Shown: positions 1-64,000 of the stretch, in pieces
Numbering within the stretch: position 1 is the stretch's first letter
Layout of the letters: each line of letters opens with the position of its first letter
Origin: Prostheceraeus crozeri
Taxonomy: Eukaryota > Platyhelminthes > Polycladida > Euryleptidae
Assembly (NCBI GenBank): GCA_907163375.1
Contig: CAJQUW010003469.1
Span: forward strand, 248,001 to 312,000
Length of the DNA: 64,000 nt
Direction of reading: 5' to 3'
Translations under genes and position numbers: made by a program
Notes under the pieces: model-generated
What the model was told of the DNA's origin: nothing
What the model saw: the letters and a program-made list of their open reading frames with translations, nothing else
The model's database searches: none

Positions 1-312
1 ATTGAAAATATTTAGGCAGTGGCAACATTAGCCTACCACCCATACACCTCCCCCGAGAAATGCTAGTACAAAAATTACCCACGTTCGGCATACTAAGATT
101 GCAGCTCAGATTTATTTAACTGCACATGACTTTCATGAATAGTGTGCGCATGTCATATGTATGATCTACGTAACACTTACGAGTGCGCCACCCCATGTTC
201 TGCTGCCATTGGTTGCCCAAAGTAGGCCGAATAGGAAAGAAGAGCGCTTAGTCTATAAATACGTATGCAGTGTACATGAGATGCATTCAGAAATGAAACT
301 TTTTCTCACTCG
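1..312. other. No gene recognised at left edge
   Basis: I see no coding exon or delimitable repeat here. It lies downstream of TFIIB, past its polyadenylation signal. A 64-codon open frame at 161-355 has no family resemblance. Confidence 0.5.
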
Positions 313-318
313 TTTATT
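313..318 (-). terminator. Polyadenylation signal of TFIIB
   Basis: TTTATT on the plus strand reads AATAAA on the minus strand, about 27-32 bases after the TFIIB stop codon (345-347). The spacing suits a very short 3' UTR. Seen in sequence; its use is inferred. Confidence 0.6.
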
Positions 319-344
319 CACAAACAAAAACCACAATAATTATC

Positions 345-1277
345 TCACTGATTAGGTAACATATCAATAACGGAAGGATTTACAGCATCTTTGGGGAATA
401 AATCATGGGCTTTAGGCCGCATAAGCCGATAAGATAAGGATATTGTTGCCTCAGCAACTCCAGCAATGTCACCGATTTCTTTCTTTTCCTTTTTGTCACC
501 AAATGCCTGAGCTGCCATATAAATAGCCGCAGCAGCTATTGAAACAGGACTTCGTCCGGCAACGAGTTCAATATCAGTTGCCTTCTTAGCAATTTCATTT
601 GCAGCTTTACGTACCGCAGTAGACAATCCGAGATTTGAACAAAATCTTGTCATGAAATCTTCCACTGTAACACTTTGAACATTTGTTTCAAGAGTCTTCA
701 AAATCTTCTTGAACACTTTTCCTATTTCTTTCTTAGATACCCGAGAGACTGCACATACTTCCTTGAATGTTCTGGCAACTCCTTCTTGTCTGGAAGCCAT
801 ATATAGACAAGCAGAAGCTACCGCATCATTACTGCGACCTCTGAGATTTTTTGTTTTGTGAACTTGTTTGAAAATAGCATTTGCTTGATCAGAAACTGAT
901 CTGGGAAGATTAAGTCGTTCAGCCATTTGACCTATTTCGGAAAATGCTTGAATAAGTGTTCTGTCGGAACTGCTAAGATTCCGCTTGTTTTTGTACATAG
1001 GTTTTCCATTATCGTCGTACTGCATAGTATCTCTTGACGTGGATATCATAGTAGATAGTTCACCACCCTCCAACAGCGGATTTTCAGCAGAACCAACACG
1101 AGACATATCTTTGGCATTTTTATCATTGCTGAAAGTCCTCCATTCGGAACCTACGTCGATTACTCTATCGGCTACTACTAGTCCACAGTCTTCACAAACT
1201 AAATCTCCAGCATGATAGTCTTCTATGAGCTTGGCATCTGGATGGTAGCGACAGGTTACTTTGCTGGCAAGACTCAT
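345..1277 (-). CDS. GTF2B: Transcription initiation factor IIB, intronless
   Basis: General RNA polymerase II factor that bridges TBP-DNA and the polymerase in the nucleus. The 310-residue protein is uninterrupted and near the usual metazoan length (about 316). In order: N-terminal zinc ribbon with C9, H12, C28 and C31; B-reader/linker with [14 protein letters not shown] around 39-52; two cyclin-like repeats, recognisable from [20 protein letters not shown] and [20 protein letters not shown]; and the C-terminal [19 protein letters not shown] segment. The start is the first ATG and lies just before the ribbon, as in the family. Odd points: there are no introns, although EDC4 next door has many, and two residues that contact the BRE in human TFIIB (V283, R286) are Ala277 and Ser280 here. 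It could be the only TFIIB gene or a retrocopy kept under selection. Identity as a TFIIB is certain; its status among paralogues is not. Confidence 0.97.
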
Positions 1278-1305
1278 ATTTCACAAATGAAACTCAAGTG
1301 CGATA

Positions 1306-1314
1306 TTTTATATA
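1306..1314 (-). promoter_or_regulatory. Candidate TATA box for TFIIB
   Basis: TATATAAAA on the minus strand, about 29-37 bases upstream of the TFIIB ATG. If functional, transcription would start almost at the ATG, giving a very short 5' UTR. In AT-rich DNA this match may be chance. Confidence 0.3.
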
Positions 1315-1317
1315 TCC

Positions 1318-2207
1318 TCTTAAAAGTACATCTGCATGATTTGTTTGTTGCATCAGTCTATCCGTAAATATAGCTCATTTTTTAACTTTTGGTCGGACCA
1401 TGAAGTAAAATGCCTTCATTTATTTTCCTATTGCAGAAAATAAGCAGCATATCTTAATTTTTGTTTTGGAATACTCAGCAATATGTTCCATGACAGCATT
1501 TTGAGAGGAAGGAAGAAGTGGATTGAAAGCTAGCGATAGATTTGAATATCTTGGAAGGAGGAATATAGTCACAAAAGAAAAATTTGTTTTTTCAAGGATA
1601 TTTCGGTAACAAGGATCTTCACAGCTAAATTGACTGCTAGATTTCTTGATTTCGTCATTTAAATCTACAGTGTGCAATGTCAAATCGGAATAGATTGCAT
1701 AGATTACATAATTTTGGAATGTGATATTTGATTTAATTTGAATATTGAATATGAATTCGCATTCCAAAATAATAGACGCCAGTCAGCTGTATTTTGCTTG
1801 TTGAAAAATTGTTTAACTATTCACGTTATCTAAAAAATTCACTCATCTGAGCACGCTGTTATTGATTTCTCAAGAAATGTATCAGTATAAGTATTGCTTT
1901 CATTCATTGAGACGTATTTCATTAACACAAGCATGCCGGGAGATATGATAGCTGAGAATACCGACGATTTGTCTGAATGACACATCTTGAATTAGTGCGA
2001 TGTATCTCCACAACTGGAAATAGTGCAGGACAGGCAGATGTATATTATTGTTTCATATGTAACTGGGATAGCTCGTGTGTATGAGATCTGCAATTTCGAT
2101 ATTCACTACATTCCATTGAAAATTGCACCCATATGCATGTATCGGAAAGTTTTGATGTATAGAATGTCATTGTTTTTTGATCTGACTAGGGGTTGATCAT
2201 TAATTAT
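1318..2207. other. Intergenic, nothing recognised
   Basis: Contains a 115-codon minus-strand open frame (1420-1767) with no family features I recognise. No paired terminal repeats were seen. Confidence 0.4.
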
Positions 2208-2333
2208 AATTCCACCGACAGAAAATTGAGCCGATTTAATTATTTTTGCCGGCAGAATATTCTTCCGACTTCATGAACGACGGTAAAAAACCGTCGAATG
2301 TTTAATCGGTTTGGTTTTCTGCCGGCAGAATTT
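2208..2333. mobile_element. Palindromic MITE
   Basis: The outer arms are imperfect inverted repeats: AATTCCACCGACAGAAAA at the left against AATTCTGCCGGCAGAAAA read from the right, continuing to CCGATTTAA/CCGATTAAA. A second, perfect hairpin sits in the centre at 2278-2296 (CGACGG, six A, CCGTCG). It is non-coding and would fold almost end to end. The superfamily is not assignable. Confidence 0.6.
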
Positions 2334-3092
2334 CATTCAATGAACATCCTCAATAGCTATTCTTATCTGACTCGGTGTTAAACAGCAACTCAATACTACG
2401 AAAGTACCCTTGTTGTAATATTTCCGGTGAAGACAGTGCATGACATGAATTTGCCTGAATTCGCAGATCACTGTGTCTTCAGACAATATATTCATTAATT
2501 TCTCTATTTGGACTGACAATTGCACTATGTTGTCCAACTCCAGTAGTATCAGGCTCAGCATATAAAGTTCGTCCCAACAGGAGCATGTCCATCTCACGCG
2601 TTTGAATTTGTTGCATAAGTAAGAAAAAAATGTCTGCTGTTTGTGATATTTTGTTGGCAATTCCATTGAAAAGGGAATTTGGTAATCTGTAAAACAAACA
2701 CAATCCAAAACGTGTGTGACTTGTTTGCGTTTTGTTGTTCACCGAGAACAGGAAGAGGTAAACTAGGATTATCGCTACCTTCTCCATTGTGAAGATGATT
2801 TGGATAAGCACAAAGTCATCACGCACATCATTCGACTCAACAGTTGGAGGTCTATCATCAATCGCGGTTTCGATCTAGTAGAAGACATTCATTTCTCGAT
2901 ACTAGACAAATAATTTTGCGTTGAGTACTTTTACTCCTTGTGAAGGGAAAAGATTCAATTCATTTAGCAACTCATTTGCTGAGCAATCGTCAACGTTCTA
3001 GGAAGTTCACACAGTATTCGATTTTTTGCATTTGTCCGAATAAACGTTAAAAAATGGTTTCAAGCATCACTTTCGAAGTATGATGCATGTTT
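2334..3092. other. Intergenic, nothing recognised
   Basis: Two overlapping minus-strand open frames (2337-2826) show no known motifs. No repeat boundaries were found. Confidence 0.35.
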
Positions 3093-3098
3093 GAATGG

Positions 3099-4343
3099 CA
3101 GGCTGTCTAGTGCGTCATTTTCTTCATTTTTTCATTTTTTTGGTAACATATCATTTTATTTCATTTTTTTTGCTGCTGTCATTTTTTTCATTTTTTCTTC
3201 GAAATCATGCATTCTTAAATAGATTTTCGTAAATTGCCGACTACTACTTATCCTTAGAGATATCAGCTCCCCACTTTTTGGATTTTATGATTTTCTTGAC
3301 TAATGCACTGAACTCCAGATGTCGTATAACTTGATGGAGAATCATCTAACTTCCGCAACACTCTGTTTTTTGGGCTATTCATTATTTTATGGGTGATTTG
3401 AATAAATCAACGAACCACAGGAAACATCCTATAACAATTAACAATAAATGTAGAGTGTAGACATATTTCATTGTATTTCCCTTCGATGATTTTCTTCCTG
3501 TCATTTCAGTCAGTTAAAAAATACCTGAGGTCAGTATTTGGTTTTTGTTATAAATGCTGCTCGGATGATTCCACTTGAATTAACCAAACATCCACTTGGA
3601 TCTATGTTCTATGGACCAAGTCCGTGTATGCAACACATAAAACAAGAAATGAGAGGACAATTTTGCTTTATTCGTGTAACTTTGTTATCATCGTTCAACA
3701 AGTGTGACTTTGTTATCATCGTTAAATTATTGTGACTTCAATATACAAAATAGTGTTTGAATTAAATACAAAACAATCCATAAAAAAGAGCAGAGATTGG
3801 ATCGAAGCGAAAGTGTGCATTCGAGAAACTTATGAACAATGTTAAAAATCAAAAGAAGATGTGAAGCCATGAACTATATTTGCAATTATTCATGAATTGA
3901 TTGGTTTTGTTATTCTATCACCAATGTCTTTATTTTGACTGGATGTTGAGCATGTACAACTTACGTAGGTAATGTTAAGTGAGACATCGATATCTAAAGA
4001 CGGTTGACAGTGATAGATAATTAATGATGCATTCATTGTATTTATTAAATCTTTACATACGGGTACACGATTTTGATATGTACGATTTTTTTAACCTTAA
4101 GATCTGCAGCGTATAATCTTTTGAATGATGACTGTCGGACATGTTGTTTGGATGGAAATGCTACAGGAGTCAATTAAAAATTTCATTATACTATTGTAAT
4201 GATGAAAGTGATACGCTATATTGTTCGATTCTTAGTGCATACTTTATCATTTCTTTCATTTTTCCGCCCCCAAAATTCATTTTTTTCTTGAAAAATTCGT
4301 CATTTTTTCTCATTTTTTGACTTTCTATTCGGTAGACAGCCTG
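3099..4343. mobile_element. Non-autonomous hAT-type element, 6-bp TSD
   Basis: Ends are CAGGCTGTCTA (left) and TAGACAGCCTG (right), perfect inverted repeats of 11 bp, flanked by the direct repeat GAATGG at 3093-3098 and 4344-4349. Long T-rich subterminal stretches repeat CATTTTTT on the left and right. I see no transposase. Termini of the CAGG...CCTG kind suit hAT; the 6-bp duplication is unlike the usual 8 bp and matches two other elements in this window. Confidence 0.75.
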
Positions 4344-4349
4344 GAATGG

Positions 4350-5290
4350 TAGATTTTTTTATTCGCATCATTTTGAAGCAGAGATTATGTCATGGCTCGT
4401 GCGCAATAGTTTAGAGTTCCACCATGCAGCGTTTGCTTGCCTTGTGAAAGTGAAGTATCAGGAATTTCACTACATCGTGTTTATCGTCAAGTGTAAGCGG
4501 ACATTTCACATTCAGTTTTGTACTCGAGTTCCTAAGTCTATTACGACTTCTGACTTATCCATCAGCATGTGTAAATGGATTCAGCTTGCAACATTTCTTC
4601 TTTGATTTCTCGTCATCTTTGAACCTTTCGCTATCTTTACATCTCGTTGAATGTCGTTTTTCCAAGACGTTTCACCTGCTTTCATCTCTAAAAGCGTGAG
4701 ACCGGGTATTCGTCGATTATCTTTGTTTCGACGATTGTGAATAACTCATAATAAGTTATCAGTCACGGATTTGAAACATGCTTTTATCTTCTGAAAGAAC
4801 ACTTGATTGATTTGTAGTACCGTTGCTACGTGTGCTTTTGCGTAAGTCGCTTTAGAAACTACTATGTCATTTGCCAATTCGTTGCTTCTGTCCTGATTTC
4901 TGATTGGTCGTTCCTCCAAAGTTACGAAACCTTTAACCCATTAGAGACGGAATTCTTTATTCAATGAAAATAGATCTTCTGTTATCTACGTACCCTACAT
5001 CGATCGCTAAGCATGTTTATAGGAAGACTCGTTGGAATTGTGCTTTTGTGGGCCAACAAAGAACACGTCGCAAGCTCGACGGTTAGGAGTGAGGTCGAAT
5101 AACTCAGACAAGCTGGTTGTTCCATGTTGATCAACGGACAGACTAGAATGGGTAAATTACAATCATGCAATAACTTAGTCATTCGAGTTTTTGGATAGGT
5201 GGTTTTCTGTTGTGAAAGATAGTCTGTTTCTGCCTTGAAATATACTCGTAGCAGTAGGCCTAATTGGTTGAAAACTCAAAAATGTGCATT
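4350..5290. other. Intergenic, nothing recognised
   Basis: Short open frames only; no motif or repeat pair that I can support. Confidence 0.35.
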
Positions 5291-5299
5291 TTTTAGTTC

Positions 5300-5832
5300 G
5301 AAAATATATATTTTTCCTTTTCAATATGACCTGCTGAGTATGGTAAAGCTCAAAACACGCAACATTGCATTTTTAGATCGAATTTCCGATCTTCCTTTGC
5401 ACATCGGGCACAGACACCCTTTCACATTCTTGTCAATTGGATAATGCTCGATTTTGTCGAATCGTACAGCTTTAGGCCTTCACTTTATGATGACGAAACT
5501 CTACAAGGACGACCAACTGCCGTGCGAAGATCAGCAATTCGGTTCAGAGTATACCACAACAAAACAAGCAAATTCCAGTAAAGTGATTTTTTGATCCCAA
5601 AGATCGTGGTAGTATCGCCATGCATTATTCATCAAAGCATTTAGGATCCAAGAGATAGTGGATAGCACCACTTTCGTGTACGAAAACGGATGCGGTAAGT
5701 CGAGACAGCCTGGTTAAATAGGTCAATTCCACTCATTCTCTTATTGTATTCAGTTATGAGCTCAGGAATCCGATTCTGTAGCCTATTTGCCAAACATTCG
5801 ACGACTTGACTGAGAATGAGTCTATGTTTCAT
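5300..5832 (-). pseudogene. piggyBac-like transposase fragment
   Basis: The minus strand encodes a piece with ITEYNKRMSGIDLFNQAVST and YRIRFRTRKWCYPL, the conserved block near the last catalytic Asp of piggyBac DDD transposases. In a neighbouring frame WILNALMNNAWRYYHDLW follows, as expected for the next helix. Further down (about 5300-5440) CPMCKGRSE may be the start of the cysteine-rich tail. Frameshifts separate the pieces and the N-terminal half is missing. No TTAA-flanked ends were located. A dead remnant. Confidence 0.7.
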
Positions 5833-5870
5833 CTTCGTGTAGCTATCTCGATGAATGAAAAAGTAGAACG

Positions 5871-6697
5871 AAATCGTGCACAGTTATAGATAAAGTCTTT
5901 TACATGAGGATGAACAAAGATTATCAACGTCTCATTTGAATTATGGATATTTGAATAGACTTATCACACAGAAAACCATCGGAGTATGCGCGAAAGGCCA
6001 ACTTTTTTAATCACATCATCAAAACATAATAATGATCTTAGCGTCGAAATGGATATCCGCCAATCTTGTTTTCAACATAGACATCTGATGGTGGTTACAA
6101 TGAGGTGAAATCATGGCGTGCAGTTTGGAAAATCAGAAAACAGCACTATTTGAACACAGAATACTTCTTTCGAAGGTCAATATTCTATCAATTTAGTATT
6201 ACCATTTCAAGCTCACACCTAGACGTCGCGTTTGCGACGTGATGCAAAATAATAAATGTATGTGTGAAACAGCAAGATATTTCTCAAAGTTATCTTTCCC
6301 AAATTTCCTTGTGAGTATCCTTTAGAATAATATTCAATGAAAAAGTCAAATTACTACCTGCATCATTTTTTAAAGTTCCGCATCTACATGACACTCAAAA
6401 TAGGACCATAAAATGTTTAGTATACTACTTATGAAAACCAAGCAAATTTGAAATCATAGCTCTTGAATGTTCGGAGGGGTGGAGCAAGAATCCGGATCTG
6501 TGGTTAGAATGTATTGGGGGGGCGTGATTCTGGCGTATATGCACCTTATATGCTGGAAGATGAGAGGGTGGGGGGGAGGAGGTGGGGGTTGGGGGATATT
6601 TATAAGATATGCATTTAATAGCAGGTAAGGGTTGTGGTTTGGGATGTGTCCAAAATCATTTTAATAATCACAGCTAGATGTTGTTTAAGAGTAGTGC
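5871..6697. other. Intergenic; G-rich drift at the right end
   Basis: Nothing recognised from 5871 to about 6460. From there the plus strand becomes increasingly G-rich with runs of up to seven G, and C becomes rare before vanishing at 6698. Confidence 0.5.
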
Positions 6698-7149
6698 AAG
6701 AATAAGGTGAGATAAAGGGTGTGTGGGAGGGTGAGGTTAGAATTATATAGTTGAGGGTAATTGTGAGGTTTGATTGGGTGGGGGGTTTGGAGAATTGAGG
6801 GAGGGTGTTGTGGTATTGATAATATGTTTGGGGGAAGAGTAGTGTTTGATGTAAGGAATTGTGAATTTGGGGAATTGGGAGAGGAAGTATATTAGAATTT
6901 GGAGTTGGTTTTAGTGGGGAGGGGTAGGGGTTGAGTGAGGTGGGGGTATATTGTAGTTTATTGAAGTATGTATGTATTTATATGTATGATATAGGGTTGG
7001 TAGGGGAGTGTGAGGAAGGGGTTTTATTATGTTTTAAGGTGTAGTTTTGGGGGAGGATGAGTTTGAGGGTGAGTTGGTATTAGTATTGTGGTTGTTAAGA
7101 TTTAAGTAATATTATAGATGGGGGATTTAGGGAAGTGGTGGATGAGTAA
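6698..7149. other. 452-base tract without any C
   Basis: I read every base: no C occurs on the plus strand between the C at 6697 and the C at 7150. G makes up about 40% (170 of 420 in 6721-7140, hand count). There is no tandem period and no long open frame. The left side fades in gradually, while the right side ends abruptly. This may be a real GT-rich strand-asymmetric block or a low-quality sequence joined at a gap. Confidence 0.9.
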
Positions 7150-7186
7150 CATCGGTTTTAAATTTATATTTGATGTTTATGATTCT

Positions 7187-7480
7187 CTATGTCGCCACAA
7201 ATGGAGGATCAATTGCCTGTAATACATTTCTTTTTCTCATTCCTAAATGTGGAGAAAATGAGTATGCTGCAATCTTCAGATCATCGGATTCAGAAATACA
7301 CTGCTGTCCAAGAACTTTTGCTTCTTTACTCAAGTCCTTCTCATCAGACAATGTTGAAGTGTCGAGGTCCATTTTCCGAAGTTAATGGAATATCTTGCAT
7401 TTTTCTTAACTTCAGAAGCAGAAGATTGATCTGTCATGCTATCAAGGCTTCCACGCAAATGTTCCCGGAGATCTTACTCA
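7187..7480 (-). pseudogene. Possible BEL/Pao-type LTR retrotransposon pol scrap
   Basis: The minus frame with KVLGQQCISESDDLK followed by MRKRNVLQAIDPPF resembles the stretch after the reverse transcriptase in BEL/Pao polyproteins (K-LG--W--ESD, then KR-VL--I---DP). In a shifted frame, NFGKWTSTLQH may be the preceding block. Short, frameshifted, no LTRs seen. Weak assignment. Confidence 0.35.
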
Positions 7481-7639
7481 CACTTCCACGATTCGACGAT
7501 TAAGCTGTACACACGACTATGCTTCACGACTATATTTACAAGGATGGTGGTAAAGTCTAGCCGAAAGGAAGACGAGTCCATCTACATTCCATGTAGTCTC
7601 TTAATATGAAGTTTCTACATCAATACAGAAGAAGCTAGG

Positions 7640-9563
7640 AGAATCTCTGTCTGTATTCCTTGGTTTGATCTGAAGGAAGGCCTTTTCAACATCTGCAGTC
7701 AAGTAAAAGGGAAGCGTCGAATTCTAAATAGTATACCAAGCAATGCAGTTAACATGTTTTGGCCGGAAAGGAGCACATCATTAAATGAGAGGCCATATCT
7801 ATACGTTAGCAGATGCATTAAGCACGGATCGCACATTGGTCGTGGATTTACTTCACCTCAACAGACAAAGCCGGCTTCTTTGCAAGGAGTTTGAGAAGAA
7901 GTCATCTTTGGACGATGGAGGTAGAATTCCACCTCCAATGCGCGCGCGCACTGATGAGACAGTCCGAAACGTCAGAAAGATCATCGCAGGTCTCGATAGC
8001 TCTAAGTCTAATGGACCAGATGGCATCCCGGTTTCGGTCTTCAAGCATCTCTTACCTGAGCTTTCTCCACTTTTATCCAAACTGTTCAGGAGATGTGTAT
8101 CCACCGGTGAGTTTCCCTCTTGTTGGAAAGTAGCTTCCGTGGTTCAAGTTCCAAAGAAAGGTTCTGACTCATCTCTTCCATCTAGTTACCGTCCTGCTTC
8201 CAATTGCTGGCATGATTTTTGAAGCAGTGATTAACCAACATATTGTTGACTTTCTTGAAACTGAGAACCTTCTTTCAGGAGAACAGTATGACTTCAGGCA
8301 TTCTCGATCAACTGTAGATCCTCTTTCATATGTCACTGAACATGTGAATCGTGTCCTTGACAGACAATGTGAGACAATATCAGTTGCCGTGGATATTTCC
8401 AAGGCTCTCGATAAAGTCTGTCATCAAGGACACCTCAGGAAGCTTGAGTCCTGTGGAGTTGCTGATCAACTGTACAAACCGGCAGATATCTGCGTCTTAG
8501 ATGTCCAAAAGTCTTCCACCAAGGTTGTCAATGCAGGAGTTCCTCAAGGATCAATTTTGGGACCCACTCTTTTTCTCCTATACATCAACGACCTCCCAGA
8601 CTGCCTAGTGAGTAAAATGGTAATGTATGCAGATGACACGACACTCCTCTATTCCAATGAGCGACTTGCTAAGAACACTCAGCAGCGTCAGCAGTTATGC
8701 GACCTTCTTAATGAAGACTTACGCAGGGTCTCAGAATGGGGCGACAATCGGCTTGTTTCCTTCAATCCTTCAAAAACTCAGAGCATTCTGCACTCACGAC
8801 TTAAAAGAAATTACGATAATTATATCATTAAGATGTCAGATAATGGGAATCAGAGAACAAGATTCCATCTCCTTCCTTGGATTGGCTGTTACGAAAGACT
8901 TGTCATGGAAACCGTACATCCAGTCAATCAGCAAGCAGGTAGTCTCTACACACACTGGATACACTGGTAGTCTCTATTAGGCCAGCAGCTGTCTTCCACC
9001 ACAGACTGTCTGCTATCTCTACAAGTCCACTATTCGTCCTCTGATGGAGCACTGCTGTCAACTGTGGGCCGGCGCCCCACAAACCCATCTCAACCTCCTT
9101 GAACGGGTTGAGAAACGTGTCAAGAATCTTATGGGTGAAACACCTTCTAGCAAGTTGCAACCGCTCTCCGTCAGGCGGGATGTTGCTTCACTCAGCCTCT
9201 TCTGTAGGTACTATTTCGGTAGAAGCAGCTCTGAAGTAAATGAGTGCCCAAACCTAAGATCTTCTCCATAAGCACACGCAGAGCTTAGAGCGCTCACATG
9301 CTGTGATACGCTTCAAAATTTTTTTTTGTTCGCGCGGCACAGCTTTGGAATCAGCTTCCTCAGACCACTTTCCCTGACCAATACAATCTTAATACTTTCA
9401 AGAGGCGTGCGAACAGGTTTCTGATGGGCCCGCTTAATCAGATTAGAAGATGTGTTTTTTTCCTTTTATTTATTTGAAATAATACAATTTGCTACTTTTT
9501 GTTGAGTAGCGCCTAGCTTCGTTCATAGCTGTGATAGGGATGAAAATTCTGTAAAAAAAAAAA
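7640..9563 (+). pseudogene. LINE (non-LTR) reverse transcriptase remnant
   Basis: Three plus-strand frames together give a reverse transcriptase typical of Jockey/CR1-like LINEs: SKSNGPDGIPVSVF and PSCWKVASVVQVPKKG (7785-8222), then after a frameshift near 8210 GVPQGSILGPTLFLLYINDL and the catalytic YADDT (about 8622-8640). A second shift near 8850 leads to ISFLGLAVTKDLSWKPYI and then STIRPLMEHCCQLWAGAPQ. The final KRRANRF block follows at about 9400. An A-run at 9552-9563 may be the 3' tail. No endonuclease is present, so it is 5'-truncated and inactive. Confidence 0.85.
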
Positions 9564-9569
9564 CAATTA

Positions 9570-11570
9570 CTGTAGACGATGGGCGTATATCGAATAATTT
9601 CACCGATGTTTTTTGACTTTTTTTCATCATAACCAACTTAATGTATTCCATAAGAATTTCTCCGAGTTTCTGTCGAACTTTCTGAAATCAAATGAAGGCT
9701 TGAGGTTTGAGTGAATCTGAGTATCTTCCTCTGCAAACTCTTCTTTTCAAAATTAAAGTGTCCTGATCACAGAATCAAATATTTTGTTAATCAGCTTCGA
9801 TTTGCTAGAAGTGTGGTTAATTCGAAATGGACGGCACATCGAGGAACCTATTAAGTGGGCAAAAAGGAATTCCTAATACCTTACAGAGATAGGAAAAATA
9901 GTCGTGCGTCGCTTGCTGATTAATGTGAGTTCCAGCAAAGTGCTTCGATTCCCAAAATTCCTTCAGATTCGAAGATTTCAGATCATTGCGCACAAGTTTT
10001 CTCCATGATGTTGGCCCGTCCGATCATTATTGAAAAAAGTGGCAGGCGTACAGTTACAGGCGTATTAGTTAACTTGATGATTCTACATGCTCTACTCGGC
10101 ATTTCTCACTGTATAGTGCATACATTGAATCGAAGCCAGGCATCGATGTGTGTTTTGGTGTGTGCGAAGTGATATCACAGCACGCACGCATCTATCACTG
10201 GCTCTGGTGTCCTCTGTTGACAGCTTATTGTTTGCCATTTCCAATAGCAAGTGATACACGAATTATCCATTCGAGAAGGAGCAAGTTGTCTAATTCTGTG
10301 ATGTGCCATTTCGATATTACGGTTAGACATGATTCTTCCTTTCTAGGAAACCGAAGCGCGCGCAGATGAATCTAATTCTGTGGTCCTGATTAACCATAAT
10401 AGATGAAATAATGTTGAATAGAATCATGAATGTTTTGATGCCAAACGGTTGTAATTAGCACTAAATAAAAAATTGTTCGGTGAGCATCAACAGAATATCT
10501 TCAGGTAAAAGAGGAAGTCATTAAGGGGTTAGTGGTGCAATGTAAGCCATTTAAGCATAAAACTTACATGTAGTTTAACATAACTCGAGTAGGGGCTGGC
10601 TACAGTGGATGGTCAAAATGATAGACATTAATAAAATATTGTGAATGAGGATGATGATGACATGCGACAGGTAGAACTGGGGCTACAAACTGCCAATAGC
10701 AACAGAAATTGACCTGACTAGTAGTTTATGCAAAGGTGTGAATACACAAAAGGAATAAAAGGAAGTAATGGCATAGAAAAGTTAGTAGAAAAGAAAGCTT
10801 CGATAACTGTCCATCTCTTTTTTGTTGTGAATAGATGGCTGTAATTTCACGTAAACGGATATTAGTGTTGTCATTTTTATAGGCAAGAATTGAGCACATG
10901 AGATCAGAGTTGTTGATATTCTTAAATGCTCCTTGTAGCGATAGTGAAAGGATCTGATGGTACCATCGATATAATTTTTTTACATTTGTTGCACGTGATT
11001 TTTCTGATCAATGTTTTATTGAAGGGGCAGTTGGTAAGAGTACAATCGTTTGATGGAGAATATCTTCTTGTCTATTGACCATTATTCTTTCTAATGTGAC
11101 TACGTGCATTCCAACCCCTCTGAAATCAAACTCAGAATTGATCAACTCAATGAAAACCGCCAACAACGAAAAGCATTTTTTCCCTACGGTTATAATAATT
11201 GCTCTATGTACAAATTCTCATTGAAGACTCGATCTTAGCAATTATCAGAAAACTTGAAGTCAATATCCTTCGCATGATAGGCATTTCTTTGAATCAGATT
11301 GAAGACTTATTACGTATCGTATTGAGCAATGCATTTTTCCAATTCAAACGTAGCATCTAGCAGCAGATCAAATGATTACCTACAGGAAATTCCTTTTCAG
11401 GTTTGCTGGCTTCTATTTTCGAATCAAATACCGAAAACATGGCATTACGAGCAATTGATGACTAAAAGGGCTCAAAAGATATGTTGATTATTGCCTTGCA
11501 TTAGTTAAGAATGAGAACCAAGCTCTTGAATTTTTTGCAACTATTGAATTCCCCAAAAAACAACAGAAAG
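9570..11570. other. 2 kb with nothing recognised
   Basis: No exon, transposase motif or paired repeat that I can support. The longest open frame (10148-10369) looks like noise. Confidence 0.4.
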
Positions 11571-11574
11571 ACCC

Positions 11575-11800
11575 TAGGGCCTTATTAATGAAGATAGCGT
11601 TTGTCTGGCACTACCATAGTGCTAGCCTAGCAACAACCGTTTTAAGAAAGGCAGCAAAAGGCTAGCGCTAAGTTAGCACTATGTCTGAGGGCTAGCGCTA
11701 GGCTGTCGTATTAATGATGATAGTAACTACCCTAGTGCTAGCCTAGCACTACCCAAGCGCTATGTCCTCAATCTGGGAGATTCCCTAGCAAGGTTGAGAC
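11575..11800. repeat. Cluster of GCTAGC/AGCGCT palindromes
   Basis: The perfect palindrome GTGCTAGCCTAGCAC occurs once (near 11748) and a close copy near 11620, with CTAGCGCTA inverted versions between them. TTATTAATGA(A/T)GATAG stands before each copy, about 125 bp apart. Non-coding; likely a decayed foldback element or duplication. Confidence 0.45.
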
Positions 11801-12458
11801 CATACTGGATTGAAAATTTAAGTGCAATTTTGAAGGATGCCTAATGTGATGTTTGCAGCATAATAATGTTGATAGCATTGGCTTCAAGATGGTGTACTGC
11901 ATGAAATTTGAATAAGCATATCGAGTTATAGTCCGCTATTATGAAAGTTATTCCATAATTGAATAAATTTTGCGTTAAAATGGAATTTGAACGACACATT
12001 CTGTAGATGCATTGTACTTCTGCATTAGACGTCTTGATAAATGGAATAGATAGTTATTTTCAATATGACGACAACCAACACTCCTATTTATGAATTTAGT
12101 AAATGACAACAAAATAGATTACCATTGATACTAATTAACTGTGTATGGAGTATTGCAACGATTTTGATATTCCATTATTCACTGATATCTTAAGATTTAA
12201 AAGGCTGACATTGCCTAAATATCAAATTATCATGCAGCTGCAGATGTATGATGCTATACGCCTTAGACACGATCTCAGCTGATGGTGAGCCACCACCGGT
12301 TTTCAACGCTTTTTCGAGCTGCAACGAACTTCTCTTTCGTGTCTGTAGTATGCCTATTATAGAACCATAGCATGAAAGGATTCCACTGCGCTTAGATGTT
12401 AATTGTTAGGAATAGCTGTATAATGCCTACTAAAATAATGCGACTGAGACTGCACATT

Positions 12459-12530
12459 GGCCCGTATGCACAGCCTATACGGGACTAAGAACTCAACTTC
12501 CTAGTCGCGACTAGGCTGTGCATACAGCCC
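12459..12530. mobile_element. Short hairpin MITE-like element
   Basis: Arms GGCCCGTATGCACAGCCTA and, from the other end, GGGCTGTATGCACAGCCTA differ at two positions and enclose about 34 bp. The 72-bp unit would form a strong hairpin. No clear target duplication. Confidence 0.5.
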
Positions 12531-12654
12531 ATCATTTGGATTGCCATTGCTCCATCAAGTGCGGTAGGAAGGGCGTCATATGGTGTCACTTAGTGAGAGG
12601 AGAGAACCTTGGCAGCATATTATTAGAAATGCATTCTAGACTTTCAAATTAAGC

Positions 12655-13510
12655 TCATTATGTTACATTAAGGATCGGAAGATCATACCGGTTGGAATGA
12701 ACCCCATTTCATGCATCAAAATATTCAACCATTATTCATAAGCAAGGCTTTATTTAATTAATCTGATGTTTTATATTCTCTGAATATAAGTGTCAACAGC
12801 CGGCCGGTAAAGACGGAAATCGCTTTTATCTCCGACAACCAGCCTTGTATTGCTAACGCTGAACGCGCGCGCATAAACAAATTTTCTATCGAAGTGAGTG
12901 TCTAATTGTCAGATTTCTATGATTCGCTTTTTCGCTATTGTTTGGCTTGCTCATATCCAGCAAAATTTTAAGGATTGTTTTTTTTATAATTTCGTTGAGT
13001 TAATAAACGCTTCAAATTCGACATCAGAGTAATCATGAATGGGAGTTCAACACACGTTGCGAGTTGTCAAGTGACTAAGATTCCTAGATTTATCCTTTCA
13101 ACCGCAAATAGTTCACTGCTGAAATTCGGGTTGCATTTCACTCTATTGTGTAAGACGTCAGATACTGCAAGCCACAAAGATGTCATCATTTTCATTTCCT
13201 GAGAAGAATATATTCTTTTTTTCTTGAATTTCAAGATAAGTTCATTCTGATGTCATAATGAAGATCAGAGGATGACTTCGATTAAAATGAGCCCCATTTC
13301 ATGGATTAGACTATTCAACAATTGTTCATAAGCATTGCAGTTATTATTTTGATGATGTTTTATCTTCTCTGAATGGTAAGTGTCAACAGGGGTACTGCTT
13401 TGATCTCCGACACTCACACTTGTATTGTTAACACCGAACGTGTTTTCTTAAACATATTTTCACTCGGATTGAGCATCTATTAGCCAGATTTCTATGACTC
13501 GATTGTCGGG
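12655..13510. repeat. Diverged direct duplication, about 600 bp offset
   Basis: 12655-12930 and 13255-13510 share ordered blocks: CCCCATTTCATG, CATAAGCA, GATGTTTTAT with TCTCTGAAT, AAGTGTCAACAG, CTTGTATTG, and CAGATTTCTATGA. The copies are substantially diverged and the first carries GC-rich insertions. Function unknown; an old repeat family or local duplication. Confidence 0.65.
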
Positions 13511-14029
13511 CTTGGAAAGAAGCCTGTGAATGCAGCTGCGTGTGAATCGTTGCGTCAATCATCCTCGAGCTAGCATTAACTGGCGCCATAGTTGAGCATA
13601 GTCGCTTGGAAAAATAGTCGCAGGTAAAATGGGAAGTCATTTGAACCTGAAGATGGCTGATATTTTACCTGAAGATGGTCTGTGGATGCTGATCGAAACA
13701 TTTTTTATGTAATGTTAATAATAATTGTTTAAAATCAAAACATACCTGATTCTTTTCAACATACTTTCATCTTCTCTCCATAGTAAAGCTGCGACGGACC
13801 GATCATTATCAATGCGGACATTCCTTTTGAAATGCTTTGTGGCTTTTGTTCTCCAATGATTACATATTCATTTCTATCGTATTCTAATTTTATCCGTCTC
13901 CTATTGTTTTCTCTTTACATGTATGTTTGTCACTTGTGAATATTTAATATCTTATCAGTCTGTGCGTGACCATTGGAATCGATTCAAGGTTGGATATTGG
14001 ATGCGTGTAATTAATAAGCAATGAGCTTG

Positions 14030-14205
14030 AAAAATAAAGAAAATAATAAAAAAAATAAATAAAAAAAAATTCGAAAATAAAAAAAAAAAAGATAGGAATA
14101 AAAAAATAAAAAAAATAAAAAAAATAAAGTACAACAAAAAAAACATAATAAAAAAAAAAAAAACAAAACAAGCAAAAAATAAATAAAAAGAAGTAAGAAA
14201 ATCAA
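14030..14205. repeat. A-rich low-complexity stretch
   Basis: Almost entirely A with scattered T (AAATAAAA words). The long open frames here on the minus strand, poly-Phe/Leu, are composition artefacts. Confidence 0.85.
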
Positions 14206-14714
14206 TAACTGGTTTGTCAAAGTCATTCTCACTCGATATTGATACACCCAACATAGCTCTTAGACCGAAAGCTTGTGCGAGTAATAATATTTATTTCGAG
14301 CTTAACTCGAATTCTACAATTTCATTATGAATATGACTTTAGAATTTGTTGGTCTGAATTTTTGTAGTTGTAGCTGCAGAGCTACGTTTTCAAAATGAAT
14401 GCCGAGCCCAGTAGCCCTTCTTCGACAAGTTCGAAAACAAAAGATATTTTCACCGTTTTCAACATGGGTTTCATCAAAGTTAGCTGCCAAAAACTAAAAA
14501 CCTCAAAAAAATCATTAAATCTGCGACGAAAAGTTGGTTAGTTGTTTTCGAACTTGTGAATGCTAGTAGGGCAAACTTTGATTTCGCAAGTGCGTGAAAA
14601 TGTCTTGGACACCACGCGAATTGATTGATAAATGTCCTTTGTATTGTAATTGCAAAAGATCGCACTGTACTGACTTGACATATTTCAGATATCCTGAGAA
14701 GGCCTGCTTTGCGC

Positions 14715-14731
14715 ATGGATCATCAGACAGT
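14715..14731 (+). CDS. EDC4: Candidate first coding exon of EDC4
   Basis: ATG in the context GCGCATGG begins MDHQTV and reaches a consensus donor GTAAGT at 14732. It ends in phase 2, exactly what the certain exon at 21759 needs. The join reads MDHQTVYLTGSDESSS, which suits the start of the EDC4 conserved region (family pattern QV-CLSG-D-SS). An in-frame stop lies upstream at 14676-14678. A TTTCAG acceptor at 14683-14688 means it could instead be an internal exon. This relies on phase and a few residues, so it needs transcript support. Confidence 0.4.
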
Positions 14732-14827
14732 GTAAGTTTGAATTTCAACTTAATAAGATTGGCTATACGGTTTCATGTTCGTCTTGCACCAATAGTAATT
14801 ATGCTATTTTTTGCTTTATTCATACTT

Positions 14828-14935
14828 ATACTATATATATATATATATATACTATACTATATATATACTACTCATATACTAACCCCCCCATATATATATC
14901 AAATATCATATATACTATGATATATATATATTATA
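14828..14935. repeat. TA-rich microsatellite
   Basis: Interrupted (TA)n runs ending in the TA where the following mariner begins. Confidence 0.85.
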
Positions 14936-16988
14936 CGTGGTCCTTTGTGTTGAATCCAAAATGTCCCGGCACTTAAACTACTTGCAGATAACCTGATGTC
15001 TATAACGGATACTGATTCAGAAGTAAATTTAGGTCTTTAAGGCATGAGACACAATATGGTTCGCCGAAATATTTTTTTCCGGTCAGTTTTCTATGTTTTA
15101 AAAAATATTTTATACATATTTCTAACATGAATTTCTGTATTTTCAGAATTGAGGTCGAGGATCCGATTTGTCTTATTGCTTATAGTTAGATTGATTTTGA
15201 TTTGTACCCTTATTTGGACGGATATCTTTGGCCATGAATTTTATCTGCACGTCCTTTTGTTATTTAGCTTCATGTGTTACGGATATCAATCAGTGAAGTT
15301 CATTCAGCCACGCATTCATTAAGAAAATCCGTGTCAATCGACTGGTTCTTTGTTCTATCAGTTTTCATGATGGATGGTGACAAGCGTGTCTTCAGGTCGA
15401 ATATCGCTAGGTGTGATTACGGGGGGGGGGTGGGGGGGGGGGGGGGGGGGGGGATACCTCCTGATCCGCAGGCCTTCGCTTTAATGCTGAGTGATTTTTT
15501 CTAAAGCGAATTACAGCCTCCGGACACCATGGAAGCCAAAGCTCCATCGAGAACTACTGCTTCTATTTCTGGTATACAGCGAATTTAAACAGCTCGGACA
15601 GACAATGTTGGAGCAAGATTTTTCTCAACTGTTGGTCGGCTTCGCCGCAGGATGATTCGGGAGGAAGGAGAAATCGTCTCGTCAGTGCGATGAAGTGATT
15701 ACAGCCACACAGAAAGGGATAACCATGCCAGTGAGTATGTCGAAGAGGGAGTTGCGAATCAGTTTATCCCCTCTGTCATGGAATCATCGAAAGACTTGGA
15801 TTATCGCAAAGAAACTGGCATTCCACGTTTCGTACCGAAGTTTCTGTCACCTGACACATGAAGGAGAAACAGTTTCTTCTGGCGCGATCTCGTGGACACA
15901 GTCAAATTTGGCATCTCCTTCGAAATGCACGGAGATCAAGTTTCTGAACTGCATCCCTATACAGAGGATTGAAAAACCCCCACCCCCCCCCCCCCAAAAA
16001 CACCTTTAAGTTTGTATCTGCATCTCAAGTAAGCAGAGCGAGGGAATCTGCAGAGTGGTCGACCAATCAGGCGAGTCTGCCCCTTTGAAACAAATTGCGA
16101 TCCGGAACTATCACAATCTCCCGGTCGTTGATGCTGACGAGTCTTTTGGAACGCTTCGGGAATCCAACTGGTTGACCTTTGCGGATATAAAGGAGTAAGA
16201 ATCCAATAGCGAATATTTTTATTCAATACATCTGTTATCTGAAGCGAGGAAGAAAATATAAGGAAAGGCCACGAAAAACCATTCACCTCTACTTGCTTCA
16301 TGCACCAATGCCTCCGATTCACACCTCGCATATGGAGACTAAAACCATTTGTTGCCCTTAACGAGAAACGGATTTTCCAACTACTTGAGCCATCCTCATG
16401 CCTTCCTTAATCTCACCCTGACTTGGCCCAAGTTGACTTCTATCTGTTTAGATTCCACAAAAGCATCTTCCGTGGACACCATTTTGAATCGCCACGTTGA
16501 ACTGCGGGATGCAGTTAAGCGTTTTTGATAAATCTTTGACACCGAAATTTTTTTCATAAAGCTTTTTGTGAAATGAGGACTTCGTTGGCAAAAGCTGACG
16601 AATGCTAACGGCTCATACATTGAACAGTAAAACTGTTTTCTGGAAAAACATTTGTTTTTCCGTTACCTTCATTAGTCACGGTTATTAGTGATAGCTTAAT
16701 CGTCAAGTTATCTAAATTTATTTTTTTTATACTTTTTTTTTTTTTTTTTTTTTTATTTTTTAAACAACAACAAAAACACAAAAAATTCTAAATCGTTAGA
16801 TTTCTAGGAAAATCTTGAAATTCAGCAAAATGTTTGAAAATTGAAAAATAGAAAACTGAACCGGAAAAATTTCGGCGACCATATTTCTCATGCCCTTAAA
16901 GACCTAATTTTACATCTGAAGTTGTATTCGTTTATCACAGAATATCTGCAAGTAGTTTAGTCGGGACATTTTGGATCACCACCACCGT
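14936..16988 (+). mobile_element. Mariner-like element with about 160-bp TIRs
   Basis: The left arm (14936-15105) and right arm (about 16835-16988) are inverted copies sharing ATCCAAAATGTCCCG, AAACTACTTGCAGATA, TTAGGTCTTTAAGG and CCGGT(T)CAGTTTTC, flanked by TA on both sides. Near the right end the plus strand encodes a decayed mariner/Tc1 transposase tail: HPDLAQVDFYLFRFHKSI, then FRGHHFESP and KAFCEMRTSLAKA, with stops and frameshifts. It also carries a G-run (15421-15453) and a C-run near 15980. Inactive. It abuts the next mariner. Confidence 0.8.
16730..16760. repeat. Poly-T stretch
   Basis: Nearly pure T-run inside the mariner-like element, just internal to its right arm. Confidence 0.8.
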
Positions 16989-16996
16989 ATCACTAA

Positions 16997-18500
16997 CGAG
17001 GGCAAGAGTCAACAAATAATTTGCACTTTTGTTCATTTACCATTAATTTTAACAATCTACAACAGGAAAACGTCATCATTTTTCCAATATAGTCACCATT
17101 TCGTTCAACAACACTTGTTCCACCGACGCACAAGACTGCTTAACTGGCCCTCAGAGAAGAAGGTATTCGGGCCAGGAACCTCAGCCACTCATGCACCGCC
17201 ATCTTTCACCCTCTTCATCTGGTCGAGAAACCGGACGTCCGCCGCAGAGCTTCTTTCAAGGGTCCGAAGACGGGGTGTGAAATCGGAAGGTGGCGAGGTC
17301 TGGGCTGTAAGGAGGATGTTCCAGGACCTCAAAACGGAGATCGTGAAGAGTTTTCCACAGTCGTCTTCGCCGCCGAATGAGGACGTGCTTTATCGTGCAG
17401 TAGGATGACACCTCGCGACAGCAATCCACGGCGCCGAGTTTCGAAAGGCTGTTCGAAAGGACCTGTGACGCAAACTTTTCACACGAGTATCCGTCACTGG
17501 TGACCGTTGATCCTCGCTCGGTGTAATGCTCAAGTACTGTGGCCCTCGAGAGCGTCCCAAAATACAGTGAGCATAAGCTTTCCAGCAGATGGCCGACTCT
17601 TCGAATTCTCCTTCTCGGGACCGGTGAGTTTGGATGCTTCCATGTCATTGATTGGACGTCTTACTCTCCGTGCTCGAAATGGTGGACCCACGTTTCGTAC
17701 ACCGGTGATTATCTCGCTTCAGGAAATCTTACGGCCCTTCGTTCTCATCAAGCGTTGCAGGTGCGCCTGTTGACTGCGATTAGACTTTCGTCGATTGTCT
17801 TTGTGTTGACGCATCAGTAAGGACTGTCTGGGCACCCCATTGGCACTCACTTTTCGGAACCCAAGTTCGTTTGTGAAGAGATATATGTGAGCAGATCCCT
17901 GGCTTACTCCTAGCTTCACGGCTCACCATGTCGACTGTAACTCTTCTGTCCTCCCATTACCATCTCCTCAGCTTGCTCGATCTTATCCGACCCTGTCGAT
18001 GTTCGAGGACGTCCGGCTCCTTCTTGGTGCGATACACTTGTGCGACCAGCCTTAAAGTGATCAATTCCAGTGGTAAAACACAGTACTTTTGCATTAAGCG
18101 CATTGTCGCCATATTGTAATCGATAGTTTGCGATGGATTGTCGGCTCCCGAGCAACCCTTCAGAACCATAGGAAGCGGATACAACAGCTCGCTGGCGTTC
18201 CTTCTTCGGTGCTGACGGAGAAGTGGCGCAGACATCTCGAGCATTAATGCGAATTGTTTATTGAACCGTCAACCACTTTCTTCATTTAAGCGATCGGCGC
18301 TAAGCTCGTGTTTCACTTCCTTTCATTCACAAATAGGAGTGGCAGCTAAGAGTGCTTCAGTAAGCCTGGAATCTGAAAAGCAGACACAGAAAGGAGTGGT
18401 GCAGTTAACTCTTTACCAAGAAACAGAAGCAATCGAGTGATGAAAAATAGACTCGTAAATCAAAAATGAAAAAGTGCAAATAATTTTTGACTTGCCCTCG
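16997..18500 (-). mobile_element. Mariner element, decayed transposase on minus strand
   Basis: Ends are CGAGGGCAAG(A)GTCAA on the left and the matching inverted CGAGGGCAAGTCAAAAATTA on the right, both continuing to ATAATTTGCACTTTT. TA follows the right end. Minus-strand frames hold a mariner transposase in pieces: GDNALNAKVLCF and GRPRTSTGSDKI (N-terminal half), then ELGFRKVSANGVPRQ, RGSTVTSDGY, and HDLRFEVLEHPPYSPDLA before the third catalytic Asp region. Many frameshifts and stops; dead. Confidence 0.88.
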
Positions 18501-18508
18501 TATATATA

Positions 18509-19025
18509 TTGTTTGTAAGTTTTTTATCTCAAGGCCTACAAGGCTTGATTGAAATTTTTCTGCTAATTTGTGATGTTCTTTGTGTTGATTCTTTTTACTG
18601 ATCTTCGTATAATTTGGTAATAAATTGTTTTCTTCACATGTGATGTTAAATTGAATGTCTTTTTCCAATTTGATACATTTATTCAGTAGTTTTTCTGTTC
18701 TTCTATATTGTTGTAATTCTGCTGTTGTCAGTGTTTTGATGATGATGAATGAGTACCATTGTATTGCAAAATATTTACATCAAAAATATCATCATCAAAA
18801 CATTGACAACAGCAGAATTACAACAATATAGAAGAACAGAAAAACTACTGAATAAATGTATCAAATTGGAAAAAGACATACAATGTAACATCACATGTGA
18901 AGAAAGCAATTTATTACCAAATAATAATAGATCAGTAAAAGGAATCAACATAAAGAACATCAGAAATTAGCAGAAAAATTTCAATCAAGCCTTGTAGGCC
19001 TTGAGATAAAAAACTTACAAACAAA
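18509..19025. repeat. Inverted repeat with PLE-like coding arms
   Basis: Arms of about 235 bp (18509-18746 and 18788-19025) are inverted copies, nearly identical over the full length, around a 41-bp spacer. Reading outwards each arm encodes the same peptide, including TTAELQQYRRTEKLLNKCIK and CEENNLLPNYTKI, which resembles the N-terminal region of Penelope-like element ORFs; that match is by eye. Such elements are known to carry terminal repeats in inverted orientation. Alternatively a simple foldback made from two fragments. Confidence 0.6.
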
Positions 19026-19061
19026 ATTGATATCAATAAGAAAAGAATTGACTGTAAACTT

Positions 19062-19096
19062 GATATATATATATATATATATAGATATATATATAT

Positions 19097-19130
<34 letters not shown>
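19062..19130. repeat. (TA)n microsatellite
   Basis: TA dinucleotide repeat with occasional AGA interruptions, separating two inverted-repeat elements. Confidence 0.9.
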
Positions 19131-19132
<2 letters not shown>

Positions 19133-19664
19133 ATCTGGTACACTTCTTCGACACAGACACTTCTTCGACAAGTTGATATCTATGTTTTCGGACATTTGTT
19201 CGACAGAAAACTTCTTCGACAAGACATTTGTTCGACACGGACACTTCTTCGACAAGACATTTGTTCGACACGAACACTTCTTCGACAAGTTCTGCATGAA
19301 TAATGCTTTATCTAGCATGAATAGTTCTGCATGAATAGAATTTTAGGTACTGGCTATCTTTCGTCTTTATGGTAATATCTTAAATTACAAATACGCTTCT
19401 AGTTCAATCTATGCGATGCAAGAATTATATTTTTTTAGAAAGGAAAAAAATTAATTTAAGACAAAAAGTATAAAAAAGATGCAAATTCTCAAAAAATACA
19501 CAACCTGAAAAAGAAAAAAACTATAATTGCTTAATAACGAACAAACGTCGTGTCGAAGAAGTGTCCGTGTCGAACAAATGTCGTGTCGAAGAAGTGTTCG
19601 TGTCGAAGAAGTGTTCGAAAATTTGTCGAACAAATGTTCGTGTCGAACAAGTGTTCGTGTACCA
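19131..19664. mobile_element. Foldback element with tandem sub-repeats in its TIRs
   Basis: The left block (19131-19290) repeats ACTTCTTCGACA and CATTTGTTCGACAC. The right block (19545-19664) carries the same words inverted (TGTCGAAGAAGTGT, GTGTCGAACAAATG). The outermost bases read GGTACAC from both ends. The 250-bp centre is AT-rich and non-coding. Both sides are TA repeats. Confidence 0.65.
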
Positions 19665-19737
19665 TATATATATATATATATAATTTCGAGGAATTGAATC
19701 AATTTCCGTCAAAGTGCTCAACTGTGAAAGGAGCAAC

Positions 19738-19788
19738 GTATACCCAAAGTTAGGAGGACCGAGTTCTGAGTTTTTCCTCCCAACTTTG

Positions 19789-19795
<7 letters not shown>
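19738..19795. repeat. Near-perfect hairpin
   Basis: TATACCCAAAGTTAGGAGGA on the left pairs with TCCTCCCAACTTTGGGTATA on the right with one mismatch around an 18-bp loop. TA repeats follow directly. Confidence 0.8.

Positions 19796-19874
<79 letters not shown>
19790..19874. repeat. (TA)n then (TAGA)n microsatellite
   Basis: About 30 bp of TA followed by about 13 units of TAGA up to 19874. Confidence 0.95.
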
Positions 19875-19875
<1 letters not shown>

Positions 19876-20458
19876 GAAATGTGCGCTCCTGCCCCACCGA
19901 ATTGTACTCTCCTGCCCCACTTGTACACTCCTGCCCCACGGACGAATATGAAATGTACGCCCCTGCCCCACAATTGTACGCTCCTGCCCCCATGTGCACC
20001 CCTGCCCCACTGACTCTCCTGCCCCACGTATGAGCTTTTGCGGAATATGATTGTGCATTGATATGTAATGTTGTGAAAGAAGTGCTATGGATGTCAACAC
20101 CTCCAAATGCCTGGTCCGACGATTGCTGTAGGCCCTGGTCCCTTCAATTTTCGTATTTAGAGTTAGCTTTTGCGGAATATGATTGTGCTGTGATATGTAC
20201 TGATATGAATGAAGATATATGACAGTCAGAGCACCTCCAAATGCCTGGTCCAACGATTGCTGTAGGCCCTCAATTTTCGAATTTAGAGTTAGCTTTTGCG
20301 GAATATGATTGTGCATTGATATGTACTGATGTGAATGATTAAGATATATGACAGTCAGAGCACCTCCAAATGCCTGGTCCGACGATTGCTGTAGGCCCTG
20401 GTCCCTTCATGTACAAGTGGGGCAGGAGAGTACAATTCTCGGTGGGGCAGGAGTTATA
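19873..20458. mobile_element. Palindromic element with three core repeats
   Basis: The left block holds seven spaced CCTGCCCCAC words (19887-20027). The right end holds two inverted copies (GTGGGGCAGGAG), and the order CCTGCCCCACCGA, TTGTACTCTCCTGCCCCAC mirrors on both sides. Between them are three direct repeats of about 130 bp starting near 20033, 20166 and 20293 (GCTTTTGCGGAATATGATTG... TGCTGTAGGCCCT). Next to a GATA microsatellite, the layout recalls Helentron-derived elements (HINE/pearl type), but true Helentrons lack TIRs, so the class stays open. Confidence 0.6.
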
Positions 20459-20459
20459 T

Positions 20460-21750
20460 ATATAATGAAATCATGAGTGGTGAATTTCACGTAAATCGAT
20501 GGCCATTTTAGCGCCATATTTTTCAAATCGCATCGAATCCAGTGTAATCCATCTTGCATCATGTAGTGCATGATATCGGAATGCCCTATCTATCTCATGT
20601 TTATTGTGAAGTTGTGTACTTAATTCGCAACATAATTTAGAAAACGGAAGACAAAGATTGTTTTGTGAAAACATTTTGTAACATGAGGTGCAAAAATACT
20701 GGTATTTTGTTGCCAAACGGTGACATTGTTGCAATAACAAGTAAACAGGAGACTGTGTGAGTACATATTTGATATTTTGCTATTTTCGCATGCCATCAAG
20801 TTATTTTAGGTGATATTTCATCGGGAATACTGTCAAAAAGCACATCATTTGTTTAATAGCAGAAGATAGTATAGTGTACATTAACCAATAAATAGAACGA
20901 TGGATGTCACCGATCATTCTTCTAGAGCGATCGTCTATCTATTCATAAAATATATAATTACAAGCATATTTACAAAATATATAGTATTAGTTCATAGTTT
21001 TCAGATTTTCTCGATAATTTGTGAGAGTTTTGTTACCAAAGTATGCATCGGCAACAGAGTAATTCACCTTTAAGGATTACTATGTGCAATAAGTTATTTT
21101 TCTTTGACTGACACTGTGTAAGATGTAATTCACCATCTGGTGATGACCGCAGTCAGGTAGTCCTGCTTAAACGGTTTTCATTCGTGATATGCATCGTGAA
21201 ACACGAGTGACTGTTAAGTACACATTACATGGATGAATATAGCACTCGCTGATGCTTTTTCTTTCCTGTGGTCCAAACCTTCGAATCCTTCAAAAATATC
21301 CTCCATATCTTCAACACACAAAATCAATCCTTATTACGATTCTAACTTTGTATTTCTGTACATTCCCTTATTCATAGCAGTCTTCTCAGATCATCTACAT
21401 TTTCGCCCATCACACATTGCCGTAAGTAAATGCACCTTCAATGCAAATTTTGATAACGTCTCTTCGTTTTCATGAAAAAGGTGCTTATGAATGTCAGCGA
21501 GGGAATTCCCCAAATGTAGGCTATCAAAGCCTCTCAAATCGTATTCTGACTTCGCACAAATGATTAAAACTCGTACTTCGTCACCCTAGCTATGACTCAA
21601 ATTGGATTTGCTCATAACTATAGGTGTAGCTGTACAACATGTTTTATCAAGCTAGAAATGTTTCGGTATCTTATTAAGTTTCGAAAACCAATTGAAATTC
21701 GTAAAATTCCGCGTAGATTTGATTTATTGCTTACTTAAAGCTGTTCACTT
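20460..21750. other. Intronic, nothing recognised
   Basis: An 89-codon minus frame (20471-20740) has no family match I know. A consensus donor GTAAGT near 21423 has no convincing exon before it. Confidence 0.35.
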
Positions 21751-21758
21751 CTTTTCAG

Positions 21759-21870
21759 ATACCTTACTGGGAGCGATGAAAGTAGTTCTTTTAATGTTGG
21801 CGATGTCGACATTGTCATGCATGCCAGTTCAAATAGCACTGAGAGCAGAGTTGTTGAAGCCAGCAACAAG
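21759..21870 (+). CDS. EDC4: EDC4 exon: N-terminal lead
   Basis: Acceptor TTTTCAG, donor GTAATT. Enters with two bases carried in, leaves in phase 0. Encodes YLTGSDESSSFNVGDVDIVM and HASSNSTESRVVEASNK, matching the serine-rich family lead that ends GSNK just before VK-. Confidence 0.9.
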
Positions 21871-24800
21871 GTAATTTTGTTAAATATCAAATATTAATGT
21901 GCATGCATGTACGAAATGTCAAAAAATTCAGACCTGAATGTTCCTTGAGAAGTGTATGTCAAATATTGACTACTCGACCATATTTCTGTGTTTTCTTGAC
22001 CTTCATGACAATACTGTGCGCATTGTATTGGCACGTACGTGCACTGGTGTAGGTCGTGCTGAGTGCATGGTGCTGGAAGCAACAGACAGGCATTGCAGCA
22101 GGCATCGTCTGTCGCTCTCCGCACCTGCATTTTTCATCTTCGCTTATGCTCTATTTTTTCCCGTTACTCCACTACTCCACTTCTGATGCTGTTGAGCGTC
22201 TTCCATACACAGTGCGGGAGTTCCTTGCCGCCTGTAGTCTGGCTTGTGGTAGCTGAGTGCTTGGTGTGGTTCTAAGGAAGCTGCGTCGTGACTTTAGCCT
22301 TGATGGTGCAGGGTTTGCTGCGTGCAGTTCGTGTCTTCTGTCCTCAACGGCCTTCAAAAATTGTTTCCTCGTCGGCTGTGGAGTGTAGGAGCGTGGTATC
22401 GATAAGCTTCCACAGAATTTGATTCCGGGTGCTAGCATTAAATCCGGTATATTCCACACTTCTTGTACGTCAGGCTTCGATCTAGGGTAGCACCAAGATA
22501 CACAGGGTACTCGTAGTGTTGGAGAGGCACACCATCCCAGCTAACTTTCAGCTGTCGTTGCGTTTCTCTGTTGCGCAGGTGAAAAGCGCACTCTTGTGTT
22601 TTGGATGGGTTCACACAAAAATCATTCTCTTCATAATAGCATTTTAAGGCTTCGGGGAGCAACTGTGAGCCCATCGTCAATGGTGGTGAAGTCTCTAGAT
22701 TGGCAGGCTGTGCAAAGGTCGTCAGCATATATGAACCTTTTTATACCAGACGTTTTCGGTTTTGTCATTGGTGTAGATGTTGAACAGTAGAGGTGCCAGG
22801 ACACTCACCTGTGGCAAACCGTTCTTCAGGGTCCTCCATCTGCTCTTTCTTCACCCCAGTATCACATGAAATCGTGGCTTGCTAAGCATGCTTCCAAGCA
22901 GTCTTGAAGGGCTCCCACAGGTGCAATAGTCTTGGCATCACTATGCGATTGCGCGAATTTTTAGACTGCTGCGCTAATTTTGTGAAAGTCACTTAGCAAA
23001 ACTAAAGACAGGAGAACACGTTTAGAAAAAGACAGTTGCAACCGTTGATCTGTGTATGCCACATGGCAATGCAGACAGCGAGCGTATTCTCAAGCAGGTG
23101 GCCAACGTTGTGACTGCAGATCCATCATGTTTGAAAGAGTTGACAATTCATTCTTTTGTGGTGACGAAATCTGTTATGTATGGCTTCCAGAGATCATGCC
23201 AATCACAAAATCACTTTCAAAAAGGTTTTGATGCTCGACATGCTTATGAGCAACGCCTAAAAAGTGAGAAGCAGAAGCGAGAATTGGAAGAAAGAGGAAA
23301 AGCCCGTATCTCGTCAGAAAGAGCTGTCATTGAAGCTGCACGAAAAGAAATAGATGAATTGAGGAAAGATAAAGGAAAGTTAGTGGAGTCCTTGGATAAG
23401 GAGAAAGAGGAGGCTTAAAAGAAAATCTCAGTGGCACAAGAAATGTTGAAGGCCGTTGCCAGAAGCCTTCAACCAGGCTTGCTCTGGGACAAGATCGTCA
23501 TCGATTGTGGGGCTAATTCGATTCAGTATTATTCTTTGAGAGGGTTTTTTGTGTGAAATAGCAGTGAAATAGGACGGTTGCTTTTGGAATCAGCAGGGTC
23601 TTCCCCAGTTTCAGGAGGGCTATTACTTGCGCTTTCTACCATATGACAGGCGCGTTATCGTCTGGGTGAGGCACTCGTTGTTGAGGTCGAGGAGCCATGT
23701 TTTCGCACACATTCCCATGTTATTTAACAGTAGGCCTACTGTAGATACGTTGTCTATACCCACTGCTTTGCCCGGTTTTAGTTCTTTCATGGCTTAGAGA
23801 GCCATGAGAGCTTGGCTGGTCATGAGGGAACTTCTTCGAGTCCATCATGACTTTCTTTTGGCTCTTGCCGTTTTTGGAGGTGTTGACTTGCAATTTGGTT
23901 GAGAGTCACCTTTGCTTCCTTCGGCCGTGTCGTCGGGTCGCCTTGCACTTTGCTCATGGTAGCACAAGCCTTCTTGCTGCTCCTCGACATTCTATCATGT
24001 CTTTCCACGTATTTTGCCATTCTTTGGAGATGTTGTCCATTAATTTTCTGCCTTTCTCGATCGTGTTCGCAAAAGGATCCATGTTGTAGAGCGACTGATG
24101 CTGTTGATACTGGGCAGCATTTTAATTGGCAAGGCCAGGAATGTAATTAGTTCTGCATCCTCTTGGAATATATCTTCTCGCTGTCTTGAGGGTTGTTTCT
24201 ACAAAGGATTCATAGTTGTCAGGTGTCGCGTCAATCTTGTCGAGTCGAATGTCAAGTTCGCGTTTGAAACCATTCCAGTTTGCTTTCTTGCAGTTAAATC
24301 TCCGTTTGAATGAGACTGATTTTGGTCCAACAATGGGCTTGATCTGAATACCGATTAGGCGGTGTTGGCTGCACGGCAGATCATCTAGGACAATCTTGCG
24401 GCAGTTCTCAGCAATTTCCTCACTAACTGACGCGAGATCTCGGTTATAACCTATCTTCCATCGTGCACTTCTGAATGAAGTTGGTAGTTTGGGGTCATGA
24501 ATAAGGGTAAGCTTGTTGTTGTCCATCAATGTTTCCATTTTATCTCCGTTGTCATCAGTTTTCCTATAACTCCAAGTTGTGCTGTGGCCGTTGAAGTCTC
24601 CTATGAGAATGTGTGGCTTGTTTTGAACAGGGTCTGGCAGGTTGAAGTCTGCGTTCGGTGGTTCGTACACACAATTGAATCTCACGTTCAGTTCGACGGT
24701 GATGACCTCCGTCATATGTAGAGTTCAAGCGCTGGTCCTTTCTTCTCTTCTTTTTTTTCTTTCTCCGTCCGTTGTTGCACTGTTTTTGGGAGTTGGACGT

Positions 24801-27800
24801 TTGATGATGTTCCTCCAGCGATCCCGTTCGAGAGCATCATCTTCTCGAATTTCTTTCGTAGACATATCTTCCTTGGTGTTATCGAACTAGGTTTTGCGTG
24901 GTCTTCCTCTGGGACGTGTTCCGCTTTCGTTCAGCCGCAGAACAGAGCTGAGAGCACTTCCTTCACTCATCGTTTTACATGTCCGAACCGCCTCAGTCGA
25001 CGCTCAACCAACAGGTCTTCTAGTGGTCTGAGACCACATCTCTAGCGACTTCGGTGGTTGGGATGTTATCATTCAAGGAAATGTCAGCCATGTAGCGAAG
25101 CATTCTTCGGTAGCAAGAACAGGCATTGAGTGAGGTTCTGAGTCAAACTCCAGGACAAGGCCCCGTGAAGAAGTACGGATCTGATGCAGGCGGTGTAGAC
25201 ATTTGATCGGCACTTCAAAGGGATGTGTGCATTTCTGAGGAGGCTTGCTAACTCTCTCCACTTATTCCACGCCATTGACATTCTTTCTCGGACTGTGCGT
25301 TCAGAGCCTCCCTCGCTCGTGATAAAGTCGCCGAGGTAGCAGAAGTTGCACCTTTCCACATCGAAGCTCGCCTTGACAAATATGGCACTACCGTATTTTC
25401 TGTTAGGGATTTCGGCTGCAGGTTTCATTCCTGCGATGGTAGGTACCAGATCGTCGTGCCCCCTGTGAGTCTCTTGAAGACAGAGAACATCGCATGAGAG
25501 ATTGCGGCAGACGTTCGCGAGAATTGCAGACTTAACTTCGGAGAATCCTTCCACGTTTGATGAGAGAATGGTCAGGGCCGTGCTTTGGAAAGTGTGACAC
25601 TGACGTCGGAGGCTCGCGTTATTCGAGGTCGGCATTGAGTGTGATGTGGTGTTGCATAGATTGGTGTTAACCAGGGTCGCCGCGTGGAGGATCTTTGCAT
25701 GACCCCAAATGATAATAGTATGATTCCACAAAAGTGTGTTACGACTGAAACTATCAATCGCCAAGCTTTATTCACTATATGGAGCATGCGATGACTAGTC
25801 CTATCACAGAAGTTAATGGCAGGGAGAAATACATTAAAACTAAAGTATAAGAATAGATAAGTCATTGAAGTCATTATTTGAGTCATTTATTTAATGTTCA
25901 ATTTCTGAATGCCACTTTTCTTTTGAAGATGTTATTTCAGGTACGATGTTACAGTTACCGAGTGAGCATTTATACCTCTGATTTTAATCGGAAAATTTTT
26001 CCATAAAACTAGGGCCGTGTGAGTCGGTCTTTTGCCAATCCCGATTCGAGTCGGGTAGAATTTTCATGTGCAAGACGGTAAGAGATGAAAATGTGTATGC
26101 AATTTAGTGATAAGTAGGCCTGTCGCTTTTCTTAACATGAACACAAAGGGCAGCACTCAGTCACTTGATTGTCTACAGAACATAATAGAGAGGCATCTAT
26201 GTAGTGCATTTGTTACATATATAGTGCTATATGTCTACTAGTCTCCAAAGTCAGAGAAGGTCACTATTTATGTCAATAACTACAGACGTGAGTGGAGCTT
26301 GTATACTTACATTCTAACATCGCATTATCACGCCAAAAATGCACTTTTTCTTTCACTTACAGAATATCACATCATGTCATGTCATCTACCAGTTGTAGTA
26401 CGAATGAGTTGTGGATTGCTGACTGCTACGTCATCCTATGTTACATGCTACATTATTTTACATCACACACTAATGTTAAGTACAAACATATTTCAATTTC
26501 TAGCCAAAAAAATCTGTTTGCCTAAACTAAATGGTTTTGTTAATTTTAGTGTGTAGGGCATTGGATAAAAAAAGGAAAGTAACACTTGGAACAAAACTCT
26601 ATACTACCAACAATTTCAGTTTTTATACCAACTGATGATAAAAATCACACTATATTATTAACAAAAATATTCACGTAAAGTTCGAATTACAAAAATTCAG
26701 TTCTTCGGAGCTGCTGTCAGTGAGCAGCGCAAATGATTCGTGATGACAGTTCTAACGAAATTTGCTTTATTCACTGCCTTCGTTTGTTGACTGCATTGCA
26801 AAAATACCAACTAACTTATGAAGATTTCTGAAATTGGTGTCGGGTAACCACTGTTTCAGTGATTGTGCATTAACGTTTTGTCCCTTCTTGTCTTTTTTCG
26901 ATTAAAGGATATTTGTAGCCTCCAGTCCTCGAACTTTTTTGACACACCTCGTGTATAGACAATTCCATAGCAACGGCACTTCATTTCAGACGATTTCCGC
27001 AACCGTGATTACACGTGCAGCCGAGCCTATGGTTTCTATTTTGCAGTTTCTACATGGTGGTATTTATTTGCATCACCAAGTTGCCGAATCCGAAGAGAAG
27101 CAGTTAATTTAATTATTTGAAGCAGTGATTGGCTGGATGCCCTTCCCACGGAATTCTTATGACACTATCAGGCTTCGACCTCAAAACAAAAGAGCTTTAG
27201 GCCAAGCACTTTACCACTGTGCCACTGGGACCTCGAAGACAACACTTAACATTCATTGTCTTTAGAAGAAAGGTTAAACCCATCTTGTAACATAGACAAT
27301 GAATGAAGACGTTCATTATACTGTAGGCTGTTTTAAAGAAATTTATAATTATAATGTAAATTTATAATATTTTGCTCTTTAATCACTTAAACGAAGAAAA
27401 AAGTTAGCTTTGTGCGAAAATCACATGCTGCAGCAGCAAATTGTAAGATTTGTTGCGATTTTTTGTTTTAGAACTCAGAGTGCATGCTTTTTGCAAACAA
27501 CCATATCCTCTCATGTTCGGAAGCGCATTTGGCACGGAGACTTGCATATGACAGAGTTGTTATTTATCCCACATCATTCATTTTGTGCTGGGTGTTCAGC
27601 AGGGCTCCCACTCCTGCGCAAATTTTCAAATTCTGCGCAAATGCGCAAATTTTTAGGAAATTCCAATTTTCTGCGCAAATTTGACAATTTTGTTGTAAAA
27701 ATGTTAAATTAATAATTAATATCGATATGGTATCCATGAAGTTTCTATCGTTGAAAATAAATTTTCCTTTTCATGCTAATTATATGGATGTGAATGGGAC

Positions 27801-30800
27801 GAATTCATCGGATCCGACAGCATCGTATCGTCTTTTCTATGACGTTATATCGTCTATCGTTTTCTATGACACCGATTTGGTTGTTTTACAACCACAAAAG
27901 TTCTTTTCTTATGCTATTACATAATGTTAGTTTTTTAAAGAATTTCTTCACGGTTCAAAACATAATATCGACTGATTATTCCGAATAAATCAAAATGCCT
28001 ATTGAGTTTTAGTAATCATGCAAAATAAACGTCATAATTATGCTACGTTTACTTAAGTTTGAAATATTAGCTTACAATATAAGCTTCTAACCATCAACTG
28101 TCTCGAGCGTTTTTATTTCCAAAGTCATATTATTTCCAAAACAAATTCATTTTAATTTCATCCTCGATATCATCATTAATAGAGAACATTTCTGTCTTTA
28201 TCGACAAAAACTTATTAATTGTATGACAAATATTTTATCGACATCTATTATGTTAGACGGTACCTAAATATAATTCCACGATAGGAAACTTGGCCCGTGA
28301 AACACCTTTAAAAAAACTGCATAATTGCGTCTACACTTCCGACTAGTATACCTTCTTTTAGTATACTGCCACTCTTTGTATATGCACATTCATTTTAGAG
28401 TTGTTTTTTGTTGTTTTATGTTTACAATGCCAAAAATTCTGTTTAATATATTTCGCTGTTTCGTAAGATTTTTACGTTTAGATCTGCCCATATTGTATCG
28501 AGATTTCAAATAAATAATTGTTTGAATACCATAATATAATAGATATCATAAACATGACTTTTCCTTTGTTTAAAAAAACTATTACTGGATACATCACTTG
28601 TAGCTAGTAAGTATCGATAAATTACATGCTTGACTAGGCCCTACAATTAATTACATACATTATTACAAGTAGGGCCTTATGCCTAAATTACAGAAGTCCT
28701 ACTTAACTCTTAGATAACTATCACATGATATAATAAAATATTGATTGACAATCATTTAGCAGTTCATTAGATCAAACTTTGGTCTACATTGATATTTTAG
28801 AAATGCAATAAGATAATAACTTGAAGCAATTAAATAAATCACAAACACAAAGATGGCGACACAGGGGGTCTAGGCACAAGAATTTCGAATATTTTCCCTG
28901 AAATCAAAAGCTGCGCAAATTTTAGCAGCCTGTGCAAATTTTCGCAAATTATGGAGTGGGAGCCCTGATGTTCAGCAAGAATGCAGAGTGTGCGACCAAG
29001 GCCGGCGCGGCCAAATAATGTACGACCATGAAAGCGGCATGCATAATTTGCCGCTTTCAAGTGGTCATTCATGTCCCGACTTAGTTTCCGCGGCGATGCT
29101 GTGACTTTTCAATTTCCATTTTATCTAACTACTGTTATGGATGCTCATCTTGGAGAGCAGTATGTATTTAATGCAATGATTTCCTAGAGTGGAGTGAAAC
29201 AAGTTGATGAAGGGTATATTTTGATTTATTTCTGTTAAAGTAACGGCATCTAGGTCATGATCTTGAGCAAGAAATAAAATCTGAAGCAGTTTTCATGCTT
29301 TAGATTCACGTCATGAGAAACAATTTTAATGTGCTCACATACATTGAAGGTGCAAAGCAGTTATTATTGTATCTTTTATGTTCTTCTAAAAGTTGATCGC
29401 GACATAATTTCTGAATCTGTTGACATTCTTCTGATTACTATCTTTGCACCTTATCTAGTCGGATCGTTAACAATAATCAAACAAGATGTACGCACGCATC
29501 AATGTTGGAGAAGTAAAGCACATTTTGTAATATGCATCACCGTTGACTTGTATTTAAATGCTGCTCTTTTTGTTGGCACTTGCAGACAGACATTGTTTCT
29601 CAACTTCTAAATTGTAGGTCTATGTTAGATATTTTGAATAAAACTCCGAAAAAAATCTTCGAAAAAAGTTGTCATGTAAACTTAATCTATCAGTTAGAGT
29701 TGAGACTAGGGATCATAAAACTCACATATGAAAAATCTAATAAAGCATATTAATATTAGCGATGAAATGTATGACTGACGATCAAAGTTGCATGATGTGC
29801 ATTACAAAGATTTTCGGGAGATGGCTCGAACAGCATTTCGATACCATTGAGATCTTCGTGGATAACCTCTTCTCGTTCTGATCACAGAGAGATAGTTCAA
29901 GGTCGCATCAGGTAGTTCGAGGGTCCCGAGCCTACTGGTAATGCTTTGGGAGGCAAGCCCGATCAACTGCTCGAAAGAAGACAGTACAGTCCCAATGCCA
30001 CGGACATGCTTGGGTTGCTTTACTGAGGGGTTTAACCGTACAACTTTCCTCTGTGACCTATCTGACTTGTACACATTGTTGCGGCAAAGGGGTTCTCATT
30101 TGGATTTCATCAAACTTTTTTGATTTGAAATGTGCCTACAAGTGTCTTTTTATTACATTATTTATTACAGCTTTGCTTCTATTATTTATATTTTCGTAAT
30201 GCCTTTCCAAGTTTCTTGTAACACCTTGGTGAAGCATGATTTTTGTTTACTTAATTGACATTCTACGAAAAATCATTATAATGAGAAAGACACAAAAGAA
30301 ACGTAGTCAAGCCATCAAGCTTAAAACCCCTCTCAAGATTAGCTTTAGGAACGTATGAGGACTGAGGTCCAATTGCGTCGACATCAACATCTCCCTCCAA
30401 GGTCATCAGATCTAGTCCTATCGGAATCCAGGTTAGATCCCTGTGTCTTATCAAGCGGTGTTGCTCCTGATGGATACATATTTCACCGGATGGATAAAGT
30501 ATAGACATAGTCTTCATATGCCAATAGTCGCCCTTGTTTTAGTATCTCCGCTTTTAAGGAAAATAATAGGCAAAAGATCGATAATGAGACCCCTGGGTTC
30601 CATTAATCTTTCATATGTTTTTATCTTGACTTGCAAGCAAAAGATATTCACGTTATTTGCAGGTGAAAATAAATCCTATTGTTCGTTTCGATTGGGATAA
30701 GCGCGCATATTTCGGGCGTGTTATTGCAGTTCACAAGAATGGCCAGTTTGTCGCATATTCCTTGAAGCCGGCAACTAGTCCTGGTGGAGGTGGAGCTGTT

Positions 30801-33800
30801 CGTGTAATTCATATGGCGACAGCCATCAAACAGTTAATGAAGGTAAACAATTTTTATTTGTTTCTGAATGTGCACACTGTACAGTATTACTTCATAAACT
30901 CGCAAATAATAATTCACAGATTTCTGAACTTTGTACTGTAATATGCATCTTTTTAGTTAGGTATTGCAACACTTTCTGATTCGTCACGCATGCAAGCTAC
31001 CAGATGGAGGATCATTCACTTTTTATATTATGTCCAGCAAATACATTCAATCCCATCAATTCTCTAATGTAGTAATTAGTTGCAATTCCTTTTCATTTGC
31101 CATTACAGGTGCGCCCATGCAGAATTTCAACCAGGTTATTTTTCACTGCAAAGTAAACATTTCAAACACTCACTATAATTATTCACAAATCCATCAATCC
31201 CGAACTGAGTGTTCATCACACCAGCAGCTTGACATGCAACTGTCAGCACCCATCTATCGAATATTTTCATTGACATTTTATAACAATCATTGCCAGATTC
31301 ATGCAGCGACTTTCAGTTATTTGTATTTGTCACTTATTGCTCGACTCAAATAATATCAATTTCACCCAAATGGCCTGTTATATCATGAAATAATAGGCCA
31401 ATTTTGACAAATGTTGATCCGCAAATAAGCTTAGTCGTTTTTGCTAAGTTTTGTTTAGTCCTTTTTATATGTACAGCGATAACTGCATAAAAGCAAAACT
31501 AAACTGAACACCCATTTGGGGTCAAGTCCTTCAAAATAGGTATAAATTTATTAAAAAAAAGCCTGGTTGTGGACTGAGTTTCAGCTAATTTGGATAGAAA
31601 GACGGCAACTACTATTGTAACCAGAAGAAAAATGATAATAAGCTTCAAAGTCCAATTTGAACTCACATGAGCATCCAGAAAACGATCGCATGGGGTCCAT
31701 TTCAAGTGAAAAATAAGAATCCATGTCTCCAGATAAATGAAATGAAAGTGATTTAATCTCGATACCTTGCGGTTTATTGATTAGTCATAAAGCTAGAATG
31801 AAGAAACAAATCCAATTCCAATTTAGACGTCCTTGATTGTAGAATTAAGACCGTCTTATTTGCTATGTAATGCCATTGTCACCGAGTAAGTCGATTTATC
31901 AGCCAAAATTTCACCTCATTTCTCTGTAGAAGTCGTTCATCGTTCATATATCTTCAATTCCAAATTATACAGTAAATTTTAAGCCTTCTAATTGACTATG
32001 TGATGCCATTGAAGAAGGCGCACTTCACCGTCCATCTTCACACTCCCAGCAAAACGGGAATTTAGGTGATTCCTACGGATCATGATTTGGACTCGCAGAT
32101 ATCTCAAGCTTGACACATCTAAAGTTCAGAGCTGTATGGGCTATGTAGAAACTTATCACAGATTTGATCCTTTTACAGGTTAAAATCTTGGATTTTTATG
32201 CAATAGATTATAGGTTCAACAACAATTGCATACATTACTTTTCAAATGATCAGCCGAAATCGTCTTGTGCTATTAAGGCTCATTTTTTGTAGTCAATGAA
32301 ATTACATTATTTTTCAGTCTTTCAATGCACTAGAATGGCTATTTGAGGCTGTCATTTGAAAACTAAGATGTCTTCTATCAATGTGTTTATGCGCTTTTGT
32401 TGCTATAACAGTAAAAAAACATGCCTGGAGATGATGCATGGATTTGTATTAAATATTGTAGCATATGTACATGTAGGCACAATGGCTTGGAATGGCATTA
32501 GTATCGCCTACGTGCACTTCACGAGAGAAATAGTCATACTGCGATAATTCAAAAGATGGTTGCACGAGACGTAGAGACGTACTGGTGTAACAGATTGGTG
32601 CAGCAATCATAGAGACTTTTTTAATGATGAAGTCCTATACTCGTATATTCTCTAATAGAATAATTCGAATCAACATTATTGTATCAAAAGTAGACCACTA
32701 AAATAATCGCTTTCCAGCTTCTTGTAGGGCTTAAGAGGTTAAGGAAAAGTAACTTGTAAATGTTGATTTCTGCCAGTGCAGTTGAGCATGTTTAGATAGA
32801 AGAAGTGATGCCCATCAGGGATCGCAATTTTCCGTTTTTCCGTCTTTTCCGCTTTTTTTTACGAAATTAGTCTAATATAAATATTTCAGATTTATGCATT
32901 TAAAACCCCATTTTAACCGATTTTCCGTTATTTTCATTGGGTGAATTGCGATTCCTGATGCCCATAGACCATGGGCGGCACACAAGTGCAATTCTCACAA
33001 GGCGGGTTTTTGCATGTTTTTTTTGATGGTGCACATTTTTCATAACTAGTGACCGCTAGTGACACTGCGTCAAAAACTGTTTTGAGATATCAGCTTGGGA
33101 AAAGTAATATGATCCAAATAAATTCCCAGTTGCTGTTAATTATTGTAATCGATTTCTAATATGTTTTTATAACTGAATGAAGAGTAGATAACTTGTATGC
33201 TTTCAAATGCAAATGTTAAAATCAATAGTTAATATCGTTCAATAGTTTGTAGTAATGTTCATTGATGTTATCCCTAGATGCTAGGAGATTGAAATTTTAG
33301 CAGGTTTCACCACCTACAGGATTGAACGTATACACCGCCGGTCAAACTACGCAAAATCTAGAACGATTACATTGGATATGTCACAGTAAATAATAGTTGT
33401 AGAGCACTTTGTATGTAGATTCCTCGAGTTTCAATCTCTAGAAATGTAAGCCGTTGTCATTGCACGGAAATTCCTGAAATCCAAAAATTTTAGTTAATTG
33501 TAATTGTTGGTTAAAAGAAGACGAGGTCAATAAAAATACGAGTATATATTGGAAAGCTTTCGTTAAAAGTCTTTTTCAATCCAAATATAACAACAATCTT
33601 AAACCAAGCAAAAAAGAAAGAAGGAATCTAATCCAAGTCATCATATCTAAAATTAAAACGCTGATACAAAAAGCAGACACTATGTAAAAATGGACAAGAT
33701 ATCTAAAGAATGTTGTGGTCATCAATTGCACATAACTTTAATACTAGGTCTTAAAGATTTCATGAAATTTCTCTCACAGACTTCACGCTCATAGACATTG

Positions 33801-36800
33801 GCAAAAAATTTCCGTAAAATTTCTATTTTGATGTCACAAGATGATGGATTTAATTGATGAAAATGCTGGTATGCAAGTCTTATTTTACTATTTAAATGTT
33901 CTAAAATTCGCTTCCTCATAGTGCACTGAGTTTCACCAATATAAGTCTGTTGACACTTGTTGCAAGTGATGTCGAAAGCTTTCCAATATGTTTTTATTGA
34001 CCTCTTCTTTTTCCTTAAAATAATTTAGGTGAACAATGGTGAACCATATGTATTAATTGTTGAGTGTACAGACCGTAAAATTAGGTATAACATCCTTGAA
34101 ATCGGCCGTTGGTGTGGCGATACTTTGACGGTTTTCCTGTGCTTTAATCACTCGGAAAAATCTGTTTTCATCACGATTTTTACGTGCAGTATTCAATGTT
34201 CATAAGTCATAAAATCCTGCTTATGTGACCTCAGAAATATCGTAGACTTCTCTGAATTTGAACCCAACTGACTGGTGTGGTGGTGAGGGTTTAATCCTGC
34301 CAATTGACACAGTCGCATGTAAGATGTTGCAGCTCAGTTGGTTGAGCACAGGTCTAGTTAACCTGGGTCGTAGTTTCGAATCCTGCCAGCCGCACAAATT
34401 TTTGCATGGCAATTTGATCTATCTTCTTTCATTTCACTCTATTGTTAATAGAAAATATCGTGAATGCGAGTTGCATTGACATACTCTTTTTATAAAAGAC
34501 TCTGCCTAATGTAAATATTGATGTTTTGGAAGCATGAGTCAAAGAGACAATGTGTGCACTAAGTAAGTATGTCTTTTGTTGGGTATGTCTTTGTATTTTT
34601 AGATATGAAACCCACAGAATAATGCGAAATACATATCACCATTCGAATTTGTAAAGATAGAAAAATTCAATATTACATGAAAAGACATTATTTGACGTTC
34701 AAATTTCAAATTGCCATTGATAGTACAGTAGAATTCGCATATATCGGCGCCTCAAGGGACAGACGAAAACCGCCGATATACGCGAACCGCCGATATATGC
34801 GAACTCCCTGAATTTTGAAGTTTTGTGAAATCTACACTGAGCTCTGAGATCGTGCCATGCATCATACAATGTATATACGTGTATTGACTCATGAATTATT
34901 GCGTTGCTATACTTGAATACATGTACATATTGACTTATTGTCCAACATGTACAGTACATGTACATGTACATGTAATTGTGTCTATGTAATCAATAGATAT
35001 CTAAAAATTGTGCCTTTCTGAACTGATGCTTGCAACGTAAGTATCGCAAACCGGATATCACTATGTTTGTCAAAAACTGAGTATGCTTTTTGAATCAAGA
35101 AGATTGAAGCTTCTTCATGCCTACATCCTTACCTGCTATATGAAGCACAAAACAAAGAAGAGTATGCATAAATCAAGACAATCTAAGTCAATCAAGATGC
35201 TGCTAAGAGTCACGTGCAGGCGAAACCGTAGAGATGGATGGGGTGACGAGCCGCTTTCTGTCTAGAGAGAGGACATGCATCGAACTCAGCAATGTTTTCG
35301 ACGGTAGCTTGTGCTCCTTTGATGACGCAACAGTCACTAAGTCAGGTCTGACAATAGCATCGTAGGTGAAGGCGTTAACAATGCAATCATCACGTCGAAT
35401 GAAAGACTAATTATGTGAGAATTATCAGTGAGATACAGTGGCAAGCCTACTTATCTTTCCTCGGCTGCTAGATTCTACAATTTTGATCAAACCCCCAAAC
35501 ATGATCGAGATGAATTGTAGAAGATCTAAATTTTCACATGCCACTAGAATAGTTAGAATCGGATAGTCCTAACAGAATCTACAGCCATCCGCGTCCACAT
35601 ATACTGTCATTCTAGGTGACTCTTCTAGGCAAAACACATCGCTTGAGGATTTCCAGGAAATCCGCCGTTATAAACGAATTTTTTTCTGTCAGGGAGAGCG
35701 AAAATGCGCCGATATAGGCGAATCGCCGATATAAGCGAACTCGATTATATGGAAAAGATGGGAAATTCTGCCGGGACAAAAAGAATCCGCCGATATATGC
35801 GAATTCTACTGTACTAAAATTAACGCAGAATATTATACTTATAACACCGCATAGATATGCTTGAGTAAAAGTTTGCAGAAATACTTCAGTTATAATCAGG
35901 GCAATTTTTTTTGACTTGTCAAAAAAATGGGTTAGGTCAAAAAAAGTCAAAATTTATGATTGTAAGATTTTAGCTAAAAGAAGAACAGTTTTAATCGCGA
36001 TTGCGACCGTCCCTTTATCTAACACCGGCTGGTTTGCCTTTTCTAGCACCTGTTCACGAGTTCGCATCACCACTAGAACTATTTAACCTCTGTACTGAAG
36101 ATGCCCAAAGTGCGTGTTAATCTCAACAACAAAGCTCATCTGTACGCAAGGGAAACGCCGAATGAGTTTCGCGTGAATCCTAACGATGACCTCTTTTGTG
36201 TATTTTGCTGCCAAATAGTGAGCTGCGACAAGCGCTTCAGGGTGGAGAGTCACCAATCATCGGCGAAGCACAAAAAACAGCTCTTGGCGAAGGCGGAGGA
36301 GAAGAAACCCCAACAAACCTTCTTTCCAATTTTGAAGAAAGATTTCAAGAGCAAGTTGGTTGAGGCCTTCCTGTCGGCGGACATTCCTCTTCATAAGCTG
36401 CAAAACCCAAAGATCCGACAGCTCCTCACTGATCTCGGGCAGCCTGTTCCGTCAGAGAGCGCTTGTCGAGCGCACTTGGACTCGTTAGCTGAAGAACAAA
36501 TGAATCGGTTCAAGGAGCTTCTCCACGGCAAAAACGTCTTCATCGTTGTTGATGAAAGTGAAGTTTGCGGTAGCAAATATCTCAACATTCTCATCGGCGA
36601 CTCAAAGATGCCAGAGACTACGTACGTCGTGGACTGCAGCGTGGTCGAGACTGTTAATCAGCAAGTGGTTGTAGCGAAAATCGACGATGCGCTCAAGAGG
36701 ATGGACATCCAAAGAAATAATTTCGTTCTGCTACTGTCCGATGCGGCCAGATACATGACTTCAAGCACCGCGACGCTGAAACTCCTATATCCGCAGCTGT

Positions 36801-39800
36801 TTCATATTACCTGCATGGTGCATCTTCTACACAACTGTGCTGAGAAAGTGCGCAGTCACTTTCAAGACGTCGACAGCCTCATTTCGACGATCAAGGCAGT
36901 GACAGTTAAGAACAGGAACCGCTGCAGCATGTTCTCTAAAATTGGGACTCCGCCACAGCCAGTGCTCACTCGCTGGGGTACATGGTTATGTGCGGCCGAG
37001 TATTACGCCAAAAACTTACCGGAAGTGCGCGACATTGTCAATTCCTTCGAAGGAACAGGTATCCTTGTCAGTCGTGCTAAAGCTGCTGTCAATGATGCCA
37101 AAGTTGCAGAGTTACTCGTGAAGATACAGCGCGATTACCAGGAACTACCGAGACTGATCGAAAAGATGGAGAGTTCGAAATACACTCTCAAAGAAGCCCA
37201 CGATGATATTACGACGCTACACTTTAAATAGGACTGTGTGGGCATCGGTGCTTATATTAAAAAGCGCATGCTCAAGAACTGTGACTTTGATGACATCATC
37301 AAATCGAAGCAAGAGAACGTGTCTCCAGCCGTATACGCTGAACTTCAGTGGTGCCAGCCAACTTCTGCTGCAGTTGAGCGGTCATTCTCTATGCTGGGTA
37401 AGCTTCTGCGCAAGAACAGACTTCTCTTGCCTGAAGATGTGTGCAAATATTTGTCTTTGTACTACTACAATAAACTGTAATGGAATAGAATTCTAGATTG
37501 TAAAATTTTTCGTTTTTTAGGTCAAAATTTGTCAAATTTTATCGTTTTTAAAGTCAAAAATTGCTGTTTTTTTTAGGTTAAAAAAATTGCCCTAGTTATA
37601 ATGAAACATTTTTGAAGAGTCAAAAAGTATACATAGATTCATAAAAACGGAAAAGTTTGAAAATACAAATTTTAAATTAGATTTTTTGGCATGAAGGTCT
37701 TCGAATCATGCAGAATAGGCACTATCATTTGAAAGAGGAGACTCGTAATATGGCATCTGGTGGATTTCTAAAAGTCTTATCCATCGGAACATGGAAAAGT
37801 TGAGGGGAGGGGGCACGTGCTGAAAATCACCCAGTCCTGAAAGGGTTACATGCTTAGCCAATAGAGGAATGCTGTCTTACATCATCAGTCTCACTGACAA
37901 GACGAGAGTATTTAGACAAATAAATGCTTGACTTCTTAATTTTGAGACTGCAATTTTTGTATTTTCCAGGGCTTTAATGGACGTGTGGTGGATCTGGACT
38001 TCTCATGTCGTGATCTGCCAACTTTAGCTTGCATCGATGAAAATGGCCTGGTCGTTGTATACACAATCCATCTTATCGATAATAACCTCGATGCTAAACG
38101 AATACTGCAGATCGCCCCAGCATTTCCTTACAGCAATAGCAGTGAACTTCGTCGTTTACGTTGGTGTCCATACGTGCCATCACCAGAAAGTTCAGGTACA
38201 TCATGGCTGGAAGCTATGTTGGCTGTCTCTCATCGTTCAAAACTTGAGCTGTTTGATGTCGATATGCTCGCACAGCAGTATGATAACCTCACAATCAAAT
38301 CGGAACACCTGAAACAAGGATATCTCTCCATCGAGGAACATACTCAGGTAAATCGATTTTCGCAAATCAAATATATGCACTTGTTTTCCACTTTGATCCC
38401 TATGTTCCAAATCTGAATAATCAATGATCTCACCATTTTTTTTTGTGAATTTTTTAGTTATATGGGTAGGCAAGACAAAACGTGAATTCGCAATAATCAC
38501 AGTTGTCGATAGGCCCTATCTACCCTTTTTGTCTTCCAATCTTGAATGCGACGTAAATTGCTACGGAAATGCACCTCTCCAGATACAGACAGTCTCAAAT
38601 TCCGAATTAGGAACCTTATTAGCATGTAAACCCATATCTGTAAATTATCTATGTTAAGATCCTGTGCTGTCTGGCCCTACCCGGTTAGGGATGGCCAAGT
38701 AAACATATTTCTTCTAAATTAAAAATCATTCCATGCAAGCAGCCAGAAAATTCCACAGACTTCTACATGTGCTTGAATTGTAGCATTCATTATAATAGCA
38801 ATCATGCCTAGATTTTTCAAGCATCCTTACAGCCTCCGTTGTACGACTCATTGATGCTCTCAAAAGCTAGGGTTATATGAATGCCCTGGATATTCTTCTG
38901 ATGAATGTTTTCAGAAAAACATCGCAACAATTGAAATAATTGCAATTTCCAGTGTGAAGATCTGCATAATGAACCAGCTGCCTGAACAAAAATAATGGAA
39001 CCATTTTAATTCAATATTTCACAGTTTTGTCTATTTTTCTGTTAACGTTCGCATTTTCAGGCCATTACGGAAATAGCTCCAAGTCCTGATGGATTTGCCA
39101 TTGCTACCGCTAGCCTAGATGGTAGTGTGTATTTCTATGAACTTCCTGAGCAACTTCAATCGAATTATGTGATGAAGTGAGTCTCTCATGTTGATATTGA
39201 ATTTAACTACCGTTTGCATCTCAATTGTAATATTATTTCAGTCGAATGTATCACTGGAAGCCGCATGATGGAAAGCCGGTCAACACACTTATATTTTTGG
39301 ATGATAGACGTCCAGGACACAAAACGTAAGTGTTGATTTCAGTTGCGAAATCCTTCATCATGTATTTTTTCATGTTTGTCAAAATGTCCTTTTTTACTGT
39401 TTAAGTAAGCATGGGCTGATAATATGATGTGAAATATTTCACATCATTCACTTGGGACTTCATAAACTTAAGTTTGTATAACACAATGCTCTCTAGGCAT
39501 GTTTCTCTAAGAAGATAGAATTATTCAAACTCAAATTTTCATCCATCGTGCACGAAATGCTGTGTATAATAGATTTTACAATCAGATAAACCTTGAATTC
39601 AATTCCTAACTAGATGAGATTTATATATATTTATGATAGTCAATTACTTTATGCACTATATAGTAATTTTAGAAAGGTAAGCTTCCCAGAACACGAGCAT
39701 TACACATGCACAGATTTAATGATGCACATGTCCAAGTACTCAAACCTGTTTTTTTGATGATTTTCTACATGTGTATCATAACATAATGCAGCAAATTCTA

Positions 39801-42800
39801 AGTTCGTGGAGGAAAGCACATTGAATATAACCTCGCAGCACAATCACCAGCAGAAGAGACTTATATTTTTTAAATGATGAAATCAAGCTCTAAATAACCT
39901 TTATGTCATCAACAACATTAATCCTCGGAATTACTACTAGCACTCCATGCTTTTTAATCGTTAGATTTCCACCCTTTCTTGTTGCTACTACGAAGCTTTC
40001 CTATGGTAGCCATACATTTATTGTCTTATATACATGCAGTAAATCACAAAATGATGACTTCTTTACCTCTAGATGAATCATGCACCTGATCACGTTATTC
40101 AGGTGCATGATGAAACAATTTAGGTGTGCGTGCTATACACCTCATGCGCACCTAAAATGCCAAGGCTGAAACCCTGTGCCATAGTGATCACATAACAGGA
40201 GATACAATTGATAGAATTACTGCACATAAAAAGTGTACTGGTAGGTGCAAATGATACCGCTTTGTATTTTAATGATCTCCAACATTTTCATGTCAGCAAT
40301 TTTTTATTATTTCTATATAGTTGTTAATCAGTTGTTTTCAAACATTTCGTGTCTGCGGGCCACATGAATGACGTGATCTGGATACACTGACCGCAAGTCA
40401 CTAAGTTGCTATAAAACTTCCATAAACTGATGTCGTCTCAAGATGATCCTCTGATTTAATGATTGAATCAGAATGGATCCTCATATTATTGAGTTGCTTA
40501 ATTACAACGTATGCTTTATATCATTATTCATGATGATTTAATGATTGAATCAGAATGGATCCTCATATTATTAAGTTGCTTAATTACAACATATGCTTTA
40601 TATCATTATTCATGATTTAATGATTGAATCAGAATGGATCCTCATATTATTGAGTTGCTTAATTACAACATACTCGTATGCTTTATATCATTATTCATGT
40701 TCGGGAAGCCGAAGAAACAACGGCTGCTATATCACGTTATGGCTTTGAATTAGACAGCAGCGTTTTTCTTATTACTTTCCTCGCGCATTGAATAATGAAT
40801 GCGAGGTAAAGAACCAACGTTAGTTGTATAAATTCTTAGTAATAATTGCTTTCATTGTCTTTATAAATTGAAAAGATTATATCAATATGTATTTCACCGA
40901 TCTGGTTATTTTGTGTCTAATCTGATTTTGAGCTATGTTTATTATCTGTTAACCGCTTCCTTCTTTTGTTTTTAAATTTTGTTTAATATTTACTTTTCGT
41001 CTATCTTTAGCACAATACTTTCATATCTTTCAGATGTAGATGGCATCGTTCCCACACATTGCTGGTTCAGGGTGTATTGAACTATTGATGGTTCAGTGTA
41101 CTCAAATGTACACGTAGGTTAGTAAGATACACGCATACTTATAATACACTTCTACACGTGGCCTGGGCTCAGTGCTTGATAACGATTTCCATTTGAGTCC
41201 ATCTGTTAACAGTGATCAAGAAATAGTTTCAAGAGTGAGTCTGAGGATTCGGACTCCTCAACCTAGACGATTGTTCACAAATTACAATGCATTCGTTTTA
41301 TACAACAACTATAAGCACGAACTTAAATTATATGAACAACCACATGGGCAAGTCAGTGTTTCGACAATTCCAGTTTATTTCGAGAATGTATGAGCTAATG
41401 CGTTTGTCTGAGATAGCAGCTTGTGAAAATTGCTATACTGAATGATTTTATCTAAAGGATGTTTACATAAAGTGATTGTATACAAGAGTTTGCATGTGAA
41501 ATTCACACATGGGTTTGATAAAATGAGGTGAGGTAAATCAGATGAGAGATAATGGATCTTATTAGGCTTAGCTGCAATGAATCTTGTATTTTGTATCTGT
41601 TTGATGATTTCTCGACGCATTTAAAAAATTCAAACACCTGAAAGCGTCATTGTAAGTTGACTTGAATCCGAAGTTAGGGGTTTACAGGAAATTTGACTTT
41701 GATTGCAATGAATTCATGACTCGAAAAATCTTGAATTTGGTCACACAGACGTGGACACCATGAATCGTGATAATGATAAGTTAGAATTTCATGGAATATG
41801 TAGCTTGATCATGCTTTGCGATTCTGCAGACGCTGGTTAGACATCAGCATCAATTTGAATGTGTGGAGAAAACTTGTAAAAAATAATGTACGTCATTATG
41901 ATAATGCACATTTCCACTCTCATTTTTAGTAGACAGGTTTGCCTGATATAAATAAAAGTACTTATTTTAGGAGGCCTTTCAACTCGTTTTATTCATCATC
42001 AATGCGGTCAATAAGCAGCCTTGTAGTTTGTCGATTGCCGCATGATACGCGGTAAACCAGTTAGAAATGTACAGCAAGTCTTCGACATTTTCAAAGTCCA
42101 TTACGTTTGTATTCCACCTCTACTTCAGTCAGGTGTTGACCTTTTGTAGTTATCATGTTGCATTATTTCGACATAGCTTCAAACTATCACATGCACCTGT
42201 GAGATAGTCAACAATATTCCTATTTCAATATTTTAGCAGAAGCATATTCCAATAAAGTTGACATTTCAATGACTTATACCAAATCCAGGTTTCTTAAAGC
42301 AATAAGTTGCCGTTGTAAATGAGCAAATGAGATTACATAAACTTGTGCTGTTGTGGTGTTATTTATATTTGATTTATTTATTTTTAATGTTTCAATCAAT
42401 CCAACACAAAAGTGAAATTTTTGAAATTAGTTGGACAGCAAAGCGTGTTTTCCCTTGGACATCGTGTTGGATGATCAACAGGAAATGTTTAAAAATGTTT
42501 TAAAGGTTTACAAAAGGAAATGTTTTAAAGGAGAGTAATCAAGAATCGAACTATTCAACATCATTGATAATCATGTAAAATATCGAAAATTTCCTTTCTT
42601 AAGATATGTACAATTTGAGACTGCGTATTTCAGAGCACACAATCCTATTTTCGAAACAAGCCAGGTGGATGATTCAGGACTCAAGCAACACACGCATTGC
42701 AGTTTTTTCATCAGAATAACGACTCTTAATGCCAAGTAGGGAAGTAGCATATATCATTAATATATGATGCATAAAATTCATTAATGCGTCATGACCGTAG

Positions 42801-45800
42801 CTGCATATAGTACTCATAGATTCGAAGCATTCAGCTTCAGTGTCAGTGTACTGAGGAAATTCGTTTAGAGAGATGATTTGTGTAAAATATCATGCCTTTT
42901 TTCAGAAATCTTTGGTGCAATGCTTTGACGGGAACAGACGATAGTCGTGAGTTGCGCATCTGGTCATGCGATCGTTGGGAGGTTATCCAAAGTGTGTGTA
43001 TTAAAGGCCCTCCTTCATCAGATCTGACCGATGAAAATGTGGACCCACCTGGAAAACTTTTCGTGCGCTCCGATCTTTCCGGTCGTCTCATTGTCTTGTC
43101 AGATGTCACTCGTTCCGTCCTCTATGTATTGGAATTGGAAGGTGCAGGAGGCAGTGATGCGCCGGTTCACTGCCGTGGGGTTCATGAATTCGTTTTGGCA
43201 AGCACCTGTTTAGACTTATCAGTAAACAACGTGAAAAGAATCGAAAACGGTAGGTATATTGCTCATCATTTGACCATTTTTTAGAAAACAAGCATGATAA
43301 AATTATTTAGTTTATCCAACTTTGAACCCTTAGATAACTTTTGGATAGTGACAATATATCCTGGTAATCATGGTCCTGCAGTGAAATATGTGTGATTCTA
43401 CTGACATCTGTCGTTCGTTTTTTTTATTCTTTCATTGACTACTTTTAAATTTGAAGGTTACACGTACATCATGCATCAGAAGCAAAGAATAAATGCGAGC
43501 TCAAAGCTTCACTCTCAACGTTTAGAATGTTTTAACTCAGAAATTAATGTTTGGAAGTAGCAATTCACTGTGCATCGATTTCATACGAAATCTACCTTCG
43601 TGCTATCAATTATTCTTATCATCAGTTCTCACTAATAGTCAAATCAGGACTCATGTTCGAAGAAAGCTTAGTTTCATCAGGATGAAACTTTATTACACAG
43701 ATTGATTATTTATCTGAAAATCGACAATTTTTGACTATTTCTTGCAAAATGGAGCATCTTGGTCAATTCAAATCACTTATAGACCAATGGCAAAGTACAA
43801 ATGAAGCTATTTTTAACATGCTCATTATTCATTCACGAATGCATCTGTGAAAGTAGTGCATGAATAATGGCAATATGGTTTAAACACTACTCATAATGAG
43901 AAAAGAAGCTTATCCGGCATTCTCAAGACTTATTCCTGAGGTACTTTTCTTTTCATCTGTAGCACTGCAGGTATGATCGAATTATTTTGTTCATGCTACT
44001 TTTAATGGCATTACAAGTAATATCACCCGTTTGATGCAATAAGTAGTGGATCCCAAGTCACAAAATTATCATCACAGCTTCTGAGGATAGATTGTCATGC
44101 CTCACAATATCTTAGGTGCATTCATTCATTTAGATGCAGTAGCTGTGGGTTTTCTCCACGATATAACTATGGTAGTAGCTGACAACATATAATTTGCATG
44201 TATTTTTAAAAATATCTGAGTTGTATTGAACGCCGTGAAGCCATCCCAATGTCTCAAAATTGTCCTCAGACGTTTTCATGAGATCAAAACATATCGTTTA
44301 TCAAAGTCATCTACAGGGGTCTCACTCGGCAAAAAATCAAAAAATAGCAAAAAATTTTAGAATGTGGCCAAAAAAAGTAAAGAATGGTAAAAAAATGGCA
44401 GATTTTTTACTAGTATCAGCAGTAATTATTTTCTTATTGATATCTCTGTGGTCTAATTCTTAAATGGTGTAGTGGAAATTTCTAGCAATCCAAAATTCAG
44501 CACGTAATTTTGCTGCATGCTTTCATTTCAGTCAATGATTACTTCAATATTATCGGATTCTGTCATCAAATCTCGATAAGGATTCATAACAAACTGCTAC
44601 TAGTTGCAGTTTTTTTTAGTTTTTTAGATTTTGGGATTGTTTGGATTTTGAAGGACATGAAGTTGTTTAAAATTTTATGTTGTTTTTTCAAATTTTAAAT
44701 TGTTACATTTGTTCGTTGATATTTTGTTGATTTTGCGTCTAATAATACAATTTTTGATATCACATGTGATCAGAGTATTTTGATGTAGAATGACTTAAAT
44801 AGCATTTATACTTAGAACAATTTAACTCGTCTCGCATTTGACTTCCGTAGCTAGGTCAATGCTAAAACGTTACTGGGAAAATAACTTGCAATTAAGGACT
44901 ACTTAACCTAGGACGAATGTTTTCAATGGACGATTGGTACTCGAAAAAATCGTATAAGTATCATATAAGGACTGCATCCTGAAAATAAAAAAATCGATTG
45001 TATCGTGGTGAATACTTCATGGTGCACTATTCGCTAAAGTCATTTAGTTTTCTCCATTTTAGAAGAAAAAGAAGGGGCAAAAAATTTTTTGGCACCCTAG
45101 CAAAAAAAGTGGCAAAAAATCCAAAATTTTGGAGTGAGACCCCTGCATCTACCATCAATTTCCGACTGCTACTTAAAACATCAATTCTTATCTAATTCCC
45201 TGTGGAATTCAAATTTTGATTTACTATGTATGGTGACAAGATGGCCGATTTCAAAACTGACGTCACCACTGGAACGAGCGGGCGCCAATGTTGTATTGTT
45301 ATTTTTGGAACGATCGAATCATGGGAACATAGCTCGGGAAAAGAAGGGTTGTTAAACTTTTTATTGAATGTTGTAGAGTGTAGATGCAAATTCAGAGAAA
45401 TGTTATAGAATTTTATAGCAGCACCTTGCAACCTTTGACTAGTGTTAATAGGAAGTGTATATTTCTCTATTGGTCACGAGAAGCAATCTTCATTAAAGAC
45501 TTAATATAGACGTCCGGCAACAGCACATGATTTTCTATTTTTGTCCTTATAAGTGAATAGTCATGCATGTCATATTCCGGTACCTATAATACATTGTACT
45601 AACTGAATTCATGAAACACGGAAACCAAATGATTCTTTCTTTGACTGAATACCATCCTGATCTATTAATTACAAGGGCAAAAGGAGACAGTCATTGTTCA
45701 AATATGATTAACAAATTTATCTTATCTTTCTTAGATTCGATGGACGGCTTCAGTAATGTATCGGTGGAGATCAATGCATCTGGAATCTATCCAAAGTAAG

Positions 45801-48800
45801 TCCCAGTTTTGAACTCTGGTCACTCCCAGGATGTCTTTAATGTGTTGACATAATACCTAACCTCATAAAGTTTAAAACTTTATAAAGTTTATAAAGTTTA
45901 AACTTAATAAAGTTATTCATTCTACTATTAATTTCTCATCAATCATTCTAACTGAATGAATATATAATGTGCGATTAAATTGCATTTCATTGTTTTCCTT
46001 CATTCAACGTTTAACAAGCATTTTTGTGGTGTAGTGTGGTATTTACTGTTTTGAATATCTTATCTGCAGACCTCCCACTCGTCCTGAAATTTCTAAAATT
46101 GTCCTGAAAGTCCTGAAGTATGTCGATTTTCTTACAATTTTTCCGTGCAGTTCAACTGAAGATATCATTTTTAGCGAAAACTGTCTGAAGTTATGCTTAG
46201 ACCGGTTGTCAGTTATCAGATGTGAAATGAATTTGCTGGTACACAGAACCAAATAAAATGTAGTTAGGTACATTTATTTTAGGAGTGCAGGGAGTTGAGC
46301 GCCCCTGGTTTGCCGATCTATTAAAGAAACATGAATTCAAACGATCAAGTTCATCTGAAATGGTTCCTATTATATAGCAAGAATTTCTGATAAAAACTTG
46401 AGTTTTGTTTTTATGTTCATTTAAGTTGGACCCAGTAGGTATAGAACTTGGTGGTTTGAGCTGTCTTGACAAAATTTGAGATGGGCCTAGTTTGATTTTT
46501 AACCAAATTCCGAGATAAAAAAATCATTGACAAAAAACTGATGATAATAATGACATATGATATTATTAGGCTAAGTGGAAATCGGAATTCGTCGCTTGGA
46601 TAAATCAACTAAGATACAACTACGAGTAAATTGAAAAGTTGATCACGGAAAACGAATTCTAGGACACTACTTAGTTTGACAGAATGACTTTTCGATTGAC
46701 CACTTTACTAGGAGGGGACCATAGAGATAATGATGCGTTAACTCTCGCATGGTAACGCAATACAGTCAACAACCTGTTGTCAAACGATGGGATGTCGCTG
46801 AGTGAGGAGTCTATAGTATCAGAAAGGATTGTCAAGGATGCTATTCGCTTATTTGGTTCCGTGACTTCTGTACCTATCACAAAGAAAATGATGCAATCAA
46901 TTAACAGAGCACGCTCAGAGTATACTCGTCATCTCGAAGATGAAAAAGAGAGAAGGCACTTTGAAGATGAAAAATCAAAAGAAGATGAATTAAAACTATG
47001 ATTAACTATGATTAGAGCAAATCAACAAGGATTCAGCCCATTTACTGGAATAGTTGAAGGAACAAGCATTATTGGAATCTCGTCACGAAAGTGAAATGGC
47101 TTATATAAAACAATTGACAAACGAATCAACATCTAAACTTGACTCTGCATTGAAGTCATCTAATCTGACGAACGCTCGAGTTGCACAAGTTACGTTATCC
47201 GCTGGTAATGATAGGCTGAGTGAAACATGTGTGCAATTACATAATATTCGTGAAACCAAAGAGCAACTCAAAGGGAAAATATTCAACATGAAAACGAGAG
47301 TGAAGACGCGCCGTGTTCTTCCAAATAAATTAAAACTTTGCTATAGTGCTGAAAAACATGAACTTAATATCATTAAAAAAGAATTTTGTTAAATTTCGAT
47401 TGTTTACCATTTGTTAATGATTGTTTATAATAAAAGTGGTAAAAGAGCAGCTGTTAGGGATGGTTGAGGCTGCTGCGAAAAAAGGGTCTTGAAATTGTCC
47501 TGAAATATGAAAAAGTAGCGTGGGAGGCCTGTATCTGCCATGATTATATGCCCATATTCTTGCGCACTGATCGTCATATTAGACATAACCCTAATTGCAT
47601 GAGGCAACGTAGGACAGTCCCCTATCTTTCCTCTTTCGCTATTTTCACGATCTTTCTTCGTGATGAACCAATAATCTGGACTCAAAAGTCACGTTACGCA
47701 ATTGAATTTTTTGATCCTGACACCCAGGCTTCTAGATATCATATTCTTTAGGATCTTTATCCCCTTGACGCGATTGTGCAATTGTTGAGAATCTGTCAAA
47801 AGTCAATAATTTTTTTGTACGCAAGTTTCAAAAAATGGATGTTTCATCAGCTTCTCTCCAATTTTATGTGAATGCTGTTGACATAGATACCTATCTGATG
47901 TACATACATATTCAGTAGATGTTGTCAGAAACATTATATAGATTGGATATAGCTTCCTAGAAGGATGATAATTTTCCGCAGATCCGCTGAATTCCGCAGT
48001 GCCCCATAAGTCTGCTTAGTGTGTTTTTTATTATTTTTTTTTCTATTTAGGGAATGAATTAGCGGGGGGGCAGATTATTAGGACTGAGACGCCCTAGTAT
48101 ACTGCACACAGTATATAGACTTCTTTATACCATCATTATCAGGACCCATTCTTGTGTTCATTCATCCTCCTGTATAAACAAGTTTAACTTGATGTCCGAT
48201 AATTTTCTGGTCGTTGGTACTTCTGATGAGCTTCTTCCATCGCTGTCGATTCTCCGTCTTATAGGCTGATTCTATTCTCGTCTATCTCCTCTGTTGTTCG
48301 CAAGTCACAGTCTATCAATCCGCTGTCCTTTAATCTGCACACATGGTCAAAGATTACCAACTTCCGTTTCCGAATAATGTCGAGGACATTTCCCTTTATG
48401 CGGATATTCCGATGTTATTTCCTCGTTACTAACCCTGTAATACCACTTGATGCTAAAGAGTAGCAAAAACGTTGTAGACTCATGTTGAGTTCATGTAATC
48501 GACTGTAAAATAACTTTTGCTGATTGAGGTAGATGGTATAGCAATTTCGCTGTAGAGCGGATGCACTCCGACCAATAAATTTTGTTGGAATCTCAACGCT
48601 TCAATTTTATTGACTTCGTCATGAAAGATGATGACCAATGTGCACTGAGAGGCGGGCGACACAAAACATGAACTTAGAGCTTGAAAAAAAATCCAGTGTG
48701 TAATTTAACTGATTCCGGCTTCGCCCTGTACAACTCGACCCGCAGGAAGACCATAGGGCTCGTATCCGCCCCGCTCGACAGGTTAGGGCACATTTTCGAA

Positions 48801-51800
48801 CATCAAAAATCCAAAACGACGGTTCAGTTGGTGGCCAATTATGTTCTAGGGCAACATAGCATCCAACCCAAGAGTAGGCTGTGCAAAACAAGTAGGTGGA
48901 GAATTGCAGAGTGACTGGTTGACATGGAATCTGCCGGATTATGTCAAGACGAACAACAATATTCCTGTTGCAAGTAAATGAAAAATAAGCGAATCTCTAT
49001 TTCGCCCATAATGGAATTGTTGCATGAGCTTGGACTACCCTGGGCTTGATAATGGAAAACTTGGAAGCTGGGGCTTGTGATCCATGGTTTATTTTAAAAT
49101 CTTTCAAGACCCGGGATTACAAACAATAAATACTGATTATCCTGAGCAAACATGTACCACGTACCGACTGCATCTACCAACTCTTGCTGCCTAGCAACCG
49201 ACGTCTTTAACTGGTTTCAGTGATGAGAATTCAACTTCGCCATCTTGTTATGTCGTCATACCTAAAGCATGTCGAACAAATGAAAGCAGATAAGATTAAT
49301 GAAACGGAGTCATATATTGGACAAAGGTCCCTAACATTCGTATAGATTGTATGTTTGTCACCATGAATATGATGCGGCCTGTGTACGGGGTCATGGAGTA
49401 CTGTGGCGACGCTGGCTGCCGAATGATCAATTTGATCTCGGTCAATCAGGTCCAGAGTTTTGCTTTTTGCCGGCACTGATAATGGGTTGTCATGTGCCTC
49501 AACTCAACAGAATCATATGATGATGCATCGCTGTCATCTGACGATCAACGGTGTGTACGTCAAATCAGACAAAAGGTGAACGTTCGATATTATCCAATCA
49601 TCACTTGCCATTCACGTTTATTTAAGCGAAATATCATATAACGACAAATTATTGAATCAGATTTGGAAGTCTGGGTGTGCAGAACAATTTCAATCAGAGC
49701 ATCGTCGATAATGGAACTGGTAAGTCGGTGAATATTATCTTGTAGCATTATCTATATAATCAATAGGTCTATCATGCTTAACTAATGTACTCCTTACCCT
49801 TAAGTTTTTAAGGCTTTTTGTATATTTTCCTCTTCGCATTTTAACGTTTTTAAGTTCTAAAATCCTAGAAGCAATAGAAACGTACATTTTCTGCTCGAAC
49901 TTTTCAATAAGTAATGTATGAACGATAAAACAGATAAGAGCTGACGATTGTTTGCTTCATTCACAATACACGAAGAGATTGTTAGAGAGGTGAGGTGGAC
50001 TATACATCAATCAAATCAACAATATGTTAGTACAAGCAAACATCCCAAGTCTATTTGGTATTAAAAGGAAATTCGGCTAAGAAGTAAAAATATCAGATGA
50101 AAAACGAAGTTTCAACGCAACTGCTCCCTCACTAGGGCTTGTACGACGCTGAGTGCTAGCAGTCACTTTTCGCTCGTTGAGATACGAAAGTAGGAGATCT
50201 TACTTTTAGTCTGGATGCCCTTCTATTCGAATTCTAGCGACGCTCTATTTCAAGACCTAAACATGGCAAAGCCAAGCACTTAATCCACTGTACCACGCAG
50301 ACCACTTCCTAATATAGTGGAGTTATCACAATTTCGGAATGCTACTGTTAATGGAAGGATTAAACAAAAGGGATTTTTCAGCATGCATGGACATCACAAC
50401 ATACAGTTCAAGTACCGTATTTCTTCGAATAATAGCCACTATTAAAAACTGTACATCTCGGCTGCGGCTACTATTCGAGGACGGCTACTATTAAAAAGTC
50501 CCATGGTCAGTAGCTTGACTGATGCGACGGGACGAAAATTTTGACTTGAAATTGATTTCCTTGTTCATCTGCTGATCACAGGGAAATTATGAGCGTGCAT
50601 AGAAGTTGATTTTAGCGCTCTTGGTATGGATAACTAGAAAGGAAATTCAGCGAAATCTGCGGCGTTGCACAAGCAGAACCTGTTCGGTGGGCAGAAACCA
50701 TAGAACTTAACACAATTTGAATAGGAGAATTAAATAACTACTGAACTGCTCAAGTATGTATTAAAGTCGATCAATGCTTGTAGGCCTACGGAAATTACCG
50801 GTATACCTAGTTTAGAATTCGAATTTAAGAAGGCATGAAACAGGCCTCATCTTATTTTTAACGTATGCATGTGGCTGGTATATTCATACACTGTAATGTA
50901 GGCCTTTATGTTATAACCGCTAGACCTAATTATGTAGAAATAGGTAAGATGCAGGCATCTATATTAAACTTTTGATATTTAGGAAATGGGTGTGTACGGC
51001 ATTGCTGAGTTCTCGAGAACCGTTGCCTCGAATGGTATTATTAGTCAGGGTGTATAACGACTGGAAAAGTCAAGGAAAAATAGTTTGACTGGAAAAGTCA
51101 GGGAAATTTGCATTTCGACCTGGAAATTTCCAGGTTTGATTGTAAGCGTGGAATAAAGCTGACTTTTTTCTTCTTGGTGGATTTTTGTCAATGAAATTGT
51201 CAGCTTTGAACCAGAATAATGAATCAGAACCAGTTTCCCACAAGGGGCAGATGGATGTCCATGTGCGTCTTTGGTTAGATGATCGAGTGATGACAAGATA
51301 TCTCACTTCTCAGTTTCTTGGACATGCCTCGTCATCCCAGCTGTTCAATGCCCTGAATGAGTCATTGAAACGCCTTGACACCTCAAAACTGTTGCAGATT
51401 GCCATGGATGGACCAAATGTTAATCAAGCGACACTTCGCTTGATGAAAGAGGGTCGAGAGCACGAAACTGATTTCCTTGAGATGGGAACTTGTTCTCTGC
51501 ACATTGTTGATGGAGCTTTACGCACTGGAGACAAAAGTATCAACATCATGAAGTTCTTGCGTAGCTGCTGGGAAGTTTTCAAAAATCTTCCGTCACGACG
51601 GGCAGATTACCTGCACTATTCGGTGACAAAAATTCCTAAAGTTCCGCCAAAATATTGTGCCACTCGTTGAATTGAAAATGTAGCCTACGCTGAAAAAGTT
51701 ATCGAGGAAATCCCAAATCTGGAGGCTTACGTCGAAAATGTCACGAAATTCAAGAAGGAACCTGATTCGAACTCGTGCATAACGATGAAGGAAATGTTGA

Positions 51801-54800
51801 AAGATCCTCTACTGAAGGCAAGATTGTGTATCTTTGTTGCAGTCGCCAAAGACTTGGAAATTTTTCTTGTCAGATTCCAAGCAGACAAGCCGATGGTACC
51901 GTTCTTGTTTGAAGCTTTTGAAATTATCATAGATACTCTCTTTAAGCGTTTCGTGAAGCCTAGTGTCATGAACACTCGATCCACAGTTCAGAAATTGAGT
52001 ATTCCGATGACTCAAGACAGCTTCAAGGACTTGAAGGACATTGACATTGGTTTTGCTGCGAAATCCGCGATTCGAGCGTGTGGCTCGCGCATCTCTGACA
52101 AGCAAATAATCGATTCCTTGAAAGCTTCCAGAGAATTTCTCAAGGGAATCTGTCTGAAGTTGCAGAAAAGGTGCCCGTTGAAGTGTCCTCTAGTGCAAGG
52201 TTCTGCATGTCTGGATCCATTGATCATGGCCTCGGAAAGTGCGCGGAAATTCGTTCTTTCGGATCATGCACTGAATGAGCTGGTTGCTAGCAAATGGATT
52301 TCGGGACTTGATGCTGATCAAGTGAAGCGTCAGTACGAAACAGTGACAACAAAAGAACAGAAAGTGACCCTTCTTCGATCGTTCAATGAAAGTGCTGATC
52401 GACTCGACACCTTCCTGTTGCAATGCCTGCATGATGATTCCAACGGTTCCTCGCAATTTCCGCATCTTTTGAATTTCATACGCATCATCTTGTGTCTGTC
52501 TCATGGCCAAGCCTCTGTTGAGCGAGGTTTTTCTGTTAACAAAGATACTATAGTAGAAAATCAGAAAGATTTGTCCCTCGTTTCCAAAAGGATCATCCAA
52601 GATCATACGAGAGCAATTTACGGTGGAGATGCGCGAAAGTTTGAGGTCACAAAGAGGATGATCCTGTCAGCTAGAAACGCGGCTGCTCTCTATCGAGAAG
52701 CGAGAAAGGAGGAAGCGAAAAATTCTGCATCGTGTTCGAAAGAAAGCCATGAACAAAAACGGAAGATGATAGAAATCAAAGAAAAAGAAACTTTTGCTTG
52801 AAATTGACCAAATCGATGAAGATATAAACGTATTGAAAAAGTAATCACTCCGACATGTCTTAGCGCAATTATTTTTGCTTATTTTGTTTTAATCAGGTTG
52901 CTTTACACACAGGGTCGATTTTTTGCCAACAATCAATCAACAAATCACACACACCTACACACACATAATGTGTCAATAATCACAGGATATCATTTTTTAA
53001 ATCCTCTTGAACATTGGACGATAATTGATAAACTTAAATGTTGAATACCGTACCTTAATCAATTTTTGTCACAGAGGCTAATATGAGAGTAACAAATCGA
53101 CCCTTGTGCAGTGTAATATCCGTTCTTGCATTTTTGTACTTCGTTAACAGGGTAGTCTTTTTTGCCATCTTGTTTTCTCCTTCCCAGAGCTGCATACCAA
53201 AAGGTCTGTAATTTTTACTAGTCAGTACTACTTTGTTATTCAGTTTAAATCATTTTTACGGGTTGTTTTTAATGACCGGTTTTGTATCACACAATCATGA
53301 TGATTGTTATCAATATGCGACCTATTGTATTAAACATTATTTTATTTTACGTTCTATCTTCTCATGTACCGTGCATAACTAGGAGAACTACATGGCTATT
53401 ATCTGTTTCCGTACTGATTTCTTTCCATCAATCGCACAGAAATGAATACGGTATATCTGGGCATCATAACATGGAAACTACCTTGAATTGAGACACTATC
53501 AAACCCAAAAGGCGACCTGGAATTTTTTTGAGTTGCCTGGAAAAGTCAGGGAAAATGAAAATCCGAAACCGTTATACACCCTGTTAGTGAATGGTATTCG
53601 AGGGCGGCTACTACTAAAATGCATGGTACCCAGAGTTCCGTTATTTCCGCTATTTTCCGATTTTTTCGAAAATTGTCCTTTATTTCTCGTTTTTTTTTAC
53701 CAATTTTTCCGTTATTTCCTTTTTTCTTCAAATTGTCATATGTAAATTGCAAAATGCTACTGAATCTTGTTATCGTATTCCTGGAACTTTCATAATAACA
53801 TTCAAATAAATAGATTAAAATGAAATACGCTTGGGTACAATAATCTTAATCTCTTGCCCCAGGTGTGAATATAATGTGATTTTGAGGAGGGTCTGCAAAG
53901 GGAATATTGACGTATGCGCTAGAGATGTACATGGCTCGACCTGACGAGCCGCGAGTCGATGTGATTTTGAAATATTCAAGCCGAGCTGAACCGAGCCGTG
54001 CAATGCTAGAGTCAAGCCGAACTGACGAGCCGTTTTAATTTTGGGTAAAATATAGTTAAAATTCAACCTAATGTACAGTGTCAATACACATAGTTTGTTA
54101 ACAAGTGCTGATTGCAGAACATTTACTGGATATAATTACAGTTGCATCATCAATTGTAGATTGTGAAGGAATTCTTCACTTGACGATAAAGTTAGTAACA
54201 TGGTAACATTACAATGATTACCTTGTCTTATGAAAATTCCTGGTTGTATTGATGCAATATTTATACATGGATATGGTTTTCCTTGTCTATCATTCTTACA
54301 AATTTCCTACGCAGTTTTCTACTTTTTATTTTCTCTAGCGATCTGATGCATCTGGCTAATATAATTACGCATCAGTTTTATCATAAATTTTGAGAAAGAC
54401 ATTTATCGCAGCGCAAGCTATCATTTGAGGATGATGGTCCTTGACGAATAATAAAGAGCCTCTAGTCCATCAATCTTAGGATAAGAATATCAAAGCTGTC
54501 CATTGCTGAGTTTATGCAAAGGTTTTAAAGTCTCCTAAATGAATGAATTTTAATTCTTTGATAAATTCATGCTTTCATGATGTAATTTAAGTCACAAAAA
54601 TTCGGGAAATAATTCGATGTAATTTTTTTAAAATTCATTAGACATGTTGTTTGACTTACAAATTCATTCATTTGGTAGGCTACAAAATCAGTTAAAATGA
54701 AGAAAAATCAGATTTTGGAAAAACCCATTCCGGTGCGATTAGGCCATTAGGCCTACCCATAAATATCGTGTATGACCAAAAATTCATCTAAATATATCGA

Positions 54801-57800
54801 ATTCGATATTATCTAAAAAATATTTTTGTATACCTTAACTCTAACTCTGAAGTAGGTCTTTAAATTCTATAAATCATTATCCTAATAGTTAGGACTGTAA
54901 ATAGGCCTACTTATTAAATACTACCAAATTTAGTTAGCCTACATCAAAATATTAAATAAAAATCTATCTTACACCTATCTTGCACCTTAAACGACATATT
55001 TTAAGCCAAGCCGAAGAGCCGCGGCTCCGACCGGCTCGAACAAGTGGAGCCGAGCCGCCATCGTTTTGGCTCGGTTCAGCTTAGGTACATCTCTAGTATG
55101 CGTTTATACGTATGGGATGTTTCTGATGAAATCGAAAAATCTGTTCTATTTTTCCTGCTCCTGCATCACATCATCACATCTGGGCTGTTTGTAGAAGCGT
55201 AGAGATCAATTCAATAAAAGAAGGACAAGCTTTGAATGTACAAATTTCTTCTGAATTCTTCAGATCCGTTTAAGGGTGCAAAACTCAATGTAATCCTACT
55301 TTTTACAGGTATGAGAATCTTCCGGGTTTTTGGTGCTGAAAAGACCATTCTCGTAATTCACCTAAATATGCAATAAAAAAGTATACCCCCTCCGAAAGTT
55401 AGATTATTTAAAAAACGTCCATTTTTTCGCCCTAGCCAACTATTTTTCTTACATTAGATTATGCCAAATATCAATAAAAAGGTCACAAAAATTTCAAGAC
55501 CAGACCCCCTTCGCAAACTTGCTCGCTCGTTCCGGGTTTTTTATTTGCCCTCAATCTCATGCCTGTTTTTAGCTTTTTATTGCGCTCGTACTTTCATGCA
55601 CCAAATATTTGTGGTGCTTCTGTCTTTTATGTTTATGTAATCCATCATTTAGTGCAAAAGTACATTTTGCAGATCCATCCATGTTTAGTGAACAATAGGT
55701 CTATGGCAGTATTACTGTATCAAGTCCTACGCTACATCTTAACCCTCATCGCCACACCTGTCTACCTGTGTAGACGATATGTTTTTGAAACACTGCAACT
55801 TCTTCAAAAATGATGATATCTTGATGAAATATATTTTCCATGTATATTTTTTAAGTATTATGCTATCCTTAGAATTTCAGATCTAAAATCAATTTCGGTC
55901 ATGTCAAACACGCATTACAATCATATTCGGCACACCTGTGTACCTTTGCATAAGTCTTTGCATAAAATGTTGGATTTTCGGAAGACAATAATTAAACTCT
56001 TGGTTCTGTTTGAGTGTCAGGCGTGCTTAGTTGTCTGAGAGAACATTTTACGGAAGTTCTTTTATGAGTCACAACGGTCAAAGTCCGTTTGGTTAAGTGA
56101 AGGATTGCCACAATAAAAACTGCATTTGTGTTTTGCAAGTGACAGTCTGAAAGATATTCTACAAGGTATGTGGCGTTGGTCAGTCGAAGAAGTCAAAGTC
56201 CACTCCGCATTGGTTGAATCATTGCACAAGAGGAATTGGTTCATACATGATAGAAATATTCACTTCCAACTTCAGTAGGATATCATCAATCGTTATTCTA
56301 CGAAGTTCAGCGACGTTCAGTAGATTGGCGATCAACCTAAACCTTAGTTTGGTGCCTGTCTGCATAATATTATATGCTCGCATGAATGGTGAAATTAATT
56401 GTTTCGAAATTTTTTTGAAGCTATGAAATTCAATTAATGAACATATTCGAACATTTTTCAATAGTAAGTACTCACGATGGCACTATTTAGTAGATGCTGA
56501 TTGCTCATTGCAGTTTATGAAGAATGTGAACCTAGGTAGCTTATCCGTTTTTTTGCTTTATCCGTTTAACGTCCTTTTCTCCATCTCCGTTGGGTTGGAC
56601 GATGATAGCTCTCGGAATTTCTCCCCCCCCCCCCAGCCACTCAATTCGCGCAGTCACAGCTGCATTCGCTCCACCACCGGAATCCAACATGTCTTCCAAG
56701 TATCAGAAACGGGTAACAGTGTCGCACCTGAGCATCTCTTGCCCTCTTCACTTGTCAATAATTGCGCCAATTCTTTCCTTCTCTCTTGAGATTGCCAAAT
56801 GATCTTGCGGGCATTCTCCTTTGCATATCGCGAATCGCTTTCTCTTTTCTTCCACTGCTGCGGCTACTTCTTTTCACCACCATGTGTCAGTATGTCTTGG
56901 TGCACACTTCGTCTTGCTGCTAAGTGAAATAAGAAATGTAACTCTAGCTCTACATTATGTATTCAACTATTCAAATATTCTTCGTTTTTGCCGCATTAGT
57001 GTGAATTAATCTGTAAATAAAATTAAAAATCTTTTTCAAATCAATCGTAGAGGTGGCGCTATCAAAGTGCCCATTACGAGTGAGCTGCTCAAAGTTGAGA
57101 AGAACGGTAGAGCTGATGCAAAAAGCGAACAGTGAATTTCGACGAGATCAGCAAGCGTCTTCTGCCTATCACCAACGACAAAGCTTGGAAAAAGAAAGGA
57201 AAGAAATATTAATTGGAATCGAAGTTGCTGATCTTCAGACAGAAAAAGGAAACTCTCGACTGGTGACTGCTCTCGACCGCAGAAATATACAAAGAGATAA
57301 GATCTTGCATGGACAGGAATTAATTCACACGAGTTTGAAAAGAAAGGAGCTTAAAGTGGAATTGGATGGTGTGAATCAAAATGACAATGACTTCACTCAC
57401 TCATCCCTTTTTGCGTCCTTTTCCAGAAGATGGTGGTTTATGCGCTTACTGCTTTAGTATGAACTTCCAATTCGGTCGATCACGGGCGTCCGCTTCCTGG
57501 GCTCCCACACGTTTGGATCATCTTTCACCTCTTGTTCCCAGGTCTTCTTTTGTCTTTCTGCTCTTCTTTTACCATCTCCTTCCATCCACATCACTTTTCT
57601 GATCCACTCTGTCTCATCCCTTCTTACCGCGTGGCCAAACCAACGTAGTCTTTGCCTTCTCACGATGTCTGTGATGTTCTCAAGACCCATTGCTTCTCTG
57701 ATGCTGTCATTCGATTTCCTGTCCGATAAACTGACACCACACATCTACCTTGGCATTCACATCTCCAAACGTTCAAGCATCTTCTGATGGGATGAAACCA

Positions 57801-60800
57801 GCGGTCATGACTCGCAACCATAAAGCATAGCTTGCCGCACACAGGCTCCATATACATGACCCTTGGTTCTCAAAGATGGCCCTTCAGTAGATTCTAACTT
57901 CTGATATACATACATATCTATATCTTTATTCATTATGCTACTTTGTTATTACAGTCAGTTTCTCAACTTCCTCAGATTGACGGAGGCTAATAATACGGAG
58001 GAGGGGGTGATACGAAGGCAAATATTATCATTTTTATGAAAGTCTACGCGCTTTGTTGAATAGTACTTTCTTCCTTCATGTTGACAGTTGATTGGTAGCG
58101 TCTCACTTGTGTTCTAATTTCATGTGCCAAATGCAAATCATAACCCCTTCGTTATATACTTTATGTACAATTTGTATGACACACAAAATACAATGTGATT
58201 TGATGAGGTGAATCAATGGGATTAGACAATATTAGAAATATTAACAAGATTTTCAACCATGGATGGCTTCATATATTCAAATAATGAACGTAAATCGTCA
58301 AACTGGTTGAAAATGCATGAATGACACTGTGTGGCAAACTTAACGTATTCCTTTATTTTTCCGTTTTTTCCCGTTATTATTCTTCGGTAATAGCGCTGGG
58401 AACCCTGCTACAAGCTTTCATACAGAGGTGTGGCTATTATTCGAGGAAATGCGGTAATTACTTCAACAACCATTGATGCGATTTTGAATTCCATTCAAAA
58501 TTTATGTCACGATGATCGCATGATACTGATACTGATATTATGCATGAAATTTATCAGAGGACGAAACAAGCGTCCGTCAAAATCCATATTGGTGGAAACT
58601 GCAATTAGTGCACATTTCATACTTGTGCCTGGCATGACATATCTTTGCAACTTTTCACTTTCACTGATTAATCAGTCTTGTCAAAAACTTTTCAATGATA
58701 TTGTGCGGTTCTACAACCATCCATTGCGCGAAACTTTTCAAATGAGAATAAATAATAACATTACACGCTCTTGTAACCTCCTTCCCTTTCATTGTCGTGA
58801 ACCCCCTGGCGCGTACGAAGCGCTTCAACAGATATCATTTACAAGATTCTGTAAGTGATTTATGACTTCTTCCTGCTCGTGCTTCCTGCTTCGTGACTTT
58901 TATGCTATCGTATTTCTGTGTATTTTCTTGTGTGCTCACCGAACATGTAAATTTGTGAGACTGTAAAGTATATTAATTATTATTGATGAAATTCCCAACG
59001 CCCTTCAACTTTTGAATGCGCACTTATAGGTATGCTGGTCTTTTCACTAGCGTTCCGCTAAAATTTGGCTGTACTAAGAATAAGAAGCAGAGGTGTGCGA
59101 ATCTGACGAAGCATTTCAAATCTAAGTCATCGACTGAAATGGACATAAATTATTTTGAATGTCAAAGTTTTCAAATATTAGAAACGAGTTTTTTCCAGAT
59201 AGGCTAGCAGAAATAACAATGATAAGTGATAAGCTTAGTTTACCCACAGAAACGCACTTGTATCACGTGCAGCTTGCAACAAGAGTGTGTCCAATCTTGA
59301 TCTTGGGTATATTCAGGACCAAGAGTCAATTTCGGGATGGACCCTAAGACCAAGAACCAGGATCCCCCCCACAGCAGTCAGTGTTGGGCAGCATTAATAT
59401 CAATATTAGTTCCGTCAAATATAGTACTACGTTAAGTAGTTACTCCGCTACTTTGGAATCTACTTCTTAAATTATGGCATCCATATGAGGAAGAAACGTC
59501 AGGCCGAAACTAGGTTAATTTGTATGAAAGAAAATAAATATTTAGCCACTTATCCACTAACTTATGAAATTATGAAAATATTTTTCCTTTTATAGCGACA
59601 ATCATGTAGGGAAAAATATGCAGGTACGACAAAAAAAGGAAATGTAGACACAGGCCTATTCGATCAAAATGACTGGAAATAGGAGTTATGATGCTCGATA
59701 TTCATTAAAACTATAACAGATGTTATTTATCTCAGGGTTATTGCGTCTGAAAGACTCACCTTCGCCACGGTATATAGTCTGATCATAACCAGTTATTAAA
59801 TCACATTATAAACCTCCGGAACTATCGATAATTGTACATGTATGTATTAATATTGAATACAAAATGAATTTGAATGGTCACTTTGGATCATGGATGAGAA
59901 AATTGCCAAAACATTAAAGGAAATGCCTGTCGTCATCTGTTAAAAGACGCATAGAAATTCACTGAGGTTGTCTCACATATGCATGAAGGATGCTTCAAAC
60001 TTAAATATCGATAGGATTGGATCACACGTTTAGTTTTTACATTCGGATTTTGCACTTAAAACCGTTGGAACGCATTTGTCTATCCAATCCGATCGGATGC
60101 ATGCCTGGAATAAGTCGGTTATGATAAGATCGATCCCTTGTAGCAGCGATGTTCATGGACAATTTTTCATTCTTGCTCTGACTTTCAGGCATCTGCGCAT
60201 CAACGAAGATATATACTGTATGTCTGTATAGTGATAATTTTACTTCGACAAAAAGCAATCGTGTAGCGAACCACAGTCAGTCTCCACCCGAGTAGATATG
60301 ATTTCTAGTCTATTTCAGTTTCTTCGGCTTTATCTTCGTTCAGTTGATCATTTTTGTTCCGTTGATATTTCACATCGTGACCCGATCAAATAATGCCAGC
60401 ATACAATGAGCAACCGGCGGAAACTCCTCTGAAATTCAGGTGACGCGCAAGCTAATAATCGACTGATTGTAGATTTATCAGTGAATAAGTCAATTGCTAC
60501 AACTTGTGGATTTTCATTATCTTAGCCTATCCTAGAATTGAACTTTACGCGATGACTTGTGCAAGCGGCCTTGTTACACACGTGATAGTAATTGCATGAG
60601 TGCTACCATGGACTGTACTACTTGCGAAATGATTTGATACACTGTCAACATGTTCACACTGGCAATGACTTTCAAGCATGCGCGTATGAACAAAAATCGA
60701 CGGATTATCCCAGCAAAATTAAGCATGGTAGCGAGTTACATATTATACTCTACATTTGTACAAATAATCACCGTCCGAGCTGATATAATAGCCTGTAATT

Positions 60801-63800
60801 GCAAAATAAAAGTGCTGCTAAGTGCCGACCGTGGTCAAAGAAAGCTCGATGTGTTCAGTATATTTTTTGTCCTCAGTTTATCAAAAACAAACACATCGTG
60901 CTTTTTTAGATTCTAATCCTTAGCAGTGCTTTTATTTTCTAAGTTAATTCACCAGGTATGGCTTGCAGTCTATAAGTGATCTCCCTACAATCAATGTCGT
61001 CCATACCTATAGATTATTGGTGTACATTTCATTCTCAAGTGGAAAATTCATATTAGTAAAATTGAGTGCCAAGCATCGCGGAGGTTATTTATTATAAGTA
61101 ATGGATAAATCGACGATTCTGCCTTCCGCGTGTGTTAGCTTCCTTCATCTGCAGTCAGTAGTGACGTCGCTATCGAGAATTGTACTGCTCTTGACGCGTT
61201 AGCGTGACTACTTCTAACTGATCGACGGCGTCTAATCGCATATCTGATGCTTCTGTAGCAATACACTTACTTATTCTTACTCCTCGTTTATTGTCCGTTG
61301 GGCCCCAGGTTTGAGGGTGCGATTAATGCAGACTAACATGTAACATTGACGTGAGTACACATGCAAGTCTTTTTGTCGACGCATATCTTCTGTGAATAAA
61401 TGTTTTTTAAATCGACCAAGAAAATGCTTTCAGAGTTAGTAATATTCATTTCAGTTAGTAACTGAATGTGTGCTGTCGAATCTATTCCTCACAGGTCATT
61501 ACAAAGTCTGCAGATTCACTTCAAATCTCTACTACCCCTCTCAGCTCCTCCAGTTCTCCCTCAGACTGTATCAGAAAGTTCAGAAGAAGAGCCGAATAAT
61601 GTTGGAGTGAGCAGCTCACTTACCGGTGTTAGTCCGGTTTCATCTATGCTAACAGGCCCTTCAATTCCTAACCTTGATCCAGTTTTGGTTCCGGATGCAG
61701 AGGACAGGTCAAGTGGTGCCACATCAACGGTGGTTGTCGTAGATGATGAGAGAAGAGCCAAAGAAGATTGGCCGGCTGCACCGGAGTTGCATATGGTGGA
61801 TGTTCTGTCTTCGAGGACCAGCAGCAGCGCTGGTGGAGTAAATGTCGCTATAGTTGCCCCCCGAGAGACGAATTCGGTCTTAGGAGGATGTGACACAGTG
61901 GAGAACGGAAGCAACGACTTGGATGCCGAGGTTGAAATTGATCAAAGAGAAGAGGATCAAGAGGAAGAGTCAATACATGAAATCATTGAAGCACTTGGTG
62001 GACGGTGAGTTTTCATTTCAAATTTACATTATTAAAGGCAATTAAACTATATTCATGCAGCTGGTCTTTTTGAGACCAGGGATTTGATGGAGGCACTGTG
62101 TGATTAAAATATATACATCTTCTCGTGAATTGTCTCACAATATGAATAAGTCTCGCATAGCAGGCAAAACTCGCCAAGTATCTACTAACCGGGTAATTTT
62201 TCAAGAGAGTTCTATAGACACCCTGTCTTAGCCAATAAATCCTCTAGAAGACATCTCAACTTTCTTTTGAAGCACTGATACAATGAGAAGTCTTCTGCTT
62301 GCGGGAAGCATATTCAAAAAGATTATTCATATGTTTCAAATGATTTCATCGCTTCCTTTGTTAACAAATGCTCATCATGGCATCTAGCATCTAGCATGAT
62401 GAATACCATTATTCTGTGGTAATCAATCATATATGCATAATTGTTACATGTGCTGAACCTGTATAGTGACTAAATGTTCCTAAGCATTCAATCAATATGA
62501 CACCTGGACACCTTCATAAAATATTTTCCTTCATAAAGTTTCTCACATCTATTAAAATTTGTTCTTACTTGCATTACAGCGTTTCATCAGCATTATTAAA
62601 AAGGTCATAGCTAACTGATGAATTGAAAATCATTATGTTTATGATTGTTTTGTGAGTTTGTTATCTGAATATGCTGATTGATAAACAACACTTTATTTGT
62701 AAAGCCTGTGTTACGATGCACAGGCCATATCCTTTGTTTATTTAAATTCTCTCTTCAATTAACTTAATATAATATGAGGATTTTGAGACCTTTTGATGTC
62801 TGATTGAATTAAAATGTTTGAAATTCGTCAAATTTTCGCTGTTCATGCATGTAGACATGAACTTCACAAATTAGGCGAATAGTCGTTCATAAACACATGC
62901 GTAAAATACACATGTAAATGAAAGACTTTGTAATGGATCCCTGATGTATGTAGAGTTTTGAAGGTTAAAATTACATTACTCTATGACGTAATTGCCGAAA
63001 TGCATCTCATGACCTCGAAATGATCCGAAACAGGTCCATCGATGGAAGAAAATTTATCTACGAAACTCGTGTCATTCTGAAAAATGCGCATAATCTACTA
63101 TTGTACTTGTGAATTTTTACTTACAATTTTTCAAAAACACTTCAATATTTTTCACTTGTGTGTAAATATTTTACTTAATGGACTAAAAATATATACATAG
63201 GGGAAAATATAATTACTCATCTTCCAAAAATTCCAATCAGTAATGATTTTATGTCTAGTTGATACTTATTACAGTTATGTAATCTTATTAATGCCTGTAA
63301 TGGATGCTGACATGTGCACGTAGTTCCTTATTTCTCCTAAAATGCCCCTTCCAATGGCCGTTACCGCTAGGGCGTCACTGTAGAGTAACATATCTGCTAC
63401 TAGCTTGATAATTATTGCACTTATGACCCTTGCTAACATCCTAACATTGCCATTATTCTGTAGGGAGACAAATGATAGCGAGGACGGTGACGAGGAAGAT
63501 AATGACGACGAATTGGGTAATGATGAAGATGAAGACGACGATGGAACCAGCTTAGCGCTAGATGAACCTGAACCAGACGAACGTGATGAGGAGTCTGATG
63601 ACGAGGAAGAAATCGAAGAACCATCTCGCTCCCGCCATTCTCATCGTTCAGCTTCTCCTCTTTCCCGGGACTTAGGACCCTCATCGGGTGGTCCGCCGAT
63701 CGGTACCGTCATAGGGGAAAATCCAACTCCAAGCTGGGCTTCTTCTCTGCTGCTGGAAGTTCGCTCGCAGGCAGAACAAATGGCAATACTACAACGACAA

Positions 63801-63830
63801 CTTGTTGAAGAACGTCAAGAGAGATTGCAG
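21759..63830 (+). CDS. EDC4: Enhancer of mRNA-decapping protein 4 (Ge-1), 9 exons, 3' end outside
   Basis: Scaffold of the cytoplasmic decapping complex in P-bodies, joining DCP2 and DCP1. Exons: 21759-21870, 30663-30842, 37970-38347, 39061-39176, 39242-39325, 42906-43249, 45735-45795, 61495-62004, 63464-63830. All junctions are AG/GT and every phase agrees (2152 nt, about 717 codons). The order follows the family: N-terminal lead LTGSDESS...EASNK, WD40-type propeller beginning VKINPIVRFDWDKR, then GFNGRVVDLDFSCRD, SPDGFAIATASLDGSVYFYE, MYHWKPHDGKPVNTLIF, NALTGTDDSRELRIW, VLSDVTRSVLYVLELEG, KSLQSLQIHFKS, followed by a serine-rich linker and an acidic stretch. The C-terminal helical domain is beyond 64000. 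Introns range from 65 bp to 15.7 kb and hold most repeats of the window. Confidence 0.93.
22940..23475 (+). pseudogene. hAT transposase C-terminal fragment inside the LINE
   Basis: Plus-strand codons give MPHGNADSERILKQVANVVT and LKELTIHSFVVTKS, the dimerisation region of a hAT transposase, followed by a long Glu/Lys coiled coil and ISVAQEMLKAVARSL. It lies between two parts of the minus-strand reverse transcriptase, so it entered the LINE or the two were joined by rearrangement. One stop after the coil. Termini not defined. Confidence 0.6.
24725..25345 (-). mobile_element. 5'-truncated LINE end inserted in LINE endonuclease
   Basis: The minus strand reads CNFCYLGDFITSEGGSERTV, then YTACIRSVLLHGALSWSL, RMLRYMADISLND and ALERDRWRNIIKRPTP, the typical region after the reverse transcriptase up to the ORF end. 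It starts in the middle of the endonuclease of the host LINE (after GSAIFVKASFDVE) and ends just before that domain resumes (TEVITVELNVRFNCVYEPPN). Confidence 0.7.
25770..27110. other. Intronic, nothing recognised
   Basis: Short open frames only. No paired repeats found. Confidence 0.35.
27121..27235 (-). mobile_element. tRNA-derived SINE, copy 1
   Basis: Read on the minus strand: GGTCCCAGTGGCACAGTGG with A-box-like TGGCACAGTGGTAAAGTGC, B-box-like GAGGTCGAAGCC, then the body AAGGGCATCCAGCC. This order (tRNA-like head, then GGGCATCCAGC) occurs in several invertebrate SINE families. The second copy at 50211 confirms a dispersed family. Confidence 0.7.
27600..28967. mobile_element. Non-autonomous hAT element, 8-bp TSD
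   Basis: Perfect TIRs CAGGGCTCCCACTCC and GGAGTGGGAGCCCTG. Flanks are GTGTTCAG (27592-27599) and ATGTTCAG (28968-28975), an 8-bp duplication with one change. Subterminal words TGCGCAAATTT repeat at both ends. No transposase inside. Confidence 0.88.
28980..30660. other. Intronic, nothing recognised
   Basis: A 90-codon minus frame (29802-30074) is unlike its surroundings in codon quality but matches no family I know. No repeats delimited. Confidence 0.35.
30663..30842 (+). CDS. EDC4: EDC4 exon: first propeller strand
   Basis: Acceptor TTTGCAG, donor GTAAAC, phase 0 to 0, 60 codons. VKINPIVRFDWDKRAYFGRV, then IAVHKNGQFVAYSLKPA and AVRVIHMATAIKQLMK, match the start of the EDC4 WD40 region. Confidence 0.95.
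30850..32800. other. Intronic, nothing recognised
   Basis: A minus frame at 31499-31705 has one hydrophobic segment but no other support. No repeats delimited. Confidence 0.35.
32816..32957. mobile_element. hAT MITE with perfect 8-bp TSD
   Basis: 142 bp, ends CAGGGATCGCAATT and, inverted, CAGGAATCGCAATT, flanked by ATGCCCAT at 32808-32815 and 32958-32965. Inside are TTTTCCG repeats. Confidence 0.9.
33722..33992 (-). pseudogene. Penelope-like element GIY-YIG endonuclease fragment
   Basis: The minus strand encodes KAFDITCNKCQQTYIGETQ, then RKRILEHLNSK and DIKIEILRKFFANV. The C--C--TYIGET start followed by R---H is the GIY-YIG domain of Penelope-like elements. It lacks the reverse transcriptase. 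A related inverted stretch (GAGGTCAATAAAAA...TTGGAAAGCTTTCG) lies at about 33507-33555, mirroring the sequence just upstream of the domain, as terminal repeats of these elements can. Confidence 0.75.
34323..34394 (+). tRNA. Decayed tRNA-Thr(AGT)-like sequence
   Basis: D arm GCTC-AGTTGGTT-GAGC, anticodon arm CAGGT-CTAGTTA-ACCTG with perfect stem and anticodon AGT, and T loop TTCGAAT in a stem with one mismatch. The acceptor stem pairs at only about five of seven positions. Probably a pseudogene or the head of a SINE rather than a working tRNA. Confidence 0.5.
34726..35811. mobile_element. Pogo/Tigger-like MITE
   Basis: TIR CAGTAGAATTCGCATATATC continuing GGCG on the left, and its inverted match with two or fewer changes on the right, flanked by TA on both sides. 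The start CAGTAGAATTCGC is close to Drosophila pogo ends. Extra copies of CGCCGATATANGCGAA occur inside both ends (about 34773-34810 and 35705-35745). No transposase. Contains a short TGTACA repeat near 34950-34975. Confidence 0.8.
35897..37594 (+). mobile_element. Young CGGBP1-type hAT element, perfect 8-bp TSD
   Basis: 1698 bp, ends CAGGGCAATTTTTTT and inverted TAGGGCAATTTTTTT, flanked by GTTATAAT at 35889-35896 and 37595-37602. It lies in the EDC4 intron between exons 30663-30842 and 37970-38347, in the same orientation. The GC content of its gene is clearly above the flanking intron. The identical TSD and nearly intact gene indicate recent insertion. Confidence 0.95.
36101..37480 (+). pseudogene. 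hAT transposase (CGGBP1-like), one in-frame stop
   Basis: 459 sense codons, broken only by TAG at 37229-37231. Zinc finger C33, C36, H51, H57; then KLVEAFLSADIPLHKLQNPK, the same layout as vertebrate CGGBP1, a domesticated hAT derivative. DDE catalytic candidates are D151 (IVVDESE), D214 (LLSDAARYM) and, after the stop, E in SAAVERSFSMLGKLLRK. C239 and H241 in ITCMVHLLHNC fit the hAT insertion domain. Without the stop it would be a complete transposase; read-through or another copy could supply activity. The stop may also be a sequencing error. Confidence 0.9.
37970..38347 (+). CDS. EDC4: EDC4 exon: propeller, 126 codons
   Basis: Acceptor TTTCCAG, donor GTAAAT, phase 0 to 0. Contains GFNGRVVDLDFSCRDLPTLA, CIDENGLVVVYTIHL, LRRLRWCPYVPS, LELFDVDML and LKQGYLSIEEHTQ, colinear with the human protein. 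Confidence 0.96.
38348..39060. other. EDC4 intron, nothing else recognised
   Basis: 713-bp intron with GTAAAT donor and TTTTCAG acceptor. No repeats seen. Confidence 0.6.
39061..39176 (+). CDS. EDC4: EDC4 exon: SPDG blade
   Basis: Acceptor TTTTCAG, donor GTGAGT, phase 0 to 2. ITEIAPSPDGFAIATASLDG and SVYFYELPEQL are a typical WD40 blade. Confidence 0.95.
39242..39325 (+). CDS. EDC4: EDC4 exon: HWKPHDG motif
   Basis: Preceded by a 65-bp intron, the shortest here. Phase 2 to 2. RMYHWKPHDGKPVNTLIFLD carries the highly conserved WKPHDG motif of EDC4. Confidence 0.95.
40077..40156. repeat. Two adjacent hairpins
   Basis: ATCATGCACCTGA (40077-40089) pairs perfectly with 40099-40111. TTTAGGTGTGCGTG (40119-40132) pairs with 40143-40156 at 12 of 14 positions. 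The following GGCTGAAACCCTG may be a hAT-type end, but I found no partner. Confidence 0.7.
40453..40699. repeat. Three direct repeats of about 80 bp
   Basis: Units start at 40453, 40535 and 40614 with GATTTAATGATTGAATCAGA and end with TTTATATCATTATTCATG. They are nearly identical, with small indels, so the tandem duplication is recent. Intronic, non-coding. Confidence 0.92.
40700..42900. other. EDC4 intron, nothing recognised
   Basis: AT-rich, with short open frames only (longest 41172-41393). No motif or delimited repeat. Confidence 0.4.
42906..43249 (+). CDS. EDC4: EDC4 exon: TG-D--RELR blade
   Basis: Acceptor TTTTTCAG, donor GTAGGT, phase 2 to 1. LWCNALTGTDDSRELRIWSC and SGRLIVLSDVTRSVLYVLEL match the family. 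A GTATAT donor three bases downstream is possible but gives the wrong phase for the next exon. Confidence 0.95.
43250..44307. other. EDC4 intron, nothing recognised
   Basis: First part of the 2485-bp intron after the exon ending at 43249. No repeats delimited before the hAT element at 44314. Confidence 0.45.
44314..45145. mobile_element. Non-autonomous hAT-type element, 6-bp TSD
   Basis: Perfect TIRs CAGGGGTCTCACTC and GAGTGAGACCCCTG, flanked by CATCTA at 44308-44313 and 45146-45151. Subterminal GGCAAAAAA repeats at both ends. No transposase. Confidence 0.9.
45735..45795 (+). CDS. EDC4: EDC4 small exon before the 15.7-kb intron
   Basis: Acceptor CTTTCTTAG, donor GTAAGT, phase 1 to 2, 61 nt. 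Encodes DSMDGFSNVSVEINASGIYP. Joined to 61495 it gives INASGIYPKSLQSLQIHF, which aligns without a gap to the family segment LFCVHTKALQDVQIRF. The phase and alignment support direct splicing. Confidence 0.85.
46067..47531 (+). mobile_element. hAT-type element, 6-bp TSD, with transposase tail
   Basis: TIRs CAGACCTCCCACTC and inverted CAGGCCTCCCACGC, flanked by TATCTG at 46061-46066 and 47532-47537. GTCCTGAAA repeats occur near both ends. It carries only the C-terminal part of a transposase (46777-47392). Confidence 0.85.
46777..47392 (+). pseudogene. hAT transposase C-terminal coiled-coil remnant
   Basis: SEESIVSERIVKDAIRLFGS and VPITKKMMQSINRARSEYTR are followed by a Glu/Lys/Arg coiled coil. 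After a stop near 46999 and a frame change, NLTNARVAQVTLSAGNDRL follows. This matches, block by block, the tail of the transposase at 51185-52801 and the fragment at 22940-23475. Catalytic domain deleted. Confidence 0.65.
48205..48420 (-). pseudogene. LINE ORF C-terminal fragment
   Basis: The minus strand reads DIIRKRKLVIFDHVCRLKDS, then in another frame NRQRWKKLIRSTNDQKI, the usual end of RTE-like LINE ORFs. No upstream reverse transcriptase. Short dead remnant. Confidence 0.55.
48500..50200. other. Intronic, nothing recognised
   Basis: Overlapping open frames on both strands at 48619-48914 have somewhat balanced composition but match no family I know. Confidence 0.35.
50211..50305 (-). mobile_element. 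tRNA-derived SINE, copy 2
   Basis: Minus strand: GGTCTGCGTGGTACAGTGG, AAGTGCTTGGC, then a decayed B box and AAGGGCATCCAGAC. Same family as the copy at 27121-27235, more diverged. Confidence 0.6.
51046..53583 (+). mobile_element. hAT element with 5-bp TSD
   Basis: Ends CAGGGTGTATAACG and its perfect inverted copy, then CTGGAAAAGTC(A)GG subterminal repeats on both sides. Flanked by TTAGT at 51041-51045 and 53584-53588. hAT lineages with 5-bp targets have been described. Inserted into the TA-flanked MITE. Confidence 0.85.
51185..52801 (+). pseudogene. hAT transposase lacking N-terminus, one Trp-to-stop
   Basis: 538 sense codons interrupted only by TGA at 51668-51670, where the family motif CATRW-EN predicts TGG (Trp). 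Contains KGQMDVHVRLW, RYLTSQFLGHASS, catalytic-type IAMDGPNVN, GTCSLHIVDGAL, and the C-terminal SHGQASVERGFSVNKD with the catalytic Glu, followed by a basic/acidic helical tail. The zinc finger and the first catalytic Asp (normally DES just before this start) are missing, and only 139 bp separate the ORF from the element end, so the copy carries a deletion as well as the stop. It cannot be autonomous. Confidence 0.88.
53920..55095. mobile_element. hAT-type element rich in GAGCCG
   Basis: Ends TAGAGATGTAC and GTACATCTCTA are perfect inverted repeats, flanked by GTATGCGC (53912-53919) and GTATGCGT (55096-55103). GAGCCG/CGGCTC words are dense in both subterminal regions. No coding sequence. It lies inside the element at 53622-58407. 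Confidence 0.85.
57050..57400 (+). pseudogene. hAT transposase tail fragment
   Basis: GGAIKVPITSELLKV in one frame, then LMQKANSEFRRDQQASSAYH and a Glu/Lys coiled coil in another. Same architecture as the tails at 46777 and 22940. Frameshifted. Confidence 0.5.
57454..57870 (-). pseudogene. LINE C-terminal fragment
   Basis: Minus strand: YGACVRQAMLYGCES and LERLEM, then MCGVSLSDRKSNDSIREAMG, LRWFGHAVRRDETEW and GDGKRRAERQKKTWE. This is the conserved end of RTE-like LINE ORFs. One frameshift. It sits inside the probable hAT element and is not its own coding sequence. Confidence 0.75.
59376..59480. mobile_element. Possible hAT left end
   Basis: CAGTGTTGGGCAGCATTAAT resembles the common hAT start CAGTGTTGGGCAGTAA. 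I found no matching right end in the following DNA. Weak. Confidence 0.3.
59500..61490. other. EDC4 intron, nothing recognised
   Basis: Only short open frames. No repeat pairs that I can delimit up to the acceptor before 61495. Confidence 0.4.
61495..62004 (+). CDS. EDC4: EDC4 exon: last blade and serine-rich linker
   Basis: Acceptor CTCACAG, donor GTGAGT, phase 2 to 2. After SLQSLQIHFKSLLPLSAPP comes a Ser/Val/Glu-rich low-complexity linker ending IDQREEDQEEESIHEIIEAL. The linker of EDC4 is poorly conserved, so function cannot be read from it. Confidence 0.93.
62005..63463. other. EDC4 intron, nothing recognised
   Basis: 1459-bp AT-rich intron with GTGAGT donor and TCTGTAG acceptor. No transposon motif seen. 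Confidence 0.6.
63464..63830 (+). CDS. EDC4: EDC4 exon: acidic stretch and coiled coil
   Basis: Acceptor TTCTGTAG, donor GTGAGT, phase 2 to 0. Starts with a very acidic run of about 45 residues (EDGDEEDNDDELGNDEDEDD and on), then a Ser/Arg/Pro-rich part, then ASSLLLEVRSQAEQMAILQR and QLVEERQERLQ, a likely helix or coiled coil leading to the C-terminal domain. Confidence 0.88.
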
Positions 63831-64000
63831 GTGAGTGTCAAGGGTCATGCTAGCAAACTAGGGATGAGGCGAGGAGGCCTTCAAGCTCTCGCAAACCCCA
63901 CCAAGTAAGGATAAGTAGCCCCCAGTGAGAGTGATTCACCTCATGAGAGCGGACAGGTTCGAAACCTAGTACTTTGCTCTCATGCTGAGATATTACACTA

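Follow-up and report, generated by a model that had tools for sequence, protein, structure and literature searches.

A 452-base run without cytosine inside a flatworm contig is very probably an assembly artefact

The window analysed here is a stretch of 64,000 nucleotides, positions 248001-312000 of contig C2879 (334,509 bases), in the 2.05 Gb, 14,165-contig assembly of the polyclad flatworm Prostheceraeus crozeri (GCA_907163375.1). On its minus strand lies a TFIIB-like gene, a single intronless open frame of 311 codons (345-1280). Elsewhere the window holds 33 bases that are all G except one T (15421-15453), a tandem array at 20033-20399, close to an ATAG microsatellite, in which a 126-base unit occurs 2.8 times, and a plus-strand tRNA match slightly over the Rfam gathering score (34323-34394; 34.1 versus 29 bits), which could be a tRNA-derived repeat. 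The features around the cytosine-poor stretch, all given on the plus strand, are as follows.

5013-6471, plus strand: interspersed repeat that breaks off at 6471, some 120 bases short of the end common to other copies
6472-6697, plus strand: beginning of the disturbed stretch, poor in C (21 in all) and rich in G, from C positions and alignments to the repeat
6698-7149, plus strand: C-free run of random-like A, G and T, probable sequencing noise, from composition, neighbour tests, genome search and a G-motif scan
7150-7552, plus strand: sequence of ordinary appearance following the probable noise, no further copy detected
7785-8970, plus strand: repetitive stretch with two open frames that overlap, searched against Pfam

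The second of these frames (8134-8970) matches the reverse transcriptase family RVT_1, while no Pfam family match was found for the first (7785-8222) at E 0.001.

The first-pass annotation had reported 452 consecutive bases without C, and this observation is exact and was confirmed in the sequence: the longest C-free run of the window spans exactly 6698-7149 and contains 114 A, 181 G and 157 T. Its estimates that C makes up a fifth of the window and G about 40% of the run were likewise accurate (12066 of 64000 bases, or 19%, and 181 of 452, or 40%). The second-longest C-free run measures 99 nt and lies over an ATAG microsatellite (19785-19883). A first-order Markov model built on the window predicts some 10^-38 runs like that at 6698-7149 in 64 kb, which excludes chance, as the annotation had held. 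We also scanned 285,484 bases (200,000 from the same contig, the 64,000 of the window and 21,484 from seven other loci) for stretches of 120 nt or more from which any one base is absent, and 6698-7149 was the sole case; no runs of N were found in these bases. The composition of the run is unexpected of this genome. A strong excess of G over C occurs at L012 (3801-4650) and L014 (8901-9450), and the reverse at L024 (4001-4700), with both bases kept in all three; these stretches are perhaps coding.

The left border of the disturbed stretch falls inside a repeat, in the interior of C2879 and with no marked join. The repeat occupies 5013-6471, and the longest of its other copies show 79 to 88% similarity over 5900-6471. 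When the query was extended to 7200, all nine other copies matched to 6471 and no further. Eight copies aligned past this point continue together for about 120 bases, most of them reaching a shared end; as the copy in the window does not continue with them, the repeat breaks off where the odd composition starts. Mismatches against four copies stayed flat towards 6471 (6 to 17% in the last bin), with few inserted G, and two of the four, which hardly differ between themselves, are about 24 bases short in the 6300-6399 bin. The loss of C is gradual, with 21 C across 6472-6697 and none in 6698-7149, and C returns at 7150. The annotation had described a gradual onset from about 6460 and an end at 7150; the gradual onset and the end stand, whereas the start is better placed at 6472, and the disturbed stretch at 6472-7149, because the flanking repeat can be matched only as far as 6471. 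Alignments of 5001-8500 with seven loci gave no resumption of the repeat after 7150, internal inverted pieces aside. No other copy of 7150-7552 was found in searches that skip simple repeats and very common words, and five other matches start at 7553.

Within the C-free run, the succession of A, G and T is consistent with each letter being independent of its neighbour (chi-square 3.8, 4 df, p 0.43), and matches at lags of 1-15 lay between -0.9 and 2.0 sd of shuffles. The numbers of distinct 3-, 5- and 6-mers were at shuffle level, and that of distinct 4-mers was 2.4 sd below it. Dinucleotide ratios (TA 1.14, TG 0.88) were opposite in trend to those of the surroundings with C read as G (0.73 and 1.14). 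As a control, 480 ordinary 400-base pieces of the contig were put through a like test: 43% gave p > 0.05 and about 9% gave p > 0.4, so that random-like neighbours are no rarity and the neighbour test is not decisive alone. A search of the 2.05 Gb genome with the run returned the self match only, at E up to 10. The stretch 6472-7149 contains no tandem array, only two short two-copy repeats; with neither an array nor a periodic unit there, a tandem or microsatellite origin of the run was rejected.

Sequence lacking one or more bases recurs at other places in the assembly. Of 20 contig starts sampled (400 bases each), two, those of C8585 and C10706, consist of such base-missing junk. C8585 (locus L067) lacks G throughout its first 400 bases; a mixed piece follows, and from 701 to at least 3000, the point to which it was read, G and T are the only letters. 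Over 701-3000 the share of G drops from 82-90% to 44%. The first 2.2 kb or so of C10706 (locus L068, 1 to about 2260) are T with an occasional single G, after which ordinary sequence sets in. Neither start is plausible genome, which shows that the assembly retains junk without some bases. Both resemble the C-free run in extending over hundreds to thousands of bases without one to two or nearly three of the four bases, and the C10706 junk adjoins ordinary sequence, as does the run in the window. They differ from it in lying at contig starts, in using fewer letters and, for C8585, in drifting composition, whereas the run in the window lies in the interior of its contig and the proportions of its three bases stay steady. 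Four of six junk pieces tested from contig starts depart from independence (p < 0.05). At the right ends of 18 of the 20 contigs (400 bases each) no such junk was found, the longest base-free runs there being 50 and 52 bases.

The first-pass annotation had offered, as one of two readings, that the block is genuine DNA, rich in G and T, asymmetric between strands and liable to form G-quadruplexes or R-loops; we now regard this as highly improbable. G does account for 40% of one strand, and the C-free run holds 22 runs of at least three G against 17.3 in shuffles, a number that 112 of 2000 shuffles reach. Nevertheless, canonical G-quadruplex motifs (four runs of at least three G, loops of 1-7) cover 0 bases of 6698-7149; the single 30-base motif in the wider 6472-7149 is not beyond shuffles, 264 of 2000 covering as much, and a G-quadruplex region was rejected on these grounds. 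The claim of such a block also fares poorly against the random-like letters, the want of a second copy in the genome, a start exactly where the repeat breaks off, and the base-missing junk at other contig starts. Other candidates for a real element were discarded in turn: structured RNA (no Rfam match in 6300-7300 at E up to 1), DNA structure (the single-strand fold of 6473-7149 is weak, at -13.8 kcal/mol over 677 bases, z -2.19, with 1 of 20 shuffles as good) and coding sequence (the forward frames of the run contain 14, 15 and 12 stops). A scan for bacterial promoters and terminators, a method unsuited to an animal genome, gave five promoter-like hits versus 4.0 in shuffles and no terminator-like ones. 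We found nothing to support a function for the C-free run.

Two further explanations would keep the stretch as real DNA. Removal of C from one strand by mutation, through deamination-like change of C to T or another single change, would account for one base being absent from all 452 positions, but we give it very little credence. The annotation had argued against simple C-to-T conversion as the source of the composition, and the comparison bears this out: G and T are 0.40 and 0.35 in the run versus 0.19 and 0.51 in converted window pieces. None of 127 window pieces fits the C-to-T or the C-to-A model as poorly as the tract does, so that both deaminated DNA and a C-to-A change were rejected. 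C-to-G change fits the composition (G 0.40 versus 0.38, sd 0.055, once the C of window pieces is read as G), but its dinucleotides give a poor, though admissible, fit, the tract falling in the low tail at 5.5 to 10% depending on strand and order; we know of no process that turns every C into G. An insertion of untemplated or foreign DNA at the broken transposon end would agree with the sharp borders at 6472 and 7150 and with the random-like letters of the C-free run. This, too, we hold to be extremely improbable: the repeat does not resume beyond 7150, and a phage origin was rejected after a search of 50,697 phage records, at E 1e-5, gave nothing. To our knowledge no enzyme adds hundreds of C-free bases, and the chance that a real, single-copy, strand-asymmetric C-free insertion was made at the transposon end by a process adding only A, G and T appears equally slight.

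The C-free stretch is thus very probably, judging from its sequence and that of the rest of the assembly, an artefact, that is, low-quality read output rather than real DNA. The second reading in the first-pass annotation, an untrimmed low-quality read tail built into the assembly, is well supported in its low-quality read sequence by the junk at two of 20 contig starts; that this was a read tail at a join is our inference. Some observations count against an artefact. The tract sits well inside its contig, at about 254.7 kb of 334.5 kb, whereas the other junk lies at contig starts, has fewer letters and departs from independence in most pieces tested, and none of the 18 right ends carries base-missing junk. 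The commonness of random-like neighbours in ordinary pieces and the low number of distinct 4-mers weigh on the same side.

Assemblies commonly break at repeats, and a join is plausible at a repeat such as the one in which 6472-7149 begins. The artefact most likely arose where the assembly crosses, or was joined at, this repeat, with 6472-7149 being low-quality read output left uncorrected. In such a scheme the failing read would have gained extra G calls first and then lost C entirely, true or consensus sequence would resume at 7150, and the noise would have been kept as nothing corrected the spot. We infer that one unsupported read was the source of 6472-7149, that the signal for one base was lost in it, and that the site is a join or a filled gap.

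Alignment of the first bases of the disturbed stretch with the missing end of the repeat suggests that 6472-6697 may carry the decayed end of the flanking repeat under the noise. In a gap-tolerant alignment of the first 81 bases with the best copy (L003), 22 of 29 inserted letters were G and 15 of 20 deleted letters were A, a pattern that base composition alone favours. For the first 90 bases, the consensus score under the first scoring was reached by none of 1000 dinucleotide-shuffled tails and by 5 of 1000 shuffled targets; under two further scorings the corresponding counts were 3 and 25, and 0 and 1. When genomic targets were used with the first scoring, 440 of 20000 scored as well as the repeat end, as did 22 of 5288 matched for composition. 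A profile of eight copies gave the 90-base tail a score of 16.4. Shuffling the tail reached this score in 2 of 1000 trials, and shuffling the columns in 31 of 1000; the median for ordinary 90-mers, whose A+T content is higher, was 15.1, and six later pieces of the disturbed stretch scored 0.4 to 10.5. Copies L002 and L005 gave no signal against the first 90 bases. Several scorings and lengths were used, and because significance is confined to some of their combinations, the hidden repeat end is graded as suggestive.

Highly erroneous regions of long reads, repaired by 'patching' in MARVEL, are described in PMC7671305. They are like 6472-7149 in that wrong sequence lies within otherwise usable reads and is able to break or enter an assembly; they differ in that the passages concerned do not describe the loss of one base, whereas the run in the window is without C. 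Among the titles and opening parts of abstracts in the literature searched, we found no account of C-free sequencing noise.

Base-missing junk, up to kilobases long, stands at the start of some contigs in this assembly and probably at one place within a contig, C2879. Scans for compositional oddities, G-quadruplexes or R-loops would take such junk for biology, and a filter for long complex runs without one base would catch it.
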